From: a virus | Length of the DNA: 64,000 bases | Reading direction: 5' to 3' (one strand) | Virus record (IMG/VR): IMGVR_UViG_3300043540_000178 | Coordinates: 1-64,000 of that record | Part shown: piece after piece, positions 1 through 64,000 of the stretch | Layout of the letters: every line of letters starts with the position of its first letter | How positions within the stretch are numbered: position 1 is the first letter of the stretch | The notes under the pieces: generated by a model | Databases searched by the model: none | Seen by the model: the letters and a program-made list of their open reading frames with translations, nothing else | What the model was told of the DNA's origin: nothing | Translations under genes and position numbers: made by a program

Positions 1-715
1 ATTCCGCCTGAATGTCACGAACCGATTCACCGGTTGAATCTTGTATACGCAACTGGCTCTGTGACCATCTATATGTTATTTTTGGTGCGTTAGAAAAGAG
101 AGATGCTAATGATACAAAATTGTATGATTGATTATCTTCATAAAACAAAAATGTCGGTTCGTTGTGCCCAACAGTGCTATAGGCTTTGCTTGCTAGAAGA
201 TTGATGAAATTGAAAGGTGATATAGAAGGCGCGACTAACTTAATTGCATTGCTGCTCTTTTCAACAACCAATTTCTTATTTGGAAAATATGTCTTGAATA
301 ATTGTATAACTGAATCAGATGGAGTTCCTGCAAACGCTTTATATACCCGAATATTCATATCAATCAATGATTCGATTGATACAAACTTTAATGCATAAAC
401 TTGTGTTTTGTTTGTTGTAATGGTTTTATCATTCAATGCGATGATTGCAAATTGCTTGGTTATCACTGCATTTGATGTTGGTGTATGACAAGTAAACTCA
501 AGCACCTCTTCACCTAGGATTGGGAACACTGATGGCAAATTAAAACCGTCAATCATGCTTATTGAACCATGCATTACTGAAGAATATAAATCCTCAAATA
601 AGTCAATTTCATTGAAAAGTAGAGAAATATCCAGTGACTTTTTGCGATCAGATGAATACAGGATAATTGTATCTATAATAACCTGACCGGCATATTGTAA
701 AAATTCTTGCGTCAT
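1..715 (-). CDS. Baseplate hub protein, gp27-like (partial)
   Basis: The frame is open for 238 codons from an ATG at 715 to the window edge, so the C-terminal part is missing. The N-terminal region (residues about 15-80, with ILGEEVLEF at 66-73) has the beta-rich layout of T4 gp27/GpD-type hub subunits, which form the ring at the end of the tail tube. This is a pattern-level call, not a motif-level one. Its ATG overlaps the stop of the gp53 gene (ATGA), so the two are translationally coupled. A generic virion structural protein is the alternative. Confidence 0.5.
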   Translation of the reverse strand, partial: MTQEFLQYAGQVIIDTIILYSSDRKKSLDISLLFNEIDLFEDLYSSVMHGSISMIDGFNLPSVFPILGEEVLEFTCHTPTSNAVITKQFAIIALNDKTITTNKTQVYALKFVSIESLIDMNIRVYKAFAGTPSDSVIQLFKTYFPNKKLVVEKSSNAIKLVAPSISPFNFINLLASKAYSTVGHNEPTFLFYEDNQSYNFVSLASLFSNAPKITYRWSQSQLRIQDSTGESVRDIQAE

Positions 716-1242
716 GGCAATAATGAAGTGTATTGTTTAACGAACTGGCCGATATTCTCTGGTTTAATTATGTAAATGAAACGTTTTGTTTCGTTTAATG
801 ATGATTCATAATCCATGTTCGTAACAGGATTCAATGCACTTGATCCATAGTTATCAACTATATAATTTTGATCCATAACCACACCTTCAGGCAATTTCTC
901 GTAATGATGAATTGCATATATATTGGCAGCACCATACTTATCGGTCACATATTCACTTAATGCAATGTCTGTTAATGGCCACTCATTATTGATATTACCG
1001 ATACCATTAATGTATAAGATAGTCCATGCAAGGTCAGGCGTACCGTAAAAGTTATACGAGATATGTTCTGGCATTTCACCGTTTGCAATTGTGTAACGTA
1101 AACATAAATTTTCTAGATCTTGATCTGATATAACCATGTTAATGCGTGTTGAAAGATCAACCATTGTTTCTACGATAGGAGAAATATCAGTTGCAGAAGT
1201 AAAGTCATAAGATATTGTCGGAAAATATGAGAAGTATGCCAT
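712..1242 (-). CDS. 53: Baseplate wedge subunit gp53
   Basis: 176 residues, close to T4 gp53 (about 196). The family signature is the central stretch with YGTPDLAWTILYINGI near residue 66, followed by WPL. gp53 is a structural part of the baseplate wedge that joins wedges around the hub. The gene lies between gp48 and the gp27-like gene, all on the minus strand, in a baseplate operon served by the late promoter at 2291. Family call from sequence pattern and context. Confidence 0.8.
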   Translation of the reverse strand: MAYFSYFPTISYDFTSATDISPIVETMVDLSTRINMVISDQDLENLCLRYTIANGEMPEHISYNFYGTPDLAWTILYINGIGNINNEWPLTDIALSEYVTDKYGAANIYAIHHYEKLPEGVVMDQNYIVDNYGSSALNPVTNMDYESSLNETKRFIYIIKPENIGQFVKQYTSLLP

Positions 1243-1265
1243 TTATACCTTCTATAGATGATATC

Positions 1266-2255
1266 TTAATAACCCATTGCTATTTGAGTACGAGTCATTG
1301 GTTCAACTTCCTTGAATGTGATTGACAATTGCGTTGCAACAGGATTATCTGTTCCGTCGAATGCAACCCACTTACCGGCCGCAGTATAGTTCACATTTAC
1401 ATTATCAATCACACAAGTAGAAATTTTTGAGATGCTTTGCATTTCATTACCACTGACTCCAATAAACTCAATGTCAACCTCGTTAGGTATAACAACGTTT
1501 AGACCAGATGTACCAACTGGAATTTCAGGATATTGATTGAACTTGAAGAACTTAATAATGTCTTTGATCGTGTTTGATTCTTTTTCTGTCTTGGGTATTA
1601 AGTTCCAATGGAAGGTAAAGCTGCGAGGTTCCATACCCTTGAACACTTGCTCTTTTCTTTGATTGCGAGCTATACCTATTAACTTATTTGCAAGTTCTGT
1701 GAAATTATCACCAGCTACACTTGCTGCATCACTTGCAATAAGAGAAGGTATATCATTTGCCATATCTTTAGCACCGTCTTTCAAATTTTCAGACGTGAAA
1801 GTTTTTATAATAGATCCTAATATACCACTACCGATTAAATTATAGTTAGCACTGTGTGAAAAATTAATGTCCAATGGCATAGGTAAGGCCATAGCAATAT
1901 TAAGTCTCTTTTGAACCGGTAGTGCAGTAACTTGTTCACCTGCAATGGCAGATGCATGTTGATTTACGAAGTTTATAAGTGTTGCATTAGATGTAACACC
2001 TAATCCTACACTTCTACTAGGTGCATTTACGACACCAACTGCGCCTTGAGTAACCAGCGTTGATTTCGAACTTGCATTGATATAAAACATCATATAGTAA
2101 GGGTATCTTGGTTTCCCTAATTCTTCTGGATAGGACAATGTTAGATATTGCCCTCTTTTAACTGTACTACCTTGAGTCGAACCTGTTACATTATTGTTTG
2201 AGGCAACAGATGGATTCCACAATAATGGATCTATTTTTTGATTTATTTCGCTCAT
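1266..2255 (-). CDS. 48: Baseplate tail-tube cap gp48
   Basis: 329 residues; T4 gp48 is about 364. The N-terminal part has YPYYMMFYINASSKS (residues about 51-65), and the C-terminal half has the tube-like fold typical of this family (FHWNLIPKTEKES near 215, ending in a TFKEVEPMTR strand). gp48 caps the baseplate and starts tail-tube polymerisation together with gp54, which is encoded divergently 1 kb away. It is the first gene after the minus-strand late promoter. No clear Shine-Dalgarno lies before the ATG. Confidence 0.75.
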   Translation of the reverse strand: MSEINQKIDPLLWNPSVASNNNVTGSTQGSTVKRGQYLTLSYPEELGKPRYPYYMMFYINASSKSTLVTQGAVGVVNAPSRSVGLGVTSNATLINFVNQHASAIAGEQVTALPVQKRLNIAMALPMPLDINFSHSANYNLIGSGILGSIIKTFTSENLKDGAKDMANDIPSLIASDAASVAGDNFTELANKLIGIARNQRKEQVFKGMEPRSFTFHWNLIPKTEKESNTIKDIIKFFKFNQYPEIPVGTSGLNVVIPNEVDIEFIGVSGNEMQSISKISTCVIDNVNVNYTAAGKWVAFDGTDNPVATQLSITFKEVEPMTRTQIAMGY

Positions 2256-2258
2256 GTG

Positions 2259-2266
2259 TATAAATA
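2259..2266 (+). promoter_or_regulatory. Late promoter TATAAATA for the plus-strand virion operon
   Basis: Exact T4-type late promoter octamer, reading toward the gp4 gene 38 bp downstream. T4 late promoters are recognised by host RNA polymerase carrying gp55 and gp33, with the gp45 clamp as activator; gp33 and gp45 are in this window. It faces the opposite octamer at 2291-2298. Confidence 0.75.
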
Positions 2267-2290
2267 ATTATGTTGATTTAGTATAGTAAT

Positions 2291-2298
2291 TATTTATA
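2291..2298 (-). promoter_or_regulatory. Late promoter TATAAATA for the minus-strand baseplate operon
   Basis: Reverse-strand TATAAATA 36 bp upstream of the gp48 ATG. Together with 2259-2266 it forms a convergent-facing pair: each octamer lies on the far side of the 48-bp gap from the gene it serves, so the two promoters overlap. Confidence 0.75.
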
Positions 2299-2303
2299 CA
2301 CGA

Positions 2304-2753
2304 ATGGCTCGCAATTATCATCAAGGTGTTTATACACCAAAAAATCCACAAAAGTATATAGGGAACCCAAATAATATAATATATAGAAGTTCATGGGAGA
2401 AAAAAGTTATGTTGCGATTCGACACCACTCCATCTATCTTGAAGTGGTCTAGCGAAGAGTTTGTGATTCCATATGTATCACCAGTTGATGGTCGTCCGCA
2501 CAGATATTTTGTGGACTTTGTGGTTGAATATAAGACAAGAGATGGAAAGATCAAGAGGGCAGCGGTTGAGGTAAAACCAGATGCACAAACAAAGTTGCCA
2601 GCAACACCTAAAAGAATGACCAAGCAATTTATGGAAAGTGTTGAGACATATGCTGTCAATCAGGCGAAATGGGAAGCAGCAAAGAAATGGTGTGCCAATA
2701 ACGGGATGGAATTTATCATTCTCACAGAATACGATTTGGGCATTAAGAAATGA
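2304..2753 (+). CDS. 4: Head completion nuclease gp4
   Basis: 149 residues, matching T4 gp4 (about 150). Visible family features are the N-terminal basic region ending in YRSSWEKKVM (about residues 28-37), a SPVDGRPHRYFVDFVVEY strand (about 58-75) and AAVEVKPDAQTKLP (about 85-98), the acidic/lysine pattern of the TnsA-like PD-(D/E)XK fold. The protein acts on packaged DNA ends before tail joining. Its stop overlaps the ATG of the next gene by 4 bp. Confidence 0.8.
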   Translation: MARNYHQGVYTPKNPQKYIGNPNNIIYRSSWEKKVMLRFDTTPSILKWSSEEFVIPYVSPVDGRPHRYFVDFVVEYKTRDGKIKRAAVEVKPDAQTKLPATPKRMTKQFMESVETYAVNQAKWEAAKKWCANNGMEFIILTEYDLGIKK

Positions 2754-3313
2754 CTAGTTTATATGACGAAGTAAAGAAAAATCCTAAATACAATCCCAAT
2801 AATTCTGTCAATTGGTTTAGACAGAATGTAACTGACCATTTTAGAAACTTGGGTCAGATGCAATTCATGGATAGAAACAAGATGTTTCAAACAAGAATGG
2901 TTGTACCTGGTGATATGTGTTTCTTTGGTTACGATCCAAAATATAAACAAGAACTGCCTTATTATGACAAGTTCCCGTTGATATTACCATTTTCCGTTGA
3001 CGCAAAACATTTTATTGGTATCAATTTGCATTATCTTCCACCACCTGTACGAATCCGTATCCTTGATAAACTAATTATGACTGCAACAGATAAAGATATT
3101 CCAGATAAGATGAAAGTTCAAGTATCATGGAAGATATTGAGTGCCTTGTCTGAAAATAAAGCAATTCAACATTCAGTTAAGAAATATCTTATCGGGCATG
3201 TAAAAACAAGGTTTATAACTGTACCAACTAAAGAATGGCCTATTGCAGTTTTCCTTCCCCTTGCAAGATTTGCTAAGGCAGATGAAGCAACTGTCTGGAG
3301 AGGAATTAAATGA
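2750..3313 (+). CDS. Conserved virion/morphogenesis protein, function unknown
   Basis: 187 residues, basic, no membrane segment. It has a proline-rich central block with FFGYDPKYKQELPYYDKFP and FIGINLHYLPPPVR (about residues 62-105). The 4-bp overlaps on both sides (ATGA with gp4 and with gp54) place it firmly in the virion assembly operon. I do not recognise a named T4 counterpart; a structural or DNA-end role is inference from context only. Confidence 0.6.
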   Translation: MTSLYDEVKKNPKYNPNNSVNWFRQNVTDHFRNLGQMQFMDRNKMFQTRMVVPGDMCFFGYDPKYKQELPYYDKFPLILPFSVDAKHFIGINLHYLPPPVRIRILDKLIMTATDKDIPDKMKVQVSWKILSALSENKAIQHSVKKYLIGHVKTRFITVPTKEWPIAVFLPLARFAKADEATVWRGIK

Positions 3314-4239
3314 GTAGTAGTTTTCAAAACAACTTACTTGGTGCAGGTAAGAATTGGTTAATCAATAAAGGTTCCAATTTAATCTTCGGTACACCGAATG
3401 AAGGAAATGCAAACCGACAATCAACTGGTGGTATGCAGCGTTTCCTTACTGAGATTAATTCTGATAATGGTTTTTATCGGGGTGTATTTTTTGAAGTATA
3501 TATACATGGGTTGCGTGATATACAATCTGAATATTCAACCAACTTATTATGTCATAGAGCATCATTACCCGGTTTCCGTTTGGAAACAAAAAATAATATC
3601 ATTTACTCTTTGCCATATGAAACTCCTGTTGGTGTTGAATTTGATCCTGCATGGTTCACGTTCTACATTGATAATAATTTCATAGTAAATAATGCAATAT
3701 GGCAATCAACATTCAATAGTACAGATGCAACAATAGGTAGAATAAATCCTACTAGTTGGTCACCAAAATATCGAGATCCGGCAAATTTGTTGAACATTGA
3801 AATTGTGGCATTCTCACCAGATTTTCAACAAACATCATCAAATCCAACAAGTGCATCCAATTCAAACCAAAATAATGTTCAATATAATGGTGAATCTAAA
3901 ACATGGGATGGCCTACCAATTCTTGCACGTTATGTACTGAATAATTGTTTTTTCAAAACTGTACAACAAACACCAGTTGCATGGGATGCCCACAATGACA
4001 TATCAACACTGACTATTGAAGTATCTTATGAATGGTATGATGCATATTATCCTAATACAGGGGCTCGACTTGCATCAAATGATATTAAAACCGCACCTGC
4101 TCCATTGAACTTTGACACCATTATAACTAAATATCCTGCTTTGGGAATTGCTTATGATGCAGCTAAGAAAACTATTCTACAAAATCCTGCAATAATGAAC
4201 AATCCATTGCTAAATCAAGGAAGTCAATTCTTACCATAA
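3310..4239 (+). CDS. 54: Baseplate tail-tube initiator gp54
   Basis: 309 residues; T4 gp54 is about 320. It has the tail-tube fold signature FEVYIHGL followed about 20 residues later by LLCHRASLPGF (about residues 60-94), and the late YEWYDAYYP strand. gp54 binds the gp48 cap and primes polymerisation of tube and sheath. It is coupled to the upstream gene by a 4-bp overlap; the glutamine/asparagine/serine linker near residues 178-197 looks like an insertion. Confidence 0.75.
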   Translation: MSSSFQNNLLGAGKNWLINKGSNLIFGTPNEGNANRQSTGGMQRFLTEINSDNGFYRGVFFEVYIHGLRDIQSEYSTNLLCHRASLPGFRLETKNNIIYSLPYETPVGVEFDPAWFTFYIDNNFIVNNAIWQSTFNSTDATIGRINPTSWSPKYRDPANLLNIEIVAFSPDFQQTSSNPTSASNSNQNNVQYNGESKTWDGLPILARYVLNNCFFKTVQQTPVAWDAHNDISTLTIEVSYEWYDAYYPNTGARLASNDIKTAPAPLNFDTIITKYPALGIAYDAAKKTILQNPAIMNNPLLNQGSQFLP

Positions 4240-4275
4240 ATACTATATTAATACTGATACACATGGAGTGATTGA

Positions 4276-4968
4276 ATGTTACCACGTTTAGAATTACCTA
4301 GCTATGAAGTGAATATGCCATCAGATGGTCGTTCTGTAAAGTTTCGTCCATTCACAGTAAAAGAAAGAAGCATTTTATTGGTTGCATTGCAGAGTGAAGA
4401 TACTAAGAGTATTTTGAATGCCATCAATGAATTGTTCAAAGTATGTACATTTGGTGTATGTGAGTTGGAGAAAATGCCAATTGTTGATTCTGAGTATCTA
4501 TTCATTCAGATCAGAAATAAATCAGTTGGTGAAGAGTTGGAAGTTACTCATACATGCTCTTGCAAGAATAAGAACGATATACGTCTTAATATGGACAAAA
4601 TTGAAATTGTTGGATCAGAAGTTAACAGAGACATCGAGTTAATGCCTAATGTTTGGGTTAAAATGAATTATCCGACCTTCAAGAACTCATCTATCCTTTC
4701 ATCTGAACCGACAGAAGATGAAGTTATTGCTGTAATTGCATCTTGTATGCATACAATAATCAAAGGTGATGAGGTTTTCAAAGTAAGTGAGTTTGCATTT
4801 GAGGATGTAAAAGAGTTCATATTGTCTTTAACACAGCCTCAGTTGGATAAGATAGAGAACTTCTTTGCATCACTGCCAAAAGTAGTTATTAATGGTGAAT
4901 ACACATGCAGACATTGTGATACACATCATGTAATTAGAATTGAGGGTCTTGAAAATTTTTTCGATTAG
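4276..4968 (+). CDS. 26: Baseplate hub assembly protein gp26 (zero-frame product)
   Basis: 230 residues; T4 gp26 is about 208. Matches the T4 gp26/gp51 baseplate family: an N-terminal LPSYEVNMPSDGR segment, SVKFRPFTVKERSILL (about 21-36), then a beta domain with paired cysteines CSCKNK (about 93-98) and a C-terminal CRHCDTHH (about 213-220) that together look like a zinc site. In T4 the hub proteins 26 and 51 act with gp29. The gene ends inside a slippery sequence at 4956-4962; see the frameshift entry. Confidence 0.75.
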   Translation: MLPRLELPSYEVNMPSDGRSVKFRPFTVKERSILLVALQSEDTKSILNAINELFKVCTFGVCELEKMPIVDSEYLFIQIRNKSVGEELEVTHTCSCKNKNDIRLNMDKIEIVGSEVNRDIELMPNVWVKMNYPTFKNSSILSSEPTEDEVIAVIASCMHTIIKGDEVFKVSEFAFEDVKEFILSLTQPQLDKIENFFASLPKVVINGEYTCRHCDTHHVIRIEGLENFFD

Positions 4969-5156
4969 GGATAGCAGGGGAGTCCTTAATTGAATACTAT
5001 CGTTTAAATCATATGCTGTTATTCAAACTTGAGAAAAGCAAGTTTACCCTGAGCGATTTAGAGAACATGATTCCTTACGAGAGGGAAATATATGTCCATC
5101 TCATATTAACAACTATTAAAGAAGAAATAGAAAAGGCATCCAATGGCAACCAATAA
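4276..5156 (+). CDS. Predicted gp26-gp51-like fusion made by -1 ribosomal frameshift
   Basis: A -1 slip at T TTT TTC (4956-4962) lets translation of gp26 continue for 64 more codons, to a stop at 5154-5156, giving about 293 residues. The extension contains YYRLNHMLLFKLEKSKF and MIPYEREIYVHLILTTIKEE, a helical pattern typical of C-terminal extensions of tail assembly chaperones, and it has no upstream ATG/GTG/TTG start of its own before an internal ATG at 5013. It overlaps the tape-measure start by 14 bp, the arrangement of lambda G/GT and tape measure H. If not a frameshift, a separate 47-residue product from 5013 is the alternative, but no Shine-Dalgarno supports it. Confidence 0.65.
4942..4989 (+). 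promoter_or_regulatory. -1 programmed frameshift signal
   Basis: Three parts are in register with gp26. An internal Shine-Dalgarno-like GAGGG lies at 4942-4946, 9 nt before the slip site. The heptamer T TTT TTC lies at 4956-4962 in the zero frame. A stem TTAGGGA/TCCTTAA (4965-4971 with 4983-4989, one G-U) follows 2 nt later, or 4 nt later if only its inner five pairs form. The zero-frame stop is at 4966-4968. Confidence 0.65.
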
Positions 5157-7221
5157 AAAGCCAACCTATCCTAGAAATGAAGCATTATTCATCCGAATCA
5201 CTGACGATGAAGGATTGAAGGTAGTTAAAGAGGGCAGTGTTTGGACTTATTGGAGAGGTGATTCTACAAAAGATCCTTCCTACGGAAATGACAAGTATTT
5301 GATTATCTCAAATAAAGTTCGTAGTGATTTAACACTTGCAATGTTACAAAACAAGTTCGAACTTAGTGATAAAAATGACTTCCCGCCATACATTCCAAAG
5401 AAACAACGTGACAAAGAAGCAAAAGAAATTGAAGATAACGTTCAGGAAAAAGCAGCGGCGGAACGTGCTGGATCAAATACAAACATAAACACAAAAACAC
5501 CACCTCCAAGAGCATCTAAGTCAATTAATAATTGGGCAAAGATGCATGTACCAGCATCCTCTACAACATCAACTCCTCCTTCATCAAAAGGTAAAGCTGG
5601 AACCGGTTCATCATTTGTCAAGAGGGGCAGAGAAGATAAAGAACGACCAGACATGCGTCCTGATTATGGTTCATTGAGTGAAGCACAGTTTAAGTTACTA
5701 TTCAGTATTGCATATCAAGTAAAAACTGGATCATCAACAGGAATTGCCAAAGAATGGGCATCCATGGATGATAACGACAGAAAGAGATATGTAGAAGAAT
5801 TCATTGAGTTTGACCTTATTAAAAAGAATGTACCAGCTGAATTGCTGCCACCATTGGACATCTTGAGGAAGATACCAATTATTGCAGCAGACAGAGAACT
5901 AATGTACTACTTTGAGAAGAAACTGGGAGCAAAAAAACCAGAAGAACAAAAGAGTACTTTAAAAAACAAAATAGTTACATTTGCCAATGGACTAAGTTTC
6001 AATACTGGCTCACTTCCTGTATCATTGCGGGCTGCGTTTGGTGTTAGCAAATTAGCAGTTAAAGGTACAATGACTGCTGCAAAAACAATTAGCAATCTCT
6101 TATCCGCAGACAGCAAAAAGAATACAGATGAAGAATTTATAAAACAAACTAGAGAACAAGCATCTCAAAAAGAATCAAAGTTGAGTAGTTTGGGTAGTTT
6201 CATTTCAGGAGTTGGTAGTGGTGTTAAAGAGCACTTTACACCATCGGAAGAAGACAAAGCAATTAACAAAGAAATGTTCAAATTGATTGCCGCTGGATTA
6301 AATAACATCGCATCCATCCTTAAAGATCGTCTGGTCAAGAAAGGACCATCTGAAGATACAACTCATACTGCTGCATCTAATGTTGAAGGCATGGATAAAG
6401 ATGCAAATTCATTCAATGAAGCTCATGCTGCATCTTCACATGAGGAAAGTTCAACTACTACTGACCAGGGCAAAGGTGAAAATGTTTTCTCTAAAATGAT
6501 TATGCGTTTGTTATCACCATTAAATTTTCTTGGTTCATTACTAATTAAGTTGGGTGGCGCAATTAAACCTCTCTTGAGTCTATTTGGCAAATTGGGATCT
6601 TCACTTATTGGAGTATTAGGTAAAATTGGTAGTGGTATAGGATCAGTTGCAGGTCGTGCACTGGGTGCCGTGGCGGGTATAGGTACAAGTGGTTTATTAG
6701 GTATTGTTTCGGCTGGAACTGCAGGTTATGCTTTAGGATCATATCTAAATGAGAAATTTAACTTATCTGATAAAATCTCAGATGTTGCAATGAGTTTGTT
6801 TCATGGTGATGATACTGTATCTACAACTTTAATACCTAATACACCACAGCAATCAACACGGAATAATACACAACATCAAATACTTAATACATCCAAACAA
6901 TCAACACAAAATAAATCACAGCAATCAACATGGAATAATACATCACAACAATCAACACAAAATAAAGCCCGCAATTCCAATTCATCAAGTGAGTTAGAAG
7001 CTGCATCAAAACAAAATGCAGTTAAAGTCAACAACGCGGAAACTGTAAGAAATGATGTTGTTGACAACAAACAAAAGCAAGAAACCAAACAAATTATTGA
7101 TGCATCAAAGAACAACAATACAATTATTCAACAACAGTCTGCATCAATAAATCGCATATCACCTAGGACACAAACTAGTTCATTGCAGAAATTCATAGAA
7201 TCAAGAGCAGTATTCGCGTAA
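5143..7221 (+). CDS. 29: Tail tape-measure / baseplate hub protein, gp29-like
   Basis: 692 residues, longer than T4 gp29 (590). The N-terminus is globular, followed by charged low-complexity (about 95-180) and a long helical region. A glycine-rich hydrophobic block runs over about residues 448-545 (repeated LLSLFGKLGSSLIGVLG-like segments), as in tape measures that insert into the host membrane. The C-terminal 110 residues are Gln/Asn/Ser/Thr repeats around QSTQNK. Assigned from position directly after gp26 and its extension, size and composition, not from a catalytic motif. Confidence 0.65.
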   Translation: MATNKKPTYPRNEALFIRITDDEGLKVVKEGSVWTYWRGDSTKDPSYGNDKYLIISNKVRSDLTLAMLQNKFELSDKNDFPPYIPKKQRDKEAKEIEDNVQEKAAAERAGSNTNINTKTPPPRASKSINNWAKMHVPASSTTSTPPSSKGKAGTGSSFVKRGREDKERPDMRPDYGSLSEAQFKLLFSIAYQVKTGSSTGIAKEWASMDDNDRKRYVEEFIEFDLIKKNVPAELLPPLDILRKIPIIAADRELMYYFEKKLGAKKPEEQKSTLKNKIVTFANGLSFNTGSLPVSLRAAFGVSKLAVKGTMTAAKTISNLLSADSKKNTDEEFIKQTREQASQKESKLSSLGSFISGVGSGVKEHFTPSEEDKAINKEMFKLIAAGLNNIASILKDRLVKKGPSEDTTHTAASNVEGMDKDANSFNEAHAASSHEESSTTTDQGKGENVFSKMIMRLLSPLNFLGSLLIKLGGAIKPLLSLFGKLGSSLIGVLGKIGSGIGSVAGRALGAVAGIGTSGLLGIVSAGTAGYALGSYLNEKFNLSDKISDVAMSLFHGDDTVSTTLIPNTPQQSTRNNTQHQILNTSKQSTQNKSQQSTWNNTSQQSTQNKARNSNSSSELEAASKQNAVKVNNAETVRNDVVDNKQKQETKQIIDASKNNNTIIQQQSASINRISPRTQTSSLQKFIESRAVFA
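6845..6967 (+). repeat. Degenerate CAATCAACA repeats in the tape-measure gene
   Basis: The motif CAATCAACA followed by A/T-rich filler recurs about five times and encodes QQST-type units (QQSTRNN, KQSTQNK, QQSTWNN, QQSTQNK). Such a segment can change length by slippage or recombination. Confidence 0.6.
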
Positions 7222-7231
7222 AACATAAATT

Positions 7232-7256
7232 AAAGCCCAGTTAAATTCTGGGCTTT
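7232..7256. terminator. Bidirectional terminator between the virion operon and gp32
   Basis: Perfect 9-bp stem AAAGCCCAG/CTGGGCTTT with a 7-nt loop, A/T-rich on both sides, in the 65-bp gap between two convergent genes. It can stop both the plus-strand late transcript and the minus-strand gp32 transcript. Confidence 0.85.
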
Positions 7257-7286
7257 AACTGTTTACAATGCAATTAGTACATCTGA

Positions 7287-8171
7287 TTAGAACGGAATAT
7301 CGTCATCCAAAGATTTGTCATCCTTTGCTAACTTGGCCATCATTGCAGCAATATCATCGTCGTCAGAAGAAGAAGTTGATTCTGTTTTAGATGATGTTTT
7401 AGGTTCTTGCACTTTGGTTTCTACATGCAGTTCATTATCATATTGACTTGATTTTGTGTTCAACCTAACTGTATTACCTACTGCCCTTTCAAAACTCTTT
7501 TGTAATTCTTCATGAGATTTGAATCGAGATTCATTAGTAAACTGCCCCAAATCTTCAATTGTAGACAAATCTACTGTAACCGCAGATTTTTCTTTCTTAA
7601 ATTCAGATTTTTCATAGTTGGTTTGACCTTCAACCTTGCGAATCTTCAACATGAAATCCAAACCTTCTTTCAGATCGAATACATCAACCGGCATTTGAGG
7701 ATCCAAGTCATCAACAACAGGTTGCAACTTGTCAACAATTTTGTCAAAGATTTTTTGACCAAACTTGAAAAGAAATACCTTACCTTCATTTTCTGGATTC
7801 TTTGGATCTGCAATAACCAAGATATTTGAAATATATGTAACTTTGCGTTTACGTTCACGAACTGTATCCTGATTCGCTTTAATATTTGTGTTCCAAAGAA
7901 TACCATTTTGTTCACAACAATAACATGGTTGACCAATTGTAGTGGGGCAATCTTCTGCATACCACTTACCAGTTGGACCTTTGAAAAAATGCGAGTACAG
8001 TTTTACAAAAGGAATATCATCATCTGTTTTACCAGGGAGAAACCGGATAATTGCTGAACCATTGCCTGCTTGGTCTCGTTGTGGGTAGTAGAACACTTTA
8101 TCATTGCGTTCACCTGCTCCATTTGATTGTGCTGATTTAACTGCTTTTAGAAGTTTTTCCATTCTGCTCAT
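7287..8171 (-). CDS. 32: Single-stranded DNA-binding protein gp32
   Basis: 294 residues (T4: 301). Start chosen at 8171, which follows AAGGAG; an upstream in-frame ATG at 8240 lacks one. The basic LAST-like N-terminus, the zinc subdomain with His61, Cys75 and a PCYCC cluster at 82-86, and the acidic C-terminal tail ending DDDIPF are all present. gp32 coats single-stranded DNA and organises the replication fork. It is followed by the gp59 loader gene, as in T4. Confidence 0.95.
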   Translation of the reverse strand: MSRMEKLLKAVKSAQSNGAGERNDKVFYYPQRDQAGNGSAIIRFLPGKTDDDIPFVKLYSHFFKGPTGKWYAEDCPTTIGQPCYCCEQNGILWNTNIKANQDTVRERKRKVTYISNILVIADPKNPENEGKVFLFKFGQKIFDKIVDKLQPVVDDLDPQMPVDVFDLKEGLDFMLKIRKVEGQTNYEKSEFKKEKSAVTVDLSTIEDLGQFTNESRFKSHEELQKSFERAVGNTVRLNTKSSQYDNELHVETKVQEPKTSSKTESTSSSDDDDIAAMMAKLAKDDKSLDDDIPF

Positions 8172-8240
8172 TGTATTCTCCTTAATTGCGTCCATTCGGA
8201 CTAGATTTGCGGTAATATGAAGACGTTTCATCCTCATCAT

Positions 8241-8248
8241 TATTTATA
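8241..8248 (-). promoter_or_regulatory. Late promoter TATAAATA upstream of gp32
   Basis: Exact reverse-strand octamer 70 bp before the gp32 ATG. Together with the sigma70-like promoter at 8272-8300 it would keep gp32 expressed both early and late, as is known for T4 gene 32. Confidence 0.65.
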
Positions 8249-8271
8249 ATATAGTTGAAACTCATAATCAA

Positions 8272-8300
8272 ATTATAGCAAACATCATTGCTACAATCAA
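8272..8300 (-). promoter_or_regulatory. Sigma70-like promoter upstream of gp32
   Basis: Reverse strand TTGATT, 17 bp, TATAAT. It lacks the GTTA upstream box shared by other promoters here. Confidence 0.5.
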
Positions 8301-8319
8301 ATTTTTCAACCATTAAAAA

Positions 8320-8475
8320 TCATTTTAAATGGCGTTTCAAATAGTCGTAAATTTCAGGGTCAAGTTCTTCTTCATCAAAAAGTTCATCATCTTCAAAGTT
8401 GTGTTTTCGTTTTTTGTATTGCTTTACTTCATCACGATCTTCTTGTTTCGTGTGACGATTTTCCTTGGTACTCAC
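8320..8475 (-). CDS. Small acidic/basic protein, unknown
   Basis: 51 residues from a GTG start preceded by GAGGATAAA. The N-terminal half is lysine/arginine rich and the C-terminal half acidic (FEDDELFDEEE, about 27-37). It sits between gp59 and gp32, a place empty in T4. The good ribosome-binding site and tight spacing (1 bp from gp59) support it. No function can be given. Confidence 0.6.
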   Translation of the reverse strand: MSTKENRHTKQEDRDEVKQYKKRKHNFEDDELFDEEELDPEIYDYLKRHLK

Positions 8476-8476
8476 T

Positions 8477-9064
8477 TTATCCTCGTTTTTTCTGGGTTAT
8501 AACATTACACAGTGGTGCATACTTTTTCAATTTGAATATTTCACGTTCAAGATACGGATCATTTTGTATTTCATCATACCATCTATTAATGAACTTAAAT
8601 TGTTCATTTAATGTAATTACAAATTCAGGTGACAACTTACCATGAATCAACAATTGCATTAGTGGGGGATTATTTCCATTTGTGGTCCTAACTAACATAG
8701 TGTCAAAGTTGATTTTACGTTCATTCATGATTTTTGTCAATATGAAATACTCACTCTTGAATTTATACTTGAATGCATCAAAATATGCACTCCATTGAGT
8801 ATATATTGCATCTGCTTCTTTATAGTCATTATACAACCATCCTTCTTCATTATGTATGAAGTTTGCAATGCAAAAATCTGTTGCATCATTTTCAGAATAG
8901 AATTTATTGCCATATAAGTCATATCTACCTTTATCACGCCGTTTGTGATAAACATCAAGTGAAACAGATTTATTATTATTTCCATACTTAATAATATCAA
9001 AATTTGAAGTGAAGTGAAGGTTAAGAGAATGATGAATCCTGAAAAAATTGTAACCAGAAAGCAT
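8477..9064 (-). CDS. 59: Helicase loader gp59
   Basis: 195 residues (T4: 217). Aligns by eye with T4 gp59: FDIIKYGNNN matches the YDVIKYN region, and VYHKRRDKGRYDLY (about 38-51) matches the YQKRRDKYFF helix. gp59 binds fork DNA and gp32 and loads the gp41 helicase. Position next to gp32 is conserved with T4. Confidence 0.85.
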   Translation of the reverse strand: MLSGYNFFRIHHSLNLHFTSNFDIIKYGNNNKSVSLDVYHKRRDKGRYDLYGNKFYSENDATDFCIANFIHNEEGWLYNDYKEADAIYTQWSAYFDAFKYKFKSEYFILTKIMNERKINFDTMLVRTTNGNNPPLMQLLIHGKLSPEFVITLNEQFKFINRWYDEIQNDPYLEREIFKLKKYAPLCNVITQKKRG

Positions 9065-9088
9065 GGTAATCTTTTAATCCAAACAATT

Positions 9089-9337
9089 TTAGATAGGCAG
9101 TTGAGATTCTCTGCGCAAATAACCCTCATTCATACCATCAAGATGAAGTCTATCTTTCAATGATGCATTTATTAATTTCAAACTACAAACATCTTCAGGA
9201 TCTATTTGGAAATATTCACATGCTTTTATTGTTGCGTCAATATATGTCAATTTGTATTGACACGCAAATTCATACACTTTATTGAAAAATTTTTCCGAAT
9301 TGAGAAACGGAGTGTCTACAGTTTGTTCAATTGTCAT
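9089..9337 (-). CDS. 33: Late transcription co-activator gp33
   Basis: 82 residues (T4: 112). The segment YEFACQYKLTYIDATIKACEY followed by a DRLHLDGMNEGYLRRES tail matches the T4 gp33 core (MSYLEATTAFLEE ... ENLLRPS). gp33 bridges RNA polymerase and the gp45 clamp at TATAAATA promoters. Its ATG overlaps the stop of the upstream gene by 4 bp. Confidence 0.8.
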   Translation of the reverse strand: MTIEQTVDTPFLNSEKFFNKVYEFACQYKLTYIDATIKACEYFQIDPEDVCSLKLINASLKDRLHLDGMNEGYLRRESQLPI

Positions 9338-9624
9338 TGTTGTCTACGTCCAAAATAATTCAATGAACCGATTATATCGGATAGTTCGTTAAACAATTGC
9401 CATCCAATCTTATCATCTTCATTCATCGGATATTGCTTCATCATCTCTTCATCTTCCAAGAAGAAATTTAAATACTCAGTCAACCTATCAGCATCTTCTA
9501 AACAACGTTTACGGAAATCTTCCTCATTATGTTCATTTTTGTATGAAGCCAACTGAGATTGCAAAATTCTAAACTGGTCAGCACCAAAAATTGTTTGCAA
9601 GCGAATTGGTGTAATATTGGTCAT
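9334..9624 (-). CDS. Conserved phage protein, unknown
   Basis: 96 residues from an ATG at 9624 preceded by GAGGG; a TTG five codons upstream is less likely. Mostly helical and acidic (FFLEDEEMMKQYPMNEDD). Overlaps gp33 by 4 bp and follows the RNA ligase, so it is in the same transcript. Not recognised. Confidence 0.6.
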   Translation of the reverse strand: MTNITPIRLQTIFGADQFRILQSQLASYKNEHNEEDFRKRCLEDADRLTEYLNFFLEDEEMMKQYPMNEDDKIGWQLFNELSDIIGSLNYFGRRQQ

Positions 9625-9635
9625 GGTGTATTCCC

Positions 9636-10682
9636 TCAATCCTTTTCTGACATAAGATATTGATTTGATATTGCCTTAAAGTGGATGGTTGGATCATTGA
9701 TACACTTGAATACCACACCTTCACGTTCTACATTTGCGAGTTTGCTTTTACCTTCAGCATACTCAAGCACTGCCGTGATATCTACAAAGTTTTTAATGTC
9801 AACACGATCCAAAAATGGCACATGCTTAATGTTCATTTCCTGACAAATTTTTGCACGCTCATCTGCAGTTAGATAAGTTGCACGTTCAATGTCAAACACA
9901 TCAAATATGTGGAATTGTAATTCAGTCAATCCATAGATGTTACCTTGTACACCTGGCCCAATCAACTCACCTTGTAGAGCAATGCTTCGCCCCATTGCAA
10001 TTAGCTTCTCAATCAACTGATAATTACGAGCAGTTTTCCAGAATGCATTATCATCTGTTTCCTTCAGATTGAAGTTGCGTGAACATACCCCAGTTTCAAT
10101 CTCACCATTATTGTTTCGATGATACACAGTCATACTAGAACCTTCCAACTTTTCTGTGACCTCAAATGTGAGTTGTTCATTCTGATATTTCTCAAACTCG
10201 CATACCATGTTCTGGATGCGTTCTTGATCTGTTTTGGGAATGAAGCTAGGAAAATTACCACAAGCAATACCTGCCAATCGTGCTGGAACTGGTTTTTCCC
10301 ATTTCTGAATATTCAAGAATGCAGTGACATCATCCCCTTCACGTACATTGCTTCCATTTCCGAGTACAGTTAGTGGCAAAATGAGTCCTTGGCTTATACA
10401 TCCACGCAATCGAATGGTTTTCAGTCGTTCACCTTTCACCCCATTAAATTCACGTGGTTCTTTTTCTTTACTCAAAAATGGTGCCACAACCTGTGGCACC
10501 CAGCTATCAATTTCAATGTATACAACTAAATCGCCGACTTTAAAATTATTGTCTTTGGCAGTAACTACTTGCCAACCATCTACTGTTGCACGCATAATTT
10601 TGTCTGCATTGGCAATTGGATCCAATGATGCAATTCGACGTATAGTTGCCAATTTGCGTTCAGAGTTTATATTATCAACCAT
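9636..10682 (-). CDS. RNA ligase, Rnl5/DraRnl type
   Basis: 348 residues. The N-terminal about 110 residues form an OB-like domain with LATIRRIASLDPIANADKI and VYIEIDSWVP. The nucleotidyltransferase domain has motif I TEKLEGSS (about 174-181; Lys is the AMP site), IALQGELIGPGVQGN (motif IIIa region), and EREGVVFK (motif IV). This N-terminal domain order is that of the Deinococcus DraRnl/Rnl5 family, which seals 3'-OH/5'-phosphate nicks in RNA. A second ligase (Rnl1) lies at 21.9 kb. Likely role: repair of host-cleaved RNA. Confidence 0.8.
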   Translation of the reverse strand: MVDNINSERKLATIRRIASLDPIANADKIMRATVDGWQVVTAKDNNFKVGDLVVYIEIDSWVPQVVAPFLSKEKEPREFNGVKGERLKTIRLRGCISQGLILPLTVLGNGSNVREGDDVTAFLNIQKWEKPVPARLAGIACGNFPSFIPKTDQERIQNMVCEFEKYQNEQLTFEVTEKLEGSSMTVYHRNNNGEIETGVCSRNFNLKETDDNAFWKTARNYQLIEKLIAMGRSIALQGELIGPGVQGNIYGLTELQFHIFDVFDIERATYLTADERAKICQEMNIKHVPFLDRVDIKNFVDITAVLEYAEGKSKLANVEREGVVFKCINDPTIHFKAISNQYLMSEKD

Positions 10683-10701
10683 TAAATTCTCCTCATTAGA
10701 T

Positions 10702-11565
10702 TTAATTCAATGTAGCAGAATATAGAGCCATACGCTGCCAGTTATCACCAATTGCTACCTTCATCTTCATCGCATTGAATGCAGAGCGAATGTTCAGATC
10801 CTTGAATTTGCTAGCATTTTCACGGATAAATGCAATCACTTCCTTTTTATCGTCATTGGAGAATTTCTTTTCTTCCATGAAAACTTGTTCGATTCGCTCA
10901 ATTTTCTCGTCGGTGTTCAGCGTGATATCTGCCAGCATAGAACGAGATAAAACTGCTTGCGGAAACTTGTCAATGCTCAAATTAGAGATGAAAATCACTT
11001 TACCGATAAATTCAAAGCGAGATGGATACTCATCATCTTTAGATGCAGACCCCCATGAAAGAATGCGCTTATCTTTGCTGTCCAATGCAGCTTTCAGCAG
11101 ATTAGCACCAGTTGGATCTTTGAATACGCTATCACAATCATCAAAAATGATTATTTTGCCATTGTGATCGTACAAAGTTTCGTACAACGAACGGGGTGTA
11201 GAATAACCACTAATAATCAGAAAGTCACTATCTTCGTAAGAACCAATTGTATCTTCAACTTTGCCAATTTTCTTCAATGTTTCAGTGACAGTATGGGTCT
11301 TGCCCAGACCACCAGAACCGGTTACAATCAAAGAGGGGATAATGCCTCTTGCAACCAACTTAGTGAATTCCTCAATGAACTCAAAGCGTTCCTTAACCGA
11401 GAACTCCGATTTGGGTATGGTCATTTTAACTGTATCATTTGTTACAGTGTGACCAAACTCTTTTGCGACCATTTCTTCCAACTTTTCTTTGGAAACGGAA
11501 CGTTTGAGAATTTTGCCATTTACTTCATAAACCCAAATTTTACGATTTTCTAGATACTTAATCAC
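10702..11565 (-). CDS. AAA ATPase
   Basis: 287 residues. Walker A GSGGLGKT (about 83-90), Walker B IIIFDDCD (about 137-144), a sensor-like VIFISNLS (about 189-196) and SRSMLADI arginine-finger region. The N-terminal 70 residues are an unmatched domain. It is transcribed from a box-containing promoter just upstream, so probably early. It is not the clamp loader (gp44 is elsewhere). The target is unknown; remodelling of a host protein is a guess. Confidence 0.75.
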   Translation of the reverse strand: MIKYLENRKIWVYEVNGKILKRSVSKEKLEEMVAKEFGHTVTNDTVKMTIPKSEFSVKERFEFIEEFTKLVARGIIPSLIVTGSGGLGKTHTVTETLKKIGKVEDTIGSYEDSDFLIISGYSTPRSLYETLYDHNGKIIIFDDCDSVFKDPTGANLLKAALDSKDKRILSWGSASKDDEYPSRFEFIGKVIFISNLSIDKFPQAVLSRSMLADITLNTDEKIERIEQVFMEEKKFSNDDKKEVIAFIRENASKFKDLNIRSAFNAMKMKVAIGDNWQRMALYSATLN

Positions 11566-11601
11566 AGCTGTTTCCTTGTTTGTAATTAATCAATGTGAAT
11601 C

Positions 11602-11650
11602 ATTATACATAACCGACTGACTAAAACAATCAAAACCACTAACCTATTGA
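11602..11650 (-). promoter_or_regulatory. Sigma70-like promoter with upstream GTTA box
   Basis: Reverse strand: CAATAGGTTA box, 10 nt, TTGTTT, 16 bp, TATAAT. Drives the AAA ATPase gene. Confidence 0.7.
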
Positions 11651-11671
11651 TTTATAAAGGAATAAATACTC

Positions 11672-12376
11672 TTACCAGTGATAGAATTCACCTTCTCTCA
11701 TCATGTTGCCTGGCATTCTTCCGGAATTTTGTAATGCATAGATACATTCATCACGCTTCTGTTTATTGGTAAACCAAATTTTCCTTGAACCAAATGATCC
11801 AGCTATGTATAGATTTTCACCATACTGTCTGGATAATTGATCTATCTCAGATATTTTAACTGAATCTATTTTTTCAAGGTCTCTGAAAAACTTCATGGTG
11901 AGATAGTCAGAAATGTCATAACTTTGTTGATCTTGTCTAAAATAAATTCTATCACCTATTGAATCCACAATAACACCAAAATAAACAATTGAAGACCATC
12001 TTGCAATAGTCATCATGTGCCATAATACATATAAACTGAGGATAATTAACCAAGCAGTTGAAACATGGAGCATGTAACATCCTGCCAAGATGAAACTAAC
12101 TACAAATGAATTCAAAAAAACCTTTTCGGTGATTGATTTTAAATTTCCAATATCATTTATTCGCCTTGCGCCTTTAAGTAAATACTTTTTACGCAAGAAG
12201 TAGTAATGACAGATAGCAACTGGAAGGACAACACAAAATGTTAATATAGCAACAAGCAGGAATGTGTACCTAAGCAAAATTCCAAGGAATTGCAGCATAT
12301 AAACTAGCGACTCTGCATTCTTTTCATCCGCACCTTTAAACCGTTTGTCAAAAGATCCGTCTTTTGTTCTTCTCAT
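11672..12376 (-). CDS. Integral membrane protein, unknown
   Basis: 234 residues. A charged N-terminus is followed by hydrophobic segments at about 28-58 and a pair at about 92-125; the C-terminal 110 residues are soluble. It starts inside the stop of the J-domain gene (ATGA overlap), so the two are made together. The pairing with a membrane-anchored DnaJ-like protein suggests a joint role at the host membrane. No family recognised. Confidence 0.6.
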
Positions 12377-12789
12377 TTAAACACCACATGACTTATAAAT
12401 TTATGGTATACCCACAAACAAGTCAACCATAGAAATCCAATTATAAATGATCTGATTATCAAAAATTTGATAGTTGTGAAAACTGCATTCCATGCAGCAA
12501 GCTCATTTGCAATAACACCAGTTGTCTCTTCCCTCACCGGTTCTGTATTTGCCTGGTTGTTTTTTTCTTCCTCATGCATTTCCATATCCAATGTAAAATC
12601 ATATGCTGTTCTTTTTACTGGATCCGATAAAATTTCATACGCTGTATTGATTTCTTTCATTTTTACAGGATCACCAGTGACTTTATCAGGATGATATTTT
12701 TGTGCAAGAGATCTGTATGCAGCTCTCACTACTTCGTCTGAAGCATGAGGATCAATTTCAAGTATTTTGTAGGCATTAGTTACATTCAT
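12373..12789 (-). CDS. Membrane-anchored J-domain (DnaJ-like) protein
   Basis: 138 residues. Residues 4-65 are a full J domain with the HPD motif at 33-35 and the closing DPVKRTAYD. There is no G/F or zinc region. An acidic linker leads to a single C-terminal membrane segment (about 104-128). J domains stimulate the ATPase of Hsp70 (DnaK); this one would hold DnaK at the membrane. T4 itself has no such gene. It is coupled to the membrane protein downstream. Confidence 0.85.
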
Positions 12790-12810
12790 CTTATATTGTT
12801 TTGCTAATTA

Positions 12811-12873
12811 TTAAATCACATCAAAATAAAATAAAAGGCCAATTATCACAAATACCAATCCCCAAGTTGCCAT
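12811..12873 (-). CDS. 20-residue membrane micropeptide
   Basis: ATG at 12873 preceded by GGGAGAAATTA, which overlaps the stop of the previous gene. The product is one hydrophobic helix (WGLVFVIIGLLFYF) with almost no flanks. It lies between the J-domain gene and an unknown gene. It is too short to prove by composition; the ribosome-binding site is the main support. Confidence 0.45.
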   Translation of the reverse strand: MATWGLVFVIIGLLFYFDVI

Positions 12874-12883
12874 TAATTTCTCC

Positions 12884-13333
12884 CTATGCTACAATAAAAT
12901 TCAGTTTCTTTTGTGCAATTTCTTTAACTTTATCAACTGTTCTGGCACGTACCACAATATGTCCACCCATATACATAACATACTTACCGCGTTTTTCACA
13001 GAAAACAATCGTACCATCAGGACAATCTGCTTTTTCTGGTCGAGAAATAGTTGTTTTTTCTACCTTTTTGATAACAACATCTTCATATTTCTTCACCAAC
13101 CAAGGATAACGAGTAAACAATTCATTTGTTTTTTTAGCAGCATATGCAATCAGTTGATTCGCCGATACTTTCCCTTCAACTTCCGCTTGTCTTATATATT
13201 TGTACAGATATTCTAGTTGGTATTTGGGAGCACCAGCCGGAACATCAAGATTATATTGTTCTTTCAGCTTTGCAGCAAACGGAAATCTTGTACCTTTCTG
13301 ATTAATTTCTTGCAGTTCATTAAAAAAAGACAT
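12884..13333 (-). CDS. Unknown protein with two-part layout
   Basis: 149 residues. The N-terminal 90 residues are helical and basic (LEYLYKYIRQAEVEGK); the C-terminal part has a single CPDG cysteine, a CEKRGKYVMYMGG beta hairpin and a basic end. No family recognised. A possible degenerate late octamer (TATAAATG at 13350-13357) lies upstream. Confidence 0.55.
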   Translation of the reverse strand: MSFFNELQEINQKGTRFPFAAKLKEQYNLDVPAGAPKYQLEYLYKYIRQAEVEGKVSANQLIAYAAKKTNELFTRYPWLVKKYEDVVIKKVEKTTISRPEKADCPDGTIVFCEKRGKYVMYMGGHIVVRARTVDKVKEIAQKKLNFIVA

Positions 13334-13389
13334 TTAACATTTCCTCAATCATTTATAACCTAGTTATTGATTAGATAAGAATTTGTGTT

Positions 13390-13719
13390 TCAGTATTTAA
13401 CCAGCGGCTGCCAATATTGTTTTTGAAATTCCTCAAAATTGCAATATTTAACAACAGAATCCCTAACTTTGCGATTCCGTGTAGCCCATTCTTCAGGTAT
13501 ATCCTGCAATGATTCATTCATCGAAGACACAACAAATCCAGTTCCAGAATATTTGTTTGCTTTGTGAACTGTACAAAACTTAACACCATCAATGTCAGTG
13601 TGTTGTGCATAACCAATCCGACATCCATCTGTGAAATAGACATATGATGTCAATTTTTCAGGTCCATAAACTTGAAACCCGTTGGATTTAATGGTATTAA
13701 CTAAAAGTTGAATCGACAT
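13390..13719 (-). CDS. Unknown protein
   Basis: 109 residues with the ATG at 13719, which is 8 nt after GGAG; an ATG two codons upstream would be only 2 nt from it. The sequence has a compact alpha/beta look (SYVYFTDGCRIGYAQHTDIDGVKFCTVHK) and ends in FQKQYWQPLVKY. First gene after the promoter at 13758, so probably early. Not recognised. Confidence 0.6.
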   Translation of the reverse strand: MSIQLLVNTIKSNGFQVYGPEKLTSYVYFTDGCRIGYAQHTDIDGVKFCTVHKANKYSGTGFVVSSMNESLQDIPEEWATRNRKVRDSVVKYCNFEEFQKQYWQPLVKY

Positions 13720-13757
13720 AATCATTTCTCCATTTAATGTTATTTACAATGTAAGTC

Positions 13758-13806
13758 ATTATAAGGATATTAACAGTTATAAACAATAGAAATCGTTAAC
13801 CCATTG
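13758..13806 (-). promoter_or_regulatory. Sigma70-like promoter with upstream GTTA box
   Basis: Reverse strand: CAATGGGTTA box, 10 nt, TTGTTT, 17 bp, TATAAT. Confidence 0.7.
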
Positions 13807-13874
13807 ATTACAAAGTGCAATTTTAGTGGAGTTTAGTTTCAAGGCAGGCAATTAATTACTGCATAATCCTTTGT

Positions 13875-14471
13875 TTATTGTACAGTCGGACGTAAACGGC
13901 TATGATCCGGCAAATAATTAATTAAAAACTCCATCTGGCATGCAAGAATATTACGATTTGCCAAAATTAGCTTTTCATATGCAGATGGAACATATGGAAC
14001 AAACAGCAACTTGCGTTCACCTAAGCCAATCTTCTGGCTGTGTTTATCCCACTGGTCAATGGTCATATCGCCTTTTTCTCGATTGCAAGTTTTACAAGCA
14101 GTGACGCAATTTTTCCAGACATTAGGACCGCCTTTAGAAACTGGGATAATATGGTCACGGCTCAGATTTTCAGAACGATAAACACGACCACAATAACCGC
14201 ACATATGGCAATCACGTTGAAACAAGTTTGCATTTGTTAGAGGCGGAGTTTTATAATTGTTTTTAATAAATCCTTTAATAGCAACAATTGGATGTATTTC
14301 CACCTCTGAACGAGTCAAAGAAATACGATTGACACCGCCACGTTTTATACCATTGGAGTCACCAAATGTTTTCAGTACATTTCCCTTAACATGATGAGTA
14401 ATGTAATCTTGCCATGTAATCCAATCATAGGGGTTAAAATTTGAATCTAGTGCTAAAATATCTCTGCGCAT
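13875..14471 (-). CDS. HNH endonuclease
   Basis: 198 residues. Zinc-type HNH: CGYCGR (about 91-96), the catalytic SRDHIIPVSKGG (about 104-115), then NCVTACKTCNREKGD (about 121-135). The ENLSRDHI histidine and the last CKTCN pair complete the motif. This layout is common in free-standing homing or packaging-related nucleases of T4-like phages. A TATAAATA late promoter lies 49 bp upstream, and tRNA genes follow on the other side. Confidence 0.85.
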   Translation of the reverse strand: MRRDILALDSNFNPYDWITWQDYITHHVKGNVLKTFGDSNGIKRGGVNRISLTRSEVEIHPIVAIKGFIKNNYKTPPLTNANLFQRDCHMCGYCGRVYRSENLSRDHIIPVSKGGPNVWKNCVTACKTCNREKGDMTIDQWDKHSQKIGLGERKLLFVPYVPSAYEKLILANRNILACQMEFLINYLPDHSRLRPTVQ

Positions 14472-14519
14472 AATGGAATGTCTTTCTTATCTACATCTTT
14501 GCTTTCTTCAAAATTGAAC

Positions 14520-14527
14520 TATTTATA
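14520..14527 (-). promoter_or_regulatory. Late promoter TATAAATA for the HNH gene
   Basis: Exact reverse-strand octamer just downstream of the tRNA-Cys gene, facing the HNH gene. Confidence 0.6.
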
Positions 14528-14535
14528 AACCATTT

Positions 14536-14612
14536 GGAGAACGTGCCCAGATTCGAACTGGGGTTGACCGGATTTGCAATCCGGCACATCGCCACTCTGC
14601 CACACGTTCTCC
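14536..14612 (-). tRNA. tRNA-Cys (GCA)
   Basis: Reverse strand GGAGAACG...CGTTCTCC with a 7-bp acceptor stem, anticodon stem CCGGA/TCCGG and loop TTGCAAA, canonical T loop TTCGAAT. The 3' CCA is not encoded. Confidence 0.9.
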
Positions 14613-14653
14613 AAATAACTCATGTACATTGATACTGGAATAAAATTTGTATA

Positions 14654-14728
14654 TGGCACCCTCGGAGAGATTCGAACTCCCGTTATTCCCATTAGAAGTG
14701 GGATGCCTTTCCACTAGACTACGAGGGC
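14654..14728 (-). tRNA. tRNA-Arg (TCT)
   Basis: Acceptor GCCCTCG/CGAGGGT, anticodon stem TCCCA/TGGGA with loop CTTCTAA, T loop TTCGAAT, encoded CCA. It reads AGA, a codon that is rare in many hosts and frequent in AT-rich phages. Confidence 0.9.
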
Positions 14729-14754
14729 ATTTTTATTGGAATTAAATATTCAAC

Positions 14755-15183
14755 TCATGTTAATTTTAGCCGCAATGTCTCCAGTGCGTAATTGCTTACT
14801 AAGTGAAATTGATACTTCCTCACAGCTTCATCTTGCATCTCCTTCAACCATTGGTTATCATTTTCGGCGAAGAGTGCGTCATCTGCAATCTTCAATCCAC
14901 AATTATTTTCTGCGGCACTATTAACCATTGCCTGAAGCGCATGTGTCAGCCTTGCAACTCGTAAGTTGAGTGATTTGATTTTTTCTTCTTGATCGGATCG
15001 GTTTTGACTGCTACTACAAAACGGACATTGTCCATCAGCGCAATCTTCCTGCTTTACAGCTTCATAGAAGGCTTGAAGTTCTTCTGGTGTAACTGTTAAA
15101 TAGTCACCTTGGCTGTTTAGAGGTGATACTGAATTTGGATTTATACGTTTGCATATCTGCACCATCAGTTCAGTTGCATTCAT
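14755..15183 (-). CDS. Unknown protein with CPFC motif and coiled coil
   Basis: 142 residues. Region 45-58 has CADGQCPFC, three close cysteines but no clear second pair for zinc, followed by a predicted coiled coil (EEKIKSLNLRVARLTHALQAM, about 65-86). The rest is helical. Lies between the tRNA-Arg gene and the deoxyribosyltransferase-like gene in an accessory block. Not recognised. Confidence 0.55.
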   Translation of the reverse strand: MNATELMVQICKRINPNSVSPLNSQGDYLTVTPEELQAFYEAVKQEDCADGQCPFCSSSQNRSDQEEKIKSLNLRVARLTHALQAMVNSAAENNCGLKIADDALFAENDNQWLKEMQDEAVRKYQFHLVSNYALETLRLKLT

Positions 15184-15202
15184 TTTAATTCTCCTTTTGA
15201 AT

Positions 15203-15598
15203 CTAATTCATTGTTATTGCATTGAGGTATTGTGCTGCGCTTTCCAAGTTATCGAAAGTTGCACATGCATTGCCTTCTATTATTTGTGCTACTGCATTGA
15301 GTGAAGCCCATTGCTCATCTGTGAAACGCATACTTTCATCTTCACGTAGCCGAACGAATACCGTCCGACAAGATCGCTTATTACTATCATCAACCAATTC
15401 TGCAATCAAACTCACATCGGTCATCTTTGGTGTGATAACATACAAGCGAATATCACATTCTTTACGCTGGCGCAATTCTTCTGCAATACATTCAGATGAA
15501 CAATTATCAACTACAGGATTGAAGTAATCAATATCCAGCATAGGGATAATCTGATTACGCCAATTCGATTCTTTAGTCCCACCAAGAAAAACTTTCAT
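15203..15598 (-). CDS. Nucleoside 2-deoxyribosyltransferase-like protein
   Basis: 131 residues. Starts MKVFLGGTKESNWRNQIIPML and continues DYFNPVV, the signature of the short nucleoside 2-deoxyribosyltransferase-like family; later CDIRLYVITPKM matches its central strand. Family members exchange bases between deoxyribonucleosides or hydrolyse them. A role in nucleotide turnover or base modification is plausible but unproven. Follows a box-containing early promoter. Confidence 0.75.
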   Translation of the reverse strand: MKVFLGGTKESNWRNQIIPMLDIDYFNPVVDNCSSECIAEELRQRKECDIRLYVITPKMTDVSLIAELVDDSNKRSCRTVFVRLREDESMRFTDEQWASLNAVAQIIEGNACATFDNLESAAQYLNAITMN

Positions 15599-15689
15599 AT
15601 CTCAATCCCTTTGTAATTGTTTACCAATTGCATTCATTTTATTATCGGTTTCGATGCAAGATAGTCCATATAATTTCTGGAATGAGGTC

Positions 15690-15740
15690 ATCATATATGA
15701 AATGTTTAATTGTGCAAGAATAATTACTAACTATTTGAAT
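15690..15740 (-). promoter_or_regulatory. Sigma70-like promoter with upstream GTTA box
   Basis: Reverse strand: ATTCAAATAGTTA box, 10 nt, TTGCAC, 16 bp, TATGAT. Lies in the gap before the deoxyribosyltransferase-like gene. Confidence 0.75.
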
Positions 15741-15751
15741 CTTATAGTTAA

Positions 15752-16090
15752 TTATTCGCAACCGTAGCAAGCCATTTCATTAATACTATCTAGAGTCTGT
15801 GCTGCCTTGTGCTCAACTGCTTCTTCGAGATTCTTCTTTATAATTGAAAGAGCAGTGAATACTGCATCAATGCTCTTTCTTGCCATTTTGAGATTTTCAG
15901 AATCTTTATCAGATGGTGATGCAGCTTGGGCTATGTCATAGATCAAACCGAATCTGCGAATACCTGTATCTAAGTTACGCAAAGCAATCTGCACTTGGTC
16001 TCGGTCAATGATCTCGTAATCATCGTCAAAAGTTCGGAACATTGCTGCATCAGTAAGTGCATCTTTCATTATATTGTCATACATATCCAT
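15752..16090 (-). CDS. Unknown helical protein
   Basis: 112 residues, nearly all helix, acidic, ending in a MACYGCE tail with CYGC. The start follows AAGGAGAATTTA. Its gene is followed by a new promoter, so it ends an early transcript unit. Not recognised. Confidence 0.6.
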   Translation of the reverse strand: MDMYDNIMKDALTDAAMFRTFDDDYEIIDRDQVQIALRNLDTGIRRFGLIYDIAQAASPSDKDSENLKMARKSIDAVFTALSIIKKNLEEAVEHKAAQTLDSINEMACYGCE

Positions 16091-16167
16091 TAAATTCTCC
16101 TTAAAATTTCAATCTTTATACATGAACCCCTAACAGGATATCAAGATTTCCGGTGATTGCACCCAAA

Positions 16168-16413
16168 TCAGACCTTGTAATAACTGTCCAAGATGACTTG
16201 GAGTTCTTTTTTCACTCTCCGCGCAACCTCCCCCTTCCAAGAACCTGCATTGGAAAGAAAATAAGATACTATCCCTGCCGCCGCATCAAGATGATATTTT
16301 TCGGTAATATGTGTAAGGGTGGCCATTGCATTGAGATACGGTCTAGCATAAGGGCTAACATTGTGCCAATCGGTTTTAATTTCTGCTGCAATTGTATAAA
16401 GTGGACGGACCAT
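16168..16413 (-). CDS. Conserved small phage protein
   Basis: 81 residues. The pattern MVRPLYTIAAEIKTDW, PYARPYLNAM and IVSYFLSNAGSWKGEVARRVKKEL recurs in small proteins of many phages; the function is not known. Start preceded by AGGAGAG. First gene after the promoter at 16474. Confidence 0.65.
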   Translation of the reverse strand: MVRPLYTIAAEIKTDWHNVSPYARPYLNAMATLTHITEKYHLDAAAGIVSYFLSNAGSWKGEVARRVKKELQVILDSYYKV

Positions 16414-16473
16414 GATTAACTCTCCTATGTTAGTTTATCTTTTACACATGCATTATTGTGATTGCATGATGGA

Positions 16474-16524
16474 ATTATACATGGAATATTGACATGTGCA
16501 AACATAATTGCTAACTATTTGAAT
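16474..16524 (-). promoter_or_regulatory. Sigma70-like promoter with upstream GTTA box
   Basis: Reverse strand: ATTCAAATAGTTA box, 10 nt, TTGCAC, 16 bp, TATAAT. The box is identical to that at 15727-15740. The remaining 150 nt up to the tRNA-Ser gene shows only short inverted repeats. Confidence 0.75.
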
Positions 16525-16675
16525 CTTAAGGGTATCGAGATGAATTAATAAGTAGGACACTACAGCATCATAAATGCCAGGGTTGAGTGGAATTAAATAA
16601 TTTTCGTTATTGTCGCTTTCAGGTTATCTGGAACGTAACCTTATGGAGAGCCAGACATCAGAATGTAATAGTGTT

Positions 16676-16768
16676 TGGCGGAAGAGAGGAGAGTCGAACT
16701 CCTAAGGGTAAGGTCATTACCTCAACTGTTTTCAAGACAGGTGCCATCGCCATTTGGCTTGCTCTTCC
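16676..16768 (-). tRNA. tRNA-Ser (TGA)
   Basis: Acceptor GGAAGAG/CTCTTCC, discriminator G, encoded CCA, anticodon loop CTTGAAA, and the long variable arm expected for serine. 93 nt. Confidence 0.9.
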
Positions 16769-16810
16769 ATTGTTTCATTAAATAATACAATTATACTATG
16801 ACTGCACGTT

Positions 16811-16897
16811 TGGTGGGAGTGGAGGGACTCGAACCCACACACCATTTCTGATACGGACTTCTAAGGACCGCTCGGCTACCAATTACGACACACTCCC
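16811..16897 (-). tRNA. tRNA-Leu (TAG)
   Basis: Acceptor GGGAGTG/CACTCCC, A73, encoded CCA, anticodon loop CTTAGAA, long variable arm. One T-T mismatch in the anticodon stem and one in the T stem make it weaker than usual. Confidence 0.8.
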
Positions 16898-16913
16898 AAT
16901 AACAAATTAATAG

Positions 16914-17060
16914 CTACATCTTAATACCATGAGTGGTATCAAATAACTTTTTTGTTTCTACGTTTGATTTCCTGCGCATGGCTTTGAATGATTTTCCATG
17001 CACTCCACATTTTCTTTTCCAGCAATGAAGCTGAATCATGTTACGCAATTTCAACTTCAT
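16914..17060 (-). CDS. Small basic protein inside the tRNA cluster
   Basis: 48 residues; ATG preceded by AAAGGA at 7 nt. Strongly basic (WKRKCGVHGKSFKAMRRK), with two cysteines and histidines that could form a knuckle. It is embedded between tRNA-Met and tRNA-Leu on the same strand. A nucleic-acid binder is an inference from charge only. Confidence 0.55.
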   Translation of the reverse strand: MKLKLRNMIQLHCWKRKCGVHGKSFKAMRRKSNVETKKLFDTTHGIKM

Positions 17061-17112
17061 TTCTGATTCCTTTATGAGTGATGAACATTCATTAACGAGT
17101 TCACAATTAAAA

Positions 17113-17187
17113 TGGTTGCGGACGCAGGACTTGAACCTGCAACTATGGGGAATGAACCCATCGTGATACCAATTTCACTAATCCGCG
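17113..17187 (-). tRNA. tRNA-Met (CAT), initiator-like
   Basis: Position 1 C faces A72 (unpaired), and three G-C pairs (GGG/CCC) close the anticodon loop: both are marks of initiator tRNAs. The D stem has T11-A24, which is elongator-like. The loop is TTCATTC, so position 37 is T instead of A. CCA is encoded. Confidence 0.75.
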
Positions 17188-17194
17188 ATTGTTT

Positions 17195-17269
17195 TGGTGG
17201 GTCTTCAGGGGAACGATCCCTGCCTCCTCGGTTATGAGCCGAGCACTCTCACCAGTGAGTTACAGACCC
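17195..17269 (-). tRNA. tRNA with CAT anticodon (elongator Met or lysidine Ile)
   Basis: Acceptor GGGTCTG pairs with GAAGACCC with a mismatch near its base; anticodon stem CTCGG/CCGAG with loop CTCATAA; encoded CCA. The T loop reads ATCGTTC, with T54-A58 replaced by A54-T58. The amino acid cannot be decided from the sequence. Confidence 0.75.
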
Positions 17270-17298
17270 ATATCTTCAAATTGATGTGTAATGTTATT

Positions 17299-17375
17299 TG
17301 GTGTCCGAGATGGGATTCGAACCCATACTTAAGAGATTTTAAGTCTCTTGCCTCTACCAATTGCGCTACTCGGAC
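17299..17375 (-). tRNA. tRNA-Leu (TAA) with short variable loop
   Basis: Acceptor GTCCGAG/CTCGGAC, A73, encoded CCA, anticodon stem AGAGA/TCTCT with loop CTTAAAA, T loop TTCGAAT. At 77 nt it has no long variable arm, unlike bacterial leucine tRNAs. Confidence 0.8.
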
Positions 17376-17379
17376 AAGC

Positions 17380-17453
17380 TGGTAGGAGTGCAGGGAGTCG
17401 AACCCCAGCTAAAGGTTTTGGAGACCTTTGTGCTACCGTAACACTTCACTCCT
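17380..17453 (-). tRNA. tRNA-Trp (CCA)
   Basis: Acceptor AGGAGTG/CACTCCT, encoded CCA, anticodon stem AAGGT/ACCTT with loop CTCCAAA, T loop TTCGACT. Confidence 0.9.
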
Positions 17454-17494
17454 AATGATTTCTCATGCATCGCTTTATTCCATAATATACATTA

Positions 17495-17568
17495 TCGGCG
17501 ATGCTGGATTTGAACCAGCGATCTTCTGTTCCCAAAACAGACGGATTACCAAGCTTTCCCAATCGCCG
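17495..17568 (-). tRNA. tRNA-Pro (TGG)
   Basis: Acceptor CGGCGAT/ATCGCCG with C1-G72 as in bacterial proline tRNAs, anticodon stem TCTGT/ACAGA with loop TTTGGGA, T loop TTCAAAT, A73. The 3' CCA is not encoded. Confidence 0.9.
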
Positions 17569-17633
17569 ACAATGCATACTACTTAACATTTTAGTAATTT
17601 AATTACAATATCATTAGTTGTAGTTTAGGAAAC

Positions 17634-17718
17634 TGGTGCTGGAGGTGAGACTCGAACTCACGTAAGGTTTCCCTGGTGGCTTACAAAACCACTGCAATTG
17701 CCGCTATGCGACTCCAGC
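17634..17718 (-). tRNA. Class II tRNA, apparent Thr (TGT) anticodon on a Tyr-like body
   Basis: Acceptor GCTGGAG/CTCCAGC, A73, encoded CCA. D arm GCATAGCGGCAATTGC and a 14-nt variable arm are Tyr-like. With the canonical 5-bp stem GTGGT/GCCAC the loop is TTTGTAA, which puts TGT at 34-36; the GTA of tyrosine lies one base further on. Confidence 0.75.
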
Positions 17719-17730
17719 ATAATTTTAATT

Positions 17731-17806
17731 TGGTGCGGGTACGGCGGATTCGAACCCCGTCTTATAGATTGGAAGTCTATCGTGCAACCGGTAACACTTT
17801 ACCCGC
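17731..17806 (-). tRNA. tRNA-Gly (TCC)
   Basis: Acceptor GCGGGTA/TACCCGC, A73, encoded CCA, anticodon stem ATAGA/TCTAT with loop CTTCCAA. The T stem has one bulged G on its 3' side. First tRNA after the leader hairpins. Confidence 0.85.
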
Positions 17807-17929
17807 ATTTTGCACACTTTAAAAATACTCACAATAGAATATGTATAATTAAATGTCCCATTAACCTAGATGGACTATCCATTCCAAGTTATACAGAAAC
17901 ACTTTAATTATATTAGCATTATTCGCTCC

Positions 17930-18007
17930 ATAAGAACTCATCTCCGCTAACCCGCCCGTTCTTATTTTATTATACTGACTTGGATGGCCCTCGTTGCTCT
18001 TGTCAGT
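17930..18007 (-). ncRNA. Two leader stem-loops upstream of the tRNA operon (candidate small RNA)
   Basis: In the 383-bp gene-free stretch 17807-18189, two hairpins follow each other: ACTGAC/GTCAGT (17974-18007, 22-nt loop) and ATAAGAAC/GTTCTTAT (17930-17965, 20-nt loop that contains GGGCGGG and GGAG). Both lie just downstream of the promoter at 18037 in the transcript. T4 makes stable small RNAs next to its tRNAs, so a similar product is possible. Confidence 0.4.
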
Positions 18008-18036
18008 TGACCATCATCTGATGAATCATGTATACC

Positions 18037-18083
18037 ATTCTACATGAATTTTTTAATTTTGCAAGTAGAATAACTAACTTCAA
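18037..18083 (-). promoter_or_regulatory. Sigma70-like promoter with upstream GTTA box for the tRNA operon
   Basis: Reverse strand: TTGAAGTTA box, 10 nt, TTGCAA, 16 bp, TAGAAT. Confidence 0.7.
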
Positions 18084-18108
18084 TTTACGTTCTTGAAATA
18101 AAACAAAA

Positions 18109-18134
18109 TGCCCTGAAACTTTCATCTCAGGGCA
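18109..18134 (-). terminator. Rho-independent terminator
   Basis: Reverse strand TGCCCTGA/TCAGGGCA with a 10-nt loop followed by TTTTGTTTTATTT. It ends the transcript of the 86-residue gene at 18190 before the tRNA promoter. Confidence 0.8.
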
Positions 18135-18189
18135 CTTAACGAAGTAAAAATATAGTGCTCTTATTATAATGTTTATTTATTATACTTTA

Positions 18190-18450
18190 TTACCTTGCAA
18201 TGACGAAGTCGGTTGTAGCTTCAAGATATGCCTTCTCAATGTTCTGGGGCGCAGGTATTTCTGTTAGAATTAATGCCATGTTAATAGATATTGTTGCGTC
18301 TGGTGCAACCATTATAAATGGTATCAATCCTGCTTGACTATCAGGCATGATTCTAAATACACGCACCTTTTCATAAACATTTTCATTTCCAACCTTAGTT
18401 GCAATGATCTCATCACCAGTGATACTTTTCAACACCACAATCTTACTCAT
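18190..18450 (-). CDS. Small Sm-like beta protein
   Basis: 86 residues. IVVLKSITGDEIIATKV at the N-terminus is the strand-turn-strand seen in small phage proteins with an Sm-like barrel, and the rest is beta (VFRIMPDSQ, FIMVAPDAT). RNA binding is possible but not shown. Last gene before a terminator. Confidence 0.55.
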   Translation of the reverse strand: MSKIVVLKSITGDEIIATKVGNENVYEKVRVFRIMPDSQAGLIPFIMVAPDATISINMALILTEIPAPQNIEKAYLEATTDFVIAR

Positions 18451-18459
18451 TTATTCTCC

Positions 18460-19185
18460 TTAATTAAATTTCAAACTCGAGGCAATTTCAATATCACGAA
18501 TATTAACTTTGTATTTCTTAAACAGCTCATGTTCATGTTCACCGTTAGGTATCAAGTATGCTTCTACAGTATTAGTTGTCGGAATAATAATAACTTTCCA
18601 TGAGAAGTCAGGAACGACAACACCTGAACCTATGTGTTTGGATGTGTGTGAGTACACCGTTCCAGAAATAATATAAACAGTTCCATACTTTAATGCAAGT
18701 TTATGACTATAATTTTCCAATGCATGCCAAATACCACGATTAAAATTGTACCATTGTGCATGCATATTAATCATATCAAAGGATTCATACATTGCATCAG
18801 CATCAGTGGTGAATAATTCAGCTTCAGCCAGATGACCTTTATCGTAATTTGTTCCTACAAAGTCACTTGGTTTTGCAGTAGGTACTGTATCATCAACATG
18901 AAACTCATTTATGCGTTTAACTGTGCCACCTAACTCATCTGCTGTTAATTTTGTGGCAACATAAATAGGTGTTTTATTTGTCACATCATAAGCCACACCA
19001 TAACGTTTCATACATTTAAACGCAATTTGTGATTGAATCTCTATAGTAGGATACGATGATGGGACAAATGACGGGCATTTTTCATCAAGCGGATTTGCTA
19101 GTACACTAATTGCATGAAACGTTATTGCAGCTATACTAACAATGGTAGATATGCTTATAGATGTTATAAATTTATTATTAGTCAT
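18460..19185 (-). CDS. Secreted DNA/RNA non-specific endonuclease (beta-beta-alpha Me)
   Basis: 241 residues. Residues 1-31 form a signal peptide (basic start, hydrophobic core, VLANP cleavage region), so the mature enzyme is periplasmic. The NucA/Serratia nuclease motif appears as YDKGHLAEAE (about 118-127; H is the general base), followed by NMHAQWYNFNRGIWHALE (about 143-160; N binds Mg). The usual DRGH is DKGH here. It could degrade DNA of superinfecting phages or free DNA in the periplasm. Confidence 0.85.
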   Translation of the reverse strand: MTNNKFITSISISTIVSIAAITFHAISVLANPLDEKCPSFVPSSYPTIEIQSQIAFKCMKRYGVAYDVTNKTPIYVATKLTADELGGTVKRINEFHVDDTVPTAKPSDFVGTNYDKGHLAEAELFTTDADAMYESFDMINMHAQWYNFNRGIWHALENYSHKLALKYGTVYIISGTVYSHTSKHIGSGVVVPDFSWKVIIIPTTNTVEAYLIPNGEHEHELFKKYKVNIRDIEIASSLKFN

Positions 19186-19192
19186 TGATTAT

Positions 19193-19720
19193 TTACTCAT
19201 TAAAAAGTGAAATGAATTGTTCTGCTTGATTTTTTGCATCTTCAAGAGCAGAATGTGTATTACCCTTAGATAACCTAGTATCAACCAGTACTGCAATTGT
19301 TCTAAGATCCAACTCAACCCAGTGAGGCCAAGGTCGTTTTATACCTGTTGCTTCATATGATGAGCGAATTAGACCGAAGTCGAACACTGCACCATTTGCT
19401 AACATAAAAGTTGTTTTCCAATCTACATCCGCAAGAAAAGTGTTAAACTGATTTAATGCATCAGGTAGAGATTGTTTGTTAACTTGCCAAGTGCGGCGAA
19501 TATTTATTGGTTGTTCAGCCCACCAATTAATAGTTTCTAGTTCTATGTCAAGATTATACTCTAGACTTGAATGTGAATCAATATTTACACTAAATTCTTT
19601 AGTCAATCCGCCTTCAATGGTAAAGAACACTGCACCAATAGATACAATGACTCCATTTTGTTTTGTGCTCAATGTTTCCAAGTCAAAAGAAACAAATGTT
19701 TTATTCAATAAATGGTTCAT
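19193..19720 (-). CDS. dexA: DEDD 3'-5' exonuclease, DexA-like
   Basis: 175 residues (T4 DexA 227). Exo I FVSFDLETLS (about 10-19), an ANGAVFDFGLIR exo II region (about 110-121) and exo III HSALEDAKNQA (about 158-168), all metal acids present. The spacing fits the Rv2179c/DexA exoribonuclease-like family. It trims single-stranded nucleic acid ends. Confidence 0.75.
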   Translation of the reverse strand: MNHLLNKTFVSFDLETLSTKQNGVIVSIGAVFFTIEGGLTKEFSVNIDSHSSLEYNLDIELETINWWAEQPINIRRTWQVNKQSLPDALNQFNTFLADVDWKTTFMLANGAVFDFGLIRSSYEATGIKRPWPHWVELDLRTIAVLVDTRLSKGNTHSALEDAKNQAEQFISLFNE

Positions 19721-19745
19721 TAGTATGTTTCATTAATTATGAAAT

Positions 19746-20117
19746 TTACAAAATTATTTTAAAATTGTTACCTTTTATTGGAACTTCGGTAGCGACAAGG
19801 TTATATCGTTCAATCCATACAGGACTCAATGGTGTCAGGTATAGTGCAGGTTCAAAACCATTTTCTCTTAGAGAGTCACGTATATGAGAACATAAATTTC
19901 TAAATTTCCCTTTACCTCTGAACTCCGCTTTTCGATATGATTTTTCATCCCCAGAAAATGAACCAACAGAATTAAGGATAATCTTATCATTAATTATCTC
20001 TATGTCAATAGGTAAACCATCAATCCATGCAGTTCCGGGTAAGATATTCTCGTCCTTAAATTCAATAGACACTTGCGCTTTTTGTGCAATGTATCTTAGT
20101 AGATCATTTTCTTTCAT
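19746..20117 (-). CDS. Unknown protein with weak acetyltransferase resemblance
   Basis: 123 residues. EFRGKGKFRNLCSHIRDSLRENGFEP (split here as EFRGKGKFRNL, about 65-75, and the helix after it) resembles the acetyl-CoA loop and helix of GNAT enzymes, followed by YLTPLSPVWIERYNL. This is a weak match. It lies between QueD and DexA-like genes. Confidence 0.5.
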   Translation of the reverse strand: MKENDLLRYIAQKAQVSIEFKDENILPGTAWIDGLPIDIEIINDKIILNSVGSFSGDEKSYRKAEFRGKGKFRNLCSHIRDSLRENGFEPALYLTPLSPVWIERYNLVATEVPIKGNNFKIIL

Positions 20118-20132
20118 GTTTTAGAATCTACT

Positions 20133-20708
20133 TCATTCACAGTAAGAACTTCTCGATTTTGGTGTCTCATACCAATCAACTTGAGAAACTTTCACACCCA
20201 ATGGTTTCATTTTTTCTTTTACAATATCAAAGAGCCATTTTGATAAATTTTCACTTGTCGGAACAAAATCAACAATGAAGAATCCTTCCAATGTTTCATA
20301 AACAGGAAGGGTTGAATCAATCCCTTCTACATTGATCTCATAACCAACCAATTTATTTTCTACAAAAACTTTATCTAACTTTATATGTCGTTTTGTATTT
20401 GAGTCAACTTCCTCGTAGAGCTGTACTACCAGTGTGTTATACATAGGATCATTTATATCAATGATAAACTTATGGTCAAGTGTATCATCAAGGAAAGTTT
20501 TCAACCAACCCAGATGCTTGAAGTCTGTAACCATACCACGTTCTAGTGCATCAGCTTCAAGAAAAACATGAACCAATCCTTCATGTCCATGCAAGTGACG
20601 ACATTTACAAGATGTGTCACCTTTTTCACAGAATTGGCTTTCTAGTTTCTGACTCCACACTCTATGCCCATAACAAAACGAAAATGATTTATCAATTCTC
20701 CAACCCAT
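20133..20708 (-). CDS. queD: QueD-type 6-carboxytetrahydropterin synthase
   Basis: 191 residues. T-fold zinc site: FSFCYGHRV (His about 15) and CRHLHGHEG (His about 38-41); GMVTDFKHLGWLK (about 58-70); LDHKFI (about 77-82); PTSENLSKWL (about 150-159). It converts dihydroneopterin triphosphate from FolE into carboxytetrahydropterin for QueE. It is longer than many QueD proteins because of an insert near residues 84-115. Part of a dispersed deazaguanine pathway. Confidence 0.88.
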   Translation of the reverse strand: MGWRIDKSFSFCYGHRVWSQKLESQFCEKGDTSCKCRHLHGHEGLVHVFLEADALERGMVTDFKHLGWLKTFLDDTLDHKFIIDINDPMYNTLVVQLYEEVDSNTKRHIKLDKVFVENKLVGYEINVEGIDSTLPVYETLEGFFIVDFVPTSENLSKWLFDIVKEKMKPLGVKVSQVDWYETPKSRSSYCE

Positions 20709-20763
20709 TATAATTCCTTCTTTATTAAGTTTAATAATATCAACTACTGTTTCAATGTCAAGA

Positions 20764-21000
20764 TCACATATCTGCCCAACTAATTTTAATTATGAATCCA
20801 TGATCGCACAAGACCTTCTTTGCAATTTTGACGCACTGATAATTGTCAACTTTTGTGTTATTAAAACCCTCACTGTGCTTGTCATAGGCATACTGATAGT
20901 TTGCTTGGATAATTTGCCTCAATGCCTCAACATAAGGTTTATCAGATTCATAGATATAATCTCTATTTTCCAGTAGAACATGATATTTTCTATTTCCCAT
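20764..21000 (-). CDS. Unknown protein
   Basis: 78 residues with the ATG at 21000, preceded by GAGAGGA; an upstream ATG at 21030 overlaps the PNKP gene and has no ribosome-binding site. Basic and helical, ends CDHGFIIKISWADM. Lies directly after the PNKP gene. Not recognised. Confidence 0.55.
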   Translation of the reverse strand: MGNRKYHVLLENRDYIYESDKPYVEALRQIIQANYQYAYDKHSEGFNNTKVDNYQCVKIAKKVLCDHGFIIKISWADM

Positions 21001-21014
21001 CAGATAACATCCTC

Positions 21015-21908
21015 TCAAAATTCTATCCACGGATTACCTACTATGAATGTCTTTACTCCAAGTTCCTGCCACATTCTGATAACCGATGGTCTATCATCAA
21101 TGACAAAGTGGACATTGTAATTAGGTGCAATATCACGCCAAAAAATCTCTTCCTTGACCACTGTATCCTTGCGTATGTCATTTTGTTCACGCATGATAAG
21201 ACAGTCATGCATAACATCATTATCCATCAACCACTTTGATGTCTTATTGTAACAAGATCCATCACGACCTGAAAGGATTATAATTTTTCCGGCTGAATTA
21301 ACTTTCTTCCAGCCATTAACTAACTCACGAACGCAATGGTCAACTATATCAAGGTCAACCTTATCCCACTCAAATGCACCGCGCTTGCCGTTCATGTGTG
21401 CAAGAGTCCCATCAATATCGACTAAAATGCACTTTGGTTTTGTTTCATCTGCAGTATAACGTTTACGTCCAATTGTTTCCAGAAACTCTTTATACTGTTT
21501 TGCAATAACTGAATGACCAACACCATTCTTGCGAGCAGCATCACGCCTCCATGCTTCTTCAAGAGAAACATAAAACACTTTAACAATGACAGTGAAACCA
21601 AGTGATTCAAGCTCTTTAATCATTGAATTTCGGCGATTTGTATTCAAGTTAGTATCCGAAATATAAACAGATTTTTTTTGGTTAGCGCATTCCCTAATTT
21701 TCTCCCATGCAATAATGGTAACCTCTTTCTCGCGCTTCCAGTCCCATGTATCCCATGAGAATACCTCGCCATCAGATTCTACAAGCCGCTTGCGAATATT
21801 ATCACGATTGACTTCCACACGATTAATAGGATCAACTGCACACCACTGCATGGCATCCGTAGACTTTCCAGATGCAGAAATTCCAATAGATACAATTGCT
21901 TCTTTCAT
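21015..21908 (-). CDS. pseT: Polynucleotide kinase/phosphatase (PseT)
   Basis: 297 residues (T4: 301). N-terminal kinase with P-loop GISASGKST (about 8-16). C-terminal HAD-type phosphatase with VDIDGTLA (about 165-172; first Asp nucleophile) and VIDDRPSV (about 271-278). It removes 3' phosphates and adds 5' phosphates on cleaved RNA so that RNA ligase can seal it. Directly followed upstream by Rnl1, the T4 tRNA-repair pair. Confidence 0.93.
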   Translation of the reverse strand: MKEAIVSIGISASGKSTDAMQWCAVDPINRVEVNRDNIRKRLVESDGEVFSWDTWDWKREKEVTIIAWEKIRECANQKKSVYISDTNLNTNRRNSMIKELESLGFTVIVKVFYVSLEEAWRRDAARKNGVGHSVIAKQYKEFLETIGRKRYTADETKPKCILVDIDGTLAHMNGKRGAFEWDKVDLDIVDHCVRELVNGWKKVNSAGKIIILSGRDGSCYNKTSKWLMDNDVMHDCLIMREQNDIRKDTVVKEEIFWRDIAPNYNVHFVIDDRPSVIRMWQELGVKTFIVGNPWIEF

Positions 21909-21914
21909 TTTACA

Positions 21915-23048
21915 TTATCCTGCAAAATTAGAATTGTACACATTCTTTAAACTATACTTTGACTTCATAATATTTTTCAAAAAATATTCAACGTATTCAG
22001 GCTCTTTACCACGCATGTTTTGCATAATCAAACCGAAATATGGGTGACCATTTAATGAAAGTGCAGCTTCTTTAAAAGATGTGTTATTGGCAATCAATGT
22101 TTCAGTTATACTTTCTACCTGACTACGAACAGAAGAAATATCGTCAGATACGGATTTTTCAATCTGTTCAATCTTCGTCAAATCCAAACCAGCATCAGTG
22201 ACAGATGATTTAATATCATCTAGTTTTTCTAGTGCAGCCAGTTCAGCAACATCCCGCTCACGTAAACCTGTTTGCACACGATGTTGTTGCAAATACCACT
22301 TTGTCTTTACTTTATAAAATTCATTCTTCACAATGTCAAATACAATCCAGCCTTCAATATTTTTTGCGGTTTCATGTAACTCAACCATGTCTTTCTGAAA
22401 ATTATCCCATACCTTGACAGGAGCACTAGGCATTGTAGGAAATCCATTTTCTTTCAATAGAAGATCACGCAAATAAATCCCATCAGTCATTCGACGAGAA
22501 TTTAACCACCATGTACAAGGGATATCACCATAAGGAATAACAATCCTCCAATCTGGATGATAGAATTCAAAAATTGGCGATATCCCATTTGCTGCCAACT
22601 GAATTATGTTATCTGTCCATACATTAGCATTTTCCTGTTTCCAGAACCACTTGGTGAATTCTTGTGCAACATCTGAGTAAAAAGACTTCTTGGTCTTGAA
22701 ATAAACATTGCCATTAATGACAACGGCATTAATCATTGATCCATCCATCTTGTCAAATGTGTAATTTGTGATATTATTCCAGTTGATATTATATGAAAGA
22801 GTTTCTTCACGCTCACCAACGTTAAAAAACTTGTGAAATGCAACACCAATTAATTCACCAGTGGATTTCAGATAAGTATGGCCCCTCAGTTCACGAGAAA
22901 ATGGCATATCCCAAAACTTAGAATCAGCAATCATATAACACGGAATTACAACGTCCACATCACCAACTGTTTCTTCTTTGAATTGAACTCGTGGATCAGT
23001 TCGGAAGTGTTCTAAGTCAGATAAATTTTGTGGAATTTTAAAAATCAT
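21915..23048 (-). CDS. rnlA: T4 RNA ligase 1 (RnlA)
   Basis: 377 residues (T4: 374). Motif I is KMDGSM (about 98-103; Lys adenylated), with FNVGERE before it, FEFYHPDWRIVIPY as motif IIIa/III region (about 159-172), EGWIVFDI (motif IV) and FYKVKTKWY (motif V). Rnl1 seals tRNA cut by host anticodon nucleases after PNKP heals the ends. Six bp separate it from pseT. Confidence 0.93.
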   Translation of the reverse strand: MIFKIPQNLSDLEHFRTDPRVQFKEETVGDVDVVIPCYMIADSKFWDMPFSRELRGHTYLKSTGELIGVAFHKFFNVGEREETLSYNINWNNITNYTFDKMDGSMINAVVINGNVYFKTKKSFYSDVAQEFTKWFWKQENANVWTDNIIQLAANGISPIFEFYHPDWRIVIPYGDIPCTWWLNSRRMTDGIYLRDLLLKENGFPTMPSAPVKVWDNFQKDMVELHETAKNIEGWIVFDIVKNEFYKVKTKWYLQQHRVQTGLRERDVAELAALEKLDDIKSSVTDAGLDLTKIEQIEKSVSDDISSVRSQVESITETLIANNTSFKEAALSLNGHPYFGLIMQNMRGKEPEYVEYFLKNIMKSKYSLKNVYNSNFAG

Positions 23049-23121
23049 TTCCCCTAGAATTCAACATGCATTATATAGTTTTGTTAAGCACCAACGATTA
23101 CATCAAACATGATTCATTCTC

Positions 23122-23280
23122 CTAAACATCAAACTGTTCGTCGAACATCATAGCCACCATACAAGTAATACCACAAGTTATTAGCATAATACCCATATCT
23201 TTATATGATGGCATTATAAAACACAAAATAAAACAGATAAAAGAACAAACATAAAAGAATATTGATATTGATTTACGCAT
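23122..23280 (-). CDS. Small membrane protein
   Basis: 52 residues, ATG preceded by GAGG, overlapping the previous gene by 8 nt. Two hydrophobic helices (IFFYVCSFICFILCFI and MLITCGITCMVAM) with a short acidic tail. Cysteine content is high (4). Unknown; may act at the host membrane. Confidence 0.55.
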   Translation of the reverse strand: MRKSISIFFYVCSFICFILCFIMPSYKDMGIMLITCGITCMVAMMFDEQFDV

Positions 23281-23440
23281 AATTAGCCTCACAATCACAA
23301 ATTGGAATAACTATCACATCTTCAATATTAAAAAGGTATTGATCTACAATTAGTTGTTGTACTTGCAATGAAGACATACTCCTATTGAAGTATAATGTAT
23401 CGAAAAAACGATTACCCAAATATACATCAAACATCATCAT
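23273..23440 (-). CDS. Small unknown protein
   Basis: 55 residues; three ATG codons in a row after GAGGAAAATAAA, the first taken as start. Soluble, ends in IPICDCEANYA. First gene after the promoter at 23471, so early. Confidence 0.55.
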   Translation of the reverse strand: MMMFDVYLGNRFFDTLYFNRSMSSLQVQQLIVDQYLFNIEDVIVIPICDCEANYA

Positions 23441-23470
23441 TTTATTTTCCTCTGTTAATTAATAATTTTC

Positions 23471-23521
23471 ATTATATATTAATCAACTATCTTTGCAAGG
23501 TAGTTTATTAACTATCTGATT
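23471..23521 (-). promoter_or_regulatory. Sigma70-like promoter with upstream GTTA box
   Basis: Reverse strand: ATCAGATAGTTA box, 10 nt, TTGCAA, 16 bp, TATAAT. Serves two small genes and the RnlA/PseT pair. Confidence 0.75.
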
Positions 23522-23639
23522 TATTTTGGAAATTTCAATTAAATTGTAATGAAAATCAATATATTGATGGACTACATAATTCTTTCTCAGATTGTTCTAT
23601 TAAGAGAATTAAATTATTAATCATCATCCTAGATTTGAA

Positions 23640-23914
23640 CGTGATTTTGCTATTCAGCGAAAATCACGAGAATTGTCATCCTGAGTTCTCATTGTGAACT
23701 ATAGAGTCAAACCTTTAAGGTATGGTTGGGTCACGCTGTACACCATTTACTTGACTGTTTATTGTGGCGCATGATTGCAACTGCCCTATAGTCGACAATT
23801 GTTGCAATCATTGTAGGTTGCTTCACAAGCAGAGCCTACTCCGTTTTTACTACGATCTGAAAACAGCGCCACTGTCCCTGAAGGTGTGGTTGCTTTGGGA
23901 ACTAGATAATTCCC
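23640..23914. ncRNA. Candidate structured RNA
   Basis: The 501-bp gene-free stretch 23441-23941 contains a dense set of properly nested helices (coordinates on plus strand): 23640-23648/23660-23668; 23705-23710/23751-23756 enclosing 23711-23714/23718-23721 and 23722-23726/23742-23746; GTGGCGC 23764-23770 with GCGCCAC 23866-23872 enclosing an 11-bp perfect stem (23771-23781/23801-23811) and 23813-23817/23835-23839 with an inner 5-bp stem; and 23897-23901/23910-23914. Neighbouring transcription is on the minus strand, but the strand of this element is not decided. A minus-strand reading frame (about 23795-23936) lacks a usable start. Confidence 0.55.
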
Positions 23915-23941
23915 CAGGTCAGCTTTAATGATTCTTACTTA

Positions 23942-25147
23942 CTACAAATCCAGTAAACCTTTGGATTGTCCCTTTTTATTTTTTGGTTCATTTGCAGTAG
24001 TGTCTTTTATAGTTTCATTCACAATTCTTTGAGGCGCATCAAAAAATCTTGTCAATACAGTTTCACCTTTAGGAAACCTCATTACTCCACTCATAACCAT
24101 TTCGATTTTTTGGATTGCATCATCTGTTCCATCAAATAAGCATTGATGAGGCACTATTTCATCATGGGACAACCCGCGAGGTGCAACTGGAATTGTGTCA
24201 TAATATAATGCTTCAGCAAGACAATATCCAAAATTTTCTTCAATTGAATTTGTTAACATGACTTTACTTGTTGCTATTTCTTCGTGATATTGTTTTTTTG
24301 TCAGCCCTTCTTTGATTGTGATAATGCCTTGCTTTTCCATCAGATGAGCTTTCTCAATTAACCATGCTTGATTTGATTTCAACTCCTTGTTTGAAGTTGT
24401 AATCACAAATTCCCAATCTGGGTGCTTTGACTTTAATATGGCAGCAATATCTAAACTGATATTTGGACGTTTTTCATAATCAAAGCGATTTGGCATAATA
24501 ATTTTATTGATTTTATTGCTGGTAAAAATCACATTTTCACCACTGGTATCAAATGTTCGTTTAAAAGATGTTACACCTGCATATTCACTCTTGAATAACG
24601 GATTACCTGTAACGATAATCTTATCTGATAATAGCATCCAATCATCTTTGTTTGCATATGGACGAATTCTGCGTTCGATTACTGCATGCTTGTGATACTC
24701 AGAACCAACGAACACTTTATCGCAGATGCTCAACCAACCTAGTTCAGTGTACTTTTGCCACGGGGCCAACTGCTCCATAAGGTCTTCGTGAGTATAGGAT
24801 GCTGCATGTAAGAATGCATATATACGAATGTTTTTGTTATTAATCTGTGCCATCATCTTGATGGCCTCTATACCCCAATGTTCCAAGTCAAAACTGAATA
24901 CAATATCGTCATCTTTGACTTTGCCTTCTTGAAACATTTTCGCCATCGTAGCAACCTGAGTATTCTTATAATGAACTGTGCTGTTCATCGGCAACCACGA
25001 GCCAACATCAATGCTATCTGAAAGAGGCGTTCCGTCAATCACTTGTACATTATATTTTTGTGCAAACACCTTCGGAAATTCTCTATACCACTGACCGGTG
25101 TATCTTGACTCAAATGGTTCCAATGGTAAAAGCCATGCTGTATTCAT
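23942..25147 (-). CDS. GT-B glycosyltransferase
   Basis: 401 residues. Two Rossmann halves: the N-terminal one with SFDLEHWGIEAIK and FLHAASYTHED, then KVFVGSEYHKHAVIERR; the C-terminal one with IIMPNRFDYEKRPNISLDIAA (sugar-nucleotide domain start, about 216-236), LTNSIEENFGYCLAEALYY (about 296-314, the EX7E-like donor site) and a lysine-rich tail. GT4-like. Its 4-bp overlap with the gene upstream ties it to the DpdA cluster; queuosine glycosylases of tRNA are GT4-like too, so a modified DNA base is a plausible acceptor. Acceptor and sugar are inference. Confidence 0.8.
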   Translation of the reverse strand: MNTAWLLPLEPFESRYTGQWYREFPKVFAQKYNVQVIDGTPLSDSIDVGSWLPMNSTVHYKNTQVATMAKMFQEGKVKDDDIVFSFDLEHWGIEAIKMMAQINNKNIRIYAFLHAASYTHEDLMEQLAPWQKYTELGWLSICDKVFVGSEYHKHAVIERRIRPYANKDDWMLLSDKIIVTGNPLFKSEYAGVTSFKRTFDTSGENVIFTSNKINKIIMPNRFDYEKRPNISLDIAAILKSKHPDWEFVITTSNKELKSNQAWLIEKAHLMEKQGIITIKEGLTKKQYHEEIATSKVMLTNSIEENFGYCLAEALYYDTIPVAPRGLSHDEIVPHQCLFDGTDDAIQKIEMVMSGVMRFPKGETVLTRFFDAPQRIVNETIKDTTANEPKNKKGQSKGLLDL

Positions 25148-25530
25148 ATTTCAATGTCTCCGGTAAAATCTTCTGGTCGAGTAATCACCATAGTTCGTTT
25201 GGTGGTTGCAAACACTGTTAGATCTTTTGAAAATTTAATTTGATCGTTTGGATGCAAACTCCAAAATGATTCATTGTCAATCGTCAAAATGATATTTACA
25301 TTTTCGGGATGTTCAGATACTTTAGTTCGTTCAACAGTCACAATGAAGCGTTCAGTTAAATGTGTCAACTCATATAAATCAAGTATGTTATTGTGATCTG
25401 AGATGTATAAACCTCTCACATCATCAGGCACTTCAATTTTGAAGTTCTCATTGCTGATTTCATATGCAGTACAAAACAATGTTTTTATACCGCACAAACG
25501 ACCTTCTACTTCAATACCAATTTTTGCCAT
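25144..25530 (-). CDS. Unknown protein of the deazaguanine cluster
   Basis: 128 residues from an ATG at 25530 (overlapping the upstream stop, TAATG). Opens KIGIEVEGRLCGIKTLFC, then IEVPDDVRGLYISDHNN, and ends TRPEDFTGDIEI: mostly beta, acidic. It overlaps its neighbours on both sides, so it is translated with the glycosyltransferase and the PIG-L fusion. I do not recognise the family. Confidence 0.6.
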   Translation of the reverse strand: MAKIGIEVEGRLCGIKTLFCTAYEISNENFKIEVPDDVRGLYISDHNNILDLYELTHLTERFIVTVERTKVSEHPENVNIILTIDNESFWSLHPNDQIKFSKDLTVFATTKRTMVITRPEDFTGDIEI

Positions 25531-26351
25531 TATGCAAGATACTCCGTTACGCAACCATTTTCGTCATCTTCACTCACTTCTATGGTCAAAGAACGACCTG
25601 GGTATTTATTCTTTATCTTCAATGATAATTCATCGGCAAGCATTTCGCAAGATTTGAAATCTAGTTTAAGAGTTCCATCACCATAGAGAGATTCACACCA
25701 CCTCTTAAACTGAATAAACTCAATATCACGGTCATCGTGAAATACCTCAATTTGAACTTTGAAATGAAACATGTGCCGATGCGGATACCCTAGGAAACTC
25801 ACATCTTTCAACTTAGGGTCAGCCAATGCTGCTGGGTATTGATGTATTCCTTCTTTCTGAAACTTTATCCAAATCTTACAAACATCATCTTTTTTTGTCA
25901 GAGACTCAAACAAAAAGTACTTCTCATTCGCAAATAGTTTGTGTTGTGATGGGTAAAGTGTCAATAAAGTTTTTTCTTTTTCGACTTGTAATTCTTCAGA
26001 AAGAATATCAAATTTAGTGTTCATATCTATTGAATAATATTGTAGTTTATACATGTGCAAATTTTGCTTTGCAAACCGATTGACAGACTTATGATGTGGG
26101 TGGACATCATGTATATTTGGAACCAAGAAAATTGTCTCAGGATCTTCTTGTTTGATTGATATCGTTTCATTTTTCAAGAATATAGGCTCGAAGTTGAATA
26201 ATTCTGCTGCTCTTTTTGCCTCTGCAATTCGTTCTTCAGTCAGGTCATAAAAATAATAAACTTTACTAACCAAACCAGCTTTTAGCAATCTGAAACACCC
26301 TATAACATCGTCATCAATATGCGGCGACAGTATCACTACATTTTTCATCAT
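25530..26351 (-). CDS. PIG-L-type deacetylase fused to a QueD-like T-fold domain
   Basis: 273 residues. Start at 26351 (ATG after GAAGAG). The N-terminal domain has SPHIDDDVIG (about 8-17) and VHPHHKS (about 81-87), the zinc ligands of PIG-L/GlcNAc deacetylases. The C-terminal domain (about 150-273) reads YPHRHMFHFKVQIEVFH, RDIEFIQFKRW, LDFKSCEMLADEL and LTIEVSEDDENG, with the strand-helix order of QueD-type T-folds, but the standard zinc triad is not clear. Overlaps the PP-loop gene by 38 bp. Expected chemistry: de-N-acylation of a sugar or amide. Confidence 0.7.
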   Translation of the reverse strand: MMKNVVILSPHIDDDVIGCFRLLKAGLVSKVYYFYDLTEERIAEAKRAAELFNFEPIFLKNETISIKQEDPETIFLVPNIHDVHPHHKSVNRFAKQNLHMYKLQYYSIDMNTKFDILSEELQVEKEKTLLTLYPSQHKLFANEKYFLFESLTKKDDVCKIWIKFQKEGIHQYPAALADPKLKDVSFLGYPHRHMFHFKVQIEVFHDDRDIEFIQFKRWCESLYGDGTLKLDFKSCEMLADELSLKIKNKYPGRSLTIEVSEDDENGCVTEYLA

Positions 26352-26940
26352 AACTCTTCTTTCTTTGGAGATAATCAACAACTTCACCATTCACAAAATA
26401 CTCTTGTGACATAGGTATTTCATTCTCATGTAGATAGTCAAAAACATCATCGTCTGTCCAATCATAAATTGGATATAACATACTCAAGTCGAATATGCCT
26501 CTTTCTACAAATGATGGCATATCTTTTCGACTGATTTTTTCACCGTTGACAATGATTTCAGAACTCTTGCCCGGCCTATTCCATTCACTTCGTCTAGCAC
26601 CATCAATTTGGCATTTCAGCATATTTTTTGCTATCCAATTTGGCATTTTGCTTGAGTGCATGAACTGGACTTCATATTTGGTGCCGACCATTTTATATAA
26701 AAACTGTAAAGTCAGTTCGTGCATTGCTGTTAGTTTGGCGACGTCGTCCTCTGTTTCATTTAGTAGAGGTTTAACGTTGTGAACAATTGTTAGTTCATGT
26801 GGCTTTATAACTTGACTTGTTAAGTGTAGTACAACAGTTGAATCTTTCCCGCCTGAGTGTCCCAAAAACAGACCCGAACCAAATTTGTTTTTTGCATCAC
26901 GAATTAATTGTAATGCAGAATCAACTTTACTTACATTCAT
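26314..26940 (-). CDS. PP-loop ATPase of the PAPS-reductase family
   Basis: 208 residues. P-loop LGHSGGKDSTVV (about 26-37), then the family's C-terminal YPIYDWTDDDVFDYLHENEIP (split: YPIYDWTDDDVF about 162-173). Related enzymes include CysH and DndC; they activate a carbonyl or phosphate with ATP. No QueC-like CxxC zinc site is visible. Between DpdA and the PIG-L fusion, overlapping both, it may take the place of QueC or build a side chain. Confidence 0.8.
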   Translation of the reverse strand: MNVSKVDSALQLIRDAKNKFGSGLFLGHSGGKDSTVVLHLTSQVIKPHELTIVHNVKPLLNETEDDVAKLTAMHELTLQFLYKMVGTKYEVQFMHSSKMPNWIAKNMLKCQIDGARRSEWNRPGKSSEIIVNGEKISRKDMPSFVERGIFDLSMLYPIYDWTDDDVFDYLHENEIPMSQEYFVNGEVVDYLQRKKSYDEKCSDTVAAY

Positions 26941-28216
26941 ATAAAAACTCCTCTAATGATGATCCATTATCTTCAATAGATGCAGTTCTTTTGCTATCAA
27001 AGTATTTACCGTATTCACGCTTCCATTTCTTAAAATCATCAACGGTGTTCAAATGTTCAAGTGTGTGGTACATACCTTCATATTTCTTCTTGGTTTTACT
27101 AACATAATTTGACTCATTTTTCAACTTATCAACCATCTCAAATAAGTTGTGCACCGAGAACAATAGCAGTGCAAAACGAATGTTGTTTAAGTCACACATT
27201 GCTTGAACATTATCTTCAGGGTTTCCAGTTTTGGCAACTCTATCTTCCGCTGATAATAATAGATTATCATGGAACTGTTCTTCTGTAAAGTTCAATCCTA
27301 GTTTAGTCTTTTGGAATGTGTCAAAAAGATGCCAGATTTTCCAATATGTTTGAGTGCGATGTCGACCAATCATCCAAATCTGACTGCCAACTTGTATTTG
27401 TGAACGTATTACACCTCCGGTATGTTTTGTACTGTCATATGAGATTAGTTGATTTTCTTTGAACAAATGCTGTAGCTTCATCAATGTTTGAATTCTATTT
27501 GGACTCCCAACCCCCAGTAAATGGAAATGATTTGTTAAATTGTCCGGTACTTGCAATTTCGCTAAGGTGAAGTATCGTTCAACATCCTCTAACTCACCAT
27601 TACCCAAACATCCACCACCAGATGCAATACCTGCTAGTTTAGCTTGATAATCTTGAGGAATATGTTTCAACAACTTATCTGCCCATTCTTGATACGTGTC
27701 AATATCATTCCCCTGAATAATCATAAACGGTTTACATTTTGTTTGCAATTCGTCAAACACATCAATTTGCTTACAAATATTTCTGGCAGTTTGCTTGGTG
27801 CACTCATCAACCATGCTCCTGTCATATTTTCGATTTTCACTATTGACGAATTGACTTTTTCCCTCTGTTCTTAGTGGGATCTCATCAAAACACATTGCAT
27901 GGGTTCCATACTTTGCCTGAACTCGATAAACTTTATCTCGAAGTTCATCATTTGGTGTATGACCAAGGGTAATCATTTGCAATCCACCAGAGTCGACTTG
28001 AATTGAATATGGTGAGAAATAATCAACATGATATTGACCATCATCCGGTTCATTATATGCATTGAATAATACACCAAAAGAATGATAATCATACCATGAG
28101 TTTACCTTGTGTACCATATCGTGGATAGGTTTCAAGGCTTCAGGTGTACTCAATCTCACAAACTGAGAACTGAATACAAATGAGAGTGCAGACGCAATGT
28201 ATTCTAACCGAGGCAT
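26927..28216 (-). CDS. dpdA: DpdA-type DNA guanine transglycosylase (TGT-like)
   Basis: 429 residues. TGT-fold marks: VDSGGLQM (about 74-81; Asp acid), FDEIP (about 110-114), LAGIASGGGCLG (about 193-204), HLLGVGSPNRI (about 232-242), and SYDSTKHTGG (about 261-270; likely nucleophile Asp). The RNA-binding and zinc C-terminal part of tRNA TGTs is replaced by an unrelated helical region, as in phage DpdA. DpdA swaps guanine in DNA for a 7-deazaguanine, protecting it from restriction. FolE follows 10 bp upstream. Confidence 0.88.
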   Translation of the reverse strand: MPRLEYIASALSFVFSSQFVRLSTPEALKPIHDMVHKVNSWYDYHSFGVLFNAYNEPDDGQYHVDYFSPYSIQVDSGGLQMITLGHTPNDELRDKVYRVQAKYGTHAMCFDEIPLRTEGKSQFVNSENRKYDRSMVDECTKQTARNICKQIDVFDELQTKCKPFMIIQGNDIDTYQEWADKLLKHIPQDYQAKLAGIASGGGCLGNGELEDVERYFTLAKLQVPDNLTNHFHLLGVGSPNRIQTLMKLQHLFKENQLISYDSTKHTGGVIRSQIQVGSQIWMIGRHRTQTYWKIWHLFDTFQKTKLGLNFTEEQFHDNLLLSAEDRVAKTGNPEDNVQAMCDLNNIRFALLLFSVHNLFEMVDKLKNESNYVSKTKKKYEGMYHTLEHLNTVDDFKKWKREYGKYFDSKRTASIEDNGSSLEEFLYECK

Positions 28217-28225
28217 AATATTGTT

Positions 28226-28891
28226 TTATCTTGCAAGAGACATGAACTCAGATCGCACTGGACCTTCTTTGAAAACACCACCCAACGCACTGGTGCTTGT
28301 ATGAGATGATTGATCTTGGATACCGCGACTCTTGACGCAATAGTGCGTAGCATCAATAACAACAGCAACATCTTCTGTATCAAGAATAAATTTCATGGTC
28401 TCAAAAATTTGGGCTGTTAGTCGTTCTTGCACTTGAGGACGACGAGAGAAGTAGTTAACCACCCGATTAATCTTACTCAATCCAATTACTTTATTTTTAG
28501 GAATGTATGCAACAGATGCTTTACCATCAATTACCACACCATGATGTTCGCATTGTGACATAACTGCAATGTCTTTTTCCACAAGCATTTCATTGTACTT
28601 CATCTTGTTATCAATGGTGGTTATCTTTGGGAAATTATCAGGCGACAATCCCCAATAAATTTCTTTGACAAACATCTTTGCAATTCTGCGTGGAGTATCT
28701 GCAAGTGAATCATCGTTCATATTAAGACCAAGAATTTCCCAAATAGATTTTGTATGAAACTCGATTTCTTCTAGTTTATATGCGTCATCAAGTTTCAATT
28801 TATCAGTGGTTGGTGTTTGAAGTCCCAAACTGATAAGATGATTTTCTACTTTTTGACCCAAAACTGGATCGGTTTTGCCAATATGTGACAT
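28226..28891 (-). CDS. folE: GTP cyclohydrolase I (FolE)
   Basis: 221 residues; ATG at 28891 follows AAAGGG (an earlier ATG does not). Zinc Cys/His: SQCEHHGV (about 112-119) and HYCVKSRG (about 183-190); also DTPRRIAKM (about 46-54) and GLSKINRVV. It makes dihydroneopterin triphosphate, the first step to QueD. Directly downstream of it is dpdA, so the pair is one transcript. Confidence 0.95.
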   Translation of the reverse strand: MSHIGKTDPVLGQKVENHLISLGLQTPTTDKLKLDDAYKLEEIEFHTKSIWEILGLNMNDDSLADTPRRIAKMFVKEIYWGLSPDNFPKITTIDNKMKYNEMLVEKDIAVMSQCEHHGVVIDGKASVAYIPKNKVIGLSKINRVVNYFSRRPQVQERLTAQIFETMKFILDTEDVAVVIDATHYCVKSRGIQDQSSHTSTSALGGVFKEGPVRSEFMSLAR

Positions 28892-28949
28892 ATTAATCCC
28901 TTTCATAATTAACGCATTAAGTATAACAACCTATATCAATTTAATCAAA

Positions 28950-29471
28950 TTAACCAACTTTATCTGCGCAATGTAGTTTAACCGCTTCATCGGCAGTCAG
29001 ATAAACATCAGAATGGGGTAATAAGAATTGTTCTACAAATTTTCTATTTTTACCTGTGCATTTTATATAATGCGTTATCATTCTCTCATTCAACAATTCA
29101 AATTCTTTGTGTTGCGCAGTCAGATCATGAAATTTACCTTCACTGCCTGCACTGAAACGATGACTCAATACACTGGTATTTGGTTTTATCATACGATTAC
29201 CTTTTTCACCTGCCATAAAGATCATAAATGCAGATGATTGAACTTCACCTATTGCAATAGTTCTAATAGGAATGTTAGAACTATTCATCATATCAATGAT
29301 TGCGAATGCAGATGCCAATTCACCACCATCACTACAAATAATCAATGTCAAATATTCAGGTCTAACATCTGCTATATTTGCATTTATAATCCACTCAACA
29401 ACATCTCTTGCGGAGTTTGAATCAATTTTATTGAAGAGATAAAAAATCATAGGAACATTAATGTCATGCAT
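28950..29471 (-). CDS. ClpP-like serine protease
   Basis: 173 residues. CSDGGELASAFAI (about 47-59) is the oxyanion region, GEVQSSAFMIF (about 78-88) carries the catalytic Ser, LSHRFS (about 102-107) the His; a final Asp is near SDVYLTADEA (about 153-162). It lacks a clear N-terminal loop for a ClpX/A partner, and no such ATPase is near. Phage ClpP-like enzymes often act in head maturation, but T4-like heads use gp21, so its substrate is open. Confidence 0.85.
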   Translation of the reverse strand: MHDINVPMIFYLFNKIDSNSARDVVEWIINANIADVRPEYLTLIICSDGGELASAFAIIDMMNSSNIPIRTIAIGEVQSSAFMIFMAGEKGNRMIKPNTSVLSHRFSAGSEGKFHDLTAQHKEFELLNERMITHYIKCTGKNRKFVEQFLLPHSDVYLTADEAVKLHCADKVG

Positions 29472-29473
29472 AA

Positions 29474-30118
29474 TTATCCTTTAAGAAGTGTAATGAGTTT
29501 ATCTCTATAATTGATTCTGTTTTCTACATACACTTGTATTGTGTCAGAAAATTCTACACCAATCAAAATCACTAACTGAGGCACTTTAATATTATATCTT
29601 TCTTCAATCATATATGAATATATAGTGGTTTGAAGAAAGTAATTCTCAATTTCGTATTTATCTTTATTTTTAGTTGATGACTTAAAGTCAATGATAGAGG
29701 GTATGTTTTTCCAGTCTGCAAAAAGGTCAATTGTGCCGGCCAATTTTAATGTGTCTGAGTACAATGGATATTCCATTGCACGAATATTGGACACGTTTTG
29801 TTTTAGTGTAGTTGAAAATGATTTGAAAAGTGAACGCCCAACCAAGTCTGTTCTAGGTATGTTCACTTCCTCATTCATCAAGAATCGTTCAATGTTGTTA
29901 TGCATTGACGTTCCGCGTGATGCTGCTCTTACGGAGATTCTTCTTGCTTCAACTTCACCTACAGCATTTCTCCATTTTTCTAGTTCTTCTTTACCGTGCT
30001 TTCCCAAAAACGTAGTTACCGAATCGTAAATGTTACCTTCAGGTGTAACATATTTACGACCGGCAGGTGAATCTACTCGTTGAAGTTCTAGTTTAGGGAG
30101 CCAATTATGGCTAAACAC
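29474..30118 (-). CDS. PD-(D/E)XK exonuclease
   Basis: 214 residues. Core motif: EYPLYSDTLKLAGTIDLFADW (split at AGTIDLFADW, about 125-134) and IPSIIDFKSSTKNK (about 137-150; D-x-K), plus a QTTIYSYMI helix. Same fold as RecB-type nucleases and phage exonucleases. An RGTSMHNNIERF helix (about 66-77) supplies the upstream acid/His. Part of host DNA breakdown or recombination. Confidence 0.8.
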   Translation of the reverse strand: MFSHNWLPKLELQRVDSPAGRKYVTPEGNIYDSVTTFLGKHGKEELEKWRNAVGEVEARRISVRAASRGTSMHNNIERFLMNEEVNIPRTDLVGRSLFKSFSTTLKQNVSNIRAMEYPLYSDTLKLAGTIDLFADWKNIPSIIDFKSSTKNKDKYEIENYFLQTTIYSYMIEERYNIKVPQLVILIGVEFSDTIQVYVENRINYRDKLITLLKG

Positions 30119-30119
30119 C

Positions 30120-30560
30120 TTAGCTTAGTCCATCTGTATATGAAGTTGGTTTGCCAGGTACAAAATGCGCAGTCATTGCTTGACCTCGTAGTCTTGGATC
30201 AAATGAAATATGTACCCATGTACCTTCAGTAATCAACTGGTCAAATTTTAAACCAGATGCCAAAATCTTTTTTGCAACCTGGAGTGGTTCACCAAATTCA
30301 GGACAAATGAAGTCTACTGCATATCCTAAACAATGTGCAGAATGTTCACTTCCACCAACTGCTGCATTAACTGCGGCACTCCTATATCCTGAATTTACAT
30401 GAATAGGAATATCACCGAGAATATGTCTAACAATCTCCATTTGCCATGCAGTGTGATTGAGATTCGATACTATCTCAGTGTTTGGTGTATTATCAACACC
30501 TCGAACTTGAGTGATTGTCAATTCCTCTAGAGAAAAATGTGTAGATAGCTGAGTTGTCAT
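30120..30560 (-). CDS. Endolysin, M15 peptidase
   Basis: 146 residues. M15/VanY signature: SGYRSAAVNAAVGGSEHSAHCLG (split: SGYRS about 57-61; SEHSAHCLGYAVDF about 71-84) and WVHISF (about 119-124), the zinc His/Asp/His. No signal peptide, so it needs a holin. T4 has a lysozyme here instead; M15 endolysins are known in T5-like phages. It cuts peptidoglycan peptides. Confidence 0.85.
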   Translation of the reverse strand: MTTQLSTHFSLEELTITQVRGVDNTPNTEIVSNLNHTAWQMEIVRHILGDIPIHVNSGYRSAAVNAAVGGSEHSAHCLGYAVDFICPEFGEPLQVAKKILASGLKFDQLITEGTWVHISFDPRLRGQAMTAHFVPGKPTSYTDGLS

Positions 30561-30841
30561 TATTCCGCCTTTGATGTAAGAATTTGAAAAATTGAATTTG
30601 GTAAAACAAAAAGAGAACCATCATAACCAGAAACAACCCAATCCGTATTATTGACGAATTGGACATTTCCACCTGACATAATTTGCATAAAAGTATAAGT
30701 CAGAACTCCATTTTTAACTTGTGATACAACTTTAATTCTTTCAGGATTTGGTGATGCTAGTTGTTGTATTTGACTCAACGAAAATGGTGTACCATTCCAT
30801 TGAGCTGCATCTAAGATAATTAGATTTGTTTTATACTTCAT
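30560..30841 (-). CDS. Unknown small protein
   Basis: 93 residues, beta-rich, overlapping the endolysin start by one base. Sequence WNGTPFSLSQIQQLASPNPERIKVV and a VSGYDGSLFVLPN strand. Coupled to endolysin; a spanin or holin cannot be assigned since there is no membrane segment. Confidence 0.5.
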   Translation of the reverse strand: MKYKTNLIILDAAQWNGTPFSLSQIQQLASPNPERIKVVSQVKNGVLTYTFMQIMSGGNVQFVNNTDWVVSGYDGSLFVLPNSIFQILTSKAE

Positions 30842-30849
30842 TTGGTTCC

Positions 30850-31116
30850 TTAAATTTTGGTTATTGTGCTAACTTGATCTAATCTAGATCCTGGTGTATT
30901 TTCATGAATTTGCTGCAATTTGTCTCGCCATTTTCCATTTGTATTTTTTCTATCACTACTATATAACATTGGTGGCGCACTCAATTGTTGTAATACTCCA
31001 CCAATTTCATTACAAGAAGGGCAAGGATTTTTACATGGCGTATCACGTGATGCTATTTCTTGTAGTAGATCAAAACTATGATTGCACTTGATACAAATAT
31101 ATCCATATATAGGCAT
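30850..31116 (-). CDS. FmdB-like zinc ribbon protein
   Basis: 88 residues. MPIYGYICIKCNHSFDLLQEI and CPSCNEIGG: CxxC (about 8-11) plus CxxC (about 36-39), the FmdB zinc ribbon. These small proteins are of unclear role; possibly regulatory. A second one is at 37948. Confidence 0.75.
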   Translation of the reverse strand: MPIYGYICIKCNHSFDLLQEIASRDTPCKNPCPSCNEIGGVLQQLSAPPMLYSSDRKNTNGKWRDKLQQIHENTPGSRLDQVSTITKI

Positions 31117-31118
31117 TG

Positions 31119-31574
31119 TTACTCCAAAATGTTGTCTTCCAATTCACATTTAACCATATTTGCGCTTAACCACTCAGTTCCTGTTTTTGATGAACCAGCA
31201 TAGCGGCGTCTAAATATAACTACTTTGATGCCAGCATTTAAGATGATCTTTGCGCAATTGATGCATGGCTCATGCGTAAGAAACATCCATCCACCATCAG
31301 TTGATACCCCCTGTTGCATCAATTTTGCAAATAAGTTCTCCTCTGCATGAGATACTTCATCTAATGTCACAAGACGACATTGTCCATGTTCATCAATTAC
31401 TTTTCGTTCGCAGCAATTTGAACCACCTGCCGGTAAACCATTTATACCTGTACTCATTACACCTTTTGGTGAAACGAAAACAGCACCAACTTTTAAACGA
31501 ACTGCATGTGATTCTTGTGCAACTCTATCCGCAATGTCAAGGTACATCTTAATCCATTTAGATTTCATGCACAC
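31119..31574 (-). CDS. cd: dCMP deaminase
   Basis: 151 residues. Zinc site HAEEN (about 77-81; His, catalytic Glu) and PCINCAKI (about 104-111). A second cysteine set (SNCCERK, QCR) matches the extra zinc of T4-type dCMP deaminases. It converts dCMP to dUMP for thymidylate synthesis by ThyX. Confidence 0.9.
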   Translation of the reverse strand: MCMKSKWIKMYLDIADRVAQESHAVRLKVGAVFVSPKGVMSTGINGLPAGGSNCCERKVIDEHGQCRLVTLDEVSHAEENLFAKLMQQGVSTDGGWMFLTHEPCINCAKIILNAGIKVVIFRRRYAGSSKTGTEWLSANMVKCELEDNILE

Positions 31575-32051
31575 TCACTGACTAACATACGCCGGAAAAA
31601 TATTTTTAACTAACTCAGCATTAATAGTTGGATACAATTCTTCAAGTGCTTTGTCTTTTGCTGAGCACATAATTTCAGCATCTTTCAAAGGACATGCTAG
31701 AAGCACTTGGATAAATATATCTTCTTTCTTTGATGGTTTTAAGTTTCCACCAGGTAAACAATGTTTTAGACGATGAATATTAGATGCTAAGGTTCCCATC
31801 ATATCAGGATGAGTGACTGTATCCAGTTCTTTTGGTTTCAAAGGGGGCATACCTTCTGGTAAATCTAACTTAACATTGTTATTAAAATTCAATGATAGCA
31901 AAAAGTTCAATGGAGCTTTGCTGCCAAATTCTCTAAGAAGCTGTGTTTTATATTCACCTTCTGCTTTGTCAATTGCTTCCAGTTGTTCAAACGCATGGAT
32001 CAATTTTGGAATTGTCTTTGACGATTCCCAAGTACGTTTATTTTCTGTCAT
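31575..32051 (-). CDS. Conserved T4-like phage protein (DUF6433-like)
   Basis: 158 residues, ATG at 32051 after AAGGAC. FLLSLNFNNNVKLDLPEGMPPLK (split: LNFNNNVKLDLPEGMPP, about 51-67) and LLACPLKDAEIM are conserved in this phage family. Helical. Function not known. Lies between RNase H and dCMP deaminase. Confidence 0.65.
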   Translation of the reverse strand: MTENKRTWESSKTIPKLIHAFEQLEAIDKAEGEYKTQLLREFGSKAPLNFLLSLNFNNNVKLDLPEGMPPLKPKELDTVTHPDMMGTLASNIHRLKHCLPGGNLKPSKKEDIFIQVLLACPLKDAEIMCSAKDKALEELYPTINAELVKNIFPAYVSQ

Positions 32052-32064
32052 AATGTTGTCCTTA

Positions 32065-32964
32065 TTAAAATTCTGTTGCATTGCTCATTAAGAGCTTCAT
32101 TCTGTTCTTTGTTAAATAGTTGAAAACTTTTGCTTTGCTTCCTTCTATTTTTGTTTCAATGAAAGCCTGTATCACTTTGATATTTATGCGAGTAGGAATC
32201 ATATCAAAATCAATTAACATCTCATTCCTTTTCCAATTTCGACGTTCATCCTCATTCAGACATGCATCAATACCTTTGTTATAAAAATCCACCATGCGAG
32301 ATGATTTTAATGGCGCTGCTCTTGTTGGTACATTGTCCATTCTTGCTTTGGCCCATGCGTCACCATTTACTACTGACGGAACATTATCGCCTTTATCACC
32401 TTCAACAATATGTTCAATCAAATATTGTTTTGGATTCTTGCATACAATGAACTTCTTCATGACATTGTTCCATTGACGAACATTGGGATATTTCTGCAAT
32501 TGCTGAAAGTCACTATCAGTTGAAATGATAACGATTTCATCTGGTTCTTCAATAAGTCCTGTATTTACTAACTCATTTTCCTGATAGTATTTCACCAAAA
32601 TTGAGATTATATCATCTGCTTCTGCTTCTTCCACTTCAATTACTTTATACGGAAAGTTCGCTTTCAAGTCTTCTTTCAATTCATTCAATGTTTCAAACAA
32701 CACATCCCAGTCAATAAAATTATTATCTTTCTTTTCATGATGTCGATGGCCTTTGTAATAGATGAATTCTTGTTTTCTCCAATAGTTTTTTGAGTCACAA
32801 ATAATAATCAATTCACCATGAAACTTCTTTTTCCAACTTAGAAGCATTGATAGTGCAATATGTTTTATATAATTTTTTGTATCTCCACTGTTGCGCAAGT
32901 CGTTCGCTTGAGCAGCGCAAGCTGAAATAACTGTCTGTGAAAAATCGACCAGAATTTTTGTCAT
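32065..32964 (-). CDS. rnh: RNase H (FEN-type 5' nuclease)
   Basis: 299 residues (T4 Rnh 305); start at the ATG of MTKILVDFSQTV. Metal acids: DFSQTV (Asp6 region), CDSKNYWRK (about 57-65), EAEADDI (about 114-120) and STDSDFQQL (about 148-156), then GDKGDNVPS (about 184-192). It removes RNA primers on the lagging strand. In T4 it lies next to dsbA and gp33; here it is 20 kb away. Confidence 0.9.
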   Translation of the reverse strand: MTKILVDFSQTVISACAAQANDLRNSGDTKNYIKHIALSMLLSWKKKFHGELIIICDSKNYWRKQEFIYYKGHRHHEKKDNNFIDWDVLFETLNELKEDLKANFPYKVIEVEEAEADDIISILVKYYQENELVNTGLIEEPDEIVIISTDSDFQQLQKYPNVRQWNNVMKKFIVCKNPKQYLIEHIVEGDKGDNVPSVVNGDAWAKARMDNVPTRAAPLKSSRMVDFYNKGIDACLNEDERRNWKRNEMLIDFDMIPTRINIKVIQAFIETKIEGSKAKVFNYLTKNRMKLLMSNATEF

Positions 32965-32965
32965 C

Positions 32966-33271
32966 TTATATCTTACCAAGTTCTTTAAAGTGTCTAACCA
33001 CACTATTTGCTAGAGATTCACAAATTTTGAAATCTTTTTCACTACGGACTTGAAAGGTTTGCAAGAAAATAAAATATGCTTGCTGCCAAATAGCAATTTC
33101 ATCATGTGTATTTGTATTACCAGTTATCTTGGATTCTGTCTTGGTATGTTGCAATGCTTTAGCTGCACGAGCTTTTTCTATGCCAGCTTGTCTGTTTGCT
33201 TTAATACGAGCAGCCTTCATTTCTGGTGTTTCTTCTCCATTACCCATTACAGATGCAGATGTTGTTGTCAT
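32966..33271 (-). CDS. Unknown protein
   Basis: 101 residues. N-terminal 45 residues are basic/alanine rich and disordered-looking (AARIKANRQAGIEKARAAKAL); the rest is helical (AIWQQAYFIFLQTFQV). ATG follows AAGGAG. One bp from the RNase H start. Not recognised. Confidence 0.55.
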   Translation of the reverse strand: MTTTSASVMGNGEETPEMKAARIKANRQAGIEKARAAKALQHTKTESKITGNTNTHDEIAIWQQAYFIFLQTFQVRSEKDFKICESLANSVVRHFKELGKI

Positions 33272-33281
33272 TTTGTTCTCC

Positions 33282-34352
33282 TTAAAATATTTTCAGAATG
33301 ATACAATCTTCGTTTATTCTACCAGTTGCTTTTGATGCAACTGCCTTAATCTCATTATATAGTTTTGTGAGTGGTCTGCTGGTCATATGACTAACATCTT
33401 TCAATTGAACTTCTGGTTTACGCAATTTCTTACCACCAGATTTTTCTGGATCGAATCCTGTCAATGTTGTACCTTTGACTGAAATTTTGCTACCTTGTAA
33501 AGCTGAATACCTGAACAATCGTCTAACTTTAGTATTAAATATCCATACCTCAGATGAGTCAACGAGTTTTTCTGCAGGCATAGATACCAAACCAAGTGCA
33601 GGATCTTCTTTCATATACTTAATATTTTTAACAACAACAGATGGTGCTTTAACTTTCTTTGCACGAGGTTTTCTTGCTGCTTTGGTTATTGCACATGCTA
33701 CTTCACATGATGCGATCATGCTTTCAATTTGCTCGCGCAACTTAGTCAATTCACGCTTGGTGAGATGGTTGTATGATTCTTTCAACTGTTCATCTGTCTC
33801 TACATCTTTCAACTCTTTCAATAATGATTTGAAGTGTTCAGCGATCTTCTTAGTGATTGTTGGTTTGACTTCATTGCGAATAAGATATCCCTTTGCATCA
33901 AATGATTTACCTGTGTAGATGAGATCGACACCATTTTCAAACTCTGCAATGTGAGAAGATAAAACCGCATCAGATTTTTCTTCATTAGTTCTAACTACTG
34001 GAGGTGTATTATCTTCCTCATCTTGCTTCATTGCACATAACTCATTGAACTTCTTATCTAGATATGTCAAATGCTTAACGTCAAGTGCAATTCCTCTACC
34101 GGCCATATGTGCAACTGCTCCACAAGTAATAAACCACCCTTCTGATAATTTTGATATCTTTGCAGTATCCTTTCCTTGCTTTTTCCAGAACTCAATTGCC
34201 GCTGCTTTTTTTACTGAAGAATCAATGTTTTCATTGTAAAACACAAGGTTTGTTTTGAGTGATCCGTCATAATCAATAATATTGAACTCAGGGAATATCT
34301 TTTTGGAATTGAGAATATAACGCCCTTTATCGGCGTGAGTCTTATGTTCCAT
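33282..34352 (-). CDS. Conserved phage protein, unknown
   Basis: 356 residues. Globular first 80 residues (GWFITCGAVAHMAGRGIALD), then long helices and a basic block KAARKPRAKKVKAP (about 228-241), then a beta domain with SSEVWIFNTKVRRLFRYSA. Looks like a nucleic acid- or protein-binding architecture, but no family is recognised. Confidence 0.6.
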   Translation of the reverse strand: MEHKTHADKGRYILNSKKIFPEFNIIDYDGSLKTNLVFYNENIDSSVKKAAAIEFWKKQGKDTAKISKLSEGWFITCGAVAHMAGRGIALDVKHLTYLDKKFNELCAMKQDEEDNTPPVVRTNEEKSDAVLSSHIAEFENGVDLIYTGKSFDAKGYLIRNEVKPTITKKIAEHFKSLLKELKDVETDEQLKESYNHLTKRELTKLREQIESMIASCEVACAITKAARKPRAKKVKAPSVVVKNIKYMKEDPALGLVSMPAEKLVDSSEVWIFNTKVRRLFRYSALQGSKISVKGTTLTGFDPEKSGGKKLRKPEVQLKDVSHMTSRPLTKLYNEIKAVASKATGRINEDCIILKIF

Positions 34353-34353
34353 T

Positions 34354-35601
34354 TTACACCTTTTTGATTGTTTTTGCTTCTACAAATTCGTTATTCTCAT
34401 TCAATACATAATACACATCTGGCTTGATTCCGTTCTCACCAACCTTTGACGCTCGAATGTGCATAATGTCTCCATTAGTATCGTAATAACATAACACAAT
34501 AGCCCCACCTTCTGATGCTTTCGCTTTTCCACGTAAGCCTATGTTCATTGCTACTGCATTTTTTCCTGTTGCACTCGCTGCGCTCCAAGATCCAGTCGCC
34601 GTCGATATGCTACATTCACCTGTTGCACTTGCTGCGCTCTGGTATCCAGTTGCACTTGATATGCTATAGCTTCCTTTTGCACTAGATGCGCTCCAATATC
34701 CAGTCGCTGTCGATATGCTACATTCTCCAGTTGCACTCGATGCGCTATGACATCCTGTTGCACTTGCTGCGCTCTGATGTCCAGTTGAACTAGATGCGCT
34801 CTTGTGTCCCGTTGCATTGGAAATGCAACCAGTTCCTTCTGCACTCGCTGCGCTCTGGTATCCAGTTGCATTGGAAATGCAACCAATTCCTGTTGCAATT
34901 GATGCGCTATGATATCCTGTTGAACTTGATATGCTCTGATGTCCATTTGAACTAGATATGCTATGGTCTCCCGTTGCACTTGATGCACTCCGATATCCTT
35001 CTGCACTAGATGTGCTATTGTATCCAGTTGCACTTGATATCCTGCGTACCCCTGATGCACTAGATGTGCTATTGTATCCAGTTGCACTCGATGCGCCCCA
35101 TTCTCCTGATACATTTGATCTGCTATGTTTTCCTGTTGCAATTGATGCACTGCGGAGTCCAGTTGCATTAGATTCGCACCATTCTTCTGTTACATTGGAT
35201 ATGCTCCGATATTCTGGTATATTTGATGCGTTATAGTCTGAGTTATTATGTTGTGAGTTGAATGAAACACAATTTGATGTAATCCAAGAAATTGCCGCAG
35301 TAACTAAATCAGATATTTTCAATTCATCTTTTATGTGTATATGTGAAGATACAATCTTACTATCACAATCATTAGTTTCTGAGTCAATTTCACCCATTGC
35401 TTCCACTATTGCAAAACGACTTTTTGACGGTGGGTAATAACTAAAAACCTCAAGAGGATATTCGCAGGAATGAAAACCAGAAGAACATATTTTTACTTTG
35501 CCTTCATGGATATAAGTTTTACCAAGCTCAAATTGGAAATCTCGACATGTCATATCAAGATTGAATCCTTTATAAGCAATTACTTTTTTTTCATTTTCCA
35601 C
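34354..35601 (-). CDS. Repeat protein with about 26 nine-residue repeats
   Basis: 415 residues. The N-terminal 110 residues are a conserved domain (AYKGFNLDMTCRDFQFELGK, CSSGFHSCEYPLEVFSYY). From about residue 125 to 360 come tandem 9-residue units of the form GYxSASSAT, low in charge and rich in Ser, Ala, Gly, Thr; this spacing fits a beta-solenoid. A short C-terminal domain closes it (GGAIVLCYYDTNGDI). Function unknown; similar N-terminal domains occur in other phage proteins. Confidence 0.75.
   Translation of the reverse strand: MENEKKVIAYKGFNLDMTCRDFQFELGKTYIHEGKVKICSSGFHSCEYPLEVFSYYPPSKSRFAIVEAMGEIDSETNDCDSKIVSSHIHIKDELKISDLVTAAISWITSNCVSFNSQHNNSDYNASNIPEYRSISNVTEEWCESNATGLRSASIATGKHSRSNVSGEWGASSATGYNSTSSASGVRRISSATGYNSTSSAEGYRSASSATGDHSISSSNGHQSISSSTGYHSASIATGIGCISNATGYQSAASAEGTGCISNATGHKSASSSTGHQSAASATGCHSASSATGECSISTATGYWSASSAKGSYSISSATGYQSAASATGECSISTATGSWSAASATGKNAVAMNIGLRGKAKASEGGAIVLCYYDTNGDIMHIRASKVGENGIKPDVYYVLNENNEFVEAKTIKKV
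34540..35230 (-). repeat. 27-bp tandem repeat array
   Basis: DNA period is 27 bp, matching the 9-residue units. Several units are near identical (for example TCCAGTTGCACT and GATGCGCT recur), so the array can grow or shrink. A second frame of the same array also stays open, which is a by-product of the period. Confidence 0.8.
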
Positions 35602-35656
35602 TTAAAATCTCCAAAATAAAAAGTATTTCCATTGGTGATGTGTCTTATGTTCCACT

Positions 35657-35935
35657 TTACATTTTAACAATTTTTTCGTATGCCTCAAAGAAATCTTCTG
35701 TTTCTTGTTCAACTTTTGCAAAATTCTGCTTATGATAAGTATTAATCATCTTGCGAATAAGACCTTTATTAATTTCATATTTTTCGTGAATTTCATCAAT
35801 GATGTCTTTAATTTGATCTCGTTCATTTGCAATAGTTTGCAAATGCACATCTGCATCTTTAATTGCATCGAAAATTGCTTCTTGATCTTTGGGATTACTT
35901 GGGATGATGCTTGTTTGTTGTGTAACTTGTGTCAT
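35657..35935 (-). CDS. dsbA: Double-stranded DNA-binding protein DsbA
   Basis: 92 residues (T4: 89); ATG after AAGGAC. The C-terminal KGLIRKMINTYHKQNFAKVEQETEDFFEAYEKI (split: LIRKMINTYHKQN, about 59-71, and ETEDFFEAYEKI) matches T4 DsbA (MFNRLLALYHKDN... ETEEVVELYDTV). DsbA binds late promoter regions. A conserved late-transcription gene. Confidence 0.8.
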   Translation of the reverse strand: MTQVTQQTSIIPSNPKDQEAIFDAIKDADVHLQTIANERDQIKDIIDEIHEKYEINKGLIRKMINTYHKQNFAKVEQETEDFFEAYEKIVKM

Positions 35936-35948
35936 GTGATTGTCCTTC

Positions 35949-36404
35949 TTAATTACCTTTCTCAAGATATTCCTTCCATTGTTCAGGGAATATAACGTTT
36001 ATTGTAGCATTTTTGAATAAAGGTGCAATCTTGGCATCTGTATTTCCTGCCAAACCACACCCTACGCGCGTCATAAAGAATTTCAATTCTGGATGCTTTG
36101 CTGCATATTGGATAAACAGTTCAACGAATGGTTCAATTTGATTAAGAGACATTGACTTGATTTGTTCATCTTTGGTTGGAATTCCAAATGATTGTCCGAA
36201 TCTTCCAACACCCTCACCCCATACAGCACCATAAGTATTAAATGCCTCTTTTGCGGCACCTGCACCATGAATGCCAGCTAAATTTGAACCAAACACAAAA
36301 ACCCAGTTAATGTTAACTGGTGGTTTTGTCCTATCAGGATGGTAAGTATATTTCATTTGATCTTCAGTTTTAAATTTCATATTTAATAACCCCCAACACA
36401 TCAC
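35949..36404 (-). CDS. A1S_2505-like phage protein
   Basis: 151 residues; an internal ATG at 36357 (MKYTYHP) is an alternative start. VFVFGSNLAGIHGAGAAKEAF, GVGRFGQSFGIPTKDE and FFMTRVGCGLAGNTDAKIAPLF are typical of a small conserved family found in phages and bacteria; the fold is likely alpha/beta with a macro-like glycine pattern. Function not known. Confidence 0.65.
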   Translation of the reverse strand: MMCWGLLNMKFKTEDQMKYTYHPDRTKPPVNINWVFVFGSNLAGIHGAGAAKEAFNTYGAVWGEGVGRFGQSFGIPTKDEQIKSMSLNQIEPFVELFIQYAAKHPELKFFMTRVGCGLAGNTDAKIAPLFKNATINVIFPEQWKEYLEKGN

Positions 36405-36422
36405 ATAATTTGCTTTGATAAC

Positions 36423-36641
36423 TTAATGTCGAACAATTCCAACCAAATTCATCAGCATAAAATAGACAGCAACAATCAACTGTGACCTACTTATGTTACT
36501 ATCCAAAATCATTTTTATAGTGATGCATGATGCAATGAAAAACAACATAAACCCAAACTTAATGTATCCAATGTCACTTGCGACCAATGTTGAGCCAACA
36601 ACTGAGCAAAATATCAATGCGCTATCTAAGAATTTCTTCAT
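36423..36641 (-). CDS. Small membrane protein
   Basis: 72 residues, three hydrophobic segments (about 6-22, 27-45, 53-70) with short loops. Could be an inner-membrane protein such as a holin-like or exclusion protein, but there is nothing to choose between these. Confidence 0.55.
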   Translation of the reverse strand: MKKFLDSALIFCSVVGSTLVASDIGYIKFGFMLFFIASCITIKMILDSNISRSQLIVAVYFMLMNLVGIVRH

Positions 36642-36653
36642 TGCAAAATTTAA

Positions 36654-37274
36654 TTAATCCCACAATGATTGAAAATACTTACCGAATAGTCGCAATCCAT
36701 TGGCAATGCGAAGTTCATGTAATTCTCGTCCTTCCCAGTCAATTTCACCTTTAACTTTTTCCGATGCAACTTTTATATATTGCTCTTCCCAATTATCGTC
36801 ATTCAACTGAGTAAACGCCCATATAATTTCATTTAAGACCCACTCCCAACGAGTATGAATGTCACAGTTCATTTTTTCCACATCATCATCATGATAAAAA
36901 TCAAAAGTTAGTTGTGGTGAGTATTTTTCTGTTTCATCGAATCTCAAATTTTCCGGGACATCATCTAGATCAACATATGGTGATCCATGTTTGCGTTCCC
37001 TCAATTTGATTAACATAGGGAGAATAATCAGTGCTAGAGTATGATCCATTGACCATACATCATAGTCATGAATATCAATTAACACCTTTCTCTTTTTCTT
37101 GTCATGTATCCAAGAACAGAGCTTCATCAGCACGGATTCTCTAGTTTCACCACCTGCTAACCATTCACCAAAGTTGAAAACTCTGTCGTCATCTTTATCA
37201 AGCCAAAATAGCAGTTTTTCGGCTATTTGGTAAGGACCAACCCAATCTATATAAGGTCCAATTTTAACATACAT
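36654..37274 (-). CDS. Conserved phage protein, unknown
   Basis: 206 residues. YVKIGPYIDWVGPYQIAEKL at the N-terminus, VLIDIHDYDVWSMDHTLALIILPML (split: DIHDYDVWSMDHTLA, about 68-82), and KHGSPYVDLDDVPENLR. Family members occur widely in T4-like phages, function unknown. Driven by a box-type promoter directly upstream. Confidence 0.65.
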   Translation of the reverse strand: MYVKIGPYIDWVGPYQIAEKLLFWLDKDDDRVFNFGEWLAGGETRESVLMKLCSWIHDKKKRKVLIDIHDYDVWSMDHTLALIILPMLIKLRERKHGSPYVDLDDVPENLRFDETEKYSPQLTFDFYHDDDVEKMNCDIHTRWEWVLNEIIWAFTQLNDDNWEEQYIKVASEKVKGEIDWEGRELHELRIANGLRLFGKYFQSLWD

Positions 37275-37310
37275 TGTTATCTCCTTGTGTGATTTCAGTT
37301 CAACATAAAT

Positions 37311-37357
37311 ATATTAACATAATAATAATTCATTTCAATTTTTTATAACTAGTTGAT
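37311..37357 (-). promoter_or_regulatory. Sigma70-like promoter with a related upstream box
   Basis: Reverse strand: AATCAACTAGTTA, 7 nt, TTGAAA, 16 bp, TAATAT. Box spacing is 3 nt shorter than in the others. Confidence 0.5.
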
Positions 37358-37802
37358 TCCAATGACATCTGAATGGACATACCAAGGTAAGATTATAACC
37401 GAATTGCCACCTAAAGTCATTGGGTTTCTCTATAAAATAACTCATATACCAACAGGCAAATGGTATATCGGAAGAAAATTAGGAACAAAAACCAAAACTA
37501 CTCAATCAAAAGGCGTTAAGAAAAAGGAACAAGTTTCTTCTGACTGGAAAACTTATTGGTCATCATCTGACGAGTTAAAAGCCCTTGTGTCTGAAAAAGG
37601 TGAAAATGAGTTCAAAAGAGAAATTTTATTGTTCTGTGAAACAAAAGCTAGCATGACTTATTCAGAAGAATATTTGTTATACATAAGTGGTGCTTTATTT
37701 GACGCTAACTGTTTTAACAATAACATTAGAGCCAAAATTTATCGCAAATGGTTTATGAAAACCCCAAATCTACATAACCAATTAAAGTCGATTAAAATTT
37801 AA
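37353..37802 (+). CDS. GIY-YIG endonuclease, SegE-like
   Basis: 149 residues. GFLYKITHIPTGKWYIGRKLG (split: GFLYKITHIPTGKWYIGRK, about 24-42) is the GIY-YIG motif, followed by the lysine-rich linker and SDWKTYWSSS; Glu of NEFKREILL follows. It is the only plus-strand gene between 7.2 and 64 kb, a sign of a mobile homing-type gene. No ribosome-binding site stands out. Confidence 0.8.
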   Translation: MIPMTSEWTYQGKIITELPPKVIGFLYKITHIPTGKWYIGRKLGTKTKTTQSKGVKKKEQVSSDWKTYWSSSDELKALVSEKGENEFKREILLFCETKASMTYSEEYLLYISGALFDANCFNNNIRAKIYRKWFMKTPNLHNQLKSIKI

Positions 37803-37945
37803 TCTTCCTGGTCTTCTGAAACATTCCAATCTGTGTCAATTTCTTCACCGCATGATGGACAGAAACCAATCACAATATCGTCGTTTCTGCATTTGATATT
37901 AAATTCTTCCTCACACGATTCGCAAAAGATATCTTTTCGTGTCAT
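37799..37945 (-). CDS. Small zinc-ribbon protein
   Basis: 48 residues, ATG at 37945 with GGG upstream. FCESCEEEFNIKC and GFCPSCGEEID give two CxxC knuckles (about 8-11 and 29-32). Its end overlaps the end of the GIY-YIG gene. A nucleic acid or protein adaptor is likely for this fold, no target known. Confidence 0.65.
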   Translation of the reverse strand: MTRKDIFCESCEEEFNIKCRNDDIVIGFCPSCGEEIDTDWNVSEDQED

Positions 37946-37947
37946 TG

Positions 37948-38154
37948 CTAGTATTTCCCTTTTGTTTTGAACCAATCACCTTTAAAGTCAAATCCTGAAC
38001 CAAATAATGTGTCTGTTTTCTTCATTGGTGACTGGCAATTTGAACACTGAACTGTCGGATAAACATCATCCTTTTTTTCAGCAATATCGGATGCCATCAC
38101 TAATTTATCTTCTTGTGAATTGCATTTAGTACAGCTCATTAAGTAAATTGGCAT
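37948..38154 (-). CDS. FmdB-like zinc ribbon protein
   Basis: 68 residues. MPIYLMSCTKCNSQ (CxxC about 8-11) and VQCSNCQSPM (CxxC about 36-39). Similar to 30850-31116. Just after NrdA. Role unknown. Confidence 0.7.
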   Translation of the reverse strand: MPIYLMSCTKCNSQEDKLVMASDIAEKKDDVYPTVQCSNCQSPMKKTDTLFGSGFDFKGDWFKTKGKY

Positions 38155-38162
38155 TTATCCTC

Positions 38163-39848
38163 CTATTGACATGATAAACATTCACCTTTACTTGCTGCAA
38201 CACCTGCTTGTGTACGTACATAATACAAGCTCTTAATTCGTTCATCAAGAAATGCCATTTGATGAATTTGACTAATATATTCTTCACTTTCATTTGCATC
38301 AAAAAATAAATTCAATGATTGACTTTGACAAATATATTTTTGTCTGGTTGCTGCAAGTCTCAATATAACTTCTTGGTTAATTTCAAATGCAGTTTTGAAC
38401 ACTAATTTTTCATGGTCAGTCAACCAATCTAGATGTTGAACAGAACCATATTTATCTGCAATTTCTTTAACCAATTTTCGACTGTATTTATTGCGAGATT
38501 TCATTAAAGCATAAAATTGTGGGTTAATGACTTCCATTGAACCTCCAGCACCATCTTTTACAAAGCAATTTCCATAAAAAGGTTCAATGCCTTGTGATGC
38601 ACCGCCCATTAATGTTGCTGTACTCATAGTTGGTGCAATTGCAGTTCTATGAGTATTTCTAATACCAAAACCTGAACACCATTCAGGCTCACCCCATTGT
38701 TTTGCCATCCACGCTGAAGCCTCAAGCGATTTGTCATGAATATGTTTGAAGATTTCCATATTCTTCATATGCGCTTCAAATGACTCAAAAGGTATCATGT
38801 TCTTCTGAAAATAAGAGTGAAGTCCCATAACACCGAGCCCAAGTGCTCTTCCCTTTTCTGTGAATCTAACAGCTTTTTCTAAACCTTGTTTATTTTTTGC
38901 AAGGGCAATAAATTCAGATGCCACGCAATCAAGAAATATCGTTGCATTGAACACTGCATCTGTATCTTTCCATTCATCATAATATGCTAGATTCATTGAA
39001 CTCAAGACGCAAGTAAATGTGTGTGACTCATCCGAATGGAGTGTAATTTCAGAACACAGATTTGATGCTTTAACACTCAGCCCATGTTTTTTGTATGTTT
39101 CAGGATTTGCTCTGTTAACTTTATCAGGGAAAAAGAAATATCCTTTGCCTGATAGGAGCTTCAACTTCATAACTTTCTGATACCGTCTGATTGCTTCTTC
39201 ATCACCAGCATTCAATTTTTCAACGAATTTGTCAGTGATATTCCATCCGATGTTAGCATCGTCAGGATATTCTTTTACATAGTCTGCAATTTCATCAAAA
39301 TCATTATGGTCAATTTCTATATATCCAGCCCATGCACCTCTTCTGGCTGTACCTTGCGCAACATCGCGCATTGTCTGCAATAACATGGAAAAGACAGGCA
39401 ATGATCCAGATGCTGTTCCACCAATTGAAATTGGAGATCCTCTGTGTCTAATATCACCCAAATATCCAGATGTACCAAAACCTTCTTTTGTTAGAAGAGC
39501 CGATTCTAGGTTATGGGAATAGAATCCAAAAATGCTGTCCTCAATATAACCACCGGAACAACTGACTGGCAATCCTCTAGTTGTTCCCATATTTGCAAGA
39601 ACTGGAGTTGAAGGACTCAACCATCCATTCCAAAACAACTCAAAGAATTTCCCTTCCCACATATCAGGATCATCTGTATGCTTTGCTGCTGTCCGACAAA
39701 TTCTTTCTATTTGTTCTCTATATGATGATGCATCATGCAAATATTTTTGCTTAAAGAATCCCCATCCATCAGTTGTTACCCATTTTGGCAACAATCCTCG
39801 TGCTTGATGATCTTTGCGTTCTTCTGATAATTGTTCTCTTAGTGACAT
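38163..39848 (-). CDS. nrdA: Ribonucleotide reductase large subunit (NrdA, short form)
   Basis: 561 residues, against about 750 for E. coli and T4: the N-terminal ATP-cone and much of the N-terminal helical domain are missing. PSTPVLANMGT, SCSGGYIEDS (catalytic Cys region), NLCSEITLHSDESHTFTCVLSS (split: NLCSEI), APTMSTATLMGG and the C-terminal ECLSCQ thiol pair are present. It reduces NDPs to dNDPs together with NrdB. Lack of the ATP cone suggests no dATP shut-off. Confidence 0.93.
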   Translation of the reverse strand: MSLREQLSEERKDHQARGLLPKWVTTDGWGFFKQKYLHDASSYREQIERICRTAAKHTDDPDMWEGKFFELFWNGWLSPSTPVLANMGTTRGLPVSCSGGYIEDSIFGFYSHNLESALLTKEGFGTSGYLGDIRHRGSPISIGGTASGSLPVFSMLLQTMRDVAQGTARRGAWAGYIEIDHNDFDEIADYVKEYPDDANIGWNITDKFVEKLNAGDEEAIRRYQKVMKLKLLSGKGYFFFPDKVNRANPETYKKHGLSVKASNLCSEITLHSDESHTFTCVLSSMNLAYYDEWKDTDAVFNATIFLDCVASEFIALAKNKQGLEKAVRFTEKGRALGLGVMGLHSYFQKNMIPFESFEAHMKNMEIFKHIHDKSLEASAWMAKQWGEPEWCSGFGIRNTHRTAIAPTMSTATLMGGASQGIEPFYGNCFVKDGAGGSMEVINPQFYALMKSRNKYSRKLVKEIADKYGSVQHLDWLTDHEKLVFKTAFEINQEVILRLAATRQKYICQSQSLNLFFDANESEEYISQIHQMAFLDERIKSLYYVRTQAGVAASKGECLSCQ

Positions 39849-39866
39849 TATGCTCTTACCTTTAAG

Positions 39867-40868
39867 TTAAATCTCAAGTTTGTTAGACCAGATGAATCCT
39901 CGTTCATTCCAGTTTCTATGGTATTGGTTGCCAATCTTAGCGAAGAAATCATGCATTTTTGCAACTGTAATTCCCAAATAAAACCATTCTGCCACTGGAT
40001 TAGATGCAGGATTATTTTGTGTAGATAGTCCTAAATTCTGTAAACATAAATCAACTCGACTTTCAACAAAATTTTTCAATTGACCTTTTGTGATGCCTTC
40101 CATAGTTCCCTTCTCAAAAATCATATCTACAATTCGATGTTCATGCTCTGTTATGATCTTTGCAGCTTCATAGATTTTATTATAAAGTTTCTCTTGATCT
40201 TCAGGAAGTAAGCGAGCCTCATCTAAATGAGTTTTGAATAACCAGCAACCAGCTTCGTGATGCAAATTTTCATCGCGAACAGAAAAATCAATACCTGCAA
40301 CAATATTGATTAGCTTATTTTTACCTTGGCTCTGAAAATGTTTTAGAAATGCAAATGAAGAATATAGAACAGCACCCTCAAGCATGGCAAACACTGCCAA
40401 TGAATACAACTTATCTTCTCCACTTAAGGCATCTTCAATGAATGCAATGCGACTGCGAAGTGTGTCATCTTCAACATATGAATTATAAAACTCATCTGTG
40501 TTAAGATGAAGAAGCTCATTGATTTTGTTGTAGAAGGGGGCATGCACATTTAGTTCAAAGAAACTGAAACTGCTTGCCATACGTTCTATTTCAGGACGAG
40601 GATACCACTTGGCAATACAGTTGCCCCAATACTCATTACCGATAATCAGTTCATATTTGGTGAACACTTTTAATACAGTCAAAACACCATGGCGCTCTGC
40701 TTCAGTCATGTTGACTAAAATATCTTGAATGTCTTTTTCTACTTCAATCTCGGAATGTGTCCAGAAAACTGAGTTCTGAACATCTGCGAATGTAACTGCT
40801 TGTGGATAATCGTCTAGGGTATAAGTATCTTTTGGAAGGGTGATTTTTGGGGTTACAAGTGATTGCAT
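39867..40868 (-). CDS. nrdB: Ribonucleotide reductase small subunit (NrdB)
   Basis: 333 residues; ATG at 40868 after GAGG, an upstream TTG is less likely. Iron ligands: the helices with SFFELNVHAPFYN (Glu and His, about 86-98), EGAVLYSSFAF and ENLHHEAGCWL (Glu, His, about 202-212), and a radical Tyr near NSYVEDD or SFSFFE not assigned exactly. Forms the diferric tyrosyl radical that starts NrdA chemistry. Nineteen bp from nrdA. Confidence 0.9.
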   Translation of the reverse strand: MQSLVTPKITLPKDTYTLDDYPQAVTFADVQNSVFWTHSEIEVEKDIQDILVNMTEAERHGVLTVLKVFTKYELIIGNEYWGNCIAKWYPRPEIERMASSFSFFELNVHAPFYNKINELLHLNTDEFYNSYVEDDTLRSRIAFIEDALSGEDKLYSLAVFAMLEGAVLYSSFAFLKHFQSQGKNKLINIVAGIDFSVRDENLHHEAGCWLFKTHLDEARLLPEDQEKLYNKIYEAAKIITEHEHRIVDMIFEKGTMEGITKGQLKNFVESRVDLCLQNLGLSTQNNPASNPVAEWFYLGITVAKMHDFFAKIGNQYHRNWNERGFIWSNKLEI

Positions 40869-40943
40869 ACTGCCTCTGTTATTATTGAAATTAAACTGCA
40901 AAATATATATTGTCAGATTCCTATCTACACCACTAGAGAAAAA

Positions 40944-41288
40944 TTATTTCTTGTCAGCTCTTTCTTGAGCGGCTTTATCTGAGTATGTTCCTGCCTTATA
41001 GCGCTCACCCAATTTTGCAATATTATTATCAATTGTTTCTTCTCGGGTGATGTTGTATGCCTGACGTAATCCCTCCATGTAAAATTCTAGGTCACCGAGT
41101 TCTTCAATAACATTAGCACGATCTAAAGGTTTACGGTAAATAACAGCCTTCTTGACTGCATCAATCAATTCACCCGCTTCACCTACAATACCAACTGCCA
41201 TGTGTAATGCATGGCAATCTTCTGCGGTAAGTGTATTCAAAATTTCTTTTCCTGGTTTTGCCAGTGATTTAACCATTTCATTGTACAT
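40944..41288 (-). CDS. MazG-like nucleotide pyrophosphohydrolase
   Basis: 114 residues; ATG at 41288 after GAGG. HMAVGIVGEAGELIDAVKKAV (split: VGEAGELIDAVKK, about 36-48) then ANVIEELGDLEFYMEGL (about 58-74) form the EXXE...EXXD metal site. Members hydrolyse dNTPs or (p)ppGpp-like compounds. Overlaps the ThyX stop, so coupled to thymidylate synthesis. Confidence 0.85.
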   Translation of the reverse strand: MYNEMVKSLAKPGKEILNTLTAEDCHALHMAVGIVGEAGELIDAVKKAVIYRKPLDRANVIEELGDLEFYMEGLRQAYNITREETIDNNIAKLGERYKAGTYSDKAAQERADKK

Positions 41289-41289
41289 T

Positions 41290-41997
41290 TTAAACAACCT
41301 CTTTAATGTTATATTTCTTACAAAATGCTGCAACCGACACCGGACAAACTTCATTAATACATTTTAACATTGCTTCTGCATAAACTCTAATTTCATACTG
41401 CGCATGAGAATGCAATCGCAATCGCATGAAATGCATTAAGTTGTGTAAGTCTACAGTTGCGAACATATGACTATATGTTCCAACCGGAAGAACGGAACGG
41501 GCAAGTTCACGCGGTACTCCATCGTCAATCATTGACTTGTATATCTTAAATGAGTTTTCATTTGTTGATTGGATGACTTGCGCCCAATGTTCTGCACTGG
41601 GATGTTTCTCGTCCGTGCGCATTTGCTTATTGCTTGAATGCTGACCAGTAATTTGTTTCGGATCTGGGACGTAAAATTCATCTGGAAGCTCTGCATATCT
41701 TGCAGATATTTCATTATATGACCATGTTCGATGTCGATGCCATTGACGAAATACGAAGATTGGCGCCTTCACTTCAAATGTGAATTGAACTGACTCAAAT
41801 GGGCTAGTATGACCATTTTCAACCAGATAGTAAATTAACTTCTCATCTTTTCCAGCATCTTTACCAGTTCTCCATTCAGCATCGTATGACACCCTTGCAT
41901 TTCTCACTATTGACAAGTCCGATCCCATGCTTTCAACAAGAGCAACAAACCCATGATCTAATACTTTATAACCATTTCTTCCTTCAATTCTTTGCAT
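41290..41997 (-). CDS. thyX: Flavin-dependent thymidylate synthase (ThyX)
   Basis: 235 residues. ThyX motif RHRTWSYNEISARY (about 88-101); GHTSPFE (about 62-68) for the flavin and RVSYDAEWRTGKD. C-terminal RVYAEAM. Makes dTMP from dUMP with reduced FAD and methylene-THF. T4 uses ThyA (td), so this is a replacement. Confidence 0.95.
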   Translation of the reverse strand: MQRIEGRNGYKVLDHGFVALVESMGSDLSIVRNARVSYDAEWRTGKDAGKDEKLIYYLVENGHTSPFESVQFTFEVKAPIFVFRQWHRHRTWSYNEISARYAELPDEFYVPDPKQITGQHSSNKQMRTDEKHPSAEHWAQVIQSTNENSFKIYKSMIDDGVPRELARSVLPVGTYSHMFATVDLHNLMHFMRLRLHSHAQYEIRVYAEAMLKCINEVCPVSVAAFCKKYNIKEVV

Positions 41998-42067
41998 TAT
42001 TATTTTCCTATTTTATAGATAAACCTTTGCCCACAACTGATACCATCAAAGCATGATAACACTTTCA

Positions 42068-43087
42068 TTAAACAACTTTCCATTGATTAAATTTCAATTT
42101 ACCAGTTAAACCTTGATAAACATTTTGATTAATTATATTAATTATTTTGTCAGTTGTCATACCATTGACTATTAATTCATTGATGTCTTTCCCAGGTAAA
42201 TCATCTGGCAACAAACACACCTTTAATCCAATGTCAATCATTTCATCAATATTTTTTGTGATGTGTTTGTTTCGTCTGTCCGCATCTGGAATGTAAATTG
42301 CATTTTTGTTCATGTACGTTTGCAATTTACCATTACTAACTGCAATAGCATTTGGGAGAAACAGTGAATCAATTTCACCCTCAAGAACATAAACTTGCTT
42401 GCTTTCATCTAGTCGATCTATCCCAAAAAATTTCTCTTTTTCATTATCATCTATGAAAATTCTATAGTATTTTGGTTCTTCACCATTTAAAGCTCGTGCA
42501 GTATATCCAATGATATGACCATCTCTTGCATAAAATGGAATCACCACTCTTGGATGATTGTCATTGTTAACAGATTTGAATTTGCCGGTATGACCTTTAG
42601 TCCATTCTATGAATTTTTCTGCATAATAAAATTCAAACTTAGTTATAGGCAACAAGCGACTATCTGCATACTTTCGTGCCGGATGTGATAATGGAAGTTC
42701 GTTCAAACGCGGTAGTGATGAGAAAATATTAGGTATGTATTTTTTTGTTTCCAAATTTTTTGACATATATGGAGCCCCATCTTCATAAATTTCAGAATTG
42801 ACTTGATTGCTCAATTTTTCCTTAAACCGTTCCATGACAAACTCTTGATAAAGTAGTGGATCTACTGTTTTCAAAAAGTTCGGAAATGATGCTCCATATC
42901 CGCAATTATGGCAATGAATGATTAATGAACCATTCTTATTAAACGCATAACCTCGTGCTTTATTTTTTTTCTTAGCGGAATCATTGCAAATAGGACAAGA
43001 AAAGTTGTATTGATGATTCCCTTTCTCTTTATAGTTCCTAAATTTATAACTAACTTTGCGGAGATATTGTTCTTCAAGAAAACTCAT
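42068..43087 (-). CDS. 61: DNA primase gp61
   Basis: 339 residues (T4: 342). Zinc-binding domain CPICNDS (about 31-37) and CHNCGYG (about 59-65); TOPRIM region with VLEGEIDSLFL (about 232-242) and IPDADRRNKHI. It makes RNA primers at the fork with gp41. Gene order gp61-phosphatase-gp41 differs from T4 by one inserted gene. Confidence 0.9.
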   Translation of the reverse strand: MSFLEEQYLRKVSYKFRNYKEKGNHQYNFSCPICNDSAKKKNKARGYAFNKNGSLIIHCHNCGYGASFPNFLKTVDPLLYQEFVMERFKEKLSNQVNSEIYEDGAPYMSKNLETKKYIPNIFSSLPRLNELPLSHPARKYADSRLLPITKFEFYYAEKFIEWTKGHTGKFKSVNNDNHPRVVIPFYARDGHIIGYTARALNGEEPKYYRIFIDDNEKEKFFGIDRLDESKQVYVLEGEIDSLFLPNAIAVSNGKLQTYMNKNAIYIPDADRRNKHITKNIDEMIDIGLKVCLLPDDLPGKDINELIVNGMTTDKIINIINQNVYQGLTGKLKFNQWKVV

Positions 43088-43120
43088 TTACACCCATCCA
43101 TAAAATAACAATATAACTGC

Positions 43121-44011
43121 TTAATATATCAATTGACTAGACATTTGACCAACATCATGCGTAGAATGTTGTATAAGTCCTTTCAATTCCCTATTTTCAC
43201 TTTTATAACCTACAGGATTACTCATTATTCTGCAATGTTCTAACTGTTTGTCTATAAAATGATGCGTATGACCATAACACCAATTAACTATATTTTGATT
43301 GTCTAAAATAAAATCACCAAGATCATTTGAAAAATATGAATTTAGAAAATCATTTGCATAACTTGAATCCACCAAGTTTGTTAATGGTGCATGATGCGTT
43401 ATCACAACAACCTTTTTATTACGATTTTCTCTTGCTACATGCTTAATATAATCTAGATGCCGATAATGTGTATCAATCCATTTTTGAGATGTAAATCTGA
43501 TCCACTTACCATTCGGTTCTGTTTCGTATGCAATCTTACCATCATGACTCATTACTGTCTCCATACTGACCATTTTAATTGGATCACTATTTGACATATC
43601 AGTCCAAAGAGTTGCCCCTACATATAAAACATCGTCGTCTTGATGTATGTCACAATCAAGCACTTTAACATTTAATACACCCATATTATTAAGTAACTCA
43701 TTTGCATGCTTGCCACCATCTTTAATAGTCAATGCATCATTTCCCGGCCAATAATCATGATTGCCCAATACTACCAATACTTGCTTAAATCTTGAGGCAA
43801 CCTTACTTATCCAACTATATTCCATGTAATTTATGAATTTTGTGCCAGTCCAAATATCACCAGCAAGAATAAGTGTAGTATTATTTTCATCAGGTAAAAC
43901 TTTAGGATACCAAAAAGGATCAACAAAGGGCGTTGTAGATAATCCTGTTTGCCGGAAGCCAGATGCATACCAATCCAAATGCATGTCACTGTATAGTCTA
44001 AATTTACTCAT
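43121..44011 (-). CDS. Calcineurin-like metallophosphoesterase
   Basis: 296 residues. YSDMHLDWY (Asp, His, about 7-15), ILAGDIWTG (about 48-56), VVLGNHDYW (about 79-87), VVITHHAPL (about 196-204), WCYGHTHHF (about 238-246). All five metal motifs present. Substrate unknown; could be a nucleotide or nucleic acid phosphodiesterase. Inserted between the primase and helicase genes. Confidence 0.85.
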   Translation of the reverse strand: MSKFRLYSDMHLDWYASGFRQTGLSTTPFVDPFWYPKVLPDENNTTLILAGDIWTGTKFINYMEYSWISKVASRFKQVLVVLGNHDYWPGNDALTIKDGGKHANELLNNMGVLNVKVLDCDIHQDDDVLYVGATLWTDMSNSDPIKMVSMETVMSHDGKIAYETEPNGKWIRFTSQKWIDTHYRHLDYIKHVARENRNKKVVVITHHAPLTNLVDSSYANDFLNSYFSNDLGDFILDNQNIVNWCYGHTHHFIDKQLEHCRIMSNPVGYKSENRELKGLIQHSTHDVGQMSSQLIY

Positions 44012-44028
44012 TGATTAACCATTTTTAT

Positions 44029-45432
44029 TTAACTAAAATCTATGTCCTGCACAGCATCACTGATCTTTACTCTGCTGCCAAATTTGCTCTTATCAAACAC
44101 AGGTTTATCATCTGTTTTACCTCGTTCACTCAGTGATTGTTGAGCACTTTCATCTAAATCATAAAATCTGAAGTGTGGTAAATCTACACCAGTCACGAAA
44201 CGTCTGTAATAATTGACATCACCATAACGAGATTTCAGTTGCTTCCATAATATTTGACCCAACTCATCCAATTCTTCTGTACGCATTCCGCCAATGAGTA
44301 GATCAACTGTCATCGGAAGTCCTCCAGACTCAGACGTATCCGACATTTCCATATCCGATGCTCCCCAACTCGACTTATTAGTTTGAGTTGCAGAAATAAT
44401 AGGAACATCATTCAACACTGCCATACCTCTTAATTCCTCTGCAATAGATTTAATATATTGATATGAATTGACACTACCGCCCATCTTTATTCTTTGAGAA
44501 GAGCATATGTTTAGGTAGTCAACAAAAATTATGTCTGGTTTAAAGTTTTTCTTGATTTGCAATTCATCCAGCAATGCTTGGAAATGTCCTACATGCGCAC
44601 CACTAGTTGGATATTCTTTGATAACTAACTGACCTTTGTATTGCTCTTGCATCTTTAATAATCTAGTTGAGAATTCATTTTTGTTTATTCGATGAAGCTC
44701 TTGTGGTGTCACATCAAGCAAATTACAATCAATTCGTTCAGCAATTTTCTCTTGTGCCATTTCAAGTGTGATGTAAAGAGCTTTGTATCCATTTTTCACG
44801 CAAAAAGCAGCATGGTCACACATGAACAAAGATTTACCAGTATTAGTCATCATCATTAATACGTTCAATGTCTTTGATGATACTCCACCATTTGTAATCT
44901 TGTTGAACACCTCTAACGGAAATGGTACTTTCTTTTCTTTCAGATGATAAAACTCCCAACGATGTTCAAAATCACTTAGGTAGTCATGTCCTACATTCTT
45001 ATAAAATGACACTGCCAATGCATCTTGCAGAATTGCTGGAATTGCATCTACTCCAAAATCTTTTGAATTTCCTTCCGTGATATTAATTGATTTTTCCAGC
45101 GCAAGATAAATTGCACGATCTTTGCAAAATTTCTCGGTGCGATCTGTTATCCAGTCTATGTTGTCAGATTTGGTTTCTTCAAATGATGAGATAATATTAT
45201 CAGCTTCTACATACTCATCTTGATTAAATTTTGGATATTCTTTTGCAATTAATTTTAGAATCTTCTTCGTTGGACATTTATTGTGAGTCTCAAAAAATGT
45301 CGAAACAAAATTAAAAATAGCTCGGTCAACTTTATGAGTGAAATACTCAGATTTTAAATGCGGTAAAACATGACGGGAATATTCATCATTATTAACCAAG
45401 TTTTCGAGGATTAAGTGTTCTATTTTTTCCAT
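44029..45432 (-). CDS. 41: Replicative helicase gp41 (DnaB-like)
   Basis: 467 residues (T4: 475). Start at MEKIEHL (45432), matching gp41 N-termini; an ATG at 45477 lies inside the leader hairpin. Walker A MMTNTGKS (about 193-200), Walker B region DIIFVDYLNI (about 303-312), ISATQTNKSSW (Arg finger/sensor region, about 345-355). Unwinds the fork and binds gp61. No clear Shine-Dalgarno lies between the hairpin and the ATG. Confidence 0.93.
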   Translation of the reverse strand: MEKIEHLILENLVNNDEYSRHVLPHLKSEYFTHKVDRAIFNFVSTFFETHNKCPTKKILKLIAKEYPKFNQDEYVEADNIISSFEETKSDNIDWITDRTEKFCKDRAIYLALEKSINITEGNSKDFGVDAIPAILQDALAVSFYKNVGHDYLSDFEHRWEFYHLKEKKVPFPLEVFNKITNGGVSSKTLNVLMMMTNTGKSLFMCDHAAFCVKNGYKALYITLEMAQEKIAERIDCNLLDVTPQELHRINKNEFSTRLLKMQEQYKGQLVIKEYPTSGAHVGHFQALLDELQIKKNFKPDIIFVDYLNICSSQRIKMGGSVNSYQYIKSIAEELRGMAVLNDVPIISATQTNKSSWGASDMEMSDTSESGGLPMTVDLLIGGMRTEELDELGQILWKQLKSRYGDVNYYRRFVTGVDLPHFRFYDLDESAQQSLSERGKTDDKPVFDKSKFGSRVKISDAVQDIDFS

Positions 45433-45443
45433 AATATTAATAA

Positions 45444-45492
45444 TGACATTCAGGGGATAACCTATTGTAGCAGGCATCTCCCCTGAATGTCA
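45444..45492 (-). promoter_or_regulatory. 13-bp hairpin in the gp41 leader
   Basis: Perfect inverted repeat TGACATTCAGGGG / CCCCTGAATGTCA with a 23-nt loop, between the preceding stop and the gp41 ATG (11 nt away). No T-run follows, so it is unlikely to be a simple terminator. Confidence 0.7.
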
Positions 45493-45504
45493 AAATTGTA
45501 ACTT

Positions 45505-45792
45505 TTAAATGCCACCTTTATAGACAATTTGTGGATTGTCGCTGGCCAGTTGTTCTTGCAGAATTTCCATCAGAATATTTCCAATGTATTGACCAAATTC
45601 ATTCCCAGTTTGTTCATCAAACTTCTCACCGGAAGTAACATCATAGTCAATAACAACAACCAAGTTATCGTCTGAAGGTTCAAATGCAACTCGTGAATAA
45701 GAATATTCAACACCAGCAAACTTACCTTCTGTTAGTCGAAATATCTTAAATCCGCCAGGCGAAAACTTTTCTGTAATTTCATATCTACTCAT
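45505..45792 (-). CDS. Unknown protein between UvsX and gp41
   Basis: 95 residues; ATG at 45792 after AAGG. RYEITEKFSPGGFKIFRL and VVVIDYDVTSGEKFDEQTGNEFG. Alpha/beta. In T4 the same place holds gene 40 (114 residues), but I see no similarity I can defend. Overlaps the UvsX stop by 8 bp. Confidence 0.55.
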   Translation of the reverse strand: MSRYEITEKFSPGGFKIFRLTEGKFAGVEYSYSRVAFEPSDDNLVVVIDYDVTSGEKFDEQTGNEFGQYIGNILMEILQEQLASDNPQIVYKGGI

Positions 45793-46822
45793 TTTTGTCG
45801 CCTTGTTGAATGTTATTAATTGCCAATTGATATTTGGTGCGAACAAAATCATTGAATTTTTTGTTTGAAAGAATAGGTTTCATGAATTCCATGCTATTTG
45901 TATCTGCTTCACGCCACTTCTTATCTTCCAACTCACCAGTATCTGTGTCAACACGGGCATACCATCCATTGCTAGGTTTCTTTACAATACCAGCTTCCAT
46001 TGCTAGGTCTAGCAAACCTGACCACTTATTGATTCCACCATCAAATGTTACGGTAAATGGTAGCTTGCTTTTTTCTTTCACAAAACGAGATTTTTCAATA
46101 TTAATTGTAAACTTGTAACCAACAACTTCTGTTCCTTCTTTTTCTTGTGAACGCCCGATAACAAACACTTGATTTGCTGAGTACATGACACCCGTACCGC
46201 CCGAAACAATTGTTTTTGCATAAAGACCAGTTTCTTCATAAACATGATTAATGACAATTGCTGGAATGTCCTTCATTGTCAAATGAGGTGTTATGATTCG
46301 GAACAAAGACTTTATTGACTTTGCACGTGTCATATCTGCTACACTTTTACCTTCTTCTGCATCTTCAACTTCTTTCTTTGAAGCAAGATTGCCTAGCGAG
46401 TCAATGAAGATGATTACTTTGTCTGTCTTTTTGATTTCTTCCAACTTCTTAACAATGTCGAACTTCAACTGCTCAATATGAAGTATAGGAAGATGAATTA
46501 CTCTATCACCATCAATTCCGTGCGCCCGTAAATACTCAGGGGTTACACCGAACTCAGAATCATAAAAAAGACAAATTGCGTCAGGATATTTTTCCATATA
46601 TGCGCTAACTGCAACAAGTCCTAGGTTTGTTTTGAAAAATTTTGAAGGACCTGCAATGACAGTTAAACCTGAAACTAACCCACCATCCAATGAACCTGAA
46701 AATGCAGCATTGATAATTGGTATTTTTGTTTGAACAATGTTCTTCGGTTTAAAGAAGTTTGATTGTGATATTACTTCAGATGAGATTGCGCCAGTGGCTT
46801 TTAGTTTCTCTAGTAGTGACAT
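45785..46822 (-). CDS. uvsX: RecA-like recombinase UvsX
   Basis: 345 residues (T4: 391). Walker A GPSKFFKTN (about 58-66; T4 has GPSKSFKS), Walker B VIIFIDSLG (about 136-144), VINHVYEE and SGGTGVMYSAN (about 210-220). Builds filaments on gp32-coated DNA for recombination-dependent replication. Gene order uvsX-X-41 follows T4. Confidence 0.93.
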   Translation of the reverse strand: MSLLEKLKATGAISSEVISQSNFFKPKNIVQTKIPIINAAFSGSLDGGLVSGLTVIAGPSKFFKTNLGLVAVSAYMEKYPDAICLFYDSEFGVTPEYLRAHGIDGDRVIHLPILHIEQLKFDIVKKLEEIKKTDKVIIFIDSLGNLASKKEVEDAEEGKSVADMTRAKSIKSLFRIITPHLTMKDIPAIVINHVYEETGLYAKTIVSGGTGVMYSANQVFVIGRSQEKEGTEVVGYKFTINIEKSRFVKEKSKLPFTVTFDGGINKWSGLLDLAMEAGIVKKPSNGWYARVDTDTGELEDKKWREADTNSMEFMKPILSNKKFNDFVRTKYQLAINNIQQGDKNE

Positions 46823-46878
46823 TTATATTCCTTTTTGTAATTACGGTTGATTGATTCAGTGTTATCCGCGCACTGTTT

Positions 46879-47424
46879 TTATTTATTCAGATGTGCAAGT
46901 TCTAAATGGCGTTCGATAAACAATTTTTTTGCATCATTGGGGGATAGTGCTTTTAATGGTATCATTTCCGGCATCATTTCAGATATAGTAACATCTTTAA
47001 AACAATCCCATGCAATATCATCTAATGGCATAAAACTGTATCTTTCAATCATAAGTGCTTGCAAGTCTGCATTTTTTACGGCAGGATTTAACACAGATGA
47101 AATACCATAGTGTTTCCATATAACTTGCTCTAAATTATGTTCAATTTTTTTGAATTCTGGAAGTAATTGTTTTAATGGTGTGGGTATATCTCCTAAGAAT
47201 GCTTCAGCATCATCATGATGTAATGCATCCCATGCAAATTCTTTTGGTGCAAGATGGCTAACCAATACTGCATGTTGAGAAACTGAATAAAATTCTCTGC
47301 AATGGCCTCCGAATCGGCATGTATTAGCTAATGCATGTGCAATATCTTCAAGTAATATTTTGTTTTGTTCAGGGTAAAGTAGATTAAAATAATTTCCACT
47401 AAACGTCATAATAATTGGTTCCAT
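46879..47424 (-). CDS. HD-domain phosphohydrolase (YfbR-like)
   Basis: 181 residues. CRFGGHCREFYSVSQHAVL (His; about 36-54), LHHDDAEAFLGDIP (His-Asp-Asp, about 68-81), D of NADLQALM (about 118-125). Matches YfbR-type 5'-nucleotidases that take dNMPs to deoxynucleosides. ATG after GGAG. Acts in nucleotide turnover. Confidence 0.8.
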   Translation of the reverse strand: MEPIIMTFSGNYFNLLYPEQNKILLEDIAHALANTCRFGGHCREFYSVSQHAVLVSHLAPKEFAWDALHHDDAEAFLGDIPTPLKQLLPEFKKIEHNLEQVIWKHYGISSVLNPAVKNADLQALMIERYSFMPLDDIAWDCFKDVTISEMMPEMIPLKALSPNDAKKLFIERHLELAHLNK

Positions 47425-47439
47425 TTGATCTCCTAATAA

Positions 47440-47619
47440 TTAGTAATTTTCCAACCATACCTTTCCACAATAGTTACATTTTTTAAATTTTACTATATCA
47501 CCGTCTGCTGATTGTTGCTCAATAAATTCTATTGGATGAGTGCACGTCTCTTGTACTGCTTGCAATTTCTTCCAATGCTTGTTAATTTCCTTCTGATATT
47601 TTTTGTAAGGTGTGCTCAT
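47440..47619 (-). CDS. Small zinc-ribbon protein coupled to DNA polymerase
   Basis: 59 residues; ATG overlaps the gp43 stop (ATGA). Helical basic first half (KKYQKEINKHWKKLQ), then CTHP (about 26-29) and CNYCGKVW (about 48-55). A zinc ribbon is likely. Not recognised. Confidence 0.6.
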   Translation of the reverse strand: MSTPYKKYQKEINKHWKKLQAVQETCTHPIEFIEQQSADGDIVKFKKCNYCGKVWLENY

Positions 47620-50129
47620 CCGAAAAACTCTTCCAAAGAACTAAAATCATCTAAATGCCAACCAGCTGCATCTGTTAATGATGTCAAAGGTTTTTTAAAT
47701 GTAGTTTCAAATTGAAGTTCATAGTCAATATAATGATGCAAGTTCAATTCTTTCGGTAATTTCCCTGCAGAAGGAAATGCAATTACATTTTCATTAATTG
47801 GGTTGGGCAATTTAAGATATAAAAATTTTATCTTATCCCCATTTTGAATTGAATCATAATTGTATTTCTCTGCATAACAATTATACAATATTGAACCTCT
47901 AACATGCAATGGACATGCTTTTTTATATGATTTGCCATCCATCCATTTATCAAGATCTGAAACACCACGAGGAGATGCAATATCTTCCGCTGGAAGATTA
48001 CAAAACTCATCATAAATGTTCTCAAAATATGATCTTAGGAACTTTTCATCCTTTTCAAAAATATATTTGACGCATTCTTTCAACTTTGTCCTGCACCATG
48101 ATGGAGTTGAAGATCTCACAATTTCAATGCCCATAATCTTAAGCTTCGGTGTTGGATATGAAACACCTTCAGAATTGTGAACATACATAGCATAGTTCTT
48201 TTTTGCACGAATTAGAGTCTTTGACGCAATTGCTTCACGTTTGCTATTCATGACTTTTTTGTATCCATTTGTTAACTTGAATATGTAATCTATAGAATCA
48301 TTGATTACTGGTTGACAAATTTGTTCACCAAACTTATCCAAAAACTTCACAATGCTATCAGTGTCATTTGACACAGTTCGCAATGAGATCATTTTATGAA
48401 CTAACTCATTACAATCCAAATATACCGAATCTGTATCAGCAAGTGCAATGTAGTCGGTTGATGTGTGCAATATTTCGTTCAGCTTATCGTTCAACTTAAT
48501 TGCAACATGCTTATCAGATAACTGACCTGTTGTTGTAATTGCTTCAGCCATTCTATATTCATAGTACAAAAATCCTTCATTACCGATTGCACCATATGCA
48601 GCGTTTGCTGCAATTTTCAAAGCCATTTGTCTATTGTGCAATGCTGCAATTCGAGGTTGTAAAGATGAATCCTTCGTTTGCTGGTATTCAGATTCTAACT
48701 TCAACATCTCTTGTTTAGCTAAACCACGGCCCTCAACAACATATTCCATCAGTTCAGCTAAGAAACCTTTTACATTCTTTCTATACATTGAACCGTTTGC
48801 CGCAATTGTATAGTCATTTGCTTTTGCGTATTCACAACATTGAATAACTGAATTGTCGTTCTGCAAGAATTTATCGGGTGTCAATGGTTGATAGTCGTCT
48901 ATGAATGTTTCAGGTGACATATTCCATTGCATAATTATTCGAGGATACAGTCCCGCAAAGTCGAAAGACATCATCCATCCATACATTCCGGGTTTGACAT
49001 CTTTAACCCATGCACCATCAAATGATGCACTTAAAATCTTTCTGTGTGGTGGAACTGCAATTTTCTTTTGTGAAAGATGATTGTAAATAAAAATCTCCCA
49101 CGGCAATACTGTTTTGTAAATGTCAGGAATATTGCACTTATACAAGAAAGCCAGACTGAATGCCAATTCAATCAACTTCATCTTCTCTTCAAGTTTCTTT
49201 ACAAGTAAAGTGTCTTTTGCATTATATGCAACGAATGTTTGAAAGTGATTATTGTATGCATCCTTAAAAGATTCACCCGGTAATTCAACTTTTGTTTCGC
49301 CCAGTTCTTCTTGTGCAATATATCCCAATGCATATGACTCTTTTGAACCATATGTAAACTTTTTGTACAACTCAAGATAATCGAGTGACACAATACCAAA
49401 AATGTCAAAGGTCTGAACTTCACGACCACGAATCTCAATTGTTTTTTCACGAATGTAGTTAAATGGTGATAACTTTTTAACCATATCATCATCAAACAAT
49501 CTCATAATTCGATTGACAATATAAGGCGTATCAAACTGGTCGATGTTCCATCCTGTCCAAACATCAAATTTGTGCAGTTGATTATATGCAATAAAATATT
49601 TCAACATTGAATATTCATCATTGAACTGGATATATTCAAAGTTATCGTCTTCTTGTTTTGTGTATGGCTTTAATCCCAAAACAATTGTTTTATTTACTGT
49701 TGAATTGTGCAAAGAAATTAGAGTTATTGGTGCATTTGCTGATTGAATATCAGGGAAAGATCCATTATCGGAAATACATTCAATATCTAATGTCAGAATT
49801 TTGACTAGTCTTAGGTCATATACAATATCACCCGGGAAATTATCGTGAATGTACTGATATTGCCATTTTTCTTGTCCATGAATTTTGAAACCTTCAACAT
49901 CTTTGTACTGCTCACGAAAATCTCGTGCCTCTTTTATTGTGTCAAATTTAATTGGTTCGAGTGGTTTGTTGTCATACAATGATCTCCACTCTGATTTTGG
50001 ATTCTTTGATTGAATATAAAGTGTCGGGGAAAAAGGTATTTTTTCTGTAAATTGCTTATCACCGTCATATCCTCTTACTAGGATATTATTTCCGATGACG
50101 TTACAATATGTATAAAATTTATTGTGCAT
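47616..50129 (-). CDS. 43: Family B DNA polymerase gp43
   Basis: 837 residues (T4: 898). Exonuclease: ILTLDIECIS (Exo I, about 111-120), WTGWNIDQFDTPYI (Exo II, about 193-206), AYNAKDTLLVKKL (Exo III). Polymerase: SFDFAGLYPRIIMQWN (motif A, about 384-399), KIAANAAYGAIGNEG (motif B), ADTDSVYLD (motif C, about 563-571). The leader carries an operator-like hairpin. Followed by a coupled zinc-ribbon gene. Confidence 0.97.
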   Translation of the reverse strand: MHNKFYTYCNVIGNNILVRGYDGDKQFTEKIPFSPTLYIQSKNPKSEWRSLYDNKPLEPIKFDTIKEARDFREQYKDVEGFKIHGQEKWQYQYIHDNFPGDIVYDLRLVKILTLDIECISDNGSFPDIQSANAPITLISLHNSTVNKTIVLGLKPYTKQEDDNFEYIQFNDEYSMLKYFIAYNQLHKFDVWTGWNIDQFDTPYIVNRIMRLFDDDMVKKLSPFNYIREKTIEIRGREVQTFDIFGIVSLDYLELYKKFTYGSKESYALGYIAQEELGETKVELPGESFKDAYNNHFQTFVAYNAKDTLLVKKLEEKMKLIELAFSLAFLYKCNIPDIYKTVLPWEIFIYNHLSQKKIAVPPHRKILSASFDGAWVKDVKPGMYGWMMSFDFAGLYPRIIMQWNMSPETFIDDYQPLTPDKFLQNDNSVIQCCEYAKANDYTIAANGSMYRKNVKGFLAELMEYVVEGRGLAKQEMLKLESEYQQTKDSSLQPRIAALHNRQMALKIAANAAYGAIGNEGFLYYEYRMAEAITTTGQLSDKHVAIKLNDKLNEILHTSTDYIALADTDSVYLDCNELVHKMISLRTVSNDTDSIVKFLDKFGEQICQPVINDSIDYIFKLTNGYKKVMNSKREAIASKTLIRAKKNYAMYVHNSEGVSYPTPKLKIMGIEIVRSSTPSWCRTKLKECVKYIFEKDEKFLRSYFENIYDEFCNLPAEDIASPRGVSDLDKWMDGKSYKKACPLHVRGSILYNCYAEKYNYDSIQNGDKIKFLYLKLPNPINENVIAFPSAGKLPKELNLHHYIDYELQFETTFKKPLTSLTDAAGWHLDDFSSLEEFFG

Positions 50130-50134
50130 AATAA

Positions 50135-50163
50135 CTCCTTCTCAATGCTATTATTGCATTGAG
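50135..50163 (-). promoter_or_regulatory. gp43 translational operator-like hairpin
   Basis: In the transcript: CUCAAUGC, loop AAUAAUA, GCAUUGAG, directly followed by AAGGAG and the gp43 AUG. T4 gp43 binds a hairpin with loop AAUAACUC next to its own ribosome-binding site; the position and the loop resemble it. Confidence 0.65.
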
Positions 50164-50186
50164 ATTAATGTTTTTCAAATTTCTGA

Positions 50187-51044
50187 CTATCCCTTAAATG
50201 GATGTTTAACGGTATAACTGAACGGATTGGTAGTTGTTTGTTCTTGTTCAGGTTCATCATCTTCTACCAATTCAAACAAATCTAATGGAATATCTTTTTC
50301 TTTTTGGATGCGTTTACGACGAGCTCTGTTCTTCTCTTCATTTTCTTTGGTTTCTTCAAGCAATTGTTCTTTGCGATGCTGAATCATGACACTAACTGCA
50401 ATGGTCAATGCCAGAGTCAATGGATCAAACACTGATACTATAAACAAAATGAACCACTTCACACCTTCATCGGTAGATATCCCTAGTGCTTGTGAGATAT
50501 ACATAATCGGCCCAATGTGAGCTTGCGCATCAATTTGTTTGCTCTTCAATTCTGTTATCTGTTCATCTAGTTGATTAATTCTAGTTGTCACCTCATTTTG
50601 CTCTTTCTCGAATTGCTTTGCCAGCTTAACCCTGGATGCCACTCGATCTGAAGGCAACTGTGCAATTTGAGTGTCTATTTCATGTTTGCGTTCAATTTTT
50701 CGTAATCGTTCATCATCAAGTTGTTCGATTCGAACTGATACTTGTTTTAATGCAATAGAATCTTGCTGATACCCTTTTGACAAATATCCAAAATGACCTG
50801 TTATAGTTATCATGGTTAGAACAATAACAAATATTGTCATTGGAATGGTTAGAAGTTTTGGAGCATACGACCAATAACGATACAAGAATGAGGCACTGGC
50901 AAGTTTGCCAGCACCCAAGACAGTTCCCATAGCAACAACAGACCAAAAGATCGACGGGAATGTTGCAGCCATCCCGATAATTGAGAAAGACTCAGAAACA
51001 ATTGCAAGTGCCAGTGCTATTATTATACTAATGAAGATGAACAT
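50187..51044 (-). CDS. Membrane protein with central coiled coil
   Basis: 285 residues. Hydrophobic segments at about 2-20, 24-52, 64-88, a long coiled coil at about 98-172 (IEQLDDERLRKIERKHEI), another hydrophobic pair at about 190-225, and a charged C-terminus. Topology: two membrane bundles joined by the coiled coil. Similar proteins occur in other T4-like phages; role unknown, perhaps membrane remodelling or anchoring. Confidence 0.65.
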   Translation of the reverse strand: MFIFISIIIALALAIVSESFSIIGMAATFPSIFWSVVAMGTVLGAGKLASASFLYRYWSYAPKLLTIPMTIFVIVLTMITITGHFGYLSKGYQQDSIALKQVSVRIEQLDDERLRKIERKHEIDTQIAQLPSDRVASRVKLAKQFEKEQNEVTTRINQLDEQITELKSKQIDAQAHIGPIMYISQALGISTDEGVKWFILFIVSVFDPLTLALTIAVSVMIQHRKEQLLEETKENEEKNRARRKRIQKEKDIPLDLFELVEDDEPEQEQTTTNPFSYTVKHPFKG

Positions 51045-51054
51045 TATTCAATTT

Positions 51055-51447
51055 TCAAGATGAATCAGAATCATTTTTGAGATTGCGATGTACCCCACTA
51101 GGGCGATCATCACCGTCCGGATAATGTTTTGAGTAATAAGTTAGCATACGAAGATTGCATATCGCATGTGCAAGATGCGGTAATCCAGATTCTGGATCAA
51201 GTTCCTCCCCTTGTTGCCATGCAGACATGTGTCGCATAAGACATGCAAATGGAACTGACCATGCCATGCCTTTAGTCCAATTCCATGCGGCATATTTCTT
51301 TGCACCATACTCCCATACCCTAGCTTCATCAGCTAAGGTATCAAATGGAATCAAAGAATAGTCTGGTTTGCCTGCATTGTAGCGAGCACCAGAACCCCTT
51401 TTTGACGAATTAATATCGCCAATTCCTCCAATATTATTTTCTATCAT
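51055..51447 (-). CDS. dATP/dGTP diphosphohydrolase-like protein
   Basis: 130 residues. GARYNAGKPDYSLIPFDTL (about 20-38), WEYGAKKYAAWNWTKGM (about 45-61), RHMSAWQQGEELDPESGLPHLAHA (split: RHMSAWQQGEELDPESG, about 72-88). These match the N-terminal dATP/dGTP diphosphohydrolase family (all-alpha NTP pyrophosphatase). Such enzymes are linked to base-modified or diaminopurine DNA in some phages. Confidence 0.8.
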   Translation of the reverse strand: MIENNIGGIGDINSSKRGSGARYNAGKPDYSLIPFDTLADEARVWEYGAKKYAAWNWTKGMAWSVPFACLMRHMSAWQQGEELDPESGLPHLAHAICNLRMLTYYSKHYPDGDDRPSGVHRNLKNDSDSS

Positions 51448-51454
51448 TTGTGAT

Positions 51455-51625
51455 CTAAATCAAATTGAAGTTGTCCAACACATCCCACATAATATCTTCG
51501 CATTGTTGCAATGTTGTCGGTTTAATGTATTCTTTGCTTACATTATAAGCCGCAAGTGCTTTTTCTGCAAAATCTATATCTTGATTTATGATGAACAACT
51601 CAATGTCTTTTTCTGTTTTGAACAT
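51455..51625 (-). CDS. Small unknown protein
   Basis: 56 residues, ATG after GAGGTGATTAA. Acidic, helical, KDIELFIINQDIDFAEKALAAY then CEDIMWDVLDNF. Between DNA ligase and the dATP/dGTP hydrolase genes. Not recognised. Confidence 0.6.
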   Translation of the reverse strand: MFKTEKDIELFIINQDIDFAEKALAAYNVSKEYIKPTTLQQCEDIMWDVLDNFNLI

Positions 51626-51640
51626 TTAATCACCTCTTAA

Positions 51641-52894
51641 TTATTTTACTTCTGGCAAACTATTTGCAACATCTTTATCAAAACGAACACCCAAGAACCT
51701 AGGCAAGAATAAAGATGCAGGACCACCATTCTTATCTTGGATTTTCTGATTGTACATGACCTCTACAATTCTACCAATCATTGAATAATCAAAATATTCA
51801 TCACGCTGTTCATCTGAAAATCCTGTTCCAACATTGACACGAAGAAGCTTATCTGCTGTTTCACACACCAATGCACCCAAACGACCAGCATTCTTTCCTG
51901 TACCTTCTTCTATGCCAACTACAACAAGATCAGCAACTTCTTCTGCTTTCATTTTTCCGATATTCTTGCTTCGTTTTGGTTCCCATACCATATCCATGTT
52001 TTTAATCATTGCACCCTCTTCCCCAGCAGATATGCAAGTCTCAAAAAATTCCTGGGCTTCTTCTTTGGTGTTAACAATATGTGTTTGCAAAACTTTTATT
52101 TTATCGTTATATTGAGTGTTTGTCAAACGTTCTATGCGCTTGCTGTATGGAATAGTTGAGGTGAAGTCAACAATATCCCATGCATGGTACACTAGCATTT
52201 CGGCTTCTTCTTTGCTGATAGTACCTTTAACTGCTTTATTTACAATGCCGTTACCTGTTTTGCGGTCAAGAATTTTACCATCTTGCATCACAAGCAATTC
52301 ACCATCTAGAGTTTCGCCTTCCTTGACCATATTTGCTAAGGATTCATCAAACATACCATGCAATTCAATTGGTTTTCCATTACGTGAAAATGCAACGGCT
52401 TTTCCGGCTTGCAGAGTCATATGAGCACGTGCGCCATCTAATTTAACTTGCGCGTATGCAGGGAACTTGATACCTGAAATATCCTTGTGAGAAAGCATTA
52501 CGTCAAATGTAGGAACAAGGCCAGGCCATACACGTGATGCCAATGTATCTGAAGTATTACATCTAAGATCACGTTGAATTATTCGCTCCAGTACAACAGC
52601 ATCATCCTGTGATAAATCAGAAAGCAATGTAGTCAAACGATCAATTGCATTATTGCCTGTGACTTGTCTTGCAATAAATGGTTGCAATTCATCTAATGTG
52701 TCATTCAACGAAACATTTTTACCAGATGTTGTGTAATGCGGAATTTGTTTAATACCATATGTCACCATTGGATTATATGCCAACTGAAAAACTCTTTTCA
52801 GTAACTTGTTATCCTTTTCACGTTGCAAAATAGAAACTTTTGCATTCGTGGACGGCTCATTGGCCAATTCTTCAATAATGCTTAAAATTTTCAT
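51641..52894 (-). CDS. 30: ATP-dependent DNA ligase gp30
   Basis: 417 residues (T4: 487). Motif I QVKLDGARAHM (about 148-158; Lys adenylated), FSRNGKPIEL (about 169-178, motif III side), EGAMIKN (motif IV, about 294-300), IGKMKAEEVADLVVVG (motif V, about 311-326). Closes nicks at replication and repair. Driven with a small gene from the box promoter at 53107. Confidence 0.95.
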   Translation of the reverse strand: MKILSIIEELANEPSTNAKVSILQREKDNKLLKRVFQLAYNPMVTYGIKQIPHYTTSGKNVSLNDTLDELQPFIARQVTGNNAIDRLTTLLSDLSQDDAVVLERIIQRDLRCNTSDTLASRVWPGLVPTFDVMLSHKDISGIKFPAYAQVKLDGARAHMTLQAGKAVAFSRNGKPIELHGMFDESLANMVKEGETLDGELLVMQDGKILDRKTGNGIVNKAVKGTISKEEAEMLVYHAWDIVDFTSTIPYSKRIERLTNTQYNDKIKVLQTHIVNTKEEAQEFFETCISAGEEGAMIKNMDMVWEPKRSKNIGKMKAEEVADLVVVGIEEGTGKNAGRLGALVCETADKLLRVNVGTGFSDEQRDEYFDYSMIGRIVEVMYNQKIQDKNGGPASLFLPRFLGVRFDKDVANSLPEVK

Positions 52895-53058
52895 TTTATT
52901 TCCTGTAACTGGAAATTGTAAATAGACTTTGCTTCTTTTCGGATCGCATTTACTGTTTTCAGCTTTTCACGTTGCATCTTGATAGCAGAACGAAGCTCAT
53001 TCAGTTGAATTTGCGCCGGAGTCAATTCCTTTTTGATCTTCACATTTTTTTGAGTCAT
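52891..53058 (-). CDS. Small basic protein, unknown
   Basis: 55 residues; ATG at 53058 after AAGGAC. Highly basic helix (KIKKELTPAQIQLNELRSAI). Its stop overlaps the start of the ligase by 4 bp, so the two are coupled. Not recognised. Confidence 0.55.
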   Translation of the reverse strand: MTQKNVKIKKELTPAQIQLNELRSAIKMQREKLKTVNAIRKEAKSIYNFQLQEIK

Positions 53059-53106
53059 AATATGTCCTTTCATTCTTAAATTTAAGAATAAACTTGCACA
53101 CTGCAT

Positions 53107-53157
53107 ATTTTACATATTGATGAACTATCTTTCAAGCAATATCATTAACTATTTGAT
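53107..53157 (-). promoter_or_regulatory. Sigma70-like promoter with upstream GTTA box
   Basis: Reverse strand: ATCAAATAGTTA box, 10 nt, TTGAAA, 17 bp, TAAAAT. Drives the small basic gene and DNA ligase. Confidence 0.7.
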
Positions 53158-53158
53158 T

Positions 53159-53386
53159 TTATTCATTATGACTTTCTTGTTGTTTTTCTTCATCTTTATT
53201 TGGATGGATTATTTCTGCCCATTCATCACCATTTGATACATTGAACTCGTGTGCAGGCAACAAGATATGTGAATGCAGAACACCTTGGTAATATCTAGGA
53301 GAATCTAGTTTACAGATGAAATATTGCTTACCATCTAAAGCAAAGGAACCAAGCACATTAAATTCAACGTTAGATTTAGTTTTCAT
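53159..53386 (-). CDS. Unknown small protein
   Basis: 75 residues, beta-rich (FNVLGSFALDGKQYFICKLD), acidic C-terminus. Directly abuts the phosphoribosyltransferase gene. Not recognised. Confidence 0.55.
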   Translation of the reverse strand: MKTKSNVEFNVLGSFALDGKQYFICKLDSPRYYQGVLHSHILLPAHEFNVSNGDEWAEIIHPNKDEEKQQESHNE

Positions 53387-53842
53387 TTACTCATGCTCCC
53401 AAGGAAATTGAATCCATCTATTGTCAATGCTTCTGTCAATAACACGACTATAAAAGTCTACAGTAGATTTATTTTGTGATGGATTATACCATAGTGCGGC
53501 ATACTTTAAATTATCTTTAATATCAAACATTCTCTCTTTTAAGAGATGAAGTGTATCACCAGTATCAACAATATCATCTATGAGCAGATATTTTTTGCCG
53601 GATGCCGCTTGAGCTGCAATTTTATCCACAGCAAATGTATCTTTCTTTTTTCCATCACGCAATGACCAATTAATATAATGTGCTGGTACATCAAAGTAAT
53701 GAGATGCAATTGTGGCAGGTATCACACCACCTCTTGCAAGTCCAATAATTCCATTTGGAATGAAATTGCTTTCTTTAATCGCATTACAAATACAGATAGT
53801 ATCTGTGTACATCTCATCCCATTTGTAGTAAATCTTTTCCAT
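53387..53842 (-). CDS. Purine phosphoribosyltransferase
   Basis: 151 residues. LARGGVIPATIASHYF (about 35-50), PRPP motif YLLIDDIVDTGDTLH (about 89-103), then YNPSQNKSTVDFY. Like Gpt/Xpt-type enzymes that salvage guanine, xanthine or hypoxanthine to nucleotides. Eight bp downstream of queE, so it may be part of the deazaguanine supply or general salvage. Confidence 0.8.
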   Translation of the reverse strand: MEKIYYKWDEMYTDTICICNAIKESNFIPNGIIGLARGGVIPATIASHYFDVPAHYINWSLRDGKKKDTFAVDKIAAQAASGKKYLLIDDIVDTGDTLHLLKERMFDIKDNLKYAALWYNPSQNKSTVDFYSRVIDRSIDNRWIQFPWEHE

Positions 53843-53849
53843 TTAGTCC

Positions 53850-54728
53850 TCATGCATCAATTGCATTACCCAAAGTTACAACATGTAACCGGCCGCTTAT
53901 ATTATATCCTTCTGAAATTGCACGTTTTGTAATATGTTCAATCTGTTTGTAATTGGTTTGCTGGTCGTATGAACTACCAACTGGCATTATATAAATTGAA
54001 GGAAACCATCCAAGATTATTCGCCAAATCTTCATACTTCAATTTTAATTCTTTCCATGCTACATCTGAATTATTTACAACTACCTTTAAATCAATTGAAT
54101 CCGAATTTTCAGCCAAATTCTGAATTGTATTTGCATTCCATGTATATTCTTCACCAGATACATTATGTAACTTTAGAGATACGTTAAAATGTACATGCAT
54201 ATCTGATAATGCATGTATTAAATCAGATGACATTTCGCAAGTGCCATTTGTTTCAAATTGAATGATGGGTGGGATCTTATTCTGAAATTCATCTGATTGA
54301 AACATCTCACAAAGAGATTTTTGTTGCAACAGTGGCTCACCACCGGTTATACAAAGATGAATATCATTATGCGTGAACGGATGATACCATTGTTTATGCC
54401 CAAAACCATCAGTGGGTAAATAATCCATAATCTCTTTCATCACATCGGATGGTTCCATATCACGTCTCAAATGCTTAAAGCGAGGGTCAATTGCATACAA
54501 TGTATCACATCCGTACTCAACAACTGGAAAATCATCTAATTTAGTAATTAATTTTGGATCAAACTCAATTGGTTTGATGTATGTCGATGGGTCAGCCGGA
54601 TTTGGTTGACTGAATCCAGGACATTTTAGATTGCAACCGAATAAACGAAGCCATATAGCCAATTTCCCTGTATATCTGCCCTCACCTTGAAAAGAATAGA
54701 AGGTTTGTGACACTTTGAGTTTACTCAT
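53850..54728 (-). CDS. queE: QueE, 7-carboxy-7-deazaguanine synthase (radical SAM)
   Basis: 292 residues. FYSFQGEGRYTGKLAIWLRLFGCNLKC (split: GCNLKC, about 31-36), then an insert of about 50 residues, then EYGCDTLYA (about 71-79): the third cluster cysteine, normally two residues on, is displaced by the insert. CITGGEPLLQQ (about 126-136) and FETNGT are the SAM sites. Makes CDG from carboxytetrahydropterin. Confidence 0.88.
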   Translation of the reverse strand: MSKLKVSQTFYSFQGEGRYTGKLAIWLRLFGCNLKCPGFSQPNPADPSTYIKPIEFDPKLITKLDDFPVVEYGCDTLYAIDPRFKHLRRDMEPSDVMKEIMDYLPTDGFGHKQWYHPFTHNDIHLCITGGEPLLQQKSLCEMFQSDEFQNKIPPIIQFETNGTCEMSSDLIHALSDMHVHFNVSLKLHNVSGEEYTWNANTIQNLAENSDSIDLKVVVNNSDVAWKELKLKYEDLANNLGWFPSIYIMPVGSSYDQQTNYKQIEHITKRAISEGYNISGRLHVVTLGNAIDA

Positions 54729-54771
54729 GTAAATCCTTTCACTGGTTCATAATTAAAATACTATATTATAG

Positions 54772-55044
54772 TTATTTCTTGTTCAATTCTGCTGACTTTA
54801 ATTTCTTTAATTCTGCTGCCACCGTGTCTCTGTCAAGATAGACCAAATTGTCAATCCATTTTCGTCCATCATTAGGGTTTTGAAAATACCGGATGGTGGA
54901 GTAGCCAAATTTATTATGAAAAGCAATAATGAGTATACCTTCTTCATAATCATTTGCCGAAACTTTAAAAGTCCAACCGCCTCGCTGCACTGAATTCAAC
55001 GAAACAACCGTAAATTCTAATTTGGGTGAAGTGCGGTTTTTCAT
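54772..55044 (-). CDS. Unknown small protein
   Basis: 90 residues. LEFTVVSLNSVQRGGWTFKVS and FHNKFGYSTIRYFQNPNDGRKWI: beta with a helical tail. Between queE and the regA block. Not recognised. Confidence 0.55.
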   Translation of the reverse strand: MKNRTSPKLEFTVVSLNSVQRGGWTFKVSANDYEEGILIIAFHNKFGYSTIRYFQNPNDGRKWIDNLVYLDRDTVAAELKKLKSAELNKK

Positions 55045-55069
55045 CTAAGTAATTAAATAGCGTTTGATT

Positions 55070-55261
55070 TTAATTTTCAACCAAAAGTTGAGGTTGTTCG
55101 CTAGCTTTAGTGTCTTGAATAGCAACAATTTGCTTTTCTGCTTCTAACTTAATCTTATTGATTAGATCATATGATGTTTTTGCTGGAAGTTCAGCCAATC
55201 CTGCCAAAATAGTATTAACATTATCAACACCCAAATTTAATGTAATATTAATTTCATCCAT
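55070..55261 (-). CDS. Small conserved phage protein
   Basis: 63 residues; ATG at 55261 after AAGGAGG. INITLNLGVDNVNTILAGLAELPAKTSYDLI (split: NVNTILAGLAELP) is a pattern found in small proteins of many phages. Function not known. Follows regA. Confidence 0.6.
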   Translation of the reverse strand: MDEINITLNLGVDNVNTILAGLAELPAKTSYDLINKIKLEAEKQIVAIQDTKASEQPQLLVEN

Positions 55262-55271
55262 TTCATCCTCC

Positions 55272-55664
55272 TTATCGTTTTTCACCAAGTGTGTATTTTG
55301 GAACTAATGTCCATGTATTCTTATCTTTGAAAGATAAAATTTTCACAGAATTAAGAGGTGCTTTTTCTTTAATGGTTGACGGATCCTTAATTTTAATCAA
55401 GTTCCAGTCTGCCAGTAGACCAGCAATCAAATTCCTACGTTCAATATCTTCCTGGGTGATATTGGCATGTTTGCCATCTAGAGTAAATAATTCTTTAAAA
55501 TGACAAATATAATATTTCCCACGCTTATGTAAAATATGAGCTGTTTGATACAGAGTTTTTGTTTTATTGAGAGCTATTCCAATACGGGTCAACGATTCTT
55601 TGACCAATAAAAAGTCTTCTGGTCTCTCTAGTTCAATTTGAATACCAATTGAAAAATCATCCAT
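55272..55664 (-). CDS. regA: Translational repressor RegA
   Basis: 130 residues (T4: 122). EDFLLVKESLTRIGIALNKTKTLYQTAHIL (split: VKESLTRIGIALNKTKTLYQ, about 20-39), YYICHFKELFTLDGK, and LVPKYTLGEKR at the end match T4 RegA closely. Binds ribosome sites of early mRNAs, including clamp and loader genes. One bp overlap with gp62. Confidence 0.93.
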   Translation of the reverse strand: MDDFSIGIQIELERPEDFLLVKESLTRIGIALNKTKTLYQTAHILHKRGKYYICHFKELFTLDGKHANITQEDIERRNLIAGLLADWNLIKIKDPSTIKEKAPLNSVKILSFKDKNTWTLVPKYTLGEKR

Positions 55665-56032
55665 TATTTACCACCTTCTATAACGAGTAACTTTTGTTTT
55701 TCTTCCTCACTCAGCAGAGCCAAGTACCTCTTTGCAATGGTTCTATTCACTTTAAGAATCATGCAAATGATATTTATTAACTCATTATTTGTTGTATCTT
55801 CTTTATTCCATTTACCAAAACGTTTGCCCTTTGGAATCCCGTAATAATAAAAATCGAACTGCATATCTTTCGGCAGATGAGAATTTGCGGACATTTCATG
55901 GGCAAACATAATGGTGCCCATGATGTTACTCATACCTTTGTTTATAATCCATGCATCATAATTAGATATTACAGTTTCTTTATCTGTTAATGTTTTTTCA
56001 TTTATAATTTTGATAATATCAAATGGTGTCAT
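55664..56032 (-). CDS. 62: Clamp-loader small subunit gp62
   Basis: 122 residues against 187 in T4. The YYYGIPKGKRFGKWNK stretch (about 62-77) matches the T4 PRGKRYGKW block. Forms the loader with four gp44. Smaller than usual; the C-terminal third of T4 gp62 is absent. Overlaps the upstream phosphatase gene by 4 bp. Confidence 0.8.
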   Translation of the reverse strand: MTPFDIIKIINEKTLTDKETVISNYDAWIINKGMSNIMGTIMFAHEMSANSHLPKDMQFDFYYYGIPKGKRFGKWNKEDTTNNELINIICMILKVNRTIAKRYLALLSEEEKQKLLVIEGGK

Positions 56033-56625
56033 GTTGTCACCTCATTCACTTGGCGATCCCTTAGTTTAAAATTCTTTTTCGCCATAATATTCATAACATC
56101 TTCAATTGAGATTGGTGCATAATTGTGACAATCAGTTCCAATATCCATGCTTCTTGCATTAGGATCATCAGGCAAAGATCCATGTGAATGTCCATACAGA
56201 TGAATAGAACCTACATGGGACTTATTCCATACACGCATTGCATAATGACACAAGACAAACCTTGTTTTTATACCATCAATCAAAAAATCAACTTCAAATA
56301 ATGAACTTTTTTCTGAACCACGAAACAAAGTAACATCTAATTTTTTGTCATGGTTTCCCAATACAATGAAAATTTTACCATTTAAGCGATTAATCAGTTT
56401 CCTTTGAATTTCACGGTCACTAATGAAACAAAAATCACCCAAATGAAACACCCAATCACCAGAACCAACTTTATTATTCCAATTTTCAATGAGTGTTTCA
56501 TTCATTTCTTCTACATCATTGAATGGACGGTTGCAATACTTAATAATATTTTTATGTCCGAAATGAGTGTCGGAAGTGAAAAATACTTTTTCTTTGCTAG
56601 TATCAATTATCATTATTATTTCCAC
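56029..56625 (-). CDS. Metallophosphoesterase inside the clamp-loader operon
   Basis: 198 residues. FTSDTHFGHKNI (about 16-27), HLGDFCFI (about 60-67), VLGNHDKK (about 87-94), CHYAMRVW (about 124-131), LYGHSHGS (about 142-149): all motifs of a YfcE-like phosphodiesterase. Located between gp44 and gp62, overlapping both, where T4 has nothing. Substrate unknown. Confidence 0.85.
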   Translation of the reverse strand: MEIIMIIDTSKEKVFFTSDTHFGHKNIIKYCNRPFNDVEEMNETLIENWNNKVGSGDWVFHLGDFCFISDREIQRKLINRLNGKIFIVLGNHDKKLDVTLFRGSEKSSLFEVDFLIDGIKTRFVLCHYAMRVWNKSHVGSIHLYGHSHGSLPDDPNARSMDIGTDCHNYAPISIEDVMNIMAKKNFKLRDRQVNEVTT

Positions 56626-57560
56626 TGTATAGTGTCGCTAATGATAATCGACGTAAGAAATGCCATTGTGTTTATTTCTTGGTCGGGAACAAATGCAGCT
56701 TTGTAACTGTATTCTCCCAACAACAAAATCAACTCGGGAATTCCTTTTGGTTCTATCTTTTGAGATGCTTTATCGTAGAACATCCTAAATAGGGTTGCAG
56801 ATTCAATGTCTGCATGTTCTGCAACCCAACGACGAACTTCACTAAACTTTTTCTGTTTCAATGAAACAAGAAGTTGATTGAACATATCGTCACTGAGATC
56901 AAGAAGAATACCAGCATCAATTTTACCACCTGCTGCATATCCTTGTAGTTCATTCAAAACTGAACGGAAATCTGGAAACTTCTTCATCACCAATTCCGCA
57001 ACTACACGCTTCTCATACTGCACACCTTCTTTGTCGAGAATGTCAAGAACCCGTTTCAAGAACTGAGTTGATAATTCAACTTTATCAGCATTTGAAATCT
57101 TGAAGTCGATTTTTTTACATCTCGATTTAATCGCATCAATCAACTTGGACTCAAAATTACATGTGAAAATGATAGTGTGATTGCCACTGTATTCTTCAAT
57201 AAACCCGCGTAGAGCTTGTTGCGCCGATTGCGTCAAACCGTCGCACTCATCCATTAGAGTGATTTTCTTACTATCTGTGAATGAAACGGTTGATGCAAAT
57301 TGCAATAATTTGGTTCTGATTAAGTCGATATTGCCTTCAGAAGATGCATTAATCTGCATGAAATCTGCACCAATGTCATTGGCAATTGCTTTTGCCAATG
57401 TTGTTTTACCTATGCCAGCTGAACCGGTGAATAATAGTGACGGAAGATTACCGGACTTAACTAAACCTCTGGCAATTTCTTTTGTTGATTCTGGGAGAAT
57501 AATCTCCTCAATTGACGTTGGACGATATTTTTCTGCCCAAATTGCATTATCTATACTCAT
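56616..57560 (-). CDS. 44: Clamp-loader ATPase gp44
   Basis: 314 residues (T4: 319). Walker A FTGSAGIGKTTLAK (about 43-56), DECDGL Walker B (about 102-107), SRCKKIDF SRC motif (about 148-155). Loads gp45 at primer ends. Start after AGGAGG. Driven by the promoter at 57588. Confidence 0.95.
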   Translation of the reverse strand: MSIDNAIWAEKYRPTSIEEIILPESTKEIARGLVKSGNLPSLLFTGSAGIGKTTLAKAIANDIGADFMQINASSEGNIDLIRTKLLQFASTVSFTDSKKITLMDECDGLTQSAQQALRGFIEEYSGNHTIIFTCNFESKLIDAIKSRCKKIDFKISNADKVELSTQFLKRVLDILDKEGVQYEKRVVAELVMKKFPDFRSVLNELQGYAAGGKIDAGILLDLSDDMFNQLLVSLKQKKFSEVRRWVAEHADIESATLFRMFYDKASQKIEPKGIPELILLLGEYSYKAAFVPDQEINTMAFLTSIIISDTIQWK

Positions 57561-57587
57561 ATTAGTTCCTCCTCACTTAATGCATTA

Positions 57588-57615
57588 ATTATAACAAATT
57601 TCCCTGTAGTTACAA
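57588..57615 (-). promoter_or_regulatory. Sigma70-like promoter for gp44
   Basis: Reverse strand: TTGTAA, 16 bp, TATAAT. No GTTA box. Directly follows the terminator. Confidence 0.6.
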
Positions 57616-57631
57616 ATGTTCAACCACAATT

Positions 57632-57658
57632 AAAAAGCCCACCGAAGCGGGCTTTTTT
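57632..57658 (-). terminator. Terminator with UUCG tetraloop after the gp45 unit
   Basis: Reverse strand GCCCGC-TTCG-GTGGGC preceded by A-run and followed by TTTTT. It ends the gp45 transcript unit before the gp44 promoter. Confidence 0.85.
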
Positions 57659-57677
57659 AATTCACAACGTATTCAGC

Positions 57678-57851
57678 TTAATTTGCCTTAACGGGAGTAA
57701 TGCTTTTAACATTGTGTCCGTAACTCTTCAGTACAGAACGAACACCTTCTGCAGTAGCACAACGGCTGCGATACTCGCCTTCAGTCATATCTGTCTTGAT
57801 ATTCCAGAAGTAGCGATTGCCATCGTGTCCATGTTTATGAATTTTTTGCAT
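57678..57851 (-). CDS. Small basic protein, unknown
   Basis: 57 residues; ATG at 57851 after AAAGGA. KIHKHGHDGNRYFWNI, then RSRCATAEGVRSVLKSYGHN. Basic; ends just before the terminator. Not recognised. Confidence 0.55.
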   Translation of the reverse strand: MQKIHKHGHDGNRYFWNIKTDMTEGEYRSRCATAEGVRSVLKSYGHNVKSITPVKAN

Positions 57852-57922
57852 GTTATTTCCTTTCAAATATTAAACGAGGGTTTCAAGTCACATATTTGGT
57901 CAACCCACAAACACCAAATTCT

Positions 57923-58585
57923 TTAATTGAATGTGCTATCAGCCTCAACCGCAATAAATACAACCAGGTTGAGTGACGAAGCAATCCATTTAGAAATTTT
58001 CTTACTACTTATTTCTACCTTGTAATCGCTTGGGAACAGACGCAACTTCTCAACTTTAAAATTGACATGAAATTTTCTTGTGGTCTGGACTTCCAAGTCT
58101 ACTTCAAATGCATTTGCTGTTGGGTTTTTCTTGTCATACACCTTTACACAAACTGTCTTGCCGTCACCGATTACTGCAAGATCTTCAACAGATAGAACCG
58201 ATGCCATTTTTGAAAGACGTGTAATCAATTCATTTGTCAATTCAATTTCAATCTCTGCTGATGGCATTATAATGTCTTTCTTTGGAGTAATCAGTACATT
58301 TTCATCTGCATACACATATTTAACTTGCTGTTTACCTTTCTTAATTACTAAATTCTTGTCATTCAATTCAATTTCAGGATCAGAAAATGCAGCATATGCA
58401 CCCAAAAATTCACTAAGATTGAAGATCGAAACTTGTTTAGTAAAGTCAACTTCGCCTTCATATGTTGCTAGAATGTCTTTGGTGACTGACATTGTAGTAA
58501 TCTTCTTTCCCGGCTTAATTACTAGGTTTGCATTAATTGATGCAAAGTTTCGCAGAATTTCTACTGTCTCTTTATTAAGATTCAC
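57923..58585 (-). CDS. 45: Sliding clamp gp45
   Basis: 220 residues (T4: 228). MNLNKETVEILRNFASINANLVIK and the end VFIAVEADSTFN match T4 gp45 (KLSKDTTALLKNFATINS, VVALEADSTHDF). Trimeric clamp: processivity factor for gp43 and mobile activator of late promoters with gp33/gp55. Confidence 0.95.
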   Translation of the reverse strand: MNLNKETVEILRNFASINANLVIKPGKKITTMSVTKDILATYEGEVDFTKQVSIFNLSEFLGAYAAFSDPEIELNDKNLVIKKGKQQVKYVYADENVLITPKKDIIMPSAEIEIELTNELITRLSKMASVLSVEDLAVIGDGKTVCVKVYDKKNPTANAFEVDLEVQTTRKFHVNFKVEKLRLFPSDYKVEISSKKISKWIASSLNLVVFIAVEADSTFN

Positions 58586-58607
58586 TGTATGCTCCTATTA
58601 ATTATAA

Positions 58608-58904
58608 TTAAGATATTAATTCAACATCTTGCACATCATTTTGCTCAACAATTTCTTCTTTTACTTTTGATGCATTGCTTAGTTGATGCATCTTTTTAAG
58701 ATTTGCATCAAATATAGGAGTTTCAATATCAGCATGTTTCATAAGCAAGACTATCATTTCTGTTGGGTAAGTCTTACCCGAACTCATTTGCTGACTCACT
58801 GCTTTGAACTTACGGCCTACACGATGCATATTACCGGTTGTTGGGTCAAGCAGTTTTGATTGCTTGCGCCATTCTTTACTTTTGTTTGGTCCTGTTTTTG
58901 CCAT
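58608..58904 (-). CDS. Unknown basic protein upstream of gp45
   Basis: 98 residues; ATG after AAGGGA. N-terminal basic GPNKSKEWRKQSKLLDPTTGN, then helices and an acidic tail. In T4, rpbA lies nearby, but I see no convincing match. Thirty-one bases overlap or abut rIIB. Confidence 0.55.
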   Translation of the reverse strand: MAKTGPNKSKEWRKQSKLLDPTTGNMHRVGRKFKAVSQQMSSGKTYPTEMIVLLMKHADIETPIFDANLKKMHQLSNASKVKEEIVEQNDVQDVELIS

Positions 58905-58905
58905 A

Positions 58906-59892
58906 TTATCCCTTACTAAAATAGAAACTGTCAGCAATGTAATTCTGATAATTATCCAACTCTTCGTAACTTAATCCTAGCTTATCTTGAACATACTTGT
59001 GGTCAACAGCAATACCAGATTCATACCACTGATCCTCTCTTACTGAATAGTAAAAGTCGTTTTCAACTGTTTCTGGGTTACCATTGCTATCAACAACAGC
59101 GCAGTCAGTATAGTCTTTATTGGGTATGGTTTTGCGCCAATTAGAAGGCAACTCACCAATGACCAAGTATTTAGCAGCCCGTCCCTTTGCATTGTTATAA
59201 TCGCTTGGGATTGACACAACATCACGCGGATTGATCTTGACTAAGATGCAACGATCTAGATCATAATGACTAGAACCGTAATGATTCAAATATTCTTTAG
59301 AGCAGAAATGCAATCCTCGACTACAAATGTTATTCCTATTATCGTCGACAAGTCCTCGAGGCATTTCTACTAAAGTTCCAATACTGTTATCCATTGTGCC
59401 TGAATAAATGTCTTTGTAATCATGCCTAACTATCTTGTATGCAATAAAACATCCATCTTCTGTAATTGGTAAGTTACATGCATCCAAAAACAAATACAAT
59501 TCTGCAATAGCTGTTTGACTTGGATTTTGATACAAATTAGCCAAAAAATTAACCAATGGACGACAATCAAACCCTTGACTGTGCATTGTTATAATTTTAT
59601 TTGTGATTGCATCGGCAAGTTCTACTTCCATATCATTATAATCGTGAAGAATCACTTTACCGATTCCGCCATCAATTGTTATTGTGATACTATCGTCAGT
59701 ATCATTTTCTTTAAAGAAGGATGTTACAATATTTTTAACATCCAACTTAAATACTTCAGCATACTCACCTTTCTTAATCAACTCTATTGCTTTTGTAAAA
59801 TTTGTATCTTCTTTGAAGAATTTAACATCTTCACCGGTTTCTGTATTAACAACAAGCACCATTGCATCTGTTACAATATTTGCATATTTCAT
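58906..59892 (-). CDS. rIIB: rIIB protein
   Basis: 328 residues (T4: 312). The conserved block IAELYLFLDACNLPITEDGCFIAYKIVRHDYKDIYSGTMDNS (key pieces LPITEDGCFIAYK, about 138-150, and GLHFCSKEYL) matches rIIB. Acts with rIIA at the membrane; loss changes lysis timing and exclusion. Overlaps rIIA by 4 bp. Confidence 0.85.
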   Translation of the reverse strand: MKYANIVTDAMVLVVNTETGEDVKFFKEDTNFTKAIELIKKGEYAEVFKLDVKNIVTSFFKENDTDDSITITIDGGIGKVILHDYNDMEVELADAITNKIITMHSQGFDCRPLVNFLANLYQNPSQTAIAELYLFLDACNLPITEDGCFIAYKIVRHDYKDIYSGTMDNSIGTLVEMPRGLVDDNRNNICSRGLHFCSKEYLNHYGSSHYDLDRCILVKINPRDVVSIPSDYNNAKGRAAKYLVIGELPSNWRKTIPNKDYTDCAVVDSNGNPETVENDFYYSVREDQWYESGIAVDHKYVQDKLGLSYEELDNYQNYIADSFYFSKG

Positions 59893-62003
59893 GATATCTC
59901 CATTTTGTTTTCCATTTGTTCACAATACTCAACAACAATATCAATGTTATTATTGACTGTCAAATTAAAATGACCAGCATTCCTAAAGATAATAGACAAC
60001 ATTGGATATGTTTTATAAAAGTTATCCAACAAAATTTCGTATTTGTTAACAGGGGGCTGTTCGTTAAGACAACTAGCCAAACTCTTAATTTTATTCAATT
60101 TATTAATATTGTGAAGATACAACAATGAAACATGGTCAAAATTCTCAATTGTATCCAACAAATCATTCCATAATGATGGTTTTGTTGTTCTCTTGATATT
60201 TTTTATTGTAACAGTTTTTTCATAACCAAAAACCTGTCTGATTTCATAAGTGAACAACGAAGCACACAATTCATCGTAGTTTTTCAACATATTTTCATAT
60301 TCAAGCAGCAATGCATCTTTAGGTGACTGTGCCCATGCTGGTATTGGTGTTCCTTCTTTTAATCCAACTATAGATATGCCATAATTTTCGCAACGATGAA
60401 CATAATCAACATATTCAGGAAGAATAGATTTGATTGTGTTTGAATTAGTGAAAAACACATATGCAACTTTGCTGGCTGCTTTGAAAACAGATTCCTCTTC
60501 TCTTACAAATCGGTTTCCATTAATACAATAATACGGAGATGCAGATTGACTCACATCTGATTTCTTGCTTCTCTTAATTGCAGGTTTTGGCAAACTGGAT
60601 GCTTTGACAACTTGGGCTTTTAAGAAATTTGGCAAAAAACTAAAATCATCTGTAATAAGTACATGTTTATTTGTACCTACATACCTTTCCCGAACCCGTG
60701 AAACCCATGATGATGGTACATCATTCTCAATAAACACTGCTTCTTTCAAATTAGTTACTCTGATAGTCAATGAAGATGTTGTAGAGCCAGAAAACACACC
60801 GAATGCTCTGAGGCTGTCATATCTATAAGATCTGGTATTTCTGCTAAAAATTTTGCCATTACTAGTATTCATTATTTTAAAGCAATATTCTCTTGGCAAT
60901 GTCAATGTTATTGAGTTTGTTTGTAGTTTAAAATCACGATTATACATCTTATTGCCATCACTCAAATGTTCATAGAGCAGTTGAGTATTATATGTATTTT
61001 TACTATACGTAGAGGGAAACCAATTATTCAATGTTTCAGATGCAAAAACATAATACTCGAGTTCATCAGTTGCTTTGTCTACAACATTTGTTTTCCAAAG
61101 TCCTTGCAACTCATCATAGGCATCTTTAATTCTTGCCTTAATAGCATTCATAGTCTTTGTATCGTATTGCAGATCCTCACGAGACAAATTTAAATTCAGT
61201 TCACCAATATTAAACTTGAAAACTGCTCCAATGTTCAACAATGCGGCATGTATATCAGAAAGACCTTCGATTTTTGAAGTGCTGATTGAATATAGACGAT
61301 TATTAATTAACGCAGATGATCCAAAATTCTGTACATAATACGTGGCGGATGTAGCAATCCACTTTGTATTTAGCCTCCACTCTATTACAGGAATCTTAAA
61401 TCCTGGTGTTTTGACGTTTGGATGTACTTCATATGTCATATATGCATGGCACGCAGCATCATGCCATGCACTAATTCGATCTTTCTTTGTAGGTACTACA
61501 ACTTCCAATCCTGTTTCAGTTGTCGGTTTCTCCATAATTTTAGTGAGTGTAGGGACACCTTCTGCACTCACAAAAACTAGATACTGCTTATGCAAACCAT
61601 CATGCATTGAATGGATTGTCCAGGTATCTGTAACTGCTGCTGGACTCTTTGAGCCAATACCAAACCCACCGATAAAATCATTACTATTTTGTTTTGACGA
61701 CTCGCCATATGTAGTTAGGAATTTATATATCTGTTCTTCAGATAGCCCTGGTCCAAAATCGCGAATACGAAGTTCTTGTACCAGACTTGTAGGTAGGGTC
61801 ACTTCAATTGGCACATTTTCTTTACCTACCATCTTATGGGCATCAAGTGCATTGGAGCTAAGTTCAGTTAGAACTGAACGCTCTTTGTCCTTATACAACA
61901 TATTGGACAACATTGCAAATAACTTACTAGAATTTTCTGTGGTGGTAAATGTTTTGCCAATAGTGATATTTGTTGTTACTTCACGACCAACGTCCAATAA
62001 CAT
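59889..62003 (-). CDS. rIIA: rIIA protein (GHKL ATPase)
   Basis: 704 residues (T4: 725); ATG at 62003 after GAGGAAAA. GHKL/Hsp90-like ATP site: LTELSSNALDAHK (N box, about 45-57), IRDFGPGLSEEQI (about 78-90), GGFGIGSKSPAA (about 112-123). Membrane-linked, with rIIB. Long C-terminal helical region. Confidence 0.88.
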   Translation of the reverse strand: MLLDVGREVTTNITIGKTFTTTENSSKLFAMLSNMLYKDKERSVLTELSSNALDAHKMVGKENVPIEVTLPTSLVQELRIRDFGPGLSEEQIYKFLTTYGESSKQNSNDFIGGFGIGSKSPAAVTDTWTIHSMHDGLHKQYLVFVSAEGVPTLTKIMEKPTTETGLEVVVPTKKDRISAWHDAACHAYMTYEVHPNVKTPGFKIPVIEWRLNTKWIATSATYYVQNFGSSALINNRLYSISTSKIEGLSDIHAALLNIGAVFKFNIGELNLNLSREDLQYDTKTMNAIKARIKDAYDELQGLWKTNVVDKATDELEYYVFASETLNNWFPSTYSKNTYNTQLLYEHLSDGNKMYNRDFKLQTNSITLTLPREYCFKIMNTSNGKIFSRNTRSYRYDSLRAFGVFSGSTTSSLTIRVTNLKEAVFIENDVPSSWVSRVRERYVGTNKHVLITDDFSFLPNFLKAQVVKASSLPKPAIKRSKKSDVSQSASPYYCINGNRFVREEESVFKAASKVAYVFFTNSNTIKSILPEYVDYVHRCENYGISIVGLKEGTPIPAWAQSPKDALLLEYENMLKNYDELCASLFTYEIRQVFGYEKTVTIKNIKRTTKPSLWNDLLDTIENFDHVSLLYLHNINKLNKIKSLASCLNEQPPVNKYEILLDNFYKTYPMLSIIFRNAGHFNLTVNNNIDIVVEYCEQMENKMEIS

Positions 62004-62047
62004 AATTTTCCTCAAAAACAATTCATACTGAATAATAACAAAATTTG

Positions 62048-62311
62048 TTAATAGTCTTCAATCTCAATTTCTTCAAAATCAAGACCTTCATCGCTGATAG
62101 TGAATGTTTCGGTACGTCCAGAAACCGTTTCCCATGAGCTCAATTCAATTGATGGAGGATTCCCTTCTGCCAGTTGAAATTCTGCTTCTTCAACAAAAGC
62201 TTTGAGCATAGACCGATCAAAATAATCACCACCCTTTTTGTGATGCCCTGCAAGAAATTGATGAATCTGATTAATTCCATTTTCGCTGATAGTACATTTG
62301 ATTGCATTCAT
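62048..62311 (-). CDS. Small acidic protein, unknown
   Basis: 87 residues. IKCTISENGINQIHQFLAGHH then an acidic tail FEEIEIEDY. Between rIIA and gp46. Not recognised. Confidence 0.6.
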   Translation of the reverse strand: MNAIKCTISENGINQIHQFLAGHHKKGGDYFDRSMLKAFVEEAEFQLAEGNPPSIELSSWETVSGRTETFTISDEGLDFEEIEIEDY

Positions 62312-62343
62312 TTTTAATTTCCTTTGTATGATAATGTGATTTA

Positions 62344-62371
62344 ATTATACATAGCAAAAATAATAATGCAA
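62344..62371 (-). promoter_or_regulatory. Sigma70-like promoter after gp46
   Basis: Reverse strand TTGCAT, 16 bp, TATAAT. Serves the 87-residue gene and the rII genes. Confidence 0.55.
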
Positions 62372-62417
62372 TTGAGATTGATAAAATGTTGATTTATAAG
62401 ATATTTTTATGAAAATG

Positions 62418-64000
62418 TTATTGAGGGCTTAGTACAGTAAAGTTATTTTTTGTTTCAAATGTCAACACTCGTTCAAATTTCTCATGCAATAAATCCCCTT
62501 TATGACTAATAATGAATATATTTGACTTCTCAACAGATTGAATAAGATCACTTAGTAGACTACTACCATCACCATCAATTGCTGCATCTGCTTCATCAAG
62601 AAATAGCAAATTGGTATTTACTGCATTTCTCATTTTCGCAATGTCACGCCAGGCAAACATCAGAGCCAAGTCAATTCTTGCTGCTTGACCATCACTAAAG
62701 TTATCGTACTTAAATGTATCGCGATGTCTTGATTTAATAGTCTCGTCAAAATTCTCATCCAAATGAAATGATACGAAGAAATCTAGCAAGGTCAAATATT
62801 TGTTTATTAGTTTATTAATAGTTGGTATATATTGCTTGATTATTTTTGTCTTTATACCACCATCTGTTAAAACTTGAGCTACGAAATCTTGATATTGTTG
62901 TGTCAATAGCAAATCTCTTTTCTGTTTGTCCAATTCAACATATGACTTGGCAAAGTTTCTCAATTTTTCTTTTTCATCATCAATTGACTTATTATCAGAT
63001 TTCAACTCTTCAATTTGATGGCGAGCGGACTTAATCATTTTCATATTAGAAAATATTTGATTTTCTTGAGATGATATTGTTGACTGTATACTCGAAACTT
63101 TTTTCTGCAAATCTGCTTGGTGTTCAAGTTCTACTTGTAACTTTTTCACCTGCTCTAATGTTTGATTAATATCAAATTCAATTTTTGATATCTCATGTTC
63201 TGTATCTGACACAATATGTTCACGATGGGATTTCTGAATCTCTTGTGTGCAAGTAGGGCAAGTAGTAGTAGTTTCGTAGAATTTAATTTTTTCCAACCAA
63301 ACATTTTTCTTTGTTTCAAGAGATTTTAACTCTTGCTTAAATGCAGCTAGTTTAGTGGAAACATCTTTATATGTTTCAAGTGAATCAGATAAAACCTTAC
63401 TAGCATTTAAGTTTGATTGCAATTCACAAGATAAAGATTCGTTTTCATTCTCTATTTTTAAAATAAATGCTTCAATTTTATCAATCGAAATACTCTTCTC
63501 GCTTGAGAGTGTTTTAATGAATGCTTCTTGAAGTTTTGTTTTTTCTTTGATTGTTTTGAGTTCATCATCAATTCTCCTAATATCCTCTTTAAGAGTTTTT
63601 GCTTTTTCCTTCAACAAAGAACTCATAGTTGAGAAAATTCTAATATCAAGCAAATCTTCAATGAATTCTCTACGTTCATTTGGCTTCAATTTCATAAATG
63701 GTGTATAAGAACGACCACCAATAACCACAACCTGTTTGAATGCACGAATATCCATCTTCAAAATTTGAGATTCGAGATTTTTTTGATAATCTCGTGTACT
63801 CGACTCTTCGTTGAGGAGTTTTCCATTTTCATATATCTTGAAAATGTTGGGTTTGATTCCCCGATGAATTTTGTATTGTTTTGGTCCAATTTCAAACTCA
63901 ATTGTAACTTCAAGATTCTTGAGATTTATTGAGTTAATAAGACCTGGTTTGTTTAATGTAAAGTCCTGTCCAAACAATGCAAAACAAATTGCAGAAGTTA
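62418..64000 (-). CDS. 46: Recombination endonuclease subunit gp46 (partial)
   Basis: At least 527 residues; the N-terminal Walker A lies beyond the right edge, where the frame stays open with a SAICFALFG segment. Long coiled coil broken by the zinc-hook TTTCPTCTQEI (about residue 245), then signature FSDGQAARIDLALMFA and Walker B NLLFLDEADAAID near the end. Rad50/SbcC family; acts with gp47 to resect DNA ends. Confidence 0.93.
   Translation of the reverse strand, partial: TSAICFALFGQDFTLNKPGLINSINLKNLEVTIEFEIGPKQYKIHRGIKPNIFKIYENGKLLNEESSTRDYQKNLESQILKMDIRAFKQVVVIGGRSYTPFMKLKPNERREFIEDLLDIRIFSTMSSLLKEKAKTLKEDIRRIDDELKTIKEKTKLQEAFIKTLSSEKSISIDKIEAFILKIENENESLSCELQSNLNASKVLSDSLETYKDVSTKLAAFKQELKSLETKKNVWLEKIKFYETTTTCPTCTQEIQKSHREHIVSDTEHEISKIEFDINQTLEQVKKLQVELEHQADLQKKVSSIQSTISSQENQIFSNMKMIKSARHQIEELKSDNKSIDDEKEKLRNFAKSYVELDKQKRDLLLTQQYQDFVAQVLTDGGIKTKIIKQYIPTINKLINKYLTLLDFFVSFHLDENFDETIKSRHRDTFKYDNFSDGQAARIDLALMFAWRDIAKMRNAVNTNLLFLDEADAAIDGDGSSLLSDLIQSVEKSNIFIISHKGDLLHEKFERVLTFETKNNFTVLSPQ

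Follow-up and report, generated by a model that had tools for sequence, protein, structure and literature searches.

A probable −1 frameshift near the stop codon of a gp26-like gene that would yield two forms of a tail assembly chaperone in a T4-type phage

The gp26-like gene and the reading frame beyond its stop codon

The DNA analysed in this study, hereafter the window, is a stretch of 64,000 bases from a metagenomic virus record that is 70,863 bases long. The virus is of the T4 type, with genes for a DNA polymerase, a DnaB-like helicase, rIIA and an SbcC-like protein. All features of the locus lie on the plus strand. The genes leading up to it encode a gp4-like head closure protein (2304–2753; phrog_218, E = 1e-58), a gp2-like DNA end protector (2750–3313; phrog_429, E = 2.7e-49) and a tail tube family protein (3310–4239; phrog_45, E = 1.9e-12), the last of which lies where a gp54-type tail tube initiator would be expected, in a gene order that is the same in relatives. 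The gp26-like gene (4276–4968) encodes 230 amino acids and belongs to the gp26 family according to its matches to PF12322 (T4_baseplate, E = 1.7e-54) and phrog_150 (E = 7.4e-57). Its best identity to the gp26 of a named phage is 36.6%. Downstream lies a long open reading frame of 692 amino acids (5143–7221). Neither this frame nor its counterparts in relatives matched any profile as a tape measure, and its presumed identity as the tape measure protein is a label taken from gene position.

The zero frame of the gp26-like gene ends in GAA AAT TTT TTC GAT TAG. A canonical slippery heptamer, T_TTT_TTC, thus lies in frame at 4956–4962, and the stop codon TAG (4966–4968) follows 3 nt, or one codon, past it, a spacing found in most relatives. 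A Shine-Dalgarno (SD)-like GAGGG is located 9 nt upstream of the heptamer (4942–4946). The −1 frame segment (4956–5156) begins with FF RLGIAGESLIEYY and ends with NGNQ; it continues for 64 codons past FF to a stop codon at 5154–5156, where it overlaps the presumed tape measure gene by 14 bp. An overlapping A_AAT_TTT begins at 4953, and a slip at that position would give the same protein. These features agree with an original prediction made from the letters of this DNA, which had proposed a −1 frameshift joining gp26 to a gp51-like extension. The same prediction described the −1 frame as having no start codon of its own; the first ATG, GTG or TTG in this frame is an ATG at 5013, which lacks an SD-like motif.

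The product of the −1 frame matches phrog_634 (E = 2.5e-16), which is annotated as a baseplate hub assembly catalyst (gp51), as well as the end of phrog_150 (E = 2.8e-6), and corresponds to the C-terminal part of T4-type gp51. Its assignment as the extension of a long product of 294 amino acids in all also draws on the fused length and on its conservation in an alignment of 73 rows. Within the AT-rich window, an open frame of 66 codons is found at 6.4% of positions and is not rare, and the plus strand carries 29 copies of TTTTTTC. The window alone would therefore be weak evidence, and we judge the observation to be real from its conservation in relatives.

Conservation of the slip site, the extension and possible stimulators

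A scan of viral contigs with a single sequence gave no matches, whereas a profile scan succeeded and fetched 80 loci by gp26 similarity alone. Ten further named phages, which infect cyanobacteria, Pelagibacter, Vibrio and Aeromonas (no host being stated for one), were added, six picked through the extension and four through gp26, which together with the window gives 91 genes. An in-frame TTTTTTN occurs at the same place in all 80 relatives fetched by gp26 and in all ten further phages, and lies 0–2 codons before the stop in 89 of these 90; in Mosig, one of the named phages, the stop comes eight codons later. The first F codon is TTT and the preceding codon ends in T in every one of the 91 genes, and the seventh base of the heptamer is C in 70 of the 90 relatives. 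Elsewhere in these genes, an in-frame TTTTTTN appears at 5 of 17,472 positions; at this rate, 0.03 genes would be expected to carry it at any one in-frame position, compared with 91 of 91 at this site, although the relatives are akin to each other and we therefore attach no simple probability to the count. The proteins of the relatives are 21–38% identical to that of the window, and a heptamer shared despite this divergence makes a constraint at the nucleotide level plain.

The −1 frame is conserved as well. Its length is 58–70 codons wherever the contig suffices, and it encodes the same protein, which in the 73-row alignment shows conservation right from its start: FF is invariant and is followed mostly by R, [ILV], H8, L11, N18 and F19. 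When the extension alone was used as a tblastn query, 618 phage records were matched, mostly from the first residue of the query and right at the end of gp26. The alignment of gp26 and gp51 from relatives, which had been proposed as a check of the prediction, strongly supports it, with the slip site and the −1 protein conserved in 90 of 90. The window phage appears, by these comparisons, to be a divergent member among the T4-like phages with such a chaperone frameshift.

In 74 of the 91 genes, an SD-like motif precedes the heptamer by 4–20 nt, against a background of 9.6% in the rest of the gene, a comparison that ignores kinship among the genes. The glutamate codon that forms this motif is GAG in preference to GAA, both against general use (p = 2e-12) and against other E-G pairs (p = 0.0016). 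Across 63 dereplicated genes, the 50 nt past the heptamer show more structure than controls with shuffled codons (mean z −1.27, standard error 0.22, kinship again ignored), whereas other stretches in the same test are not or hardly enriched (z −0.42 to 0.25). The downstream RNA structure in the window itself is unconvincing. In place of the predicted 7-bp stem starting 2 nt downstream, we found a possible weak stem-loop directly past the heptamer (4963–4991), with 10 bp, three of them G-U pairs, between 4963–4972 and 4982–4991. Its energy is ordinary (−9.1 kcal/mol, z −1.1; 29 of 200 shuffles were as good), and it has no spacer, although 5–9 nt usually separate a slippery heptamer from its stem. 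For these two reasons, the stem is the weakest part of the original claim, and we do not rely on it as a stimulator.

In a wider set of phages, TTTTTTC is found in Cronobacter phage S13, Aeromonas phage AsFcp_4 and Vibrio phage nt-1, and TTTTTTG in a Rhizobium phage. Two observations were made at the margins of this pattern. In the Sinorhizobium phage Phosso, a jumbo phage of 469 kb, a gp26-like gene ends in CAT TTT TTC GAA TGA (near 3180–3190 of locus L102), with a long open −1 frame past TTTTTTC. Two gp26 genes of Ackermannviridae (L094, L101) and a similar gene of Vibrio phage D503 (L100) carry NTTTTC before the stop and no canonical heptamer, and their −1 frame continues past the gp26 stop; a different slip or reinitiation is possible in these three.

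The T4 group and the rival explanations

Phage T4 serves as a natural control. Its gp26 is a homologue of the short product and its gp51 one of the long product; however, they are encoded by separate genes on opposite strands, and the end of gp26 carries no slippery site. T4 gp26 comprises the PF12322 domain alone, whereas T4 gp51 aligns with this domain over its full length (E = 3.9e-52) and carries the extension in addition. T4 accordingly uses one gene for its short form, gp26, and another for the counterpart of the long form, gp51. The prediction that gp26-like and gp51-like sequences here are the short and long products of one start is therefore supported, with one refinement: T4 gp51 is more than the extension, as it also has a complete gp26-like domain. 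The same division is seen in T4-group phages, in which gp26 has no extension and a second gene carries the domain together with the extension. T4 gp26 ends in GLKEFFELL, with FF encoded by TTC TTT, which is not slippery, and the Klebsiella phages kv_tblp5 and Roth20 likewise use TTC TTT. In phages with a separate gene for the long form, then, the slippery codon order is gone although the amino acids stay. In a tree of 25 proteins, the gp26 and gp51 domains of the T4 group each form one well supported group across a moderately supported branch (85/85) from the frameshift-type genes. This tree fits a duplication in the T4 group but is no proof of one.

In several public records, a short gp51 is annotated as a gene of its own at this place, and the extension might be such a protein, translated from the ATG at 5013 or by reinitiation past the gp26 stop; an AGGGGAG at about 4976–4982 ahead of ATT 4989 could be read in the same way. 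We consider this very unlikely. In many genes, the possible starts come only after residues that are conserved, codons 3–17 contain no ATG, GTG or TTG in 29 of the 91, and a start with an SD-like motif within the first 25 codons occurs in only 8 of the 91. A separate small gp51 would also leave the universal TTTTTTN without explanation, and T4 gp51 is not the extension alone.

Slippage of RNA polymerase on the T run would add one U to some transcripts and yield an identical long protein. A run of six T is nevertheless short for transcriptional slippage, the seventh base is C in most relatives, and the upstream SD-like enrichment and the downstream structure point to the ribosome; we regard this explanation as highly improbable. 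Homopolymer runs are also prone to error, and the window derives from a metagenomic contig, so that a sequencing or assembly error at the T run might have split a single gene. Ninety other records, isolate genomes among them, are split at the identical site, which contradicts this explanation, and we reject it as having practically no chance of being correct.

Proposed mechanism and known systems

We consider it very likely that a programmed −1 frameshift gives rise to the short and long forms of a tail assembly chaperone, and sequence comparison argues for this through the conserved slip site, the conserved −1 protein and the SD-like motif enriched upstream across relatives. The gp26-like protein would be the short chaperone (TAC-N). 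We infer both the slippage and its rate: at T_TTT_TTC, a minority of ribosomes would slip back by one base, with both tRNAs re-pairing on TTT TTT, and the SD-like motif would stimulate this step. The slipped ribosomes would bypass TAG and read the 64 further codons to complete the long form (TAC-NC), which corresponds to T4 gp51. By analogy with lambda gpG and gpGT, both forms may cover the tape measure protein and bring in tail subunits.

Such a mechanism has already been published for T4-like phages and is therefore no novelty; the abstract of the 2022 study by Vladimirov, Gautam and Davidson reportedly names T4 genes 26 and 51. Our literature search for gp26 and gp51 with frameshifting returned unrelated phages only, and the prior work lay under the term tail assembly chaperone. 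In a passage of one article, Vladimirov, Gautam and Davidson (2022, Virology 566:9-15) are cited for poly-T slippery sites in the TAC-N genes of T4-like phages (PMC12846349), and a passage of another describes some T4-like phages in which a short gene and a longer, fused one take the place of frameshifting (PMC10885494). Lambda is the classical case of a −1 shift between two chaperone forms, which is widespread, and T4 was once named as an exception (PMC5009743). As proposed for the locus in the window, lambda gpG/gpGT has a short product, a −1 shift near the gene end and a long product; it lies upstream of the tape measure gene (PMC5009743), of which the presumed counterpart in the window is placed by position. 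The TAC locus of Vandenendeviridae and Andersonviridae also has a −1 shift at a poly-T motif upstream of the tape measure gene (PMC12846349), but the motif is GTTTTT and the phage families are others. No sequence relation between the lambda proteins and those of the window is shown. Their slippery sites differ as well, that of lambda being G_GGA_AAG. PDB sequence searches gave no useful solved relative, and we took weak matches to gp41 helices as chance.

New in this study are the extent and uniformity of the conservation, the enrichment of the SD-like motif and the difference in codon use from the T4 group. We lean slightly towards the view that a −1 shift at T_TTT_TTN, assisted by an SD-like motif some 9 nt ahead of it and, in many lineages, by a stem downstream, is the general route to the long chaperone in T4-type phages outside the T4 group, and that the T4 group replaced it with a duplicated, in-frame-fused gene, while its FF codons lost their slippery order. 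The results suggest that, in many cyanophage and Vibrio phage records, the short gp51 open reading frames and the gaps left without annotation are in fact where a frameshifted gp26 product ends. Frameshift and gene duplication also offer a clean natural comparison for how the ratio of short to long chaperone is set.

The minus strand of the window holds two further regions of interest. Eleven tRNA genes lie at 14535–17806, none of them for phenylalanine, the tRNA that would slip. At 38163–40901, an NrdB-like gene is followed by an NrdA gene without about 200 N-terminal residues, and both match one phage family of 977 amino acids that joins NrdB-like and NrdA-like parts.

Follow-up and report, generated by a model that had tools for sequence, protein, structure and literature searches.

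The window, a stretch of 64,000 nucleotides, belongs to the IMG/VR record IMGVR_UViG_3300043540_000178, a fragmentary sequence of 70,863 bp from a T4-like phage that carries 11 tRNA genes. It contains six reading frames, all open and on the minus strand, which follow each other in the order folE, dpdA, PPL (PP-loop protein), PIG-L/T-fold fusion, UNK (small protein), and GT (glycosyltransferase). This run had been proposed in a preliminary description, together with the location of queD and queE outside of it (at about 20.1 and 53.9 kb, respectively). Verification of the reading frames and searches with Pfam and PHROG profiles confirmed both proposals. The features are as follows.

28226..28906, minus strand: folE, GTP cyclohydrolase I, first step to CDG (Pfam GTP_cyclohydroI, 4e-57; phrog_2197, 1.7e-70)
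26927..28216, minus strand: dpdA, DNA guanine transglycosylase of the KVP40/nt-1 (DpdA2-like) group (phrog_10773, 8e-84)
26314..26940, minus strand: PPL, short PAPS-reductase-type PP-loop ATP pyrophosphatase, CysD/FAD-synthase-like (PAPS_reduct, 5.7e-12)
25530-26390, minus strand: PIG-L/T-fold fusion gene (likelier start, ATG at 26351)
25875..26351, minus strand: PIG-L-type deacetylase domain, N-terminal in the fusion (active-site motifs; relatives match PF02585)
25530..25889, minus strand: TF, QueD-like T-fold domain, C-terminal in the fusion, candidate CDG-processing enzyme (phrog_17812, 1.5e-36; AlphaFold model)
25144..25530, minus strand: UNK, small protein without profile match (open frame 25144-25554, likelier start ATG 25530; 31 relatives)
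23942..25147, minus strand: GT, GT-B glycosyltransferase, GT4-like (Glycos_transf_1, 2.1e-10)
20133..20708, minus strand: queD, 6-carboxytetrahydropterin synthase (PTPS, 7.7e-27; phrog_2389, 7.1e-35)
53850..54728, minus strand: queE, CDG synthase, a radical SAM enzyme whose Cys motif is atypical (alignment with QueE of X1, ACP17, BUCT-ZZ01, Moby, and other phages)
53387..53842, minus strand: phosphoribosyltransferase adjoining queE (Pribosyltran, 9.8e-13)

Five of the six frames of the run overlap a neighbour, as initially described. Likelier ATG start codons reduce the overlaps of UNK and GT to 1-4 nt, which is typical of coupled translation. The second ATG of folE, at position 28891, is the gene end given in the preliminary description. 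The phosphoribosyltransferase family recurs in 27 other loci of this kind, and a possible role of the enzyme is the salvage of guanine freed by DpdA. Comparison of the region to phages by megablast returned no match.

The preliminary description also reported that no queC is seen in the window. In agreement with this, a search of the entire 70,863-bp record with the QueC profile (PF06508) gave no match over the cut-off. Since one fragmentary record cannot prove the loss of queC, complete relatives were used to settle this point. TF was present in all 14 whole genomes bearing GT, and PF06508 was over the cut-off in none of the GT-bearing whole genomes searched, whereas QueC was present in DpdA phages lacking TF (Moby, pf16, and KVP40). 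Among 114 contigs, GT was accompanied by a T-fold gene in 98 and queC was seen in none. Bacterial and archaeal assemblies anchored on TF (n = 25) contained GT (17), DpdA (17), and FolE, QueD, and QueE (18), but QueC in no case. This comparison of gene contents indicates that the pathway departs from the known route at CDG. The phyletic pattern further indicates that TF, rather than the PP-loop enzyme, stands in for QueC, with a reaction that we infer. The replacement of QueC by the PP-loop enzyme, as proposed in the preliminary description, was therefore not borne out, since TF is found in every GT-bearing genome tested and is absent from queC-bearing DpdA phages.

The AlphaFold model of TF (pLDDT 95.5) adopts the QueD fold (TM 0.73 and E 2.6e-6 against E. 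coli QueD). Residues H16, H37, H39, S80-C81-E82, and E107-D108 are invariant in 43 relatives. The predicted zinc-binding His triad and the terminal Glu (H16, H37, H39, and E107) are kept and align with those of PH0634. In contrast, no Cys is conserved among the 43 relatives at the position of the QueD-type catalytic Cys preceding the HxH motif, and the invariant Cys81 is found at another place instead. NCBIfam provides no name for TF, PIG-L, or UNK. We take TF to be probably a DpdL-type CDG enzyme, and the T-fold gene located beside folE, queD, and queE in phiST and other phages is presumably DpdL. The phyletic pattern, including phiST, which lacks QueC, fits this identity. Five complete genomes contain TF without GT (RHph_I1_18, phiST, Ahp1, Bakedbeans, and D479), implying that the product of TF is usable by itself.

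The existence of these phages is relevant to a first alternative, according to which the base would only be a known CDG derivative, either dCDG or dDG, the latter being the product of a DpdL-type T-fold enzyme, and GT, PIG-L, PPL, and UNK would modify something else, such as a surface glycan, and be encoded next door by chance. Phage-borne glycosyltransferases often alter surface polysaccharides, and dDG and dCDG are reportedly already known as bases of phages with DpdL. However, GT without TF was observed in none of the 14 whole records, and PIG-L and TF form a single polypeptide in 8 contigs. In addition, TF and DpdA/TGT-like genes were each found in 33 of 35 well-flanked GT loci (GT-anchored, flanked by 6 kb or more on each side), which also contained FolE (32) and QueE (28). 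Loci combining TF and GT are distributed among cyanophages, T4-like phages, jumbo phages, and Magnetospirillum genomes. The genome of Magnetospirillum aberrantis SpK encodes GT, TF, and QueD, and the locus of the Synechococcus phage BUCT-ZZ01 comprises the core set of TF, GT, and DpdA, with neither PPL nor PIG-L seen there. We consider this first alternative rather unlikely. The 13 loci retrieved only via unrelated PP-loop genes contained none of the families of the cluster. Setting the threshold for membership of the PPL family at E < 1e-20 led to the identification of 19 contigs, all of which encoded PIG-L and GT, with UNK in 16 and TF in sight in 16. The PPL/PIG-L/GT set includes the cultured Xanthomonas phage X1, in which all parts are present as separate genes in a single run. 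The gene set is a conserved association rather than a chance gathering.

PPL matches PF01507 with a score of 46.4 bits (cut-off of 22.5), and the SGGKDS P-loop is invariant in 14 relatives. Among solved proteins, FAD synthase and CysD are the closest to PPL (5e-8 in both cases), which does not match the QueC profile PF06508. These features bear on a second alternative, in which PPL would replace QueC by linking CDG straight to the amine of an amino sugar deacetylated by PIG-L, generating a CDG amide, with TF in a supporting role. For PP-loop relatives of the QueC family, coupling of CDG to the N-terminus of a protein has been suggested (PMC13329287; PMC13279940). Moreover, PPL and PIG-L co-occur and QueC is absent. 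Nonetheless, PPL is closer to FAD synthase and CysD than to QueC, and it is confined to a minority of TF-GT phages. Most of them lack both PPL and PIG-L and are still devoid of QueC, which rules out PPL as a general substitute for QueC. We consider this second alternative improbable. The role of PPL could be elsewhere than in this pathway.

DpdA of the window matches the Pfam TGT profile only weakly (0.0055), and its relatives include proteins from X1, ACP17, BUCT-ZZ01, Moby, pf16, and KVP40. The DSGGLQ, FDEIP, and YDSxxH motifs are invariant or nearly so, and the catalytic Asp motifs are kept (D76, D112, and D262 invariant in 14 sequences, including that of the window). A scan of IMG/VR with DpdA alone led to no confirmed hit. 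tRNA as the target of a TGT-like enzyme is compatible with the gene neighbourhood. A third alternative is the insertion by such an enzyme of a queuosine-like glycosylated base into tRNA, as in mannosyl- and galactosyl-queuosine of animals, in which queuosine is glycosylated by GT4 enzymes. DpdA is indeed a distant homologue of TGT, and the phage carries tRNA genes. This explanation appears very improbable given that DpdA of the window belongs to the KVP40/nt-1 group and that the DNA of nt-1, a phage with DpdA2, contains dPreQ0 (PMC6884629). In addition, QueA, QueG, and QueH were not found among the viruses surveyed in the same study (PMC6884629).

Active-site residues are kept in DpdA, PIG-L, PPL, GT, and TF. 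The PIG-L domain of the window scores below the cut-off of PF02585 (12.8 versus 28.2 bits, E 0.17), but 13 of 18 relatives match this profile (best 1.8e-6), and the 18 sequences show little or no variation at the PHxDD(E) and DxHxxH active-site residues. The Glycos_transf_1 score of GT is above the cut-off, and the GT profile reaches solved GT-B enzymes with E values of up to 2.8e-7. The C-terminal GT-B domain contains the EX7E (E304-E312) and RX4K (R221-K226) motifs, with R221, K226, and E312 invariant in an alignment of 37 relatives. For the glycosylated or amino-sugar deazaguanine made from CDG by the PP-loop enzyme, as initially envisaged, the comparative data uphold the CDG branch, the GT4-type glycosyltransferase, and the associated PIG-L with a complete active site, but not the PP-loop enzyme as the substitute for QueC.

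The 31 relatives of UNK are found beside PPL, PIG-L, and GT and at many TF-GT loci, and none is matched by PHROG. A Foldseek search of solved structures with the AlphaFold model of UNK (pLDDT 95.5) placed E. coli QueE first but weakly (E 0.4, probability 0.60), and one relative was found in a viral structure library. Comparison of UNK to DpdA and PIG-L revealed nothing. The Foldseek result and the IEVEGR..G..TLF start raised the possibility of a degenerate QueE, which we do not claim, as profile-profile comparison aligned just 18 residues with a probability of 1.6%.

We propose, with about an even chance of being correct, that the cluster makes and elaborates a 7-deazaguanine base in phage DNA through processing by TF, insertion by DpdA, addition of a sugar by GT, and amino-sugar steps involving PIG-L and the PP-loop protein. 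FolE, QueD, and QueE would convert GTP into CDG by the established pathway. TF would then process CDG; if it is DpdL, the most likely reaction is removal of the carboxylate to give 7-deazaguanine. DpdA, based on its family and conserved active site, would exchange guanine in DNA for the CDG-derived base. The near-obligate association of GT with these genes suggests that this putative retaining GT4-like enzyme uses a nucleotide sugar as donor to glycosylate the base, either in DNA or prior to insertion. In some 19 further contigs, as in the window phage, PIG-L would strip the N-acetyl group from the sugar to generate an amino sugar. PPL, almost always encoded with PIG-L, might adenylate a carboxylate or a phosphate to elaborate or couple this amino sugar, and UNK may act as a helper. 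The model for the PIG-L and PPL steps is the synthesis of mycothiol and bacillithiol, in which a GT4 enzyme, a deacetylase, and an amine ligation follow one another. Which sugar is added, where it is attached, and in which order the steps occur are points that we infer. The modification would shield DNA against restriction or other DNA-targeting defence. For the final product, our tentative view, held at slightly below even confidence, is that phage DNA contains a glycosylated 7-deazaguanine, the common form being a CDG-derived base that bears a sugar (possibly as a C7 C-glycoside if TF decarboxylates CDG), and the form in the window phage an amino sugar coupled further by PPL. Decarboxylation by TF would deprive C7 of any obvious O or N to which the sugar could be linked, which counts against our proposal.

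The proposed system resembles several known pathways. The dDG and dCDG phages with DpdL share the CDG branch without QueC, but GT, UNK, PPL, and PIG-L are reportedly outside their description, and the T-fold protein is a likely DpdL. With mycothiol and bacillithiol synthesis (MshA/BshA GT4, MshB/BshB PIG-L deacetylase, and MshC/BshC), the analogy lies in the succession of a retaining GT4-like glycosyltransferase, a PIG-L deacetylase, and an additional enzyme able to use the freed amine. Here, this last enzyme would be a PP-loop enzyme rather than MshC/BshC, and the predicted acceptor a DNA base rather than inositol phosphate or malate. Glucosyl- and arabinosyl-hydroxymethylcytosine of T4-type phages also involve a phage glycosyltransferase that decorates a modified DNA base against restriction and CRISPR, but the glycosyltransferase family differs, and the base is hydroxymethylcytosine placed by the polymerase, not a deazaguanine introduced by base exchange. 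In mannosyl- and galactosyl-Q, a GT4-like enzyme also acts on a 7-deazaguanine nucleoside, but in tRNA and on the cyclopentenediol of Q, a moiety absent in the window phage. FolE, QueD, QueE, DpdA, and the CDG precursor are common to the dPreQ0, dG+, and dPreQ1 phages (9g, CAjan, and nt-1; PMC6884629) and the window phage, with its DpdA2-like enzyme. The latter differs by the absence of QueC and the presence of the T-fold, GT, PIG-L, PP-loop, and UNK proteins, and its product must differ from preQ0 derivatives.

A literature search, which took in few subscription papers, retrieved no report of a glycosylated deazaguanine in DNA. Known phage 7-deazaguanines carry cyano, amide, amidino, aminomethyl, formyl, methyl, or carboxy groups, or none. 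If our proposal is correct, a sugar-bearing deazaguanine would unite two anti-restriction strategies in one system, base replacement by transglycosylation and DNA glycosylation. The system, which occurs in T4-like phages, cyanophages, jumbo phages, and bacterial genomes, would represent a widespread class of base chemistry in DNA and offers a prediction for unnamed genes of the cultured phages X1, ACP17, BUCT-ZZ01, Phosso, and PA5oct.

The window covers bases 1-64000 of a virus record 70,863 bp long. The window has a GC content of 35% and harbors 11 tRNA genes together with genes for a T4-type polymerase, recombinase, helicase, clamp loader, and tail, as judged from the ORF map; from its gene content, the source is a T4-like myovirus fragment. 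The six genes of the run, folE, dpdA, a PAPS-reductase-type PP-loop gene (PPL), a fusion of PIG-L with a QueD-like T-fold domain (TF), a small protein gene without known profile (UNK), and a GT-B glycosyltransferase gene (GT), were all open, on the minus strand, and in the order originally reported. The families agreed with the names given to them, with the qualification that DpdA and PIG-L were matched weakly by general profiles and required family-level tests. The queD and queE genes were both found where they had been placed. A profile search of the whole record revealed no QueC.

Conservation of the gene set was assessed by reciprocal neighborhood analysis of IMG/VR, annotated phages, and GTDB genomes. 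The GT profile search, which disregarded neighbors, identified 80 loci. The 35 well-flanked loci, with at least 6 kb on either side of GT, contained TF (33/35), a DpdA or TGT-like gene (33/35), folE (32/35), and queE (28/35). The PP-loop search identified 27 loci. Pooling contigs from this search, the window, phage X1, and the GT loci gave 19 distinct contigs encoding a close PPL (E < 1e-20). All 19 harbored PIG-L and GT, 16 harbored UNK, and TF was in sight in 16; the order PPL-PIGL-UNK-GT was preserved in most. The 13 loci reached only via unrelated PP-loop genes, used as background, contained the other families of the set in no case. Among 25 TF-anchored loci from bacterial and archaeal assemblies, GT was adjacent in 17, DpdA in 17, and FolE/QueD/QueE in 18. 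The association was visible from three different anchors (GT, PPL, and TF) and is therefore real. With many contigs related to each other, the numbers do not represent independent events. Since cultured phages and many contigs have the same set, the finding is stronger than the preliminary description could know.

FolE, QueD, and QueE yield CDG, which QueC converts in the known preQ0 route. TF was present in all 14 whole records containing GT, and QueC exceeded the family cut-off in none of them; X1 displayed only a sub-threshold PP-loop match, located far away. The three DpdA phages devoid of TF (Moby, pf16, and KVP40) all encode QueC. A QueC-like match over the cut-off was detected in one of the 10 annotated TF phages, D479, which lacks GT. 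TF and QueC thus almost exclude each other, and CDG is the point where the pathway departs from the known route. The proposal that a modified deazaguanine is made from CDG by the PP-loop enzyme instead of QueC was thus half right: the QueC-independent branch from CDG is supported, but the assignment of this step to the PP-loop enzyme is not, since most of the systems lack PPL.

TF is the C-terminal domain of the window fusion and a separate gene in most phages (phrog_17812). Its model (pLDDT 95.5) has the topology of a T-fold and resembles E. coli QueD (TM 0.73, E 2.6e-6) and PTPS, with a weaker match to QueF-like. Residues H16, H37, H39, and E107 are invariant in 43 TF relatives; their aligned counterparts in the PTPS/QueD fold are the metal-binding His and the substrate Glu. 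The catalytic Cys of QueD is absent across these relatives and Cys81 (SCE), which differs from it, is invariant. TF is therefore QueD-like by fold, yet is not QueD; a separate queD is present besides TF. In Cellulophaga phage phiST, TF lies beside folE, queD, and queE, with no queC. This setting is consistent with DpdL, which Cui and colleagues reportedly described in 2023 as a CDG decarboxylase. One contig (L147, 7968-8864) encodes TF fused with a MazG pyrophosphohydrolase domain, and MazG adjoins TF in phiST (L006, 7406-8330), possibly for control of the dGTP pool. In two other loci (L010, 7212-8363; L060, 8789-9727), TF is preceded by a fused N-terminal part, about 200-270 residues long, with no Pfam match. 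GT-TF tandems occur in Magnetospirillum genomes (L136, L137, L138, and L143), including isolates, with DpdA and/or QueD adjacent in several; M. sp. 64-120 has two GT-TF contigs (L138 and L139). These loci are possibly prophages or modification islands.

The GT profile matches the solved GT-B enzymes Gtf1, WbaZ-1, WlaC, and D-inositol-3-phosphate GT. GT retains EX7E and RX4K, the hallmarks of retaining GT4-like enzymes, and the family is distinguished by a common LEPxExRYTxQW start; 16 of 37 members matched phrog_2170 (glycosyltransferase). BUCT-ZZ01 harbors a second, distantly GT-like gene between folE and dpdA (L004, 5656-6999; UTS52035; E 1e-5 to the GT profile). Single PIG-L sequences gave poor profile scores. 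PIG-L is likely a metal-dependent de-N-acetylase because 13 of 18 relatives matched PF02585 and the PHxDD(E) and DxHxxH motifs are conserved among the 18. The PIG-L-TF fusion, found in eight contigs (window, L015/L096, L095, L099, and L018-L021), ties the deacetylase to a deazaguanine enzyme. PIG-L occurs in 20 contigs, 19 of which also contain PPL; given this linkage, the amino-sugar step is the most likely point of action for PPL. The SGGKDS and DG motifs of PPL are invariant. Among solved proteins, the PAPS domain of FAD synthase and CysD are closest to PPL in the profile search (about 5e-8 each); both perform nucleotidyl-group transfer. QueC was not among the matches.

Directly after GT, the minus strand has a non-coding stretch (23470-23941) with a G+C content of 0.41-0.45 in its 5' part versus about 0.22 just downstream. 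Positions 23600-23941 fold better than shuffles (z -3.75). The stretch matched nothing in Rfam, and the compared loci contained no clear homologue; its two complementary GACTATAG/CTATAGTT segments appear reminiscent of a putative group I intron core.

The window DpdA groups with those of KVP40, Moby, pf16, X1, ACP17, and BUCT-ZZ01, and three catalytic Asp motifs are conserved. Its target is likely DNA rather than tRNA since the related Vibrio phage nt-1, of KVP40's genus, carries DpdA2 and has dPreQ0 in its DNA (PMC6884629; PMC12028318). More distant DpdA/TGT-like subfamilies adjoin GT in other phages. Stenotrophomonas phage Moby has an inositol-3-phosphate synthase gene between folE and queC/dpdA (L012, 5505-6755). 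UNK (31 relatives, five invariant residues, confident structure model) had no recognizable relative in the profile and structure comparisons; E. coli QueE was the first solved match, but it was weak and profile comparison did not confirm it. UNK accompanies TF-GT also where PPL and PIG-L are missing. The window QueE (53850-54728) retains C32 and C36 and lacks the third Cys of CX3CX2C, as do most phage relatives; a conserved GCD Cys is located about 40 residues beyond, and [4Fe-4S] ligation may be unusual. A phosphoribosyltransferase gene (53387-53842), of a family found in 27 other TF/GT loci, adjoins queE and may salvage guanine released by DpdA.

Gene content and order, co-occurrence, the fusion, the conserved active sites, and the absence of QueC are read from the sequences; the chemistry is proposed. 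TF would act on CDG, GT would add a sugar to the resulting base, PIG-L would remove an acetyl group from this sugar, and PPL would adenylate a partner at the deacetylated-sugar step. The exchange of guanine for a 7-deazaguanine by DpdA, like CDG synthesis by FolE, QueD, and QueE, is established from earlier work. If TF decarboxylates CDG, the sugar would need to be borne by C7 itself, as a C-glycoside, or by another atom. In 7-deazaguanine, C7 is a pyrrole-type carbon with nucleophilic character, and the C-mannosylation of tryptophan offers a chemical precedent for a C-glycoside. If TF acts without decarboxylation, the carboxylate could bear the sugar as an ester or amide. For the coupling of CDG to amines besides ammonia, a PP-loop (QueC-family) precedent exists in the proposed deazaguanylation of proteins (PMC13329287).
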